Of a stretch of DNA of 64,000 nucleotides, positions 1-64,000 are shown in pieces. The notes under the pieces were generated by a model. It was given only the letters and a program-made list of their open reading frames with translations, was not told where the DNA came from and did no database searches. The translations under genes and the position numbers were made by a program. The stretch comes from Watersipora subatra (Eukaryota > Bryozoa > Gymnolaemata > Cheilostomatida > Watersiporidae): the NCBI RefSeq assembly GCF_963576615.1, contig NC_088711.1, forward strand, positions 4,836,001 to 4,900,000. The letters run 5' to 3'. Within the stretch, counting starts at the first letter, position 1. Each line of letters starts with the position of its first letter.

Positions 1-1140
1 CTCACACTTGTGCTGTATTGGCTAATCTCTTTACAATGAGAAAGCATCTCAAGGCTAGTGAACCAGCTTTCCTACCAGCATACTTAGGTGCCTATTCTTC
101 ATCAGTCTGGCATAACCAGGTGAAGGGATGACGGATGAGGTATACACTGCACTGGTGATGAACTCACATCAAACTCACTTCATAATACTTCAATCAGTAT
201 GGTAGCTGACATTGCAGTTTAGTGCCCAGAACAAAGGATAATTCAATTTCATGAACTACTGCCTAGCTAGCTGATCATAAGTCTGAACTCGCAGTTTGTA
301 ATAAAATTTGAGGTATTTTCATTGAATCCACCTATGAGATATGGACATGTACATGTATATGACCTTTTTTGGGTCGGAATGTTGTGGAAAGGAATTGTTT
401 ACCCAAACAAAAAATTAAATTTGCAACCATCATGAGGGCAAATGATGTAATACATGGGTGATTCACTTGCTATCTGACAAAAAAGAAATTGAATAAAGTT
501 TTTAACAATTGTAGTGGTTATGCCTGAGATGTCAGGGTACAATAGGCACAATGGGTGTGTGTCTGGAACAGACTGACTCTAGACAGACCGAGGCTCTGAT
601 AGTTACTGATGCTTGAGACATCATTGTTCTAATAAATGGCTTATGAAGTTATTCACCGGCGGTGTCTCACTTCTAGGCGTTTAGTGGGATTACCATGTCA
701 GTTCAGCCCGATGGCAGCTGTTGATACTTTGGCTATTAAACACTGATTTTGTAACTTACCTCTAGGTACAGCAATCTTAAAAACAGCAGGTGTTTACTGT
801 TGATCGAACCATCGTGTTGTTTTACCTTGTTTACTTGTTGCGGTCATTTATAAAGCTGAATCTCATGATCCATATCATAGGCATTATGGGCTGGTTGAGG
901 AGAGGAAATTCCGCTGTGCTTCTGTATAGGTAACTGTTTTTATGTATGACAAAAGGCATGTTAGAATTTCAAAGCAGCTCATGCCAGCTACACGTTTGAT
1001 TGACTAAATGTTGTCTTTGCTCATATGAGAATGCTATCCAATAATTTCTATTCGAAAAAAAAAAATTTAATCAGTAAAATGGATACGGATAACACAGCTT
1101 ATAATTCTGTAAGGAGCCAAACAATTCTTGTCTTGAGTGA
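1..1140. other. No recognisable feature
   Basis: I see no coding exon, RNA gene or clear repeat here. The sequence is AT-rich with scattered stops in all frames. Confidence 0.5.
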
Positions 1141-1300
1141 GACTATCTGAGACTAGCCACCTATCAGAAGCCATGTATTAGACTATCTGAGACTAGCCAC
1201 CTATCAGAAGCCATGTATTAGATTATCTGAGACTAGCCACCTATCAGAAGCCATGTATTAGACTATCTGAGACTAGCCACCTATCAGAAGCCATGTATTA
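1141..1300. repeat. 40-bp tandem repeat, 4 copies
   Basis: Four nearly identical 40-bp units lie head to tail. Each starts GA(C/T)TATCTGAGACTAGCC and ends CATGTATTA. They differ mainly by a C/T change at the third base (unit 3). The low divergence suggests recent expansion or homogenisation. Confidence 0.95.
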
Positions 1301-3704
1301 GATTATTTTGTGCTAGTTTCACTGTTCTATAAAATATCTGATAATTCTTAGGAACAGCATAAATTATCAAATAACCAGCGTAGATCATTGGCTCACACAG
1401 ATCTGATTGTTGACTGAATGGCAACTATGGATAGGTTCCCATGCACTTGTTGCACTGCTGTAGGTAGCCTGTATCTCTGTAACTGGTAAACTTTTACTTT
1501 ATTTGAAAAGTACTATTTGGCCTCCCAACCGAGGAGTTGTGTACACACACCTTCTGATAAGTACCATGTGACTATAAATTAGCAAACAATTTAAGATGTC
1601 CGCCACCCGCAAAAGGTGGTACCTGTAGGCCTAATAAAGAACTGCCTCCCTTTTTATCAAAAAGATTAAATTGTCTTTTATCTTACAAAATTTCAGTATA
1701 ATTTTACGTTTTGCTGCCGTTGAATTCTATAGAAAATTGAAACCATAATCAGTGAGAGCTCTTAAAATGCGCACAATACAAACAAACATCTGTGAATGTC
1801 TTTTGTTTACAATTGGCTATGCAAATGTTGAGGAATGAAGCTTTCTAGCCTGTCCTTCTGGTAAGCTAATCGTTGCGGAGGTAGATTATTGCTAGATACA
1901 GAGTACTGTGACAAGCAGCTCTGGCACAATGCCGCTATCTCTCCTGCAGTCAATAGAGGTGACTAAAACTGTCTATGGTTGTGGCCAGTGTCTGAAGTGG
2001 AGAGAGATTCTTGGGGGTACTCTCTGTCATGCCAGGAGGGTAGTCTCCAGGGCCAACGGCCCTGCTCGCCGCTCACAGGGTGAGTCTGAAAAGGGCGCTG
2101 TACCCTCTCAGTAGAGGGGGGGGGGATCCGGGAAATTTTTTAGCATGAATGCCCCTAAATTATGCTGTTTTCCATAACTTGAAACCCTGTGTTGTGTTCA
2201 GTAAGAATTTAAAAGTGGGCTTAGCTGCACAACCTGTGTGCTCTATGACTATGGAGACTCCAGGTTGTGATGTGAGTGAGTCAAAAAACCATATGGACAG
2301 TCCACACAGACCCCAGACACAAGACAGTCCCATCTCCAAGCCACCATGAATATTATTATATGATAAGCTCAGTCATTCACTATTTTTTAAATACAGACTC
2401 TAAATTCATGACAGTCACTAATTCTTACTCACCTTTAAAGAAGTTATCTATTGGCCCATGCTGTTTCATTATGAATTGAAAGAAACGAAGAAACTAGTAT
2501 AATAAGCAAGAATTTATTCAAAACTACCATCCAAAACACAAGAGAAGAATCCAAGCAATGATGAATCTTAAGCTATTCGAGGGTTCCATAGGGCGGCCAA
2601 CACAGGGTCCCGTCGATTGTGTCGGTTGATAGAAAACTGATCGGTTCTCAGGTTTTTAACAAAACAATCTAGTTGATCCGCTATAATAGCAAAAAATTGA
2701 CTGAAGAAATTAAACATTAGTAGCGTGATTCTCTCGTCCCAAAAACGCGCACTGTTTTCGGTGTAATGAACTCGAGCTAATATAAGTTCGGAAAGAAAAG
2801 GAAAAAAACGTTGTGTGAATATTTCACTTCATTCCGGTTTTACCGCATTTAATAAGATATGAGCAACCTTATAGGACCAACCTGTAGCACCTTGAAGGTG
2901 CTACAGTATTGGTGCTACAGTACACGTCCTAGGGAGTACCCCCACTAATTCTTCTTAGGGGTACGCCGTACCCCTGCGTACCCCCCCCCCCCATTTCGAA
3001 CACTGGTTGTGGCTTGCAGAGATTGTTACTTTTGGCATTCCATAGAACTGCATGCGAATGTTGAAGTGATTTCTGGCTTTCACTCACCAGCGTCTCTCGC
3101 TCTCTCACTCTCTCGCTCTCTCTCAACAGGAAGGATATCATATCCAGCAGGCAAAAATAGGCTGGAACATGCTAGCACTTCCATCCTGTTGCAGCAGCTG
3201 GCCGATAGATAGGTTTATTTTATCTTCACCCTCTAAAAGTCTAAATGCTGCCATGTTACATCACTGGTACAGCGCAGTGCTTATATAGACGTTGTTTATG
3301 GTTCTGTGAGGGTGATCAGTTACCCCTTCCATTAGTGAGGTGGTTGACAGTTTGGATGTTGTTAGCCCGGCCCATGCACAAGTAGTACCAGATTACATGT
3401 ATTACCCGTAGCAGGTTCCTACAGCCTGACCTGAACTTAGGGAGATAAAGTTTTTGTGTCAATTGTTGCTCGGTTGATGACCAGCCGTGTTCAAAACAGG
3501 AAAAGCCATTCATGTTTTCATTAAATCTTTTCTACCTTTATTATATTCAACAGCAAATCAAGATTTAGGTTTTATTTTTGTTTCTTTTCTTCTCCATATT
3601 TACAAGTTTCGAGTTAATCGACCTGAGAAGACAATACTAAAACTTGACATATAAAAGCAGTCTTATCATATGAACAACTTTTTTACTTGCTATTAAATCT
3701 GTAG
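1301..3704. other. Intergenic; only low-complexity tracts
   Basis: No supported gene. A 12-base poly-C run lies at 2981-2992 and a CT-rich tract at about 3090-3125. Open frames here are short (under 75 codons), several lack an ATG, and none shows protein-like composition or convincing splice sites. Confidence 0.5.
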
Positions 3705-4211
3705 TACAGTAAGTCGTCGACTTACGACCGCGTTTGGTTCCGGCCGGTCGTAAGATGAATTGAACATAAGTCGATTTTGTATATTCTGTCGATTCTGATC
3801 TAACTTAAATAAATTTAGCTTACTAAACATATACTTGAAGGACGTTTTACTACGTATTTTAATTAACTTCAAACTTTCAACAATGATTTTATCATTTATC
3901 TGTTTGCGAATTCATTTTCACCATAACAAATATTGCTGAATTTGCCATGGCGAGCAACGTATATCTTTCAATAATGCATATAATCAGTACAAAAATTGCC
4001 AAGTTTTATTTTCGCAAAAAATTATTGTTGATACCGTGGGGCAGAAAAAATTTGCCCTAACAAAAAAGCATAACAAAGTTAACAAAGAACGGTTTTCGCT
4101 ACGCCTCGCACTGAGCTACCTGCCCTCCCCACAAACATGGTCGTAAAGTCGAGCGGATGTGGTCGTAAAGTCGAGCGGATATATGTCGCATAGGTCGTAA
4201 GTCGATGACTA

Positions 4212-5173
4212 AAGGTAGGGCCACACGTATCGTGTAATTTCAACTAATCTGGGAAATTCCATTCGTACGAAATTTCTGACCTGCCACACGGAGTTTCCCC
4301 ACCACGGATTCGTACGAAACTAACTTTCAACTAGCCAATCAGAACGCGGTGATAAATTGAAGCCGATTCCGTTTCAATCATTTGCTTCAGTACCATACCA
4401 TCTTCATCACCATATCGACTGCAAACAAACAACAAACTTAATTAACTTTATGTGTACATGTAGAGAGTAACAGCAGTAGAATATGTGGAACAAGACAAGA
4501 CAACATCACTGAGACTGAAGTAATTAATTGATTGATACAATTGTTGAGATGATCTACTCACTCTCTCTCAGATAAAAAAAAATCAGTCCAAAACAAGCAT
4601 GACCCAAAACCCAATGATATCAGTAGTACTAGCTACCACACTACTAGCTAGCTACCACACTACTAGCTAGCAACCACCAACTACCTACTACTAGTAAAAC
4701 GTAAATAAACATACCAGTAAACTTCACTTTGGAGTTTGGAAAAGCCCTCTCCAATTCACTGACAATGTCCTTAAAATTGTTCAGTTTCACCCCTCTTAAG
4801 TCCTTATAGCCGTTCTCTCGTTTGCACCATATAACTTTTCTCTCCCTGACTAAGTCTATAAACAGTTCCAGATGGTTGTCTTCCATTTTAAACGCAAAAT
4901 CAACTCTCTCTCTCTCTTCAAAACAGGTAAAATCTCTCTCTTATTTTTTTCTGGATATGCGCCAAAGAAAATGACCTTCAACATTCAACTAACCTTTTCA
5001 ACCGACCAATCAAACAACGATTCGTAGGAATTTCTGACGTTTCGTCCAATTCAGGATTCGTTCATCGTGTGCAACCAACGATGGATGAATTCGTCCAAAT
5101 GTCAATTCGTCCGAATCGTTTCGTCCAAATTTCGCCGATTTCGTGAGAATTTTGTCTCGTGTGGCCTTACCTT
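4212..5173. mobile_element. Non-autonomous DNA transposon with MADF remnant (Harbinger-like)
   Basis: The terminal inverted repeats AAGGTAGGGCCACACG (left, 4212-4227) and CGTGTGGCCTTACCTT (right, 5158-5173) differ at one position. The dinucleotide TA flanks both sides (4210-4211 and 5174-5175) and is the likely target duplication. The ends and the MADF exon inside suggest a PIF/Harbinger or ISL2EU-type family, whose members commonly encode a Myb/SANT/MADF accessory protein beside the transposase. No transposase frame remains, so it would depend on enzymes from elsewhere. It sits inside the right terminal repeat of the element at 3705-5180, so it is the younger insertion. Confidence 0.75.
4715..4886 (-). 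pseudogene. First exon of a MADF-domain transposon protein (remnant)
   Basis: An ATG at 4886-4884 opens 57 codons. They start MEDNHLELFIDLVRERKVIW and continue through a GYKDLRGVKLNNFKDIVSEL stretch to NSKVKFT, followed by a good donor, G|GTATGT. The spacing of the hydrophobic and Trp residues and the L-V-R-E-R-K-V-I-W start fit a MADF (Adf-1-type Myb/SANT) DNA-binding domain. The downstream exons should lie towards lower coordinates, but none is recognisable before the element ends at 4212, so the gene is internally deleted. This exon lies wholly within the inner transposon. Reading through the donor would add only a short hydrophobic tail. Confidence 0.6.
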
Positions 5174-5240
5174 TACTGTATCTAAAGTTGTGCTCTAATA
5201 TTGGCTATCATCAGATTACATGACGTAGTAATTGAAAGCT

Positions 5241-6068
5241 TTATCAGTGAGTTATTAAACCATATCTGTCACGAACAACTTTTATCATATTTACTAGGTA
5301 AATCAGACACGCTGATTCCGATTTTGTAATCAAAATAAAGATTAGGCCACTAACTTTCAGAGTAATGAAGGATTTTTTATAGCGTTTTAATATCGGTCTC
5401 GAAAACAACACGATCGGCATAACAAGCTCCGCCCATAAATACGTGACGTAACCTAGCTTTTTAGGAACAGAAGTTACGTAGGTATGTTTAGACCGATTTA
5501 GAATAATAGAGATGGGTGTTTTAAAATCCATTAATATCTAAATTCAGCCTTAAAAATAATATCAGTCTTTTCAGAAAGGTAGATAAGCTATTTAGCATTG
5601 CATATTTAAAAAGCGCGATAACAACGCTAGCTTGTAATAAAACCGCCCTTTTTGAGCTAATTTTTCTCGGCGTCCAGCCCATTTAAACGTCATGTAGCAA
5701 GCTGCGAGCAATTTTAAATAGTTTATATCCCTTTCATAAAAAACTGAAATTATTTTACAGGCTGGATTTAGATAATAATGGGTTTTAAGACACCCATCTC
5801 TATTATTTTAAATCGGACTAAACATTCCGAACTTCCGTTTCTGAAAAAGTTAGGTTTCGTCACTTATTTATGGGCGGAGCTTGTAATGCCGATTGTGTTG
5901 TTTTCGAAACGGACATTGAAACGCTTTAAAAAAGCCTAATGACTTTGAAGGTTAGTGGACTAATCTTTATTTTGAGTACAAAATCGGAATCAGCGTGTCT
6001 GATTTGCCTAGTAAATACGATAAAAGTTGTTCGTGACAGTTATGGTTTAATCAAGTTATTACTGATTC
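5241..6068. mobile_element. Foldback element with ~315-bp inverted arms
   Basis: The left arm (about 5241-5557) is the inverted complement of the right arm (about 5753-6068), separated by roughly 195 bp. Shared landmarks include TCTGTCACGAAC near the outer ends, GGGCGGAGCTTGT in the middle and ATAGAGATGGGTGT near the inner ends. The arms have diverged by substitutions and small indels, so the structure is not recent. Open frames in each arm mirror one another because of the repeat and are not taken as genes. Confidence 0.85.
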
Positions 6069-7234
6069 TGTGTACAATATACACATATACTTGATAACAA
6101 CACAACAGCTTATGAAACTCTCTGGGTAGTGAGAGAAGATATAGAGGGTAGTGAGAGAAGATATAGAATTAAATAAAAATTAGATTAACGCATTATTTAT
6201 TTTCACATCCACCAACAACCACAGTATTACATCTTTGAAGCACCAAACAATAAAATAATAAAAGGGACCAAGAAAGGGGACCATTGCCGCCGCCCACGAT
6301 GATTGAAAGTACTCGATGTGGTATCCACAGATGAGGGAACATGAGTAGAGATCATTGGACGTGATGGTGCTAGAATTGTACTGCTACAAGACCGCTGGCC
6401 TGGTCCTATTTAAATGTTGGCATACAGTCAGAATCTTGTTGACTTGTAAATCCTCATGAAGAACATTGTAAATGTAATGATACTTTTTATCTGTGTGAAA
6501 AAGTTTTGTATTTGCAGTTATATAGTAACACCAACTTGATTGATTGATTATAGAATTATAATCTAACTGTATAAGTTGTGCTTTGAACTTATTTTCTTTA
6601 TATCTCTCTGTCTCGTTATGGGTGTATCTCTTAATCTCTATTAGGCTACATGTATATGAACCCGACGGTCAGATTACGTGTTTAATCTGTATTTTAGTTG
6701 ATACAGTACATACACTTAAATCAGAGATGATAAAAAATTGTAATTACAGCAAAAAAAAATTTTTGAAACATGTCAAAGTTATTTTAATGAGCTTTACAGA
6801 GATAAAAACGTAGAGAAAAGAAATAGCAATATATAAATACAGGAAGTTATGAACAGCCTTTCTAGGTCTAGTACATATCTGGTAAAAAACAATTATGGCT
6901 CATATTGTTTTACAAGTGATAAGAATGTTGTAAGTGCTGTGGTTGCAGGAAGTATAAATATATTATCCGCTAAAGGTTTTTGTAGGTTCATGAGTTTTAG
7001 AGAGATGAGAAACTAAAAGTTATAAGTAGTAAATAGTGATGTCCAGGAACTGTCACAAATCCTTTGTGCAAAAAAATCTAACTAAATTTATAAAACAAGC
7101 AACGGAAGTAAAGTTATATTGATAGGATTGTTCTGCTTTCCTTCTTTTTTAACCTTTAACCTTTCTCTCAAAATGACAATTTGGAAAAAAGCCATTTACA
7201 GATGAATGTATACCGATAGCTAATACTGTGAGAA

Positions 7235-7480
7235 AATGGACCTCTCTCTTTCCCCTGATCTCCCTCTCTTTCTCCCTCTCTTTCTCCCTCTCTTTCTCCC
7301 TCTCTTTCCCCTGATCTCCCTCTCTTTCTCCCTCTCTCTCCCCTGATCTCCCTCTCTTTCTCCCTCTCTCTCTCCCTCTCTTTCTCCCTCTCTTTCTCCC
7401 TCTCTTTCTCCCTCTCTCTCCACCTTGCTTCCCCCTCTTCTCCTCTCTCTCCATTTCTCCTCTCTCCCTCTCTTTTTACC
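7235..7480. repeat. CT-rich microsatellite/minisatellite
   Basis: The sequence is built of the variant unit CTCCCTCTCTTT, with occasional CCCCTGATCTCC interruptions that themselves recur. It opens artificial Arg/Glu/Gly-rich frames on the minus strand. Confidence 0.9.
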
Positions 7481-9951
7481 CTCATCTTTCAAAGCTGTGA
7501 CAGACGAGAGTTGGTAAGTCAGAAGTTGTGATGTCACTCAAAAGATCAAATGCAAATTAAATACAAATTAAATACAAATTGGATAAAAAACGGAAAACAC
7601 ATTCATATTTACTCAAACATTGAGATGGCCGATGCGACAGAAATTATACATCTGTTTACCTTCATCTAAAGTATTTACTGTGGCAGAGAGGAAACTAGGA
7701 AGTTATTAATTCTCTGATAGACAAAAAACTGACTAAAATATCCTTAATACAGTATTAAAGTTTTCTCTGTCAATGGATTGAATATAACAATTGGGTATGT
7801 TTGAGAACAGATTTGATTTCACTAGACTTGAGTTAATGGACATCGACGATGATGAAATGAGCTTGCAGACTGTCTCTGTTATTCTAGTGTCATAAATCCA
7901 CAGAATCTAGCGAAAACCAAACCGAGGACATGTCATATCATTACATGGGTTATAGTTTACTTATGAACCAATATGTAGTTTAGTACCTAGTTCATCTTGG
8001 CGAGCATTGACTAATCTAATAAAGTTCTCTCAGGTTTTAGGTAACCAAAGGCCTTTACATCGGTATCAGTATGTATAGCAGCATTTCTAATAGTCAGCGT
8101 TCGTTCGTTCTCACACAAACACGCTATCAATACTCTACATCTCATTAAAGCATATCTGTGTGAATGATCTCTTATGCAACTCACACTCAGAATTAGCATA
8201 GTTACTAGTTGTCAAGGGGGCTCACTAAGTTTAAGGAGCACCTTATGGTCCTGCCAGCTACTGCTGGGACTCAATTCAGAGTACTCATGCACGGTGTATG
8301 CCGAGTGGCGCTGTAACGCACGATTGACATATGAATGTTTTGACATAATCCATGATATACAATTCAAGCAAACGTCATCTTACAGTCATAGAAACTTCCA
8401 ACCTATGGTGCTCCATGTTTTTTCAAGTATCACGCTTTCGTAAGTAAAGAATGAAGATGCTGAATGTAAAAACTGAAGATAAAGCGTAACAATAAAAGGA
8501 GTGATAAGAAATACGCAAGATTAAACTTCCTCTAGTCAAAGTGAAGGTAAGTTATGATGCTGCTCCTATGATCACCACTACCTCAGCTCCATTCCTCTCT
8601 TGTAGTCTAAACTTCCATTCGCGTGTCTTTTAAGTGTTTCCAAGGTAAAATAACAATAGAAAATCTCTTATTATCGATTGCTTTTATTAATTTTTTTACA
8701 TTCATTTTATATACTGTATTTGCTTTATTGCTGTGTATAATTATCGGCAGTATTTATTAAAGAGTTATCCAATCTTTCTTTTAGCATGCGGAATGAGTTA
8801 AATGAGTTACAGTGAATCCTCATTAGAATGTTTGATTCAGCATACAAAGGCTTAGCATACTAAGCAGATCTCAGACTGAATTGACATTGTAGCGTACATA
8901 ATGTTATTAGTCAACCTTGATACCTATAAATTGCGTGTATCAACGCATACGCAGCAGCAAACTCCCCAAAAGTATGCGGTTAGTCAGCTCTCTTGCTGCC
9001 TAAGAAGAAGAAATACACTTTCTACTTACTATATATCATGTTTAACTCTCTCTATCAGAATGCTAACCCATACAGCCTAACATCTGCTGTAGAAATTATG
9101 TCATGTAATTAGCTAATTTAGAGCTTTACCAGAATTTATGCACCAAACGAACTGGTTGCTTAGAAAACGTGGCTTTGCAAATTTGAATCTTAAATTGCAA
9201 CAAAACGCATCATATTACCATTTTTCTATATTCTCGTAAGTTTTCTGGTTAAAAATTCATGTTCTTTAGCTGTTCTAGATCAAGCGCATGCAATGCAATA
9301 GAAGAGCAGATAACTTCGTATATAATTTTCTGAGCGTTACTGGTAAGATATGCTTTAGTTTGTTTAGAGTTTTTACCGAAAAATTTAGAAGTTTTTAATA
9401 TAAAATTGAAAGAGATAGCAACTTTTAATATCGTGAATTGTTCATTTGTCATAGCTGCTCATACACACGTATGATGGATACATTGATACTTCTTCAACTA
9501 GTTACTCAGAGCTCATTCATTTAACATACCAAAATCTACAACTACCAAATTACTTTTCAAGTTTACTTTAGCATAAGGATTCCATATTTGACTACAACGT
9601 CTCTTCTGTTTGACTAATCAATGACTCCCAGCAGCCATGTAATGGTATTTATTCGGTCAATATCTGGAACATCACTCTTGTTTGACAAGTACTGCTGATT
9701 CATTTGCATCTATGTTTGTTTGCTGTGCTTCTTGATAATATCTCTAAATTGCTTCTTACTTTAGTGCACCATATGCTGCCCCTCTAAACATGACGCTGCT
9801 GCCCCTCTGGACATGACACTGCTGCCTTCCTGAACATGACACTGCTGCTCTTTGCTGATTGTCCAAAGTGGTACCCTGCAAGTTCTCGTTTGTGATGCAC
9901 ATTCCTGTCTTGATGATTGTCTCAACCAAATATGAGAATCTTTGCAGCCGT

Positions 9952-10095
9952 CTGCTCTCTCTTTTTCTCTTTTGTTTGTCTCTCTCCGCTCCCTCCCTCT
10001 CTCTCCCCCTCTCTCTCTTTCTCTCCCTCTCTCTTTCTCTCTCTCTCTCTCCTCTCTCTTTCACCTTCTTTCTCTCTCTCTCTTTCCTTCTTTAT
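9952..10095. repeat. CT-rich microsatellite
   Basis: A polypyrimidine tract of CTCTCT and CTCCCT units. Open frames on both strands here are low-complexity by-products. Confidence 0.9.
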
Positions 10096-12141
10096 CTCCA
10101 GCATCACCGAATTATTTATAGTTATATTATTCATGTAAACAGTTGCAGCTCATACTTGTAGTCACATGCTGTGTGGTATCAATAACCGCAATATTGAGAC
10201 AAGAAATGCCATACTAGGGCTAGGTCTAATCTAATGGAAACACGGTAACACCTTTGGTTCTCTTCACTCTAAGGAGTGTTCAACCAATATTAGATGGTTA
10301 GGGCTGTGCATCTGCATAATTCTGCTCTACTCATTCTGAGGTTAATGTAATGCACCGTAATTATTAGTGTATTGTATGGAGAACAAAGAAGGCAAAAAGC
10401 ATGCCCTTTTTTATACATTAGCTGGAGGAAATGCTTTTATCTTATTACTGTTTTATTGAGGGCCTTCAAGTTTTCCTTATCACATGTGGCTTGAATACTT
10501 AGAATAAACATTTGCCTTACAGGAAATTTAACTGCAAGTAGTGATATTCACTCAGGCTCCATGTCATCCACCTTTTATGGCATCAGATATGCTGTGTAAG
10601 AATCATAACTGCAGGTTATCTGACTGCTTGATGTTCTCATTTTGATGGCTATGAATTTTTTTTCTTCAAGTTGGACACCCTCATCAGGTACTTGGATGCC
10701 AGGGAATTTTTTGATTTCTTACTTGTTCTTTGTGTGATTATATGTATCATTTAATATTCTGACAGAAGTCAAGCAGAACAAAGTAGCTACTCACAAGGTA
10801 TAATCTATTTCAATAGTTTCACCTGCAGCTTATAGTCTGGTTTATTGAGCAGTTACAAGGCTAAAGGAGGTTTAAGATTAGAAAAGGACTGGCTTCTATT
10901 CTGTCTCTAGTTCAAAGTCAGTTTCAGTCAGAGCCTAATAGATAGCCTGATCAGTGTATCCTCTAGCCTTGTTGGTTGTAATTAGAGTAAGTAATTCAGT
11001 AAGAGCCCGCAGTTTTTGCTCAAGAAAGCTGGAAGTAATTCTAGACCTTTTAAGAAAGTCATTGGACTGGGAGTTTTCCTCTTCCATAAGAAATCACTTC
11101 TTACAGCCATCTGAGCGTTATCGATTGTAACTTGCTCATCACTGAGGTTAGTATGAAGTAAAACCCCACAACCATTTGCTAAGTAAGTAAACAGAACAAC
11201 AGAACTTTCTTGATGAACATTCGAAGAAACCTTTTTACATGTCTTCTCTTATAGTCTACGGCTAGCAATTATCGAATCATTTTTAGTGTATACTTGGAGC
11301 CTGCAAGTTTGAGTAATACTCTAGTGCACCTTTTTTCTATTTATGTATAATTAATAGTTCTGTCAGGTAATTGTAATGAAATTGGTTGCAAGTACTGCCT
11401 AAAATAATCCAAGTTGAATGCATTGTATTTAATGCAGCATTGTCTGAATTACCTGGTTTATCTGTATATTAAGTTATATTGTATATAGTTAAGATCTGCT
11501 GTAAATAGTCTGACACTGCTGTAAATAGTCTGACAGTTATTATATTAATAATATAATAGACAGGCATTTGTGAATTGATCTACTTTGATTATTTGCAACC
11601 ATTTACTTGGTCTTTTGTTTATAAATAGTAATGATATCACCAAGGAAATTGGTGAAGTTTTTGGATGATGACACACTCTTTTTAAGACGAACTCTTATAG
11701 ACTAACACTTGCATTGACTGCTGTACTGTAAAGACATTTTTTATTGGACCGCACCAATCTTTATACAGCTATTAAAGCCTGGAAGCATGCTGATGGCACA
11801 GAATAATCTACAAAGTTAAGAAATAGCTAGGATCGGAAATATAACAAGATGCGTGACGCAAGTAATGTAATGTATTGTCACCAGGTCGATAAGATTAATA
11901 ATGTCGATGAAGTACAACTAATATAGTGTCTCGCATAATTTTAAGTAATCTGGTTGAACAATTTCTGCAATAGGATTGTTTGTTACTGCAAGGCACTGTC
12001 TGCATGCAAAAACAAAAACTTCAAGAAAACTGATTGAACATGCACATTCTACATCAATTACGCGATCATGAGAAATGCATGAGTCAGGCAGTTCTCATGC
12101 ACAGAACGTGATCAAACAAAGCATGCAGTAGTCACATCAAG

Positions 12142-12194
12142 GCATGCTATATATATGTATTATATATATATTATATATATTATATATATATATA
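12142..12194. repeat. (TA)n microsatellite
   Basis: An interrupted TA dinucleotide tract that abuts the left flank of the MITE at 12208. Confidence 0.9.
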
Positions 12195-12207
12195 GGAGCC
12201 TATAGCT

Positions 12208-12613
12208 CCAGGGTTGATACTCTGAAAGAAACACCCACCTGGCTAGGCCCAGACTTGGATATTGTACCCCCAATCACCTGGTTGGTCAATTTAAAATACA
12301 CCCCCCTAAACACCGGGAGTTCCCTAGGGGGCGCCCAGGTTCCACGCCCGCTAAACATCCAATATGATTCAGAGACTATAAAAATAATTTCCACTAGGCC
12401 TATAGCATATATATCCCCCATGTATCTAGTGGAAAACCTAATCAGGCCAATCAATGAAAGAAATTGTTCAGCAAAACTTAGTAAATTTTATTTGGGCCTC
12501 CCTGAAATAGCAAATTCACTGACAGTGCCCCATGGTCTGGAAACTCCCCCCCCCCCCTACAACGTGATTTTGGGCTGAGCCTAATGGGCCTTTTGGAGGA
12601 GTATCAACCCTGG
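12208..12613. mobile_element. MITE with 15-bp perfect terminal inverted repeats
   Basis: CCAGGGTTGATACTC at 12208-12222 is the exact reverse complement of GAGTATCAACCCTGG at 12599-12613. The hexamer TATAGC occurs in both flanks and is a possible target-site duplication, though its spacing from the two ends is unequal. The interior is more C-rich than the surroundings, with a long C run near 12545-12558. Open frames on both strands fall inside this element and are not considered genes. Confidence 0.75.
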
Positions 12614-13397
12614 GCATATAGCATGGTTTACTATATGTCCACACACAATAAAATTATCAGAAATAACAACAATGGTGAATAATAATAAAACTGCACACTC
12701 ATCTATATGTACCTTACATGCAGAGTTAAGCCCTGAATTTGTGACACATAATTAACAGTTGTGTCGGTGCTGCAGACTAATTACGAGGAAGGTTAGTTTG
12801 CATATGTTAAAGTTAGCTAGCTGTGTTAAATAATAAAAACCTTGACTAATATGGCTGACTGTACTTGTTTGAGTTATATCATTGATGAACTGTCACCGAT
12901 AGATTACTAACACTTGAGTTTTACAAAGCCAACAAAAACCAACACTAGCAGTAAGCTCCTCAGGGTTGTTGTAACACTTAGAGCTTTTCCAAGCGCTTCA
13001 TATAGCTGAAGTCGAGAGAGCTTCAGTTTTTCTCACCGATAAACACCTCAAATTTTAAAGTAAACATAAAACTAGCTCTGACAATATTTACTGAGCAGTA
13101 TTCTTTGTTGTTAGTGTGTAGTCAAGGGTCTAGCGTGTAGCTTGTTGCTTCATGACATACATATGTAAATCTTCTGCGCATGGGAGACAAAGACAACAAG
13201 GATTAAACGAGTACAGAAACTGGCAACTGTAACAGATCTTTAAATTTATACCAAATGATTTTCTCTACCGATAATTTTTTTATGTAAAAAAACTTTCTGG
13301 AAAAAACTATTCTCGAAAGTCATTTTTCAAAAACCTCTCAGGACAGGCTGGCTTCCATGAATAAGGATTGCAAACATAAATTTTTGAGATATTTAGC
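12614..13397. other. Intergenic; nothing recognised
   Basis: AT-rich sequence with no supported exon, repeat or structure. Confidence 0.45.
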
Positions 13398-13696
13398 TTA
13401 AAGGTTGACTTGCATCAAAATTCACATTACAGTTATTTAGTATCAAAATATTCACCATGTCTTACTCTGCTGTGTTGTAGGTGCAAAATATGTGGAAATG
13501 GGATTACAAGCTCTTAAAAGCTCAAAAACTAACAGTTAATTGCAGCCATCGCGAAAACGCCGTAGATTGGAGCTTTTAAAAGCTTGTAATCACATTTCCA
13601 CATATTTTGCACCTACAACACAAGCAGAGTAAGACATGGCGAATCTTTTGACACTAAATAACTGTAATTTGAATTTTGTTGCAAGTCAACTTTTAA
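13398..13696. mobile_element. Palindromic element, family copy 1 (short)
   Basis: The ends TTAAAGGTTGACTTGCA and TGCAAGTCAACTTTTAA are inverted. The two arms (about 120 bp each) are complementary through landmarks such as CATGTCTTACTCTG, TTGTAGGTGCAAAATATG and GATTACAAGCTCTT. About 55 bp of unique centre separates them. A second, longer member with the same arms lies at 62100-62984, so this is a repeat family rather than a chance hairpin. Confidence 0.85.
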
Positions 13697-13920
13697 AAAC
13701 ACCGCAATTTTAATATAATTAAATAGCATCAGGTGATAATTATATATAAATATAATGTTCATTTCTATCTATTCTTGCAACCTAAGAGTGCGGTTAAAAT
13801 CTAGTATGTATTTAAAAGCAATTACACAAAAATATTATTGAAATACGAAGTTTCGAAGAAACCGAAGCCCCATAGACATAGTTGGCAATCTTTATCAAAT
13901 CCAGAAGAAATAAACTTAAC

Positions 13921-15165
13921 AAAATTTGGAGCCTTACACAGTATTCATAGAGTATGCAAAAGCCTTTGACACTGTTTCACGAGATGAGCTCTGGAGTGTG
14001 CTACAAAAATCGGGATATGCTGTGACAGTAACCAACCTGATCAAAGCACATAATAAAGATGCAGGCACGAGTGGTTCAAGGCAAAGACTCGTCAAATGAG
14101 TTTGCAGTAACAAATGGAGTCAAGCAGGGCTGTCCTAGCTCCCACATCGTTTTCCAACTATCTGGCTGCTATGCTTCATGTATCCTTCAAGGATGTACAT
14201 TAGCCGGTGTACATACAGACAAGACAATGCAGATCTTTTCAACGTCTCCCATTTCAAAGCTAGATCTCGTACAACCAAACAGCTTGCTCCAGAGATTCCA
14301 CTTGCTGATGACTGTGCATTGGTTCCTCATTTTGCCACTGACATCCAGCTACTCCTGTACAAATTTGTCAGAGCTGCTTCTCTGGTTAACTTGAAGATTA
14401 ATATAAAAAAACAGAGTGAATGTACCAACGAATCAAACATCTACTTTGACCTCCTGAAGCCAAAAGCATCTTCATCAACCAAGAACCACCGGTTAAAGCC
14501 ACACACTTTACCTACTTTGAAAGCACTCTATCTATGATAGGAATAGGAAAGGAGCTCTAAGCAATGATGGGCAAAGTCAGTGCTGCTTTGGCAAGCTTTA
14601 GCTGAGACTAAAATTCGAGTGTGTCTCAGTCAGGGTGAAGTGTAAGGTGTATCAACCAGTGGTTCTGTCAACCCTCTTATATGGCACAGAGACCTAGATG
14701 ATTCATCGAGCCCAGGTGGAGAAACTACAGGCTGTGATGATGAAACATTTGAGGGACACGTTTCATTACCACATGATGACTGTCATTGATAGTCATCATG
14801 CTGACATGACAGCATGATGTCATGTCAGCATGACATGATGTCTACATTCATGCTGACATCATGAACATCAAGTGGGAAATATTAATACGGGCAGGCCTAT
14901 CATTAATGGCTGAGATCTGGTCAAAAAAATCTGCGATGGTTGGGCCAGGTATTCAGAATGGAACAAGACAGTCTTTCATGTCAACTATAATTATACTCAC
15001 AACTATGTGATGGTAAGCAAAATCATGAAAGGCTTAGACTCCACTATAAAGATGAGGCTAAAAGAAATTTAAAATGGAGACAGATCAAAACAAACTTATG
15101 GCAGACTGCTTGTAACCGAGCTGACTGGAGAGCTACTATCATACGTAAGTCACAATCATAAACAG
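13921..15165 (+). pseudogene. Decayed non-LTR retrotransposon (LINE) reverse transcriptase
   Basis: Conceptual translation, moving between frames, gives blocks characteristic of a LINE reverse transcriptase and its downstream region. In order they are: an EYAKAFDTVSRDELW block near 13950-14000 (palm motif A, with the catalytic-type Asp in AFD), FAVTNGVKQGCP at about 14101-14136 (motif B region), LLYGTETWMIHRAQ at about 14665-14710, and a terminal KDEAKRNLKWRQI...W.TACNRADWR block near 15050-15135. The frame is broken by stops and shifts, and the YADD-type active site is not intact. A hairpin cluster at about 14770-14870 also interrupts it. It is therefore an inactive, 5'-truncated copy. The clade cannot be assigned by eye. 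Confidence 0.8.
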
Positions 15166-15364
15166 TCTTAGTCCCCTTGACTGTAGTCACCTTAGTGAGA
15201 AGGAAAGAGGGTGGGAGAGAGAGGGAAGGAGAGATAGGGAGAAAGAGAGTCTGGGGTCAAGGCCAATTCTTTTCACGCCGACAATTAAGATGTCTCTGTA
15301 GGAAGAGCATCGACATTATCTCTCCATTCGATCAGAAAAAGGCAGTACGGATATCTCATTTTCA

Positions 15365-15912
15365 CATTCGTACCGGTATCGAGAGGTACCAGTATCATTG
15401 TATTCAAAGTTTTGATAGATAGCTTCTGGTGGAACAGTAACCTTTTTTATACACACACACACACTTCTATGCACAAATTGTTATTATTAATTCAAAATAT
15501 TCAGGAATTTTATTGTGTTTTCTCAGTTCGTATTAATTGTATCATTACCGAGTCATCTTTTATTGTAATCGTAGCAAAACTGACTTAATTGAGCTATTAC
15601 CAGGTACTTGCTAATTAGTTCACATTTACATCTAAACCTTTATATAGTTGTTTTATTTTTTTTAATTTATTTGACCTGCGCAATACATTTTCCTCATGAT
15701 ACGAAGTTTGAAAGTTACAGGTGTTTGACAAAGTTTGAAAACCTTAACAGTTGTTTTTATTTTCTTTTAGATTATTTCAACCACACAAAACACTTTTCTT
15801 ATGATTTGTAGTTTGAAAGTTAGAATGGCAAATGTTATTACATGTTAAATACAAATCAATTTTCTGTGTGAAGACTTTTTTATTACTCATGCACTACCGG
15901 GTAGTACAGCTA
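15365..15912 (+). mobile_element. Helitron-like element, 3' part
   Basis: This segment begins with the 16-bp unit GTACC(A/G)GTATCGAGAG (here in about 1.5 copies). It shares with 22771-23255 a downstream body running from TTCAAAGTTTTGA through ACAGATAGCTTCT-like and TTATTATTAATTCAA landmarks to a similar 3' end. The 3' end contains a short hairpin (ACTACC/GGTAGT), then a few bases and CTAG before T, which resembles the Helitron 3' terminus (hairpin followed by CTRR). An (AC)n tract lies at 15451-15464. No Rep/helicase gene is present, so the element would be non-autonomous. Confidence 0.5.
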
Positions 15913-16361
15913 GTGACTAGCTAAACAGAACTAGCAGCTCCATAAACACACCTTATACATGTATAATGTTAGAGTAGGAGATAGGTGACAGTAGCACTTA
16001 CACATTTTTATATTCTAGTGGAAAATAGGTCACAACAGGACTATGTAAACAAATGATGAAAGAGCCTAACGTAAGCAAAGCGAGTTTGATGACAACATGC
16101 AAATGACAAACCAACAGTGTGAATATCAGGGACAATGTTATGAATGATAGAGTTGTTTACCCTTTAGCATGATTATCTTTTAAGCCAGATAAGGCAGTAA
16201 GAGAAAAAGACCTTTCCACACAATAATTTAATTATTAGCAACACATACAAATAGAACAATATCATTCATAAATTATCAAGAGCTATTCAGTAAGATTATA
16301 GTAGAACTATAACGAAGGTGATCGCCTAGCAAGAGCTCTGGAAGAAGTGAGGGGGAGGGAG
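15913..16361. other. Intergenic; nothing recognised
   Basis: AT-rich with short open frames only. Confidence 0.4.
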
Positions 16362-16557
16362 AGGAGAAACAGTCAGTTTATATATCATGAGACATAAACA
16401 CACTTGAGTAGGAGAAACAGTCAGTTTATATATCATGAGACATAAACACACTTGAGTAGGAGAAACAGTCAGTTTATATATCATGAGACATAAACACATT
16501 ACTTGAGTAGGAGAAACAGTGAGTTTATATATCATGAGACATAAACACACTTGAGTC
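16362..16557. repeat. 48-bp tandem repeat, 4 copies
   Basis: Four units starting AGGAGAAACAGT(C/G)AGTTTA and ending ACACACTTGAGT. The third unit has a 2-base insertion in its tail (ACACATTACTTGAGT). On the minus strand the 48-bp period keeps a short repetitive frame open, which I do not regard as a gene. Confidence 0.95.
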
Positions 16558-17639
16558 TATAAACGGTTACTAAAAATACTTATACAAAAATGAAAAGATA
16601 CGCAAGCATTTGGAATGACATCAAAATGAAATGACTATAAGAAACCAACATCCATCAGAATGCTCACTAGCTATGAATAAACACAGTCTTCAAGTGTTGT
16701 TATTTACAGTAAAATGCACATATAATATAAGATTGTATTATTATAAACATGGTTATTTTCCTTATCCTGTGATCTGGCAGTATCCTACTGTGTCATTCAT
16801 TAGGTTGGGTAGTGTTTGCATAAGTAATGGTTACAATAAACCTTGACAAATAGTTTTAATATACAAGAAAAATAAACAGTTGTGCAATAAATTGAGGAAT
16901 GTTAGAAAGTTAGTTACATAATTTTACTAGTCATAGTTCTCAAATTATTGATTTTTAAGAACAGAATTTTAACGCTAAAATTACCAAGTTGATCATCATG
17001 CCTAAAGAATACCAACATTCAGGGCAGCAGTACTATGACATGAGTGGTGTGCAATACTTACAACCAATGACATATAGTTATGCCAATGAGAAGTATATAA
17101 CAAAAAGTCTAACAAAGAGCGACAAGTAGCATAAAAATTTGCAAAAACTAGTGTAAAGCAGTGTAGGGGCTGAAGTGCAAGGTCCTCCCAATTAGCCACC
17201 GGAAATACAAGAAAGAGCTAAACAGCATTACAAAGATCTGAGAGAAAGAGGATAACTATTATTCACATGAAAGCAGTGGCACTTCAGACAGTGATAAAGC
17301 CTTATAGGATTTATCACCTTGAAGGATTCATAGCTTCACAAAAGCTGACAGAAAAAGACTGCGCGGCGATGGTATGTTACCCCAATCGACTGCAAAGCTA
17401 TTCAGATATGACGAGAAACTCAAGTAATATTAGCAAATTTTGCTGTCAAGCATATATATTGCAATTTTGCCACAAACTAATCTTATTTTTTTACAAAAAA
17501 TAGAGTTGTTATCTCTTAAAAAGATTTATTATTTTCATATTCTGAGATCATCTCCAAAGAATTTGGAATCTCATCAAACTGAGCACATCACTCATAGTTC
17601 AGCAAGGTTACATAATTTTACTAGTCATGCTTTTACGCA
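16558..17639. other. Intergenic; nothing recognised
   Basis: No supported exon or repeat. Open frames are under 80 codons and not protein-like. Confidence 0.4.
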
Positions 17640-17830
17640 GATGCATGTCTGATATACATGCATTTGCGTGTACATCAGACTGATATACACGCAAATGCAG
17701 TATATAGCAGTCTGATAATCTGGTAATGACTCAACTTCTGTTGCGTCATATACAGAACAGAATGAGCAAAAGATCAGAGAATCAACTCAGTTTGTGAATC
17801 AATCTCTATCCAGGTTAAACTGTCATCACT
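17640..17830. repeat. Dispersed repeat copy with terminal palindrome
   Basis: A block including GTAATGACTCAACTTCTG, GCGTCATATACAGAACA and TTTGTGAATCAATCTCTAT recurs in the same orientation at 18989-19125. At its start is a near-perfect palindrome of about 28-bp arms, around TGCATTTGCGTG and CACGCAAATGCA, centred near 17670. Confidence 0.75.
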
Positions 17831-18988
17831 ACTTCATTCTTTGAGTACATATATTCGTTGGTAAAATAGAAAATTATTGGCGCAGTTGAATTGAATGAAA
17901 GCTAAGACTTGACTGTATCCTACTATTGTCGGGTTGGATAACTCTAAAAACAGTAGTCTATTTGAAGTGGGAGTTGTACACTCTTTGTCAGCTCTTTGCA
18001 ATAGTGAGAAGCAAACTCTTCTGTGACTGGCTTGCGTAGAACAAACCTTGACCCTTCTGCCCTTTTCGGCGTTACCTACATGAACGCGTTTTTGAGATTA
18101 CTTTTATATACTTCAACGTTCTTCACCACAAGTAACTGCATTTTATCATGTTTTTATTGCAAAAATGTCTCATAGACTGAGACTAGATTTAGTTGATCAC
18201 CATTTAACCCTTTGGTTGTATCGCAAGTGTTGAGTTGTCTGTAGTTTCTCTTTTTCGCATGTAAAGATACATTTTTATTTATTGAGATTGTCGCTTTGAC
18301 ATTTTTAGATCAGTTTCTTCTTGGATCGACTATGTCCGAAAATAATTTTTAACGTTTAGTTAGCGAGATAAATTTTAAATACAGTTTTAAGCAAAGCTAA
18401 TTTTAGTAAAGCAAATCACTCACAATGCCTGTTCATAATGAGAAAAATCCATTTTAGACAGTACTTGTCAAATGCTGCGTTTTGCATTCACCATAAACCA
18501 CTAAAAAGCGTTAGATTCTCGAAAAGGTGGTAGGTGGCGATAAATGTTTTGTTATTTTGCATCACTAGTCATAGATCATTTCGGTAGGTTTCATCATGTG
18601 GTGGGTGTCTCCTAACGATACTCTCAGTTACTAAAAAAGCCTTTTGTTTTCTGCAGCTTACCCGGTCTATTGGTGATTGTCAGTTATCTCCAAGTTTATA
18701 AATCAGTTTGGCTACAATCTGCAGTAGAAAACTAAACTGTACCTTCTACTTGCTGCGACAATAACTGATAAGCCTGAGTGTTTATAGCAAAAACTAACAA
18801 ATGAGGGAACTTTGCCTTACCCTTGCAAAGGTAAAGGTGGTAACTCTAACAATTTACTGCAGCTCAGGCGTAGCAAATACATTTGTAGCATCTGCCTAAA
18901 AACTAGCTAGCTGCAGAGTTACTCCTTCCCTCGAGAGTTTACTAGCTGCAGTGCTGGTCAACTCAACCAACTCTGACAATAAAGCAGA
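17831..18988. other. Intergenic; nothing recognised
   Basis: No supported exon. It separates the two copies of the dispersed repeat. Confidence 0.4.
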
Positions 18989-19125
18989 TACCGCAAATGC
19001 AGTATATATCAGTCTGATGATCTGGTAATGACTCAACTTCTGTAGCGTCATATACAGAACAATCAATTCAGTTTGTGAATCAATCTCTATTCAGGTGAAA
19101 CTGTCATCACTACTTCATTCCTTAT
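18989..19125. repeat. Dispersed repeat, second copy
   Basis: Direct repeat of part of 17640-17830, with a deletion of about 25 bases after ACAGAACA and scattered substitutions. It lacks the palindromic start of the other copy. Confidence 0.75.
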
Positions 19126-19560
19126 ATTTGCAACAAAAAACAGGAACATGTGCTCAGAAATTACACCCATAGCAGGCAAAAACTCTGAAAAGAAAAAGTG
19201 AGCGCTTATGGAATGCTCTAATGCCAGCTCTTAGCAAGGATGAACAGAGAAAGTTGATGATTTTTAGGTAATCACATAATGAGAGTTAGCATAATTAGGC
19301 ATGTATGGAGTACAACATGAGGAAATAGTTCAAAATTAAGTAAGGGTAGACAAGTCAGCTGACTGGTTTACCAAGTCAGAGTGAATAGGTATTTTCATAT
19401 TGCCCTTTGTAAGGTCTATGCTGCTTTCGTGAAGATCTAAGTGAAAGAAAAAGTTCAAGCAAAATATTTTATTTATGTTGAACTTAAACATGTTGAAGTA
19501 CCTAATAACAGTAAATCAGCTTGGGTAATCTGTGCGCATCATTTCTTTGCAAATTTTGGT

Positions 19561-20800
19561 CTTAAAGAATAGAGAAAGCATAATATTTTTATGCTTTATT
19601 ATTTATCTTGAGGTGTTGACTGATGTTCTAAAAAAAGAATCAAGGAGATTGACCAACCAGAAGCTGAGATATAGCCAGCCAAACACAGGTCTACCAAAAA
19701 ACATAAGTTTTTTGGTAGTCATCAATATATGACGTATGAAACGACTCGTGTGCCATTGGTCAATTAAGCCAACTAATGCGCTCTCCTATAACAATCACGG
19801 CGTTTTAATTAGTTTAATCCCTGGAAGTATAGAACAATCAAATTGGGCCTAACAATCATTGCTCTGAGAATTTCGAACCAGTCCCTCTGACGTGTAGATT
19901 AGTTTTAGAATAAAATAATTACACGCATCTATTATTTCGCAACATTCTGCTATCAATTTCTACAAATTATACTAGTTACATCATTTATTCTATACGCAGT
20001 TATATTATTATTTTGTATAATATGCATTATGATTATAATATTAATCATAAAAAATAATCATAGATAAGATAATAGATCAATAGAAAAATCAAATCAAAAG
20101 TTGTCGTTTTCTTTTTTTACAGCAAGAGCAGCACGGTCAAGTTATTCTTTTTAAGATTATGGCTGTAGTGAACTTACAGTCTGTTAATAGTGACGATAAT
20201 CATGAAAATCAACTAAATGCTGCGGTAGATACACAATAGAAAAATGATGAATGAACAAAAATTCACATTCTCATTTCTTATTCTAAACGACTTGCAATCG
20301 CGGATGTCGCATATAGACTATACACGCGCCGTTCGTTGAACAAAGGATCTTCGGAGCATATCCGTGGAGATCGAGTTAAAATTTGAAGCACAATAGTCAA
20401 AATATGCTCTTCTGTTTTGACAAATCACGTCGAGGGGTTGTGGGCAAATGCCTTTACCACATAATGTTTGCTTGATTTTCCTGAGAAACCAGAGCTAGTC
20501 TGTAAATTATTTACTATCGCGAGTAGCTTTTCACATCTCGTAGCCAAAACAATCATTATACGTAACGGCGGTAAGGGTGCACAACTCCGGCACATGAACA
20601 TTAAGTCGATTTTATACGTCACAGTTTTCGGGATTTTCGAAGGGTTTTCCTCTGATTCTTTATTAGGTAGACCGGTGTTTGGCTGGCTATATCTCAGCTT
20701 CTAGTGGGTCATTCTCCTTGATTCTTTTTTTAGAACATCAGTCAACACCTCAAGATAACTAATAAAGCATAATAATATTATGCTTTCTCTATTCTTTAAG
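19561..20800. mobile_element. DNA element with ~135-bp terminal inverted repeats
   Basis: The left end CTTAAAGAATAGAG (19561) and right end CTCTATTCTTTAAG (to 20800) are exact inverted repeats. The arms run inward to about 19696 and 20666. They share GAGGTGTTGACTGATGTTCT, AAGGAGA and GCTGAGATATAGCCAGCCAA landmarks and their complements. The 970-bp interior holds only short frames (for example about 20425-20704) and no recognisable transposase, so the element looks non-autonomous. The target-site duplication is not obvious. Confidence 0.85.
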
Positions 20801-20934
20801 TATTGTTTAGCTAAAGTTTATGTACATGTTACCAATAAATTAGTTACGTTTTTGTAACTGAATTGAGCCAAGAATTACAGCTACAACATGAGTTAGGGTT
20901 TACACTAATTGAGTTTGAGCTAAAACAGTAAGTA

Positions 20935-21115
20935 TCAGAGACACCAGAAACACATAGAAACAGTAGGTATCAGAGAAACATACCACAAACTCATAGAAAC
21001 AGTACGTATCAGAGATACGTATCACAGACTTATAGAAGCAGTAAGTATCTGAAACACCGCATGCATGCAACAGTAAGTATCAGCTACACATACCATAAGC
21101 ACATAGAAACAGTAT
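20935..21115. repeat. Degenerate ~48-bp tandem repeat
   Basis: About four imperfect units built around CATAGAAACAGTA(A/G)GTATCAGAGA, upstream of the HTATIP2-like gene. The copies have diverged strongly. Confidence 0.65.
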
Positions 21116-21404
21116 CAAAGAAATAATAATGTGATACTAAAATATTGCAATTAAATATGGAATATATCACTTTTCAGAACGCGAATGTTTTTTATATGAA
21201 AAGAAATGTTGGTGCACATTTCTTCTGGTACTTGAGAATCATTAGCAAAGCTCATAACATGTAGTGCTACATGTATCTCTGTAATATATGGATGATTTGC
21301 ATAAAGTACATGCCTTGGCCACACGTTTATGTTGTCTTTTTGTCTGTAGTTAGGTGGATCCACCACAGTCTAGCATAATATTATTGTTTCAGGCTTCTGA
21401 AGCG

Positions 21405-27368
<5,964 letters not shown>

Positions 27369-28506
27369 GATGCCATTTGGGAGGAGGCAGGGTTCATCGT
27401 GCCATATATATATTTTTTTAGTTTATGTATTGATTCTATTACCTTTTGCCAAAAGGGCCGAGTAGAGATGCCCAACCCCTTTGCTACTTGAGTTCTTCTT
27501 CAGCATGCCAGTTCTTTTCCTACCACATTTCCATGCACCAGTCTTCTTTAAAGTTTTTGTAGGTTTTTTATTGGTTTCGAGGACAAAATTATTCTAATTT
27601 ATGTAAGCTTGCGATTGGAAACAAACACTGTGTTTGTTTCCTAAATATTTTGCAGCTTTTATGTAGCAGAATTTTGAACATCACAGGGTACCTACGGTTA
27701 TCACATTCCCGCCATCCTCGTCATCTCCCTACACGACTTTCTTAAAATTTGTGATGCTTGATATTCATGTTTTGTATCTGTGCACATGACCTCGCTGTAG
27801 GTGCTCGCAAAAGAGATCGTAGTCTGGACCAAAGGCTAGCCGCTGCAGAATTTGCTTATCATAATTTTTTCACTAGAAATTAACATCATGTTTCCCTCCT
27901 ACTAGCAACTCGGATTCCTCTTCAACTGCTGATAGAATACGTACCTTCCGCTTGTCGCACGCTGTAAAACCAAATGCCATTGGTCTACTTGTCTTGTGAG
28001 CCAAGTCTCTGATCGGCGCGTGATGTGACAATATGTGCATCTATAGTCCAGCAGTTACCTGTGATAGTTCCCTTGATTACTGCTGCTGATTATCCTGATT
28101 TTTGTTCCTACCGGTTGTTTTGTGTGCTGCAGGTAATTTTGATTTTATACGCAAGGTTCAATCTCTGTACACTCATCTATAGCAGCTCCAGTTCTATATC
28201 ATTGTTAGATTTTTTAAAATCAAACGTACAATCAAAAATGCAAAATTATTTATTAATAAAAATATACCCGAAATGTTGCATTAGAGCCAGGAAGCGTTTG
28301 CAGGTGTGCTATCATTAGGCGCGCCATCATTAAACTTATATCTAAGGATGTATTAGTTAACCTCAATTTTAAACTATCCAACTATTGACTGCTAGTCAGT
28401 GTCTGGTTTGCACTGTAGGCGTTTGTTACAGTTCAGCCTCACTCTCTAAGCACTTGTTTGGAATCACAACAAAACAAGTAGTACAACAAATATAGATTAT
28501 AAAAAG
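27369..28506. other. Intergenic between convergent HTATIP2-like and ZASP-like genes
   Basis: This should contain the 3' untranslated regions of both convergent genes. I see no further exon. TTTATT-type sequences near 28245-28260 could serve as minus-strand polyadenylation signals for the ZASP-like gene, but this is only a pattern match. Confidence 0.45.
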
Positions 28507-31500
28507 TTAGCAAGTGTTCCAAACAGGGTATGTCAACGACTTGTCCTGATGCTCATTGTAAAAGGTTATAGTTTGACTCAGTGTGTCTGGAACTTCTTCA
28601 TATTGTCGGAGAGGTCCATAGCCTGGGCCGTATTCTCCATAGCAGTGATAAAAGCCTACGTTCGGTTTATATCCTGTCTGTCGCTTGATTTGGTCTTCCC
28701 TCAAGACTGCTTTAAGTGTTGGAGATGTTTGAATTGTGCTTACCTTTCCACCAGGTCCAACAATTCTAAAAGATTGTATAAATTAGTTTTATACAAAATA
28801 TTTTCTTTCAAGCCTACATTGGCTTTGTATAATGCTCGTTGAACATAGATCAACGTCATACATAATGCTTCAAACATGCAGCTTTTTGAAAGTATGTACA
28901 TTTAATAAACATTTACTTGGTGAAAACCTTTTCAATGAAGAGTAGGCATATGTTCCAGTGCATACTGAAAAGCAATGACGGATATGATGAAGAAAAACAT
29001 TGAACTGTATTTAAATACAAAATTATATGCAATGTAATTTCAAGAAAATATTCCCATGAAGTTGGCAAAACTAACGGCGATGTCATCTTTACCATTTGCT
29101 AATCTAGCGATTAGCACAAACTTGATTACAAGTCCGTATACCATCCACCTGGACAGCGCCATCAATAATGCTGTAAAATGTCAAGTTTACTTCTATCAAA
29201 AGCTTGTTTTAGCGATTGCATAGCATTTACAGAACATCTCTCTTCAACCATCGCCGTATTAGACAGCTGCAGGAGGTTGTATATACACTTATAGTCGAGA
29301 GATAAAGGAACAGTTTGATACTTACCGTAACATGCTATGGCACCGGTTCAATTCTAGAATATACTGATAGGACCATATCTAAAAGTACAATGAAGTGACA
29401 TACGTACGAGACCATGCCAGACACCTGCACAAGTAGACATAGTACGTACATGGGTAGGTAAAAGCTAGACACCTGAGAATAGCTGAGAGCAAGCGCATAT
29501 AACAAACCGAGTGTGCAGTAGATGACAAGGATTCTGTATGTAACTAAGTACATGTATGATTAATTTCTTTGATTTACAAGTATTCGCAACAAACAAGAAA
29601 ACGATTTTGCTGATCAAACTCATCATGAAGAAGTTAGTACATGAATGTGCAGTAATGTGTTCAAGCTGAAATACCAAGAGTTACAATATGTCGTCCAATA
29701 ATGGTGGAGATTCCAAAATCATGCGATAGCTAGATATTTTATTGCTGCTATCCCGCGCCTTAGTTGTCTTTGTTTAAAAAATTAGTAGTTTTTGAATATT
29801 ATTAAAACAGCTGATTTGCATGGATGACAGAGGGTCACGAGGTAAAAACAGCTAAAGCAACATCATTCCTGAGTTATCTGCTCTTACTGAATTAGCTCGG
29901 ACGCTTCTTTATCTTTAGCTAATGCTTCCTGGGCATTTGCTGTTGAGTAGAGGGCCATTGGAGAGTTGAACTGAAGGTGTGCCGCAGACTTGCTTCCATG
30001 AAACAGTTGAAAATATTCGCCATTTAACCTGACTTCCACAGTTTCTCTAAGCATCTAATTACTATTAATATGAACTGTGGCTAACAGGCTTGTACCAGTG
30101 AATACTGTAGAAAAGTACAAACTGATAAAGGAACTAGGTCAAACATAGGCTTTTATTTCATGAGGTCGCAAGTTACATGAAATCGTTTCTCGCTAATCTA
30201 ATAAGCCTGTTTTATCGAAATAAGTTACATGGGAGTTGTTCACCCATAAGACCTATCTGCATAGAGTACTAATGGATTGCATCAAAGTCCAACTTACCCA
30301 GCTTGACTCTGGCTTGAAGCACTGACAACCTGAGGAGATCCTGCATGGCCAGCGTAGAATGGGGAAGGTTGCTGACCTAAAACAATTTGCGCAGCTGCTT
30401 TTGTAAGGTCTCTGTCGAGAAGCCATTTAATGACATCCATCCACCAGTAAGATATATAAAGGCAAGAAGAGGAAGCTATTATTATATAAGAAACAATGCG
30501 TACAGCTCGCATTTAGTTTAGCTGACATACTCATGAGTTTGCATTCTTATGCATTATTCTGCTGGCTACAGGGTGGCTGAATTGAATGCATATGAATCGC
30601 TTTTATATTGGTAGTTGCCGAGTAGTTTACTTGTTAGTGCAGCTGGCATTGCTGCTCTTCACAACCAAGTTTTATTAAGAAAAAAATGAGGATCTATCAA
30701 TGATTTACCCTCTTGTAGCAAAACAAAATACAGGCTACATTGCGAAACACTTATAATATTATAATTAAGAATACTGTATACTACGGAGTAGTCCTACACT
30801 AGAGACTTGTACCCAGTTGTTTAGTAGATGACTACATGATTTCGCTGACTGGCTGGTACTAAGCATCATTTGAAAAACGAAGTTGAAATGTGCCTGTAAA
30901 TAATTTTGTGAAAAGTACTTCTTTAGACTTAACAGATTCATTAGGCGCGTCTCACATAATAGACAGATGTCCCTCTATGTCTATGTCCCTATGCCTTGCT
31001 AATATTAGTAGGATTTGATCAAAATGTTGTTTGACTAGTTTCAGCATAAAATGTAGATATAAAACTTTCAGGAGACTACTAATGTATCTGAGCAGCCAAG
31101 GTAGTCCTTATTTTCAGTAAGCCACCATGGTTCTTCAGAAACACTGGTGTTGTTGGTGAAGGTAGAGAGAAATGTATCAACTTGAATCAGCTGCTTGTTA
31201 ACAACTAGTCAAGTCATTTCTGCTCTGTGTGTACAATGTACTGTAGGCCTAGCACCACATAGATTAGTCTGTGCATGGAGACAAAAAATAATTTAAAATG
31301 TTCTATGCTCGACCTCCCTAATTATTATATCAATATATGCCTGAAACCTAATGAAACACATTTTATTGTTAATGCTTCGAGACAGCGGGTCATGCACATG
31401 TTTGCCATGTGTCACTTTACAAGCGATGGGAGACATGCGGGTATGGCTACATATATCAGCATACATATATAGTTGGCACTCACTACTTGCTGGGGAAGAG

Positions 31501-32828
31501 GGGTATAACATCTGGTTCATTGATGGGGATCTCATCTCTATTCGGGCTGTCCTCTGACTACAAACTGGAGCCGAGTCTGCTCTTGTCCACACTGAGTTGG
31601 ACTTCGAGCTATAGCTTGACCTTCTGTTTAAGGTAGTGCAGCGACGTTCACGAGAAAAGAGCATCTCTTCACTCCCATTTGTCACATGCCCATCACTCGA
31701 ATGCTGCTTCGAAAGAGTAGGTCTTGATGTGAAGTTACGAGGCAAGGAGTTGTGAGTTATCATCACTTCCGCATAGCTCCGCCTTCTTCTTGGCTGGTTA
31801 TCAACACTGTTCATGGACAAGCTGTTGTCGCAGGTAAGTGGTTGCGAACTAGTCTGGTAGGCCGGTTGATAGTTACCGTCGGGTATGTAGGTCGCCTTCT
31901 GCGGAGAGTGAGGCGAGTTGCTCGTGATGATCACCTTGGTTGGGCTCTCTACCATTGTAGGGATGTGCAGCGGCAATGGAGGTCTGCTTTTGACAGCATC
32001 TCTTGATGGTTTTATATGCTGCCACGAAGTTGAAGACTCGTTGTTAACATTGCGAACAGCGACTTCCTGGTAAGGAGAAGCCGAGAGTTGTCTGCTCGGT
32101 ACTCTCATAGAGTTGTGCCTTATTCTTTGCGGCTCTGTTTTTTGTTCCTGAGAAGGGTCGTGGCTTACTTTAGACATTTGGTGTGTCGGCTTTTGTGTAG
32201 AGCTTCTGACATTCACAGTGTGCGTAGGCTGGGAATTATGAGTAGAGTCTGCTCTACTCTGAGGGCTGAAAAAAGGGGTTCCAACTGGTTTTTTGAAAGA
32301 CATCGGTGGTTTCTTACTAACCTGTGGTGAAGGCGGCCTTCTAAGAACATTTCTGGCTGGCCGCGGATGCATTTGATTGTTTGGCACACTTTCTCTCTCC
32401 TCCTTTTGTTTATCAACAAAAACTTTTCGAATATCATTGTAGCTCGGAAAATTTTCATCCATATCCGGATCTTCTCTGACATTTTTAACTTGATTGTTGT
32501 TTGAGTCCAAGGGCTGGTGATATACGGCAGCTGGTGAAGGTTGACCAAGTTGCTGGTGTTGGGGCTGTTCATTATACACCTGCTTTTGCTGCTCAGCATG
32601 GTAAAAGTGCTGCTTTTCAGTGCACTCATAAGGAGCCTGCTGCATCAAATGATTTTGGTTGGTATCAAAATTTTGGGAGCAAGCTGGGGTTTGCTGAAAA
32701 GACATTGAACTGAAAGGTGCGGGTGAGCGGTTATAGGTAGGTTGAGACACAGGGCTGTTAGGGTAGGGACCTTTATCATTACCTTTCTCAGCATAGTTTG
32801 TAGCAAACTGTGTCCAAGGCCGATACAT
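28507..32828 (-). CDS. ZASP-like Z-disc protein with ZM motif, lacking PDZ and LIM in this model
   Basis: Coding exons, from high to low coordinates: 32828-31484 (within an exon whose acceptor is at 32833-32834), 30376-30298, 30046-29888 and 28765-28507. They join in phase to a 613-residue protein. Residues 1-449 are one exon, disordered and rich in Ser, Pro, Gln and Asn. Exon 3 continues this (QQPSPFYAGHAGSPQ). Exon 4 holds residues 476-528, including LQFNSPMALYS followed by an EAL helix. This is the ZM (ZASP-like) motif that in ALP/ZASP proteins binds the alpha-actinin rod. The last exon encodes residues 529-613 with SPTLKAVLREDQIKRQTGYKP and a Tyr/Gly-rich FYHCYGEYGPGYG segment. ZASP family members normally start with a PDZ domain and many end in LIM domains; neither is found on this strand here. 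The start ATG has a good context (CAAAATG), four bases into its exon. A separate 5' exon is proposed at 34448. It may be a PDZ-less isoform of a larger locus. Confidence 0.8.
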
Positions 32829-33237
32829 TTTGCTAAAATGTGAAGAAAACCTGTTAGTTCTTCCTCCTCACCAGTCTCACCTCAAAAACAGAGAGAGTTG
32901 TCCTCTCTACTTGTTCTCATTACTTGCAGCATGATTACTGAAGGCTGACATAGGCTTCTAAGTCTATTATAAACGCAGTACAGTAACACAAAGAATGACC
33001 AGTTCATGAACTCTGACGGTGTATATAAGCCGATATCACTAGAATAGCAGCTGATGTAATTAAATGGCACGTAGCGATATTTTAGCCCATTTTTCCAAAT
33101 CCGCGGTTAAAACAATATTCTCAAAATTACAATGATTTTTGAAAGCGTTGTACATTTCCCAAATTTTGAAATTTACATACTGTATAAGTAGTCTAAACTG
33201 TCACTATTAGTATAATTACTATTGTTAATGTTTGATT

Positions 33238-33238
33238 A

Positions 33239-33279
<41 letters not shown>
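33238..33279. repeat. (TTA)n microsatellite
   Basis: About 14 TTA/ATT triplets in the first intron of the ZASP-like gene. Confidence 0.95.
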
Positions 33280-33280
<1 letters not shown>

Positions 33281-33958
33281 TTAGTGTTTTATTATTAGTC
33301 TAGGTTCTTAGTCTAGGTTATATAGTAGTAAAACCACTTTCTGAAGCATTGAAATTATCTTGTCCAAAGTAAACACTGAATTCAAAAAGCTTTTTGTAAC
33401 TGCTTTCTCATTTTAGTAAACCCTACCAGTACCTAAAACATAAAACAGTATTATTGTACAAATACATGGATAGTAACAGAAACATGTATCTTTGCACCAT
33501 TTGTACAAAATTCAAAATATTTTGATATATCCTTACAATTTTTTTGACATTGGTAAAATTTTGAGTAGAAAAATGGAAAAAAATTACTCTATAGCTTTTT
33601 TGTTGGTCTCAGCCTAAATTAACTCTAAAGAATATCTAATAGTTTATCAAAAATATGAGTTATATTTACAATTTTAACTAATATGAGCTTCCTTAGGATA
33701 CCTAATAGATTCACTTGTTTCATGCAAGGCATAGTAGAGGGCTGTTCACAGTAACATCACTGAGCTTATGTTTTCATCTTAAACTTCAATAAAATTGATA
33801 CCAATAGTTTCTTATTATTTCTTGAAATTTACAAAGACTTAAGGTCAAGGTTTCAATAAACACAAGTTATTAGTAAAACAGCATTGTAGAAACAAAAGTA
33901 AAGTCTTTAAAGTTGTTTCCCTTTAAATAAAGATTTGATGTAGGTAGGCGTTGTTTAT

Positions 33959-34252
33959 TGTCACGATGGCGCACATACTCACTCACAGGAAACACAGAGC
34001 AACGGAATTAATTATTTGAAGCTATATGTTTCCAAGTTAATCATAAAGAAGTCATTATGTATATCTGTGACTGAGCAGAACTAGTCAAGGTGAAAACCAG
34101 TGAATTACTCAGATAATAGATAAGGCAAGGGAAAACAATCTTACAACATACAAACAATATCTATACTAGAGCTGTTGCTTTACTACGACTGTAATGAGAT
34201 CATTTTTACGAAAAATGTTACAACTTTTGAGCAACAGAAGATAACAATTATT
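33959..34252 (+). repeat. Dispersed ~295-bp repeat, copy 1 (ZASP-like intron 1)
   Basis: Extended similarity (roughly 85% by eye) to 40079-40373 in the same orientation. Shared blocks include AGGAAACACAGAGCAACG, AAGAAGTCATTATGTATATC and AGCTGTTGCTTTACT. No poly-A tail, terminal inverted repeat or coding frame is seen, so the repeat class is unknown. Confidence 0.85.
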
Positions 34253-34447
34253 GGTGCAAGTAGCCTTACTTGCATGGTGTACTAGAGTAATTTAGTATGT
34301 ACATTCCTGTGGTCACTGTCAAGGTATCTAGTGTACGGCGTGTCTAAGCAGGTAAAATCTGCAACACTGGTAATTTCATTCAATCTCATTTTACATACAA
34401 TAATAACAAATATGTATTTTATGTAACGGAAAATGATTCTAACAAAC

Positions 34448-34600
34448 CTGTATGCAGAAGCAATGAGCTTATCCACAGAGCACTTCAACAGTGGACGACT
34501 CCCTCGAAGCTCTGCGAGTGGGAGTAGAAACTATCTCCAGTTTACACTGCTCGCACCTTAATTGCTTCCTTAATTGTGAGACCTGCGGTCTAAAAACTTA
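34448..34600 (-). other. Putative 5' untranslated exon and promoter region of the ZASP-like gene
   Basis: On the minus strand a good donor (CATACAG|GTTTGT) ends an exon at 34448, and its splice to the acceptor at 32833 would place CAAAATG directly after the junction. Upstream of the donor the frame continuous with the coding frame has a TAG and no ATG, so this exon would be untranslated. The upper boundary (transcription start) is a guess. Confidence 0.45.
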
Positions 34601-34931
34601 AACCGTGTAATTGGCTGGGCACTTCCAGATTTCTAGCACCCGTCCCACCTAAATGTTAAGTGATCCTAGAAAGAAAGGAGGCTGTGAAAGTTCCCGTACT
34701 GAAGGCTAAATGCTCATCAATATGATGAGCATTAGGGATTGTTTCTTAAAAATAGTGTAACAATTAGACCACGCAGGCATTCCTTTCTGGGCTATAAACT
34801 GTCTCTATACACGTTTAGTGTACAAGTGACACTAGACTTGCAGACACGAGCTATTTTTTAGACAAATCATAAAACATTTTGCAAAAACATTCGACAAAAT
34901 TTCACATTAAATCATAAAACTCTCACACTTC

Positions 34932-35583
34932 CTCTCCGCGCCTTCCCTACTCTCCGCGCCTTCTCTACTCTCCGCGCCTTCCCTACTCTCCGCGCCTTCC
35001 TTATTCTCCGCGCCTTCCCTACTCTCCGCGCCTTCCTTATTCTCCGCGCCTTCCCTACTCTCCGCGCCTTCCCTACTCTCCGCGCCTTCTCTACTCTCCG
35101 CGCCTTCCCTACTCTCCGCGCCTTCCCTACTCTCCGCGCCTTCCCTACTCTCCGCGCCTTCCCTACTCTCCGCGCCTTCCCTACTCTCCGCGCCTTCCCT
35201 ACTCTCCGCGCCTTCCCTACTCTCCGCGCCTTCCCTACTCTCCGCGCCTTCCCTACTCTCCGCGCCTTCCTTATTCTCCGCGCCTTCCCTACTCTCCGCG
35301 CCTTCCCTACTCTCCGGGCCTTCCCTACTCTCCGCGCCTTCCCTACTCTCCGCGCCTTCCCTACTCTCCGTGCCTTTCCTACTCTCCGCGCCTTCCCTAC
35401 TCTCCGCGCCTTCCCTACTCTCCGCGCCTTCCCTACTCTCCGCGCCTTCCCTACTCTCCGCGCCTTCCCTATTCTCCGCGCCTTCCCTACTCTCCGCGCC
35501 TTCCCTACTCTCCGCGCCTTCCCTACTCTCCGCGCCTTCCCTACTCTCCGCGCCTTCCCTATTCTCCGCGCCTTCCCTACTCT
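34932..35583. repeat. 18-bp GC-rich minisatellite, ~36 copies
   Basis: The unit CTCTCCGCGCCTTCCCTA is tandemly repeated with very few variants (TTATTC for CTACTC, TTCTCT for TTCCCT, one GGGCC, one GTGCC). Because 18 is a multiple of three and the unit has no stop in several frames, both strands stay open. The minus strand could encode about 36 copies of Val-Gly-Lys-Ala-Arg-Arg between an ATG near 35600 and a stop at 34912. The array is far more GC-rich than its surroundings and has a CGCG in every unit. It lies upstream of the proposed first exon of the ZASP-like gene. Confidence 0.97.
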
Positions 35584-35601
35584 CTCACTGCTTTCTGACA
35601 C

Positions 35602-37388
35602 AGTAAAACAATGAGCTGAGTTTTAATAAACCTGTCACTACTGCTGCCTTGATTTTATGGCTGCCTATAACATATGGTTATACCTGAGAGCAAGTACTGA
35701 TGTATGATCGTACTGATTGCCTCATTCCTGTCAGCTCTCGATAATACTTGGTGAACACCTGCTTCAAATCACTTCCTTTGTCACCTAATGTGCAACATGC
35801 TGTATGCTTTGATATATCTATGTTTTTCTAATTATTGTTCAAGGCAACTCCATATGTCTTTTATGTGATGAAGTTTTTAAAAGTTTTACTGTATACACCA
35901 TCACTAGATGTTTCTGCTGCTTTCGGCATCATCAGGTAGTCTCCAACACCCTCCAATCGCCTCCCAACCCCTCTAACCGCTTCTAACACTATTTAGTTGT
36001 CTTCAACATCGTCCTTCCTGTACTCTATGCTGTCCCAAATGGCACTATAGGAATGTATCAAATATACCACCTAGAGCCACAATCAGTGATTAATTGATTA
36101 AGTCAAAATTGGCTTGAAGCAGTAGGAGTGAATGAGACAACCAGGGAAGATGCTGCAGGTAGCAGGTCTTTATATCCTACTAGAGTCTTATTGTTCCTGC
36201 ATCAGACCGCATTGAGACGCTGACCGACCTGCATGGATAAGACTTCGTAGAGGTAAGAAATAATTTATATTAATCTAAAATATTGTTTACCGGTGTTTAG
36301 TTTCACAATTTTTAAAATTGTCAATTTAGACAAAAAAACCTTAGATATATTTGATCCAGCATCACCAGAAGAGAGCCAACAAGGCAAAGAAAAGCTCCAC
36401 CCGTCTCTTTATTTCAACACACTGGTTAGTGTGGTCAGCTTATGTTCCTGTCAGTGCAAACTGGTGGACCAATGATGCATTTCAGTGAAGCAGCCATAGA
36501 TAGTGAGAGCTATAGGATGTTGTAGTCAGTATGGCTCTACTATGAGCGATTCCATATGAACATGTTTCATATATGCAGCAAAATATTTCACTTAATTGAC
36601 TTCCTGACTCGGAATAAACAAGACAAATGTGATTACCCACCAGCTGTCTTACACTCGCATTAGATTTATTGCAAGTATATAAAAACTATGAAACAAAAAT
36701 GCTATAATCAATAGTCTAAGCTGGTGCACCTGGTTGGTGTCGAACACTAGATAGCGATGAGGCAGCACTATATGTCCTGATTCTTTGAACTGTAAGCTAT
36801 TAATACAAATTACCTGTTGATCTGCCAGCTGTTTTTTTTGTACACAAAACGAAATATTTACTGCTTGTTTAAAATAAGGTTCCTGTTTGAGATGTTACAC
36901 CAGTAGCAATTTTTGAGCTTCTCCGTGTCCTGTTAGGTGCTAAATAATTACGGATACATTCCCTTGCTGCTGTAGAGAATGCATAGCAAACATTACTGGT
37001 GTCTAGTTACAGTTGATCACAGTCAACATTGATGTATAACAGTTAAGTTGTATCCTACACACAGCGCCTGGCAAACAACCCGAGTCAACTTGCTTCAAGT
37101 TATGACAGCCTTCATACCTCTCTTGTCAAACAAAATATTTCTGTTTGTGGAGTTTAAAAGGCTTTAGGTTGCAGCAAAATGGAGTTATAAGACGGACAAA
37201 CTGAGGAATGATATAGCCCACAGTGCGGTAAGGTATGGCAAAAATGCTGGTGGTCTATGAGTAATCTAAGAGACTTTGAACTGTTAAGCGATTAGGAATG
37301 GATGTGACGCCCTGCTGACAGCGATGAAACTGCTGGGCGGGGCTGTTAAATTGTGTCATAGCAATGCGCTGCGTCAGCTAGTTAGAAT
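35602..37388. other. Intergenic between divergent genes; nothing else recognised
   Basis: This separates the proposed starts of the ZASP-like gene (minus) and the Ser/Thr-rich gene (plus). No supported exon or transposon seen. Confidence 0.4.
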
Positions 37389-37396
37389 TATATAAG
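37389..37396 (+). promoter_or_regulatory. TATA box candidate for the Ser/Thr-rich gene
   Basis: TATATAAG lies about 30 bases before a plausible start region (around 37420), ahead of an exon that ends at a good donor (GACAG|GTATGC, 37618). Confidence 0.4.
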
Positions 37397-37419
37397 CTGG
37401 TAGCTTATATTTTGAGGTT

Positions 37420-37618
37420 TGTATTAACGTCGCAAGTATCAGCACCGAGCAGCAGTCTCTGCCATTCTGTTTTTCTCTCTCCAGAAGAAAGAACGCGGAA
37501 AGAGGAAGCATCAGAGAAGCAGCGATCTACTCATCCCGTTAGCTTGAACTGAAGATTGCTGCAATTGCGAGGAATTTATTAATTGCCAGTCTAATTAGTG
37601 ACTGCTCTATTCAGACAG
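37420..37618 (+). other. Putative 5' untranslated exon of the Ser/Thr-rich gene
   Basis: The sequence after the TATA candidate ends in ATTCAGACAG|GTATGC at 37618. The next exon starts at 38251, with ATG three bases in. The exon contains no long frame joined to that ATG, consistent with a leader. The 5' end is inferred from the TATA position. Confidence 0.45.
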
Positions 37619-38253
37619 GTATGCGGATGAACGTTTTATATTTACTTACACTCCTCCAGGTTTTCCTTCCGCTAGAATTTAATGCAGTAAATCTGGCATA
37701 GTTTTAGTCGGCGATGACTGTAAGTTACTTCAATGTGTGCACAGCGCGGGCAGCTGGAAATAGATGTACCTTATACTTGTCTCTTTGACTGCGAGTTTGC
37801 CACTCCTGGCTTTTTAGTTTTTTTAGCTACATGCTCCTAGTAAAAACCAAAAGCCTGGTCACAGAGAATCAACACTGTAGCTCTTCACTAGGCCTGTCAA
37901 AATGAGCGCTGTGCAGGAGAGGGGGAAAGGATATGGGGGTGGGGGGTTGTAAAAAGGCCTAGTGAGCTAATGACAGCTACTCACATAAAAAGACAATTTA
38001 TTATTTGTCATCTTACATCACTTCCCTATGTGACCTTAGTGACCTCTACACATAGTTGCCTTTTTGGGCAGAGCCACTATTCCTCGGCTCCCCCAATTAT
38101 ACTGCCAGTACATGAAAGGGAGTTTGTACTACTGGAAGTATAGTAGATTCCTTTCTTTTATGGTTTAGAGAACTGCAGACAAACTGCACATTTTAATGTT
38201 TCGTGTGGTTTTCATGCATGTGTATTTGAAAATTCATTCTTACTCAGCAGGGT

Positions 38254-41200
38254 ATGCATTCTACTGATAAGCCCAAAGTGCGCCAGTTGCTGCGTCACAT
38301 TTCAACTACAGACAACTCCAACAGTGAAGCATCTCGCAGTTCATTGTCTATTAGAGATAATCATAACAGAGGAACTACCAACACACAAAGAGCTCATTAT
38401 GTACAGGTACTTGTAATTTCCTGAAGAGAGGTTGTTAGTATTGAACTTTGTAAAGCTGATCCTTGGCACATTCACTAAGTTTAATTGCTATGCACTGTGT
38501 GCAGCACAGCAGGGGAAGCAGTTTGCAGTCCCACAATGAAGTTTACACACTGTAACGTCATAGTAGAGAAACCCAGGAGCTCTTCACCAAATGACTAGTG
38601 ATCACTTGTTATAGAAAGCTCAGGTAGTCGCTTGGTGAACCCATTAATAATTGGCCATTACTAGACACAAGATTAACAAATGATTCCTCATTTTTATTAG
38701 AAAAAAGTCAACTCGTTGTATTACACTATTGTAGTTTTGTGCTGCTTGTTAAAACTACAATGCCAAACATTGCTCAATTGAAACATCCAGGAAATAAATC
38801 GCGATTGTCTCTATTTTTCATAAATTATGCTCTGTTTTTTAAAGTCTCTGGACTGTATTAGCCTAGATAGTACATATTATTAGCCCTGGTAGTACTTATT
38901 ATTAACTCTGGTAGTACTTATTATTAACCCTGGTAGTACTTATTATTAGCCCTGGTAGTACTTATTATTAACCCTGGTAGTACTTATTATTAACCCTGGT
39001 AGTACTTATTATTAACCCTGGTAGTACTTATTATTAACCCTGGTAGTACTTATTATTAACCCTAGTAGTACATATTATTAACCTTGGTAGTACTTATTAT
39101 TAACCCTGGTAGTACTTATTATTAACCCTGGTAGTACTTATTATTAACCCTAGTAGTACATATTATTAACCTTGGTAGTACTTATTATTAACCCTAGTAG
39201 TACTTATTATTAACCCTGGTAGTACTTATTATTAGCCCTGGTAATACTTATTATTAACCCTGGTAGTACTTATTATTAACCCTGGTAGTACATATTATTA
39301 ACCCTGGTAGCACTTATTACAGTGTTACTGTAACCAAATTGTTAGTTGCGGTATTTCCACAATAACAGAGCAAAAGAGCTGCAGGAAATTTTATATCTGA
39401 CAAAAATTTTAAAACTAAAGCTAACACAAAATTTCTCGAGCAATGAATACTTATGGCAGGTACTTTATATATCGACCACAATAAAAAGCAATCAGCTATT
39501 TCTATTCAAGCATCGCAAGAAAGTTGTTCGCCAGTGATTGGCAGCGATTGACAGCGATTGCTCGAAATTAGCTAGCAACCGATCAGTGTCTCTCACCAGC
39601 ATACCTCTGTGTTAGCCATGAGAACTATGGATTAAGGGAGATTTATTCAAATAGTCATTAGAGCTGAGGGTGAGCTGAAACAGTGTACTATAAAGTGTTA
39701 AAACATGAACAAAGCAGTGCTAACTGACCATAGCTAATCAGATTACAGTATCTAACCACCTGCTATGCGGCTTCAATCTGTAAGACGTAACATAAAATGA
39801 CAGTTTGATTAGTTTTTGCTGCCAGGAGCCTACAGCGCTCTTAGATATATGATAATCTGTAAATTCATTTCAGTTTAGACTGAGTCTAGTCGGGTTTCTG
39901 CTATTATTGTAGCGTAAAACTTTCACGCAAGGTTAGATAAGCCGTACTCTAGCTTTTAGGCCAAAAGATTAAAGATAAGTAAATATTTTACTGAGCAAAA
40001 TATTAGAACTTATATTATATAACTCATAACTTATATTTACTGTTACTGTTATATTTACTGTCGAATGTTACTTATATTTCACAATGGCACACTTACTCGC
40101 ACACAGGAAACACAGAGCAACGAAATTGATTATTTGTGGCTTTATGTTTTCAAGTTGATTATAAAGAAGTCATTATGTATATCTATGACTGAGCAGAACG
40201 ACTCAAGGTGAAGACTAGTCCATGAATTACTCATATAATAGATATTGCAATTGAAAACCGTCTTACAACATACAAAAATATCTATACTAAAGCTGTTGCT
40301 TTACTGGGACTGTAATGGGATCATTTTTACTAAAATATTACAGCCCTTGTGCAACAGAAGACAACAATTATTTTTGGCTTTTTTCACGCAAAACCTTTTG
40401 GGTAATCGTATAAAATGACCTTCACTTTCTTTCCAAGAAAATGGTCCCAGCTGAAGGAGTTTGATCCCAACTAAAGCTAAGATTACTTGATCCTCTTACT
40501 GACTAGAATCTCATGCTAGCTGTAGATAGCTTTAATGTTTTGGATGGACTTGTCAGCCCTGCCAAAGTCAAGGGCAAACACAACTGTGTATATCATTGAC
40601 TCTCATCCAGTTTGCTTTTAAAAAATCATATGACAAGCAGTTGAGCTTTTGATATTTTCAACAGAGCATGTTGTGACACGCTTTCCTTTGTAGTCACTAG
40701 AGGGTGCCTACAAGTCTCAGTACAGCTGTCCACCCCCTTCAGTGAATAACACACCAGCATATACATGTAGTACTGATATGAAAAAAGATGTAGCAGCCTA
40801 TGTGCTGCAACCGGATGGAACAATGGCCGCTGTCAGGTACAGAACAATAATATCCTTCTGAAGCTTGGCTGGCCAGACTCATCTGGAGCTATTACTACTA
40901 GCTACTACTAGTAAACAGAACATGGCTTGTAATCTGCCGGCTTAGTAACAGTAAATGGGTGGCTATATACACTGACGGAATGTGTCATCTGCGTAGCCAA
41001 AGCGATGGGAACGAATTGACTAAAGGTTGTCCAGTTGACTAAAAGTTGTCTGTATATCGTGTCTAAACTAACATTTTGGTCTACATAAATAAAGAAACTG
41101 ATTCAGTGGGTGTTTGAGAAAGTTCATAATGCCGCTTCAATTTTGTTCATTTTCAGCACAAGCTGTTTTCATAGTAGATTTATTCTTGAGTGATGACAGG

Positions 41201-44200
41201 ACTTCACACAACCGCTATTCATTCAGGATAAACACAGGTGTTATTTTGAACTGTCCACGAAACATTTATGATTTTTTTAGATTAACTCTGCTGAAACCGA
41301 AATTATGTTTTCTGATTTAATTACGTTTTTAACCCGAAATCTTTCTTGCACTTGGCAGATATTTAGCATCTTGGCAGATATTTAGCATCAATGTGTTGCA
41401 CTTTTTACTTGGGCGAAAAATGTGCAACGCAAATAGCTGCGCAAACATGTTCATTGTCACCAAGTGTTGATGAGCGAAATTATGTAATGAAAATGTTGCC
41501 CATACTTGAATAACTGGAATGGAAACTCCAGCAACACTGTCCTCCCTTGCTCATTACTAAGAAGAAGTCTGATTGGACAATCTACTTGTCAACGTGATGC
41601 ATTGCTTAGTAGCTGCATGTGTGTAACCCATACGTGTCTCTGTCTTTAGTTTGGTCTTGACACAAATATTTTGATTATATGTGAAGTTTCAGAGGGAACA
41701 TTTTCTAATCATTCAGTGATTACAAACTTTGATTATTTCCTGAGTTTTGAAAATGAAAACAGAAAAGATTGACGCTCAAATTTTGAGCAAATCAGTTTTC
41801 ATTTTTGTGTGTTTTGATAAAAAAGCAGAAAGACCATTAACAGAAATATCACTCTAAAAATATCACGTGTGAGGCCTCTCTAATCTTCGATGTCATAATA
41901 TTTCCAATACAGCGTAGATACGAATTTGAAAGGGTAGATACTAGAATCACTTACATGTACATCTAATAGTTTAACTAAGATATCTCGTTGTTTATACACA
42001 ATATTATTCATGGTTTCCCAAGTATTTCCATGAGACCTCACTTCCTAACAGTAGCGTACTGACTAGCGGGTGCTGGGAGTCTTCTCTATACTCATCTGCT
42101 TTAGTTCAACTGTAACTTTTGGGGGTAACTTGATTAGCAAGCCTATATTTCAACTTGCTCGTTAGTGAGGCAACATTATAATTAGGTTATACACATCCGT
42201 GTGTGATTGTGATGCAATGCTTCCTGTGTTTGGTTAGTGTCTTCCAGTCTATTCTAGGCTGAAATAATCATGCTTACGGTATATTATACATAACATACCA
42301 TTGCAGGAGATTCGAATGCAAGGCAGCGTATTATTTCCTAATTCAGTATAGCAGGGTATATCATCTTTCAGAACATTATGTAATATGACTGTAGTGGTTA
42401 AGAGAGGCAGCAGACTGATGTTGCCTCCTCATACATGATACCAATTTAACTCTTTGAAGCCATTTTAGACCAGCAAATAAGACCATACAGGCTGTTGGTT
42501 ATACAGCATGTACTTTACATGAAGACTTCTATTTATGCTTGTTTCTAGAGTCTGCCCTACATTGAAGATTGGTATTAGATTACTCTTGGCTTTTTATTCC
42601 TACACGATAAAACTCGGGTTATAGCAAACAAGTGCGAGGAACTCTTTCCAAAAAAGCTCATTAAAAATATTAAAATTTTAACCATTTTAGCAGTTTAAAC
42701 ACAGCTTAAATTAAAACAATAGAATGAGTTTTCAAGAAAACAAAAAATGAGTTTTATTCAAAAAATAAATAAGAATGTTTTTCAATAAAATGAAAAAATG
42801 AATTTTTTTAATAACTGTTTTTGGTTTGATTTTAATTTTGTTGTTCCAGAATGTTTCAGAGTGTGTGAATAAACAAAAAGTATAGTAGTTGTATTTATTC
42901 TTTAACTACTTGCAACTCGTATAAAAGTCTATAAAAGTCTATAAAAGTCTATAAAAGTCTATAAAAGTCTATAAAAGTCTATAAAAGTCTATAAAAGTCT
43001 ATAAAAGTCTATAAAAGTCTATAAAAAGTGCTATAGCTTTAAGAGTTGTGACCTACATCTCTGTTACAGCACTCATACTTGAATAACATGTTATGACAAT
43101 TATTATAAAACTGATACAATATCAGTTAGTATCAACTTATAACAAGATGACTCATCTGGTCTGTCAGTTGGAGTCTGAGTGGAACCTATCTTGTCATTCA
43201 GTATTCTGTATTAGTTTAGTATTTCCATACAGACAGGCAGCTTTACTGATTGAAGGTCTACTCGCTGGTGACATCAGTAGCTAGGTGACTAGTATGGATA
43301 GCGGTACAATTTGTGATGGCTTTGAACATTTAAATTAGAAAACTTACTCCTTTACCATCTTTGTAGCAAAAAATAGATTAAACTAAAAAACTATTTCACT
43401 GCACTAACACTACTAAGATATCTTGTTTCAGACTACCCTTATATTGGTATATAAAACATAGTACAATAATACTATTAATTATTTAATTATTGCTCTCTGT
43501 CAACTCTTTGTTAATTCTCTGCTTTACCGCTTGTCTAGTCTACTCTTCCAACTCATCTAGTATTCTGTTATTTTCGTTCTAATAACAATCTCCTTCCATG
43601 TATAATATAGTTTGTACAACTATGCATATGCATAAGCCTGACCAATCTATGCTTAATAAAAGATTGCAGCTTATCTTTACTTGTATAATACATTTAGCTT
43701 CTTATAACAGTCGGAATATGTTGTTCCTTGCAGCACAATTACATAAAAATCTAGTATTATGGTATTTATTTGAACTTTTCAACCATGTTTTATTTTCAAT
43801 ACATTCTTGGGCGTCGCTGCTTAATTTAGAGTCATTTTCTCTGCAAAGAAGGGACAACTCCAAAGATATTTATGGGTTAGGTGACTCAGTTGTATCAGTG
43901 ACTGTCATGTATTGCGCTATTGTTTTCCTTTACAACCATAGCACTAATTTAGCTGAAATAATAAATAGCCACATCAACATGCTTTGAAGAGTAAACCAAA
44001 ATTAAAACTGGTTGATGGCCTGTTCAGCGCAGCCGTGAATTATAATGTTATGCTGCTAAGCGCTTCCATCACCCACCTTGGCAAGACAATTCTCTTAAAG
44101 TCACAGATATCTGTATAATTACTAGCTGTTATTCGTCTGTCTGTTCACGTTTTTTTCAAAAAACAATCTTTATTCTTTGATTGGCACAATTATTCTGAGA

Positions 44201-47200
44201 CCTTGCTATGTGGTTGATTGGTTTACTTGCGACACAGTATAAAAAGCTGGTCATGGGTTCAAGTCTCATGTTGACCAAAATTTTAGAAATTTTATTAATT
44301 ATAGAATTTTGTATAAAATCTTGTGATTGTATGAAAGCTGGCAATTTTAAAACATCTATATTATTACAAGCATTATAATGAAAGCTGAGAGGTAGCTAGC
44401 ATTCAGCTTGCTGAATATTATTAGTAGGTGATGCTTTAACGTAGTCATCTGGGAGTTGTCTTATCACCAATACTCGATAGTGGTTATTTTCTCTTTTTTC
44501 AGAGTTTTCCAGTAATAATATAAGCTGTAAGTACAAACTTCCAAAATGTTAACAAAATAAATAGTTTTCTAGAAGTTCAAAGAATGTATCCAGTTGTGTC
44601 ACTCAATTGTATTTTTTAATGTGTCTTTGCTGCCGGCAGATGGGATGACAAGAGTGCTTTGGAGAACAATAGCGCTTTACTCGTGGCATTAAAGCAAGAG
44701 CAACAAGCCCAACTGCAGGGCCAAACTACGGGTCGGATACAAAACACCGGCAATTCAAAGGCTACTCTACCGGCTGACATGTTGAATTGGCTGGCTTCAG
44801 ATGAGGACAGCTTCAGTAGTCAAAGTGATTCTAGCAAGGGTCGGTATTACTGTTGTCAACTGTTGATAACTCCAACTCATTTAAACTATTTCTAACACTG
44901 AATTGGTAACCTTCAATGACTTAATCCACTTTTATATATGTGCTCCGCTAAGGCATAATCTACGAGTTAGCCATAAAAATGCTTGACTTTTTAAATTTTT
45001 ACATTAAAATTTATGAACAGAACAACGGACTAGCAATTTATACATTAAGGTCTCATGGCAGGGCTGTTGGCTCCACCTTTATAAACCGCTAACAAATTGA
45101 AACTTTGGAATATGGAATAGCTAATCACACAAAGAATGCTATTGCAAGCATTCAATGCAGTGTCTGCATGAATGAAGAGTCTAGATGAACTATTCCTAGA
45201 TATTCAAGGTAAAGCTAGCAACAATCACATTGCATTTATCAAGTCTTGGCTGACGCCAGTTCATCTTTCAGTTAGTCCCTGCCCTTTTAATAGATTATAA
45301 TATGCAAAATTACAACTGAGACACCTTTTTTACAAACAAATACACAAAAATTTGACTTACAACAAAAACTTTTGATATAATTTATTATTGAATGCGTAAT
45401 TAAATTATGTGCTGACAAATATTCCTGGAGTTATCTCCTTATTTTAAAGACAAAATGCTTGGGTACTGAAAAGCTGTAGCCTTAGCCCAAATAGTCCCAA
45501 ACCTGATACAAACATAAAGTTATAATTTAATGTATGAAATATAACCTTAATTAGTTGTGTATATGAAATAGAGAGCCCAACAGAGGTCAACAAAGGTCAA
45601 CGCAAAGAGGCTAAATGGTATGAATGAAGAGAGAGAAAGACCAATCTGTGTAGTGTACATGTATAATAGTGCACCGTACAGTGTACGTGTATATCAGTAT
45701 ACATGTGATAGAGTAACTCAGCTGCCGTTCTGTCACTGTTTAATACTCAACAGATTAACTAACAGGGCCGTTGGCAACCCAACTATTGTTTTTCTTTTTG
45801 TATAGGAATGATCAAGAACAGTTGGGCCAGTTTCTATGGTTCTCATAGTTTTATAAAAGTTCACATGACAGCTTGTGAGATTTTTCTTTGTGAATATTGC
45901 AAAATGTCTTTGCTTTCTAGACACGCTAATTGCTGCCAATTCACAAGAGCATGCCTTCTCTCTACATCTACTGTCTCGCGCCATGCCACGCAGTTCAACT
46001 GCGCTAAAACTGTGGCCAGTGACTTACAGCTATAACAAGGCCGGCGCTGCAAGACCAGTCATTAAAACTATTTTATTTTAAACATAGTCTCTTTATCATA
46101 ATAAATAGAAAACTTCACTTTATAAATTGTTTTAAAGGGAGGTCCAATGTTAGCAGCGGTCAGTTATCTGAAAGAGAGTTCGTCACACCATCTGCGCCCC
46201 TCCTCTCTCCCATTGTCAAGGACTGCAGCAGTGACCAGGACTGCAGCAGTGACACTACTCAATATTCTGGTAAAATTTATCTTACTAATTTTGTTACTAA
46301 AACCTAATTGTTATTTGCTGGAGTAACATCTCCCTAATTCTTCTTTATTATGCGAGTGCTTTAGTGACACGCATATACCTACAGAAGATATGCTACAGAT
46401 GATGTAGTTACCTTATATGAGAGCGTGAGTTACCGTAAAACCTCTATTTTCCATTCCATGGGGATCTATTTTTTAACCCTCCTCATATAGTGGCGTTTAA
46501 TTAGTGGTAACATTCAAATAGAGAGTGGCGCTGTATTTTTCTACTGGCTCGTCAGAATTTAGGGAAGCAAAATTTAACTCTTTTACGGGTGAAACGATTC
46601 TAATGTTGCCTATATTTTACACCCTCCTTTGGGTGAATCGACATTAATGCCATCTGCCTCAGCAATTTTGCTAAACCATTTTTCATTTACGTCAAAGCAT
46701 CCGCCCAAGTTAAACAAGGGGCCACTTAGATTATAAAGTATTAGTATGGTGCTGTTATGAAATATTTCAACGGTATTGCTTTCAAAGTTTTAAAGAAACA
46801 ACTGTGAAGCTTTGAAGTTAGAAAACAGACATAATGTTATTAATTTTTATAGACATTTTAAACATTTCAAAATTAGAATATGCTACAACAATGGCTGCTA
46901 TTACGTCGGACTGTGTTCCTTAAGAATATTTTCATCACTCATCAAAACGCTTTACAGATTGTAAACCAGATTATAGACAAATCGGAAAACAATGGATATA
47001 ATTTAGACCTTAGTAACTTTGAATCAGAGTGTAGTTCTGATGATTGGGGCGATCAATCTTCTCAGGTACATCGCCACTAAAATCATGGCAACCACTATAG
47101 AAATAACAAAAAAAATTAATTGTTATTGATTAAACCGAGTCATTATTAGTACTATTTTGTGGACATTTTTCTACTGGTCACTTTCTATTATGGGTTTGTA

Positions 47201-48356
47201 AAAACAAAGAATGTCAAAACGGCAGACAAATGGAGGTGGCGCTTGATTTAAGTTTGATGTTGTATTTTTCAACCTTCTCCCATAGTGGAGTTCTGTTCTA
47301 TTAGAAGTGGCATTCATGTAAAGGTGACATTAAAAGATTTATCCGTATAACCGTTTTACCGTAAAAGGCTTTCATGGCACATTGTTTAACTTTTTGCTTT
47401 ATTAAAACTATCATAGAGAATACACTCTGCACACAAATTAACTTTGAAAAAAAGGCGATACACTCAAAACTTTGTTTTGTAACAAGCAAAATAATAAACA
47501 GAATGGCTGCCTGGTTGAAAGACCAGATGAATGCTGAGAAGTTTAGAGGTAGAGAAGACAACTACAGGTTTTTATCTTAGAGGAAGAGGCTATGCTGCCG
47601 AGAAGCACAACTACCGATATGTTACTACTATTGCATGTACTTAACATTACAGGAGCTGAGGCAAGGCCAGGAGAAATTTGTAAACACCCGGCTAAAAGAA
47701 ATAATATAAAGATCATATCTTCCTCATCTCTTGCAACTAAAAAAAATAATTCAAACAGACCTTCTGCTACATCTTCCTTACAGCTTCAATTTACACATCC
47801 TAACATCATCACAACAAGCTCTCACCAATATAGCAGCACACCGACAAGCTCTCACCATCTTGACAGCACCACGACAAGTTCTCTGCAGCATAGCAGCACA
47901 ACGACAAGCTCTCGCCATGTTGACAGCACCGCGACAAGTTCTCCCCAATATAGCAGCACAACAGCAAGTTCTCGCCATCTTAACAGCACAACGACAAGCT
48001 CTCCGCAGCATAGCAGCACAACAGCAAGCTCTCGCCATCTTGACAGCACAACGACAAGCTCTCCGCAGCATAGCAGCACACTGACAAGCTCTCGTCAGTT
48101 TAACAGCACTTTGTCTAGCGGTCGCCAGCCCATGCAGGTAGCTAATCAAGTTCAAGAGAGTTTCTGGTCTCCTCAAGTCAGCGCAAGCCCTAATTTTGAC
48201 AATCAGTCTAATGATGTTCGTCAACAGCAGAGACAGTTGTCGGTTGAGCGTGCGTCCCGACAACAGCTCAACTCAAAGGAGAGAAAAGACAACTCTGAAA
48301 CATCTGTATGGGAGTATTTCAAAGGATATGATCGTTGCGCCACTTCTGATTTTTGA
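38254..48356 (+). CDS. Unrecognised Ser/Thr/Gln-rich disordered protein, multi-exon
   Basis: Not recognised. Well-supported coding exons are 38251-38406 (ATG at 38254, 51 codons), 40694-40836, 44640-44839 or 44843, 46138 or 46142-46269, and a last exon 47653-48356 with its TGA at 48354. A 36-codon block at 46958-47065 (acidic, FESECSSDDWGDQSSQ, good donor) and a small piece ending 47552-47553 (FRG, donor GTAGAG) are probable exons whose acceptors I cannot settle. The exon ending 46269 is also directly phase-compatible with 47653, so shorter isoforms are possible. The protein has no signal peptide, membrane segment or catalytic motif. It is hydrophilic, with clusters such as DMLNWLASDEDSF and CSSDQDCSSD. 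The last exon carries ten 10-residue Ser/Thr repeats and ends WEYFKGYDRCATSDF. It is probably an intracellular scaffold-like or regulatory protein, but no function is claimed. It lies between two muscle genes on the opposite strand. Confidence 0.65.
38870..39313. repeat. 22-bp minisatellite, ~20 copies
   Basis: The unit CCTGGTAGTACTTATTATTA plus two bases (AC/GC) is repeated with small variants (CCTAGTAGTACAT). It lies in the second intron of the Ser/Thr-rich gene. Confidence 0.95.
40079..40373 (+). repeat. Dispersed ~295-bp repeat, copy 2
   Basis: Same-orientation copy of 33959-34252, here immediately upstream of exon 3 of the Ser/Thr-rich gene. See that entry for shared blocks. Confidence 0.85.
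42921..43020. repeat. 10-bp perfect tandem repeat containing TATAAAAG
   Basis: Ten exact copies of ATAAAAGTCT (equivalently TATAAAAGTC). Every unit contains the TATA-box-like TATAAAAG. The period is close to one helical turn, so the A-tracts are in phase. It lies in the intron before exon 4 of the Ser/Thr-rich gene. Confidence 0.98.
47814..48113 (+). repeat. 30-bp coding minisatellite (ten 10-residue repeats)
   Basis: Ten in-frame units encode TSS-x-x-x-x-S-T-x decapeptides. Odd and even units differ and alternate (for example TSSPQHSSTT and ASSRHLDSTT), giving a 60-bp higher-order period. There are no frame-breaking indels. The repeats are very rich in possible O-glycosylation or phosphorylation residues. 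Confidence 0.93.
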
Positions 48357-50374
48357 TATGGTTCACAAGTAGTGATGGCATTCTGTAACCATACTGCATG
48401 ACTTACTAGTATGAATGTAAATTGTGAAATGAATGAAGTCGGTAGCCTTGTTATTCTCTTCAACAGGCTGCTTGATATTAGACTAATTGTCAAGTTGCCC
48501 TGTTAACAGCTGTCATGGCCTTGGGTGGAATTTCAGAGAGTGCTTATTAATTGTACAACAAGCATAGCTTTTATTAAAAGTGTTTATGTGATGTCACCAA
48601 CCTTAATATTTATTTATCTTTGACGCGTTGTCTCCTCATGTGACAGCTTCCACCATTCTTTCATATTTTTCTGCCTACTAAACAAAACTATGCCTGTATT
48701 TGGCTGCTTATTTTGATGATAAAACATTATTTAAACATGTTATAAAACAATTTAAATATGTAAAAAATAAATATAAAACAAATATAGAATTCAAGTACGA
48801 ATATTCTTTAGTATACAAAGATTTGCAATGGTGGGAACTTACTCACTTTGAATATTTATTCACAAGCACAAGACAATTACTAAAACTACCGTATTAATGG
48901 AGCCAACAACCTGATGTCTGCAGAACTACGAATAATGTGAAACCAAGTGGCCTTGGGTCAGCAGCACACAAACCAACAACCTGGAGAAAACCACTGGTGG
49001 TCCAATGAATGTTCTCAAGTCTCAAGTAGATATAGTCAAAACGTGCATCTACAACTTTTGTACAGAAAGGGTTTTATTGTACCCCCACTGATTTATGCAT
49101 TCCTCTGAGATGTCATGCCAAGTTTCCTTAGAATGTTGCCTTATCTTAGTAAATACAAAATGACTGTCAACTGTCAGTGGAAGCATACAGCTGATCTAAA
49201 CCACGATCAGGTTCAACTGTGAAAGGCTTTGTGTAACAAGCTGTTTGCCTCTTTTTGTACCTTTTACCATACAGAAATTTCATTAGCGAAAGTCATAAAC
49301 ATTTTGATAATATGTTTGGTTTATTGGTGTTCCTTCATAGACTGTGATCCTTATTCGCAGTAAGATAACAATTGTTTTTTATTTTTGCTGATTAATAATG
49401 AACATTTAGCAGTTTTATTGCTAATGAGATTCTTTTTTCATGCTTTGAATTGTTTAAGCTATGCGTTTCGTTCTTTGTACAAAAATTTGCTAAAACTATA
49501 ACTCACATACCAGTGAGCAAGCCAACCTTTATTTATGAGCAGGCTAAACACTTTACATAGTTTATAATTGTGTGAGAGTTGGGCAACTGCATTATTAGTT
49601 TGGAGGTATTTGCTGAGCTGCTCGCTGCCTTGTGTAATGCAGCATGCTGAGAGCAACTGCTTTATATTTGAGGCGCAGATATAAGAAGAAAGGAATTCTC
49701 ACGTTTGGGTTGGTTTATTATGTGTTGAAGGTAGTATTAGTATCCACAAGATAACAATGACAAACGACACTTGCATGAATGCAAACACAATCTACAGTGT
49801 TGTAAACTATACTTCTGAAAAGTAATTCTGTAATCAGAGCAGAAGCCAAAGTGCCTGCATGTCTAAACAAGGCTAACAGATGATTTTTGTCAGTATGGAC
49901 TTTGATGGTGAAAAGTGACCAGATGCTCTGGCATACTAGACTATGACAGTTTCGCTCGAGCTTTGGAATGCTAAAACTCCTTAGCCCTAGTTATAGACTG
50001 CAGGTTCTTAGAAGCTTCGCTTAGCACAGTACGACAACGCGTGTTAGGAAGTCATTTAGCAGCCATTTTGAAAACAAGTTAGCTGCCTCCCTGCAAACGC
50101 TGTAGCCAAGGGAAAATTTCAATACATATAGACCATATAATATTTGACACGCACAATGTCTTAGCAAACAAGGCTCTGACCTGCAGCGCGCAGTCACATA
50201 AATTTAGAGCTTGCTTCGAGTTTCAAAAATAGTTTGGTGTCTCAGGTTATGGAGTTCATTTTCCACGTTACGGATTTGGGTTCTACGGATAAGCACAAGA
50301 TCTGTTAGATGAGAGTAAAGGTGAGTGGAGAACTGACAAGATATTTACAGTGTGACCAATATTCCTTCTCGTCT
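48357..50374. other. Intergenic between convergent genes
   Basis: The 3' untranslated regions of the Ser/Thr-rich gene (plus) and the myosin light chain gene (minus) should lie here. A short frame with an acceptor-like start at about 50302 on the minus strand was seen but not accepted. Nothing else recognised. Confidence 0.45.
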
Positions 50375-53300
50375 CTACTGTGCCATCTCATCTTGGTTTC
50401 CACGTTTTACTAGAGTAACAAATGCATTGTAGTCAAACTGTCCACCAGTTGGCTTAAACTCTTTCCAGACCTGTCGAATCTCCTCTTCTTTGAACTGATC
50501 ACCAACATTGAGCAACAGATCTTTTACACTACAAGTAAATCATCAAAAGTGAACGTCTTTAATTCAAATCTAGTATTATCGGTGAGTTTTTATCACAGAC
50601 CAGTTGGCAATAATGGATGTAAAACCCATATGAAACCATTTGATTGAAGATGTTACTTGAATTAATGCATTTGCGCGGTTTATCCTAAGAATGTGTCTGA
50701 GAGTTGAGATAAACTTGGAAAAGCAGCAGCATTTGTTACCAGGTAACAACTACTTACTACTCTTCAGTTAACTTTCCCTTCTTTTCTGGATCAAATTGTT
50801 CGAAAGCTTGTAAAAGTGTCGTTTCTGAGTCCGTCCCTGCAAGAGAATCAAATGATAGCAATATTTTACAAGTGGCTAGTCTTTCAATGCCAAGATGAAG
50901 CTAGGAGTCTGCTCTTGAGGAGACGATGTTGGTGCTATACAACATACCGTGCATTTTATCACCAAATAAAGTTAGAAAGGCTGTAAAGTTCAACTGTCCC
51001 GGGCATTCCTTCAACATTTCGTTTAGGTCTTTGTCTGATGGGTTGCGACCAAGGTCATTGTGAATAGCTTTCAGGTCTGCCACATCGATGAAACCATCAC
51101 GATTCACATCCATCATACCGAAAGCCTAGAAAGATCCAAGTTCTATTGAGGACTGTGTTGGTACTGAGATAAGTTGTTGAGCTAAGGTAAAACAGCTAGT
51201 ACAAACGGTAATACACCATCTACTTCCTTTGCTAAGAAGAGAGCAAAATTCCAACATTTGATTAACATTCACATTGATAAACAGTAGCACGCAGAGAAAC
51301 AAAGCAGTGAGTAGGGTTTGTCGATGTTAACATACCTTGTCTGTAATTGTAAGCAACATTGAATTCCAGATGCACGATCAGAATAATAGAAGATGAAAGA
51401 GAAATAGCTAGCTTTTCACAAATTTCTGTGGCACATGCATTAAGCACTCTTAGTAGTTAGGGACATGACTAGCAACTCACAAATAGTAGCAGGTAAAAGC
51501 TAAAAGGTTAGTCAGACGTGGTAAGTTGCCAAGCATTTGGAAGAAACTCGCTGAAAGAGTTAACAGTCATATAAAATCGTGATAGATACAGGAACAAGTT
51601 ATAAACTGATTTTCAACAATAGTTGACTATTCAACCTCCTTAAACTCTTGTATTTGAGTCTGGTTGAGTACAGCAAAGACATTGGATGTGCTGCGTTGCG
51701 CCCGCTTGTGTTCTTTTTCTTCACCAGCCGGCTCAGCTTTCCGAGATCGTCTATTAACTCTCTGCAATGTAGCAAGTGGTAAAGCAGGGATACAAATAGA
51801 GCATATCATAGCCTGAGTAGCGCGTGGGATAAGAAGAGGGGTAGTAAGGGGGTAAGCTTTGAACACCTGCCGCCAAACCAACTAGATAAACCACTGATTG
51901 CATTAGTAATGCCACTCATCTACCTTTGGTTTTTACAACAGTGGTCAAAATTTTAACAGTGGCTACATTAGTGAGGTTTGACAGCAGTGTGGTTCATTAA
52001 GAGTGCTGAGATAGCGAGCAGACGACTCAGGTCACCCAACATGGCGGCTGGTTAACAAAAAGAAGCAGCGAACTACAGGCAGCTGACACGAAAATCATAG
52101 CCAAGCTGTCACTGGTAGTGCCAGCAGAGCTGCGTACAGCAGCCAAGCCGTGGGGTGAAAGTAACTCCAGACCTCTTTGAACTCCTGAATTTGGGCTTGG
52201 GGAAACATGCCCAAGATATTGGTTGTTCCTTTTCGAGCCTTTTTCTGTAAAGATTTCATTAACATACAAAAAGCTTTCGACAGACATGCTTGCAAGGTAG
52301 AAGTGGTATCGCCTGGTACAAGCCTCGGTTTAAAGCTGAGACAATTAGACACAGGTGACTGGAACTTTAAGACTAGGGTTGGCTTCTGAGCACACAAATA
52401 CCCAGATCAGAGAACAAGCCGACAGACAGATTAATGAACATCGCGACCGGTTTTGGGTAGCAAATGCCTGCAAATGGGTATCAAGCAGCTGTTTGATTTT
52501 CAGACCTCTTTGAACTCTTGAATTTGTGATTGTGGGAACATTCCCAAAACATTTCCAGACTTCCTGACCATCTTCTGCAAGCACCAAGTTTAAAATGGAA
52601 GATGAAAGCGCATTAAGAATAAAAGATTAGCCCCCCCCAATTGAGCGCTAGAAGAAAAAAGTAGTCACATTTAGGAGTGTGGCTAACTACAATTGACAGG
52701 AAGGAATAAAGGAACTTCGACTTCCCGAGAAAGGCTTCGCCGCGATATCTTTAGAGCCTCTGGCTAATTTCATCTTTACCTCCTTTCTCGAGGCAGCTAT
52801 TCACAGGACCATTAAGGTATAAAACAATCTAAGATCTTAATACGGATTAGACTAGCCATAATTTGAGTCTGACAGCGTATTGGTCTGCGGCAATTACTGC
52901 TTAGTAGGAGGAAACTAGCTGTTAATTAAATGAGGCTATTTACTGGTGTTATATAGTTTATCATAAAGCCTAGAAACCTGCAATACATGCCTATAAGTCT
53001 TCGACTGCCATTGGTCTGCTTCACTAATTTAGTGTGAGAATCTTCAGGAGGCCATAACTCTCATGTCTAGCGTCTACTGTCTCATGTTAGCGGACTGATA
53101 ATTTCAATTAAAAAACTTAGATGAAGATATTTTAAATTTCTAGAAGGATTTAACTTGCAGATCATCAAGCAGGGTAGCACTGAGATGATTGAATTATAAG
53201 CAAGCCTCCCATATAAGGTACGTAATAGATAGCAGATGAGTAAATATCTTGGAGTGGGATTATGCCTCAGTTCATAGCTAGAATAGGCAGTATAAATATT

Positions 53301-53740
53301 GGTATAAGCTCACAGCTGCGTTCTCATTGAAACTGACAGAACCATGCATGGTAATCCCCTGCGCAATCACTGACTCCTGTTTTTCCACAGCGAGATTTCA
53401 ACACAGCATACTGTCCGAGTACACTCGCGCTAAATTCTAAACAAACTGCTAGAGTATCTCCGCTTTAGCTATGAATCCGACAGGCTCGCAATGTTGCAAT
53501 AGCTACAACACTGCTCTTACGCTGATGTGTTGCAAAAAAGCAAAATGTTGCTAAAGTGTGCGACTTAATGAAGTGAAAAAGGAGACAACACCAAACAAAT
53601 ATAATATTCTACTCGGTGTGAGGTTATACTCAAAATAACTGGTTTTAAAACCTATTTGCATAGCTTCAGTACATGTTAGGGACAATAATATACAATGAAA
53701 AGGAGAAAGCAATAACATTAATACGTACATCTTCTGCCAT
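50375..53740 (-). CDS. Muscle myosin regulatory light chain with three alternative N-terminal exons
   Basis: The gene reads from high to low coordinates. The start microexon is 53745-53729 (ATG at 53740, MAED), followed by one of three alternative exons (52574-52506, 52244-52173, 51761-51636). Constant exons are 51125-50948, 50836-50758 and 50528-50375. All junctions are in phase. Products are 163, 164 or 182 residues; molluscan regulatory light chains are about 155-160. In the 163-residue form the first EF-hand loop is residues 33-44 (D-V-N-R-D-G-F-I-D-V-A-D), the divalent-ion site that holds the chain on the myosin neck. MLKECPGQLNFTAFLTLFG follows in the constant region, then degenerate EF-hands and a FDYNAFVTLV end. 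Regulatory light chains bind the IQ2 segment of the myosin heavy chain and control the motor, by phosphorylation of the N-terminal arm or, in molluscs, through Ca2+ control with the essential light chain. The core looks muscle-type and mollusc-like. The mutually exclusive use of exons is inferred from phase and homology. Confidence 0.9.
51636..51761 (-). CDS. Alternative light-chain exon C: long arm with smooth/non-muscle-type kinase site
   Basis: The acceptor TTGCAG and donor GAG|GTTGAA bound 42 codons in phase 0 at both ends. The first 20 residues are strongly charged (many Arg, Lys and Glu). Then comes HKRAQRSTSNVFAVLNQTQ and the shared IQEFKE end. RSTSNVFAV matches the vertebrate smooth/non-muscle and fly cytoplasmic light-chain phosphorylation segment, with Thr-Ser at the Thr18/Ser19 positions and the basic run upstream that myosin light chain kinase needs. 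The donor is a weak match to consensus. Confidence 0.85.
52173..52244 (-). CDS. Alternative light-chain exon B
   Basis: 24 codons between an acceptor (TTTACAG) and a donor (GAG|GTCTGG), phase 0 at both ends. It encodes KKARKGTTNILGMFPQAQ followed by IQEFKE. Aligned on N-(V/I)-(F/L), the two residues equivalent to Thr18/Ser19 are Thr-Thr, so phosphorylation is possible but the site is altered. It is closely similar to exon A in the GMFPQxQIQEFKE part. Confidence 0.85.
52506..52574 (-). CDS. Alternative light-chain exon A
   Basis: 23 codons between an acceptor (CTTGCAG) and a donor (GAG|GTCTGA), phase 0 at both ends. It encodes KMVRKSGNVLGMFPQSQ followed by IQEFKE. In the alignment the Ser19 position is Gly and the Thr18 position is Ser, so the main kinase target is lost or shifted. 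Together with exon B it probably arose by a tandem exon duplication. Confidence 0.85.
53209..53218. promoter_or_regulatory. CArG-box match in light-chain intron
   Basis: CCATATAAGG is an exact CC(A/T)6GG serum-response-factor site in the intron between the start microexon and alternative exon A. SRF controls many muscle genes. In AT-rich sequence of this length a few chance matches are expected, so this is only suggestive. Confidence 0.25.
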
Positions 53741-53745
53741 CTTGT
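53729..53745 (-). CDS. 17-nt start-codon microexon of the light-chain gene
   Basis: A short pyrimidine tract and TTTGTAG precede ACAAGATGGCAGAAGAT, followed by the donor GTACGT. It gives five leader bases and the codons for Met-Ala-Glu-Asp, phase 0, fitting all three alternative exons. Molluscan regulatory light chains begin with similar short acidic starts. Confidence 0.75.
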
Positions 53746-54423
53746 CTACAAAATAGAAGAAGAGCACATTATATTACTGTATGCAGACCTAAAGAGCAGG
53801 CTGCAGTTACTTATACATGTACATGCATAGTATGTATATATAGCGGATGAGACTGCCTTGTAATACAATGTTGCAAGATTCTTCAAGGCAGCCAATGCTA
53901 AATACAAACAGGCATTCATAGAAACACGCATATAAGTGATCATTTCTGTGCTTTATTGCCTTTAGTGTCCATCAGTTGTCATGGAAAATAGAAATAGTTC
54001 CTACAGATACATAGAGTTTACATTGTTAACTCTATGACTAAGGTAAAACAAAGTTTAAGCCTCCCATTTCAGCTCAATACTTGCTCATTGAAAACCTTGC
54101 AGATTTCCACACTGACAGAATTACATTACGCTACATATCATGTGGTGAAAAGTGCTGCCATGACCTATATTAAAAGCTTCTCCAACTTCTCACACACGAC
54201 AAGAGTAACTTATAGATGTAGCTTAAAGAGTTATAGAAAGTGTTGTAGTTTTGCTCACATGGAGAGGCTTTTGGCAGAAGAAGAGAACGTCAGCAGCGTT
54301 AAGGCATGACAGCATTACAACAGGTGCTTAGCAGCAATTAACCTACCAGAATGAGCTATAACGGTGTGAGATAGCCTAGAAAAGAGATATAAACAGAAAC
54401 TGAATAAAGCTGTATGCGCTTAC

Positions 54424-54433
54424 CTGTTGGTGG
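54424..54433 (-). other. Candidate 10-nt leader microexon of the light-chain gene
   Basis: On the minus strand a strong pyrimidine tract (TTTCTCTTTTGTCTTTCCC) and TACAG are followed by CCACCAACAG and the donor GTAAGC. If used, it would be an untranslated microexon upstream of the start exon. Transcript data are needed; the splice signals alone are unusually good on both sides. Confidence 0.4.
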
Positions 54434-55636
54434 CTGTAGGGAAAGACAAAAGAGAAATATATATGGTATATAAGTAATGACTTGTTGCGTTCTGCTAAGC
54501 TATTGCCCAAGTGACTGCTGAAGTCTACAGGTGGTGACCAAAGCAATTTAGCTGCTGATGTTGCAGAGGTAGACCACACCCCCTCACTCCTGTAATTTAT
54601 ACCTCCTATGTCCACAAATGGCCATTAAATTGCCTAATATGGAAAGTTGAAGGCGGGCCTAACTCTTTGAGTGAACTTTCGCGGTGTGTCCTGGGATATG
54701 AGGGCAGCAGTCTCGCTTTAGTAATTATTAAGTACAGCTGGTAATTAGGAAGAGTCATGATGCGCATGCACATATCTACAGTCAATATATTAATATATAA
54801 AAAGAATGAAGCACTACTGAGCGAGCCGTAGTAAAAGACTGGCGGTTATTGCTGATATCAATATCATCTAGACAAGCCATTCCCAAACAATACAAACTGC
54901 AAGATTTCACACAAAGATATTTGATCATAATTGTGATACGCAAATTGTGTGGCAAATGGTTGGCATAACATGTATTGCAGTGAATGGAATTGTACCATGG
55001 AAAGCATCTCTCTGATCAACAAAAACTGTCTAGTTAACAAATACTTCCTGATCTCCTTCCGGCTATTTTTGGAATGATACGTTTACCTCCTACTTTTCTC
55101 TGTCTGTTGCAATAGCGGCAGAATAAGACTGATTCACTGATCTCTTGTGTCTTGGGACTGGCTCTCAAAATTACATGCACACATTCATGTACATACATGC
55201 GTGTGTATGTATACACACATATCGGGCAAATTTATCACATCGCTCAATCCTAATTTTGCTAGTTTTGCTCTGGTTGAGATTATTACACCCCATGCAACAT
55301 TATAAAGAGAAGGTGTAACCAAAGAAGCTGTAAGCAAAGAGGTTACAGCCATTTTTAGTCTACATTCACTAATGTACTGGCAGTAAAGTCAGCTGTTTAA
55401 TATATCAATTTTATTTTAATTCCCAATTTGTAGCTTGACTTCCTTTGTTGAAAGTGCTGAACAACATATTACGTTATTGGAGTAGATCCACAAAACATCT
55501 ATTCAGCAGTCGCATTGCTCAACATCTGAAAGTTTGTTTCTTCTGCATATGTAGGTCTTTATTCTTCACAAACATGACTGATTATTATGAAAAAATGTTG
55601 CATTATATCTCTACAAATTAAGCAAAAATTATTTCT
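54434..55636. other. Upstream region of the light-chain gene; nothing else recognised
   Basis: This probably contains the promoter and first exon of the light-chain gene (minus strand), but I cannot place them. No transposon or repeat array noted. Confidence 0.35.
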
Positions 55637-55990
55637 ATCGTACAGTTCACATTTCTATCATACAGTTCACATTGCTATCATACAGTTCACATTTCTATCA
55701 TACAGTTCACATTGCTATCATACAGTTCACATTTCTATCATACAGTTCACATTTCTATCATACAGCTCACATTTCTGTCATACAGTTCACATTTCTATCA
55801 TACAGTTCACATTTCTATCATACAGTTCACATTTCTATCATACAGTTCACATTTCTATCATGCAGTTCACATTTCTATCATACAGCTCAAATTTTTATTA
55901 TACAGTTCACACTCCTATCATACAGTTCACATTTCTATCATACAGCTCAAATTTCTATCATACAGTTCACACTCCTATCATACAGTTCTC
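55637..55990. repeat. 20-bp minisatellite, ~18 copies
   Basis: The unit TTTCTATCATACAGTTCACA is repeated with few variants (TTGCTATC, CACTCCTATC, CAGCTCAAA). The 20-bp period leaves all three plus-strand frames open; these frames are rejected as genes. Confidence 0.97.
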
Positions 55991-56000
55991 ACTTCAGTAA

Positions 56001-56150
56001 TTAGCCTTAACCACATTCTTGCCAGCGTGTATTAACACAGTTAGGCGGCGTAATAGAGTTAGTCACTATCCCAGCCTTTAATGAGAAAAAAGTTCAAAAT
56101 TATACATTAAGACTAATGTAGCATCATGACTGGTGGAACCTGGAACTGTG
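56001..56150 (+). repeat. Dispersed ~145-bp repeat, copy 1
   Basis: Matches 58194-58338 in the same orientation, from CTTGCCAGCG through ACACAGTTAGGC and GTTAGTCAC to TAGCATCATG and GGTGGAACCTGGAAC. It lies between two minisatellite arrays. Confidence 0.85.
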
Positions 56151-56169
56151 TACAATAATGCACTGGATT

Positions 56170-56421
56170 GCAATATATCACCAGTATATAGTGATACAGT
56201 AGACTGCAGTACATCACTAGTATATAGTTGTACAGTAGACTGTAGTACATCACCAGTATATAGTGATACAGTAGACTGTAGTACATCACCAGTATATAGT
56301 TGTACAGTAGACTGTAGTACATCACCAGTATATAGTTGTACAGTAGACTGTAGTACATCACCAGTATATAGTTGTACAGTAAACTGTAGTACATCACCAG
56401 TATATAGTTGTACAACCGACT
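56170..56421. repeat. 36-bp minisatellite, ~7 copies
   Basis: Units start AGTACATCACCAGTATATAG and end TTGTACAGTAGACTGT, with TGAT/TTGT variants. The period keeps frames open on both strands, which I do not treat as genes. Confidence 0.95.
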
Positions 56422-56684
56422 GCAGTTATACAATACTTGTTAGTTATACTTGCGTACATTAGATGAATATTCTAAAAAAACTGAAGAGTACTCTCTATAG
56501 TATTTGCAATGAATATTCACTTGTCATGGCTTGCTTGACACATAGGAGGTACTTAGACTAGGCCATATAATTATTCTTGTAACCTCCTTTTCATTGCCAC
56601 TCACATACACCTGTCCTCCTCCACTCATTATTCTCAAAAAGAATTAAGCTAAAATAACATGGGTGTAGTAGCTCTGAGGATAAT

Positions 56685-56727
56685 CAATGGCTAGCCTTTC
56701 TGCTATGCAGAGAGGCTAGCCATTGCC
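56685..56727. repeat. Hairpin-forming inverted repeat
   Basis: CAATGGCTAGCCT and its complement AGGCTAGCCATTG are separated by about 16 bases that can partly pair. Its function is unknown. Confidence 0.6.
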
Positions 56728-57142
56728 TAACTGATTTGCAGGTAACTAACTATTCCCACACTCTCTAATTAATCCATATTAAAATGCCTTAATAAACAAC
56801 ACTCACTGGTCTCTGGCATAAAGTTGTTACAGAACTCATGCTTAGCAAACTGGTCGGTATTCTTATACTTAACAGAATGCTTCTATAAGCACTACAAAAG
56901 TATTGGTTTATCAAGCGTTGCGCAAGATCACTCCCAGATTACTAGTTTGTGGATAAGGTAGCTACAGCAACACTTAATGAATGCAGCTCTCAGCTTTGCT
57001 CCCACCAGTAGAAAGAGTGGTTCATGATGGAGAAGTTTACAGAATGTAAATGTTTTACACTCGCAACTACCTACATGTACATACTATACTGTACATCAAA
57101 TCATGACATACTTCGAATTGCAGCCCTTACTGCCTCTTTGCC

Positions 57143-60100
57143 ATGCGTGCTATTGAAAAGACAACTCCCAAATATGGGTTACCTAATGAGGATCCATCTA
57201 ACTTGTTTACTGGATGGTCATCAAAGATTTCAACAAGGTAGAGGTTTTTACGAAAGTAGAGGTGATTCGTAGCTTGGCAGGAAGACAGCAAGTGCTCAGA
57301 GCACATTGAATTTATAAAGTAACATGGTGGCGGTAAGATGATCACACTCCTATTCTCCCTCCATTTTGGGACAACTAATATAAGCAGAGAGGTTTTAGCT
57401 ATGTTTGCCTAACACTTACAACCCTTTCCGGAAAGATCATGGCTGACCAACCTTGCGAATAAAGTGCTAATAATGCTGTAGAGTAAAATGGAAAAACCAA
57501 TGAAGAGCTAGTGTTGAAATTTGATTAAATTGCCGCAGCTATGTTTCATCATGGTGGATTAATCAAATTGTGTAAGCTTTAAAAGTAAAAATCATGAATG
57601 TTTGAGTGTAAACAACGCAATCAGCATGCAGATGAATATTGATGTGTTTATTGATTAACTTTTTTGTCTATAATTAATCATACTTACACTTTGAAATGGT
57701 ATAGGATATGTATACTAAACTGCTTCACTTTTTAAGCAATGTAATTTTGAATAACAGCAACAGGTAGATTGTAGATGCCTGAAGATTTCAGGAAACTTTT
57801 TGTAACATATATGAGCAATATTTATTGTGGTAATCATTAGTCATATTTTACACTTTACAACATGTTTTCCACTGAGTACCCACAACATATGGGATGTCTT
57901 ATGTAATTGGAGTTATGTTCTCACTTAATTTGATGGGAGTTTAGTTCCTTTTTGAAAAAACAATTATGTCGTATCTCAGGAGTCACGGCGTTCAAATATT
58001 TTTATTCTCGATACATCTAAAACGTTCGTAATCTTCTTCATTGCCGTCGTCAAAAACTAGAGTTTTGCCTCTGCAGCTTGCACAATAACGAGGACACGTT
58101 AGACCACGAACAGAGCCGTATAGCTTCACATGTGAAGCTATACGGCTCTGGACCATGAATTGAAAGACTAGTAATATTAGAGTTTCCATTTTTAGTCTTT
58201 ACCACAATCTTGCCAGCGCGTATTTACACAGTTAGGCTGCGAAATATAGTTAGTCACATATGCCAGCCGTAAATACGAAAGAAGATCAAAATTATAAATT
58301 AAAGCTAATATAGCATCATGGCTGGTGGAACCTGGAACCGTCTAGCTTTAGAACTCTTAAATCTTACAAAAACATGTTATCCTCACCAAAAAGCCATTTA
58401 TTTGTCTGGAAGCGGACATTTGCATTTGACTTCATTTTTTAGGTATTGTAGTAAAATTTTTACATCACGATCATCTCAATCACTGCTGTGTATGTTTTGC
58501 ATAATTACTGTCGTTACCATTTATTCTTACATATTTAAGCCTCATTTCATCTATTGCACCTGATAGTTACGTATGAAAACTTTGTGGGCATTGTAACTGT
58601 CGTCGAACCTCTTCATTTATAGAGCAAACTTTTCAATTTACCGTCTAACTTATCAGTTGGCTTATGTATATATATATATATACTTTGTGCAATTAACTTC
58701 ACATAGAAAACTAGTTTATTGCTTTAGCTAGTTGCCATTAAATGTGACGTTCTCAAAGCGATAAACTATTTGGATAAATGTAATGTTGCTCATTATATTG
58801 CCAATAGGGTAACCTTTCTGGAAAGTATGTTAAAAAACTATCAGAATTCTGGAGGCACTCTCACGTAAAACCTTCATCCAAAAATTTTTGCAAAGATTCG
58901 TATACTCATCTGTGAGCTGGAATTAATAGTATTTTTGAAACTTAAATTGTTTTGTGCTCTAAATGTTTACTAGTTCATTACTAAGTCCTTACTGGCTTAT
59001 TATTAGCTCATTACAGTCAGTAGCTATATTTTGTATATATATGCTTTGATTTTATTTCTACATCTTGCCTAAAGCTAGCATCATATTTCTTAGTTACGAA
59101 AAAGATTTTTTGGCAAGACTTGGCTCTGTAAAAAATGGCTACACAATGCCTTACCTTTAGATTAGACGCTTGCTTGTTAGAGCATTATATCTGCAAAAGA
59201 TATAAGTTGGTTTACTCTGTAGTATATAGTTCAGACCACAGGTGTCCTTTAGCGGGATATTGACGAGGCTAGGTCGTAGTCTACACACACACACAAAAAC
59301 AACAAAGGTCTACGTAGTTATGAGCAAAAACAAAAGTATCCACCCAAATATCTCACCAATCCGATGAGCAGCGAACACAAAAACTAAACCAATCGACAGA
59401 GCCACCCATCATGTCAAAATATTCCAAGTTTTAAGTCATGTCTTGCACAAATCACCTTATGGTTTCTCAAAACTTGTCCCAAAGTCCCTATTAATTTGAG
59501 ACTGTCCGATTGCTGTTTTAGAAATGGTCGCCACTAGCCTAACCTAATGTCCTGATTCAACATCTCAGTAACTATCAGGGCAATGCTGAGTTCTCCCAAA
59601 CTTTTTGATTCCCTCTTTTAGCAATGCCCCGATAGTTACTGAGATGTTGAATCAGGACGTTAGGTTAGGCTAGCGGTGACCATTTCTAAAACAGCAATCG
59701 GACAGTCTCAAATTAATAGGGACTTTGGGACAAGTTTTGAGAAACCATAAGGTGAGTTGTGCAAGACATGACTTGGAATATTTTGACATGATGGATGGCT
59801 CTGTCGACTGGTTTAGTTTTTGTGTTCGCTGCTCATCGGATTGGTGAGATATTTGGGTGGATACTTTTGTTTTTGCTCATAACTACGTGGACCTTTGTTG
59901 TTTTTTGTGTGTGTAGACTACGGCCCGGCCTCAGCTTTGGCAATATCCCGCTAAAGGACAACTGTGGTTCAGACTAGTGCTGGGCACGGGTAGTAATACT
60001 CGTTGAACTCGCGGGTTTATCTTCTCTCGAGTATCGGGTAATAGAGATTTCGAGTATTCCGGTTCTTCGGTTTCGGGTTTTGACTTTCGAGTTCGGGTTT

Positions 60101-61373
60101 TGGTACACGGATCCGTCGGGTAGTGTGAACAAAAACTCGGTCTATTGCACCCTGCGCTCTTAGTCTTTCTGTAGGGCATTTCTGTGTCATTTTTGCTAAG
60201 GAGGCACGACAATGGGGTATAACGAGTCTTTAATTTGATAGATAGAATAAAGCATCTCATACCTTATTTACTATACCTACTGGAGGTATTGTAGTCAAGC
60301 AGTGATTACTTGTCATTAAAAGGTGAGTAGAAATACTTAAATCAAATTTTATTTGTGCAATTAGCCAGATCGGCTTCGTAAACAAATCTATGCCTTTTTT
60401 AATACGGCGCGTGTTTGCTTTCACCGATAACACATAGGTCCTTAGTCTGTTTCTGCTATCGCCTTATTAGAAACTGCCATCAGCTTCGCGGTAGTAGCAG
60501 TGAAAATTTAATAACTCTGTTTAAATTGATTACCACAGCTAGCTATTATGGATTACATAATTCATTATAACCAAGTTTTACTAAGCCAACAAGCCTTACT
60601 AACGGAAAAAGCCGATAATGTAAAGTTTTTTATGAGATTTGGAGCACCATCTACAAAAAATCAGAGAGGTCTATAGAACATGCTTAAGTATTAAGCTACC
60701 ATAGACCCTATCTTCTGCCACCTGTTGACACGAAAATTCCCTGTGGCCCTAGACTATCTTGACTGTTTAACAATCTGCCTGTTAACGCTGCGAGTACGAA
60801 TGTCAGTCGATAAAAACTGAAAAATGATAAATAAATTGAAAAGAAATATAATTGCTTTGTAAATTTGAAAATATATCTGTTTGGAAAATTTAAACATAAA
60901 ATCCATATCAACAAACCCGATACCCGAAAAACCCGTAGGCAAAGAAATACCCGAGCCTAGCACTACTAGCTACCCGATACTCGAAAAACCCGAACAGAAG
61001 GGGGCGGGTCTAAACCCATTGACCAAGAAGTACTCGTGCCCAGCACTAGTTCAGACTGTTGCAGTTTCACTTAACATTTATGGAAATCTATCATTACATT
61101 GCCCAAAAGCTGTGCGAGTGAGAACGGTTTTCTCATAAGCAGCAAAAGCTGGCGCTATTTTTCATTTTTACACCTTATGATTTGTGTTACAGAGATGTCC
61201 ATACCACACATAGACAACAATCTCGGTATCCTAAAGAATTCTTAGAGCCTATAGTAAACCGAGAGGAATTGCCTTCACAGAAACAAGACATGGGTGAAAG
61301 AGTTTTCTTACCAGTAAAAGCCATGAACTCCACAGACAAGTTTGCTTGTTATCATGATCCATTAGTTGAGTGA
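57143..61373 (+). CDS. Unrecognised 91-residue protein, two coding exons
   Basis: Not recognised. Exon 57124-57237 has an ATG at 57143 and 31 codons plus two bases (MRAIEKTTPKYGLPNEDPSN and on to SSKIST), with the donor ACAAG|GTAGAG. Exon 61193-61373 has the acceptor TTGTGTTACAG. It completes an Arg codon and adds 59 codons, starting DVHTTHRQQSRYPKEF and ending FACYHDPLVE, then a TGA. The phases match exactly (two bases plus one). The product is hydrophilic and rich in Pro, Tyr, His and charged residues, without a signal peptide or membrane segment. Small proteins of this composition are common among axonemal microtubule-associated factors, but I cannot name a family. If the acceptor before 57124 is real, a leader or further upstream exon exists. 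The 3.95-kb intron contains a 40-bp palindrome, a giant foldback and a hAT element. Confidence 0.5.
57992..58110 (-). pseudogene. Fragment of a Cys-containing coding frame, possibly transposon-derived
   Basis: The minus-strand frame reads GLTCPRYCASCRGKTLVFDD then GNEEDYERFRCIENKNI and a stop at 57992. The CPxYCxxC pattern and acidic tail look protein-like. On its 5' side it is cut by the perfect 40-bp palindrome at 58111-58150, beyond which the frame has no meaning. It is adjacent to the dispersed repeat at 58194-58338. I read it as a broken fragment of a mobile element; the family is unknown. Confidence 0.35.
58111..58150. repeat. Perfect 40-bp palindrome
   Basis: CAGAGCCGTATAGCTTCACA followed directly by its exact reverse complement, with no spacer. 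It lies in the intron of the 91-residue-protein gene, at the edge of the broken minus-strand frame. Confidence 0.97.
58194..58338 (+). repeat. Dispersed ~145-bp repeat, copy 2
   Basis: Same-orientation copy of 56001-56150, roughly 80% identical by eye. Confidence 0.85.
59236..59967. mobile_element. Giant foldback element with ~345-bp near-identical arms
   Basis: The left arm (59236-about 59582) and right arm (about 59623-59967) are inverted copies, matching for long runs (GATGTTGAATCAGGAC, CCATAAGGTGA, TTTGGGACAAGTTTTGAGAA and their complements). The spacer is only about 40 bases. The outer ends are CCACAGGTGTCC and GGACAACTGTGG. TTCAGA flanks both ends (59230-59235 and 59968-59973), a likely target-site duplication. 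The few differences between arms suggest a fairly young insertion. There is no coding capacity. Confidence 0.9.
59975..61048. mobile_element. Non-autonomous hAT element with 8-bp target duplication
   Basis: The ends TAGTGCTGGGCACGGGTA (from 59975) and GTACTCGTGCCCAGCACTA (to 61048) are inverted. They are flanked by a perfect 8-bp duplication GTTCAGAC (59967-59974 and 61049-61056), as expected for hAT transposition. Subterminal regions carry repeated CCCGATAC/ACCCGAAAAACCCG-type motifs, common in hAT MITEs as transposase-binding repeats. There is no transposase frame. Its target site overlaps the last base and the target duplication of the foldback element at 59236-59967, so it inserted later. 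Confidence 0.93.
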
Positions 61374-62099
61374 GTAGCATTCAATGATGCAGTGAGTACA
61401 AGCGACCAGACGTTTTTATTTTTCGTTTGCAAGTAAATAGCACTGCCTAATCTGCAAGGCATTCATATACATTCAGTGTCAATCGCATAGAATGGTTACC
61501 CTGTGAAATAATTATGTGAGTGTATCTACAAACATCACATGATGTAGCATATGATAAAAGTTTTTCAGTGCAAATCGCAGCATTTAATTAATTGGAAACA
61601 CCTTAGAACAGAAAATCATAACAGATGGTAAGCAAACATTTTTCATCAAACTATAAACTGATATTTGCCTGCATGTACTCATAAGTTTTCATTTTTCTAT
61701 TATCCTCATTACCAAATTGTGCCTCTCTATTAATTGGCTATTAAATGTCATGGAATTTTTATGCTAAATTTTAAGCCCTTATTAGGTGCCATGCCATCTA
61801 AATAGAGTTGAATATTTTTACTGCACCCGCTTTGAAGGTTTCACGCTGTTCAGGATTGTTACTGTGATAAGTTACCGCAATCAAACCAGAATAATTCTTT
61901 TGTTTAGCTGTAGGCAACTGTTAATGTGTCAGCATAAAACAATTCGTACTATGCAGAGGTTTTGTTATATTATATTCACGGATATATTGACAGATGACAA
62001 TAAGTTAGATTCTCTTAATTATTAAACATCACAAAATTTTCTATACTAAATCTGTGTCTTAGGTATCACACGACTGAAAAAGAGGGCAATTTTTTGTGC
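61374..62099. other. 3' flank of the 91-residue-protein gene; nothing recognised
   Basis: AT-rich; presumably includes the gene's 3' untranslated region. No other feature supported. Confidence 0.4.
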
Positions 62100-62984
62100 T
62101 TAAAGGTTGACTTGCAACAAACTTCACATTACAGTTATTTGATATGAAAAGATTCACCATGTCTTACTCTGTTGTGTTGTAGGTGCAAAATACGTGGGAA
62201 TGTGATTACAAGCTCTTAAAAGCTCAAAAACGAACAGTTAATTGCAGCCACACGAGACCGCCGTAGTTTGGATTCTCTTTCCAAAACGGCTCAAATGTGA
62301 CGTAGCTGTGTTAGATGGTTTCTGTTTACACTTTCATGCAACCTTATTCGTCGAAATATTTTCACAAATATACTTCACGCATTCAATAAAACCATGTCTA
62401 TTGTTCTTACACGTCTGTTTTATCGTCATTTTAATGCTGTCACTTTTAGCACTGATATCTTATAACTTACCGTAAAAATTCGTTTAATTTTTTAGCCTTA
62501 GCTTGAAGGAGTACATATCATTGTCTGATAATCATGACGAGCCTGTTGGTCATTTGTGATAATCGAAAAGTGCTGCAGAAATTATTTGCGAAGTATTGGG
62601 TCACATGATCAGATTACGACTTGCCGATTAGACCAAACCGAAACAAAACTGTAAAGTAGCGAGCATCTATATTTGATACGGGGTCTTTGGTAAAACCCGA
62701 AGTGTTTGTCATAAACTAGTGCTACGATAAGTTTTATATTGAGCTTTTTATTGCCCTTTCAATTCACGGGAGAACATCACGTGACAAGACGATAACCAAA
62801 TTTCATGACTACGTCAGAGAAATAAAGAGATTCCAATCTACGCCGGCTTTTCGTTTTTGAGCTTTTAAGAGCTTGTAATCACATTTCCGCATATGTGGCA
62901 CCTACGACACAACAGAGTAAGACATGGTGAATCTTTTGATACCTAATAACTGTAATGTGAATTTTGTTGCAAGTCAACCTTTAA
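62100..62984. mobile_element. Palindromic element, family copy 2 (long)
   Basis: The arms at about 62100-62230 and 62850-62984 are inverted complements and match the arms of the copy at 13398-13696 (TTGACTTGCAACAAA, CACCATGTCTTACTCTG, GATTACAAGCTCTTAAAAGC). The 620-bp interior, missing from copy 1, holds a short frame at 62242-62475 of no recognised kind. Confidence 0.88.
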
Positions 62985-63502
62985 ATTTACAAAGCAATTC
63001 ATGGGAAATGCCTTAAAAAGAAGCTCAGTTTTCTGATAAGCACATGTAGTAATGTACATCAGCTTTAATGTTTCACTGATGATTAACTTAGCCTTAAACA
63101 CTGCCTCAAAGTTAATTTATGAATACATGTAGCCTACTTATTATATTATCATGAGTGAAACCGAGTCGGAAGGAATTTTTTGAAGTTTCATTTTGCTATA
63201 TTGATGGTAGTGTGCAATTCTATCTGTACAATCATGTAGGTTCACCTATTCCCATGCATCAGCACCACAAGGTTGTCAAACAGCAACATTCAGTTAAACA
63301 TACACACGAACCCGTGTTTTACTGAATGTTTTTCTTGCTGGATGCCCTAAATATAAGCATTAGAATGTTTGTGTAATGGTCACTGGTTACCATTAGCTCA
63401 ATTGGCAGTTATCATCTCTGAATATTAGCAAATTTTGATGAGTGTAGCTGCCATTGTATGAAACCATAAATTTCAATTATGGATAACAGTTACATGATTT
63501 CA

Positions 63503-64000
63503 GTATACAGTCATACTTCAACTTACGAGCTTAATGCGTTCCGAGACTAAGCTCGTATGTCAATTTACTCGCATGTTGGTGCAATTCATTTATATATAGA
63601 ACAATTAAATATATATTGATTGGTTTCCATACTCTAAAAAAAGCAAATAAAACACTCAAAACAAGATATTATAACAGAAAGAACATGTTGGTTATTGTCC
63701 TTACGTAGTACATGCTTTTAAAAAGCAACAAATAAAAAACAATGCAAGGAAATGTGATTAATTAAAATGTAAAATTAAATACATACAATAGCAGTTAACG
63801 CTCGCATTTGCCAGGGAGGGAGATATAAGTTATCCTTCGTTACAACAGGTGACTTTGGTAAATTTGGATTTTATCAAAGTGTTAAAAGACAAACTTACAA
63901 GCAAACCAAAAAGCAAACTTTCATTTTCAACTAAACGTAATTAAAGTTTCTTCGGCGTTCATAGTTTGAAATTTCTCGCTGGTTAGCGAGAAATTTTTCC
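63503..64000. mobile_element. Start of a MITE-like element, cut by the window end
   Basis: TACAGTCATACTTCAACTTA then CGAGC...GCGTTCCGAG resembles the layout of the left end at 3705 (TACAGT, ACTTACGA, GGTTCCG). An internal inverted pair (ACTTACGAGCTTA and TAAGCTCGTATGT) is visible. The right end is not in the window. Confidence 0.4.

Follow-up and report, generated by a model that had tools for sequence, protein, structure and literature searches.

In the 64-kb stretch of DNA that was analysed as a whole (hereafter the window), we found that a myosin regulatory light chain (RLC) is encoded on the minus strand by an intact gene, in which three tandem exon copies, designated C, B and A, appear to serve as alternative N-terminal arms, one of them being inserted by splicing between the shared start exon and the shared EF-hand exons. 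We assign this reading a probability of about 0.8. According to it, splicing would pick one arm per transcript, and the choice would be tissue-specific.

Layout of the gene and identity of its product

The features of the gene are listed in Table 1. Exons C, B and A are all in phase 0, with AG before and GT after, and the length of each is a multiple of 3. When spliced singly to the constant exons, they yield proteins of 163, 164 and 182 amino acids, respectively, without an internal stop, and the omission of all three together also leaves an open frame. The intron between C and B measures 261 nt and that between B and A 411 nt. On re-splicing the sequence, all the coordinates, phases, GT/AG borders and the three protein lengths given in the first-pass annotation were reproduced, and the end that it described as shared by the three exons proved to be the longer string QIQEFKE, present in each of C, B and A.

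Table 1. Features of the RLC gene and its surroundings, in the order of transcription (window coordinates)
Feature	Position	Strand	Description and basis
CArG match CCATATTAGG	54633..54642	-	just upstream of the TATA-like box
TATA-like TATAAAT	54595..54601	-	motif, upstream of the first exon
Probable non-coding first exon	54424..54570	-	donor CAG/GTAAGC at 54424; 5′ end estimated only from the TATA-like box
Start microexon, 17 nt	53729..53745	-	ACAAG ATG GCA GAA GAT = MAED; AG/GT borders
Alternative exon C, KMVRKSGNVLGMFPQSQIQEFKE, 69 nt	52506..52574	-	sequence, frame, repeat search, arm alignment
Alternative exon B, KKARKGTTNILGMFPQAQIQEFKE, 72 nt	52173..52244	-	sequence, frame, repeat search, arm alignment
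Candidate stem, intronic arm	52045..52064	-	18/20 complementary to 51711-51730; upstream of the exon A acceptor
Alternative exon A, 126 nt; 19 charged residues precede RAQRSTSNVFAVLNQTQIQEFKE	51636..51761	-	sequence, frame, arm alignment
Candidate stem, exonic arm, with purine run GAAGAAAAAGAA	51711..51730	-	within exon A
Constant exon 1, EF-hand I DVNRDGFIDVAD	50948..51125	-	frame, Pfam
Constant exon 2	50758..50836	-	frame
Constant exon 3, with stop codon	50375..50528	-	frame

CArG is the consensus of the SRF site. The window holds 8 CArG matches, compared with 5.0 on average over 200 mononucleotide shuffles, a number so near that of the shuffles that only the position of the match at 54633-54642 is suggestive. 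Two adjacent tandem repeat arrays (55620-56000 and 56078-56462) lie upstream of the putative RLC promoter.

The constant exons matched EF-hand Pfam families above the cut-off; with an E limit of 1e-25 they also matched 27 PDB sequences, each of which is designated as an RLC, a myosin light chain or a myosin head. The best nine of these matches scored 142.7-145.7 bits and the remaining 18 scored 119.6 bits or less; we take the nine to be scallop or squid muscle RLCs. Over 128 aligned residues, the constant part is 54.7% identical to scallop RLC u33693, 54.7% to squid RLC u46648 and 44.5% to human MYL9. The squid and scallop RLCs are nearer to each other (60.6% identity) than either is to the window RLC, and in a six-row RLC tree the latter joined squid weakly (70/81), on a long branch. 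The metal ligands of EF-hand I (D-x-N/D-x-D-G-x-I-D) are in place, DVNRDGFID being aligned to scallop DQNRDGFID, and so is the Gly of the M/V-G-D motif (NVGDQF aligned to NMGDNF), which has a role in the calcium-regulated RLC of molluscan muscle. With presumed scallop and squid muscle RLCs as its best matches, the gene belongs, as judged by its constant part, to the molluscan muscle type and does not obviously encode the cytoplasmic form; the RLC similarity would point to a mollusc or a near relative of molluscs. A search for relatives among viral contigs gave no match, and a pattern search of genome contigs matched 17 stretches, only one of which held up, in an Opitutales MAG (28 residues at 54%), and this one is uninformative. 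The window contained 0 Rfam matches and 0 ARAGORN genes.

Diverged exon copies and the scallop arm swap

When the 64 kb were translated in all six frames, the pattern QE[FMLY]KE appeared three times, once each in exons C, B and A. In a repeat search of 50950-53730, the triplet emerged as a three-copy family of 53 nt, which comprises the exon end and five intron bases; identity to B, taken as the reference, is 85% for C and 62% for A. Within the QIQEFKE codons, 4 of the 21 sites vary among the three exons and all four changes are synonymous, compared with 12.7% of the possible single changes in the exon B copy, thus indicating that each exon has been kept as a coding sequence. The intron flanks of the three exons (60 nt on each side, six comparisons) showed no similarity beyond chance, the lowest value being 97/2000 shuffles, so that the duplications look old. 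On these comparisons, C, B and A are old exon duplications under selection for the protein, with C and B as the closer pair.

The closest parallel, and the strongest support for a swap of the arm by splicing, is provided by two scallop RLCs in the PDB, u52845 (3pn7, 3ts5, 3tuy) and u33693 (2os8, 2otg). Both carry DK near the start, at residues 2-3 and 3-4, respectively (the first residue of u52845 is absent from the sequence compared), after which their arms differ (ERAQRATSNVFARLPQKLM in u52845 vs. AASGVLTKLPQKQI in u33693). From QEMKE on, the two are identical at 137 of the 137 residues compared (chains 3pn7_B and 2os8_B), while another scallop RLC, u2277, differs within that stretch. Complete identity of the pair together with the divergence of u2277 is most simply explained by one gene with one swapped segment, and we infer that a single gene makes both chains. 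We take 3pn7, 3ts5 and 3tuy to represent the catch/smooth RLC and 2os8 and 2otg the striated one, both from the sea scallop. The swapped segment ends where exons C, B and A end, and the anatomy of the window gene follows the scallop plan of a common start, a swapped arm and an identical constant part. Alike are the DK near the start and the alternative arms (an RAQRATSNVFA type with a phosphosite and an SGVL type without it), followed in scallop by the identical residues. Unlike scallop, where two arms are seen, the window gene has three, and the scallop catch arm lacks the 19 charged residues that stand ahead of RAQR in exon A.

Exon A is identical to the scallop catch-type arm at 16 of 26 positions over RAQR-TSNVFA, with an alignment score of 63.0 vs. 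36.0 for the striated-type arm, and on this alignment it is clearly homologous to the former. Exons C and B share 12/22 and 11/22 residues, respectively, with the striated-type arm and 9/26 each with the catch-type arm, their scores being 44.5 (catch-type) vs. 42.0 (striated-type) for C and 54.0 vs. 49.0 for B. The pairing of C and B with the striated-type arm is weak, because the scores do not favour that arm and because A, B and C all score highest to human MYL9.

Exon borders, frames, the repeat family and the scallop arm swap bear out the view of the first-pass annotation that one locus holds three exchangeable N-terminal arms. Its further suggestion that such an arrangement has no described precedent is not supported as it stands, since the scallop chains 3pn7_B and 2os8_B had already made a two-way arm swap visible. 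Nor is its contrast between muscle and cytoplasmic light chains supported by the nine best PDB matches, presumably all scallop or squid muscle RLCs, or by the scallop arm swap. A contrast between striated and smooth/catch-type muscle seems the likelier, given the muscle-RLC matches, the scallop arm swap and the two RLC isoforms that a passage of PMC12040844 describes for catch muscle, one common with striated muscle and the other catch-specific, bearing a phosphosite of unknown role.

Proposed selection of a single arm

Exons C, B and A have the same phase, the same splice-site pattern and the sequence similarity by which mutually exclusive exon clusters are recognised, and their mutual exclusion is plausible. 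In length they are unlike most mutually exclusive exon sets, A (126 nt) being much longer than C (69 nt) and B (72 nt). As all these lengths are multiples of 3, mutual exclusion is not enforced by the frame, and the idea that double inclusion would break the frame was rejected on the same ground. Nothing that would impose exclusivity is visible, as all sites are GT-AG and the two introns within the triplet are long enough for normal splicing. These features would allow C, B and A to behave as cassette exons that are not strictly exclusive, with some transcripts including two of them or none and encoding longer or arm-less RLCs: all are in phase 0 and of a length that preserves the frame, the skipping of all three leaves the frame open, and we saw no steric, frame or splice-class obstacle. 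We nevertheless consider this unlikely, for each of the two scallop chains holds a single arm, and helix starts with QIQEFKE placed in tandem would be structurally odd.

U1 pairing of the donors amounts to -4.4, -4.9 and -4.2 kcal/mol for C, B and A, respectively, to -3.1 kcal/mol for the start exon, and to -11.5, -7.2 and -5.5 kcal/mol for the constant donors. The weakness of the exon donors speaks for the use of just one or two members of the triplet, the others being silent remnants of duplication. The weakest donor is that of the start exon, so that a weak donor does not set the alternative exons apart. All three copies keep an open frame, their borders and a QIQEFKE end with synonymous-only differences, and A matches a scallop arm that is present in a solved protein, which makes silent remnants quite improbable. 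The pyrimidine content of the acceptors ranges from 53 to 65% for the alternative exons vs. 59-82% for the constant ones, and the two ranges overlap.

Another way to choose some of the arms, e.g., exon C without the start microexon, would be the use of alternative promoters instead of splicing from one start. An internal promoter for C is conceivable in view of the CArG match (53218-53209) and the TATA-like TATATAA (from 52955) in the intron upstream of this exon, and of the in-frame ATG that forms its second codon (AAG ATG GTC AGG). As an explanation of the arm choice, alternative promoters appear very improbable, in that exon A has no in-frame ATG, the use of the single one in exon B (LGM) would remove most of the arm, the DK near the start of both scallop arms fits a common start exon, and the motif matches are near chance level.

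As to elements that may govern splicing of a single arm to the common start, a candidate stem was found between the intron upstream of exon A and exon A itself (Table 1), with the exon A acceptor in the loop. It is predicted to form with a pairing probability of at least 0.61 for all 18 pairs and a duplex energy of -23.0 kcal/mol. An 18/20 stem was reached by 0/60 shuffles of 51126-53728 and 0/400 shuffles of 51636-52172, but by 6 of 22 blocks elsewhere in the window, and as a control element the stem across the exon A acceptor is only a lead. Among whole-intron duplexes in six intron pairs, the best one (I1-I3) was matched by 2/40 shuffles and was taken as nothing, this test being blind to short docking sites. 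For seven classes of regulator motifs, 28 tests over four introns revealed no convincing excess, the lowest P being 0.05 for ACUAAY in the B-A intron.

Predicted phosphorylation of the arms and related systems

Arm A carries RAQRSTSNVFA, a phosphorylation arm of the smooth/catch type, behind its 19 charged residues, and the context R-x-T-S-N-V-F is an MLCK-type motif. Arm B has K-G-T-T-N-I-L, with Thr-Thr at the phosphosite position, and arm C has K-S-G-N-V-L, where Gly replaces the second acceptor, as in the scallop striated arm. Inclusion of arm A would bring in an MLCK-type phosphorylation site behind a charged extension, and that of arm B a weaker-looking Thr-Thr site; arm C lacks the second acceptor, and a muscle using it would probably not be phosphorylation-tunable. 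The spliced arm may in this way decide whether the myosin of a given muscle is tunable by phosphorylation on top of its direct calcium regulation.

Long RLC extensions are reported in part of PMC2674065 for tarantula and fly, where they are thought to link thick and thin filaments. For oyster, excerpts of two papers name a RefSeq protein 'MRLC B, smooth adductor muscle isoform', which one of them numbers X2 and the other X1 (PMC6829514, PMC9867001). A bolder picture, which we put forward tentatively and regard as rather doubtful, would be a three-state switch in which C is unphosphorylatable, B weakly and A fully phosphorylatable with a tarantula/fly-like extension, while A is held off by the stem, with its acceptor spanned and a purine-rich enhancer masked; the swap itself may predate molluscs.

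The original reports on splicing of the scallop heavy chain and catchin are said to be those of Nyitray in 1994 and Yamada in 2000. According to sections of PMC5963113 and PMC12040844, scallop myosin heavy chain and catchin/myorod are alternatively spliced from one gene. Just as proposed for the window gene, striated and smooth/catch myosin parts come from a single gene there, the difference being that the heavy chain is concerned and not the light chain. In the muscle Mhc genes of metazoans, as presented in parts of PMC3912159, the mutually exclusive exon clusters are similar in that tandem homologous exons have equal phase and borders; unlike them, the window gene encodes a light chain, and its alternative exons are not all similar in length. 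The term 'light chain' has 0 occurrences in the main text of that paper. The annelid Platynereis counts against the splicing model, since its smooth and striated RLCs come from separate genes according to a portion of PMC5167519; Platynereis and the vertebrate MRLC share the smooth/striated contrast but achieve it with two genes, not with swapped exons.

In the open-licence PMC literature that we searched, we found no gene-level description of exons for RLC arms, a weak negative because most older muscle papers lie outside it, and the available portions of the Chlamys genome paper (PMC5700196) and the squid cell atlas (PMC9839350) contained nothing on RLC isoforms. Relative to the open-licence literature, the gene anatomy, the third arm and the charged extension of exon A appear to be new, the principle of the swap being already apparent from the scallop proteins. 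An exchange of the arm alone would provide a natural test of the catch-specific phosphorylatable RLC arm, the role of which is given as unknown in a passage of PMC12040844. Within a single animal, knockouts at the exon level could part the control of myosin by phosphorylation from its direct control by calcium. The window gene would also extend to a light chain the known molluscan habit of using a single gene for the parts of both striated and smooth myosin.

Elsewhere in the window, the peptide HLQFNSPMALYSTANAQEALAK (29887-30054, within 27185-32867, both on the minus strand), which we assume to be ZASP/PDLIM-like, gave a sub-threshold match to DUF4749 (E 1.4e-5, 26.3 bits vs. 28.7). A long Ser/Pro-rich reading frame of 524 aa at 31296-32867, without a Pfam match, is possibly part of the same gene, a putative one of the Z-disc type that is situated ~18 kb from the RLC gene. 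On the plus strand, peptides at 21354-21584 and 25216-25482, with weak NAD-binding Pfam matches in the first and none in the second, presumably represent a short-chain oxidoreductase of the HTATIP2/TIP30 type that is split over exons, and a peptide at 13920-14096, also on the plus strand and without a Pfam match, is in our assumption a LINE reverse transcriptase fragment. A ~0.7 kb tandem repeat at 34862-35622 shows several open frames on both strands.
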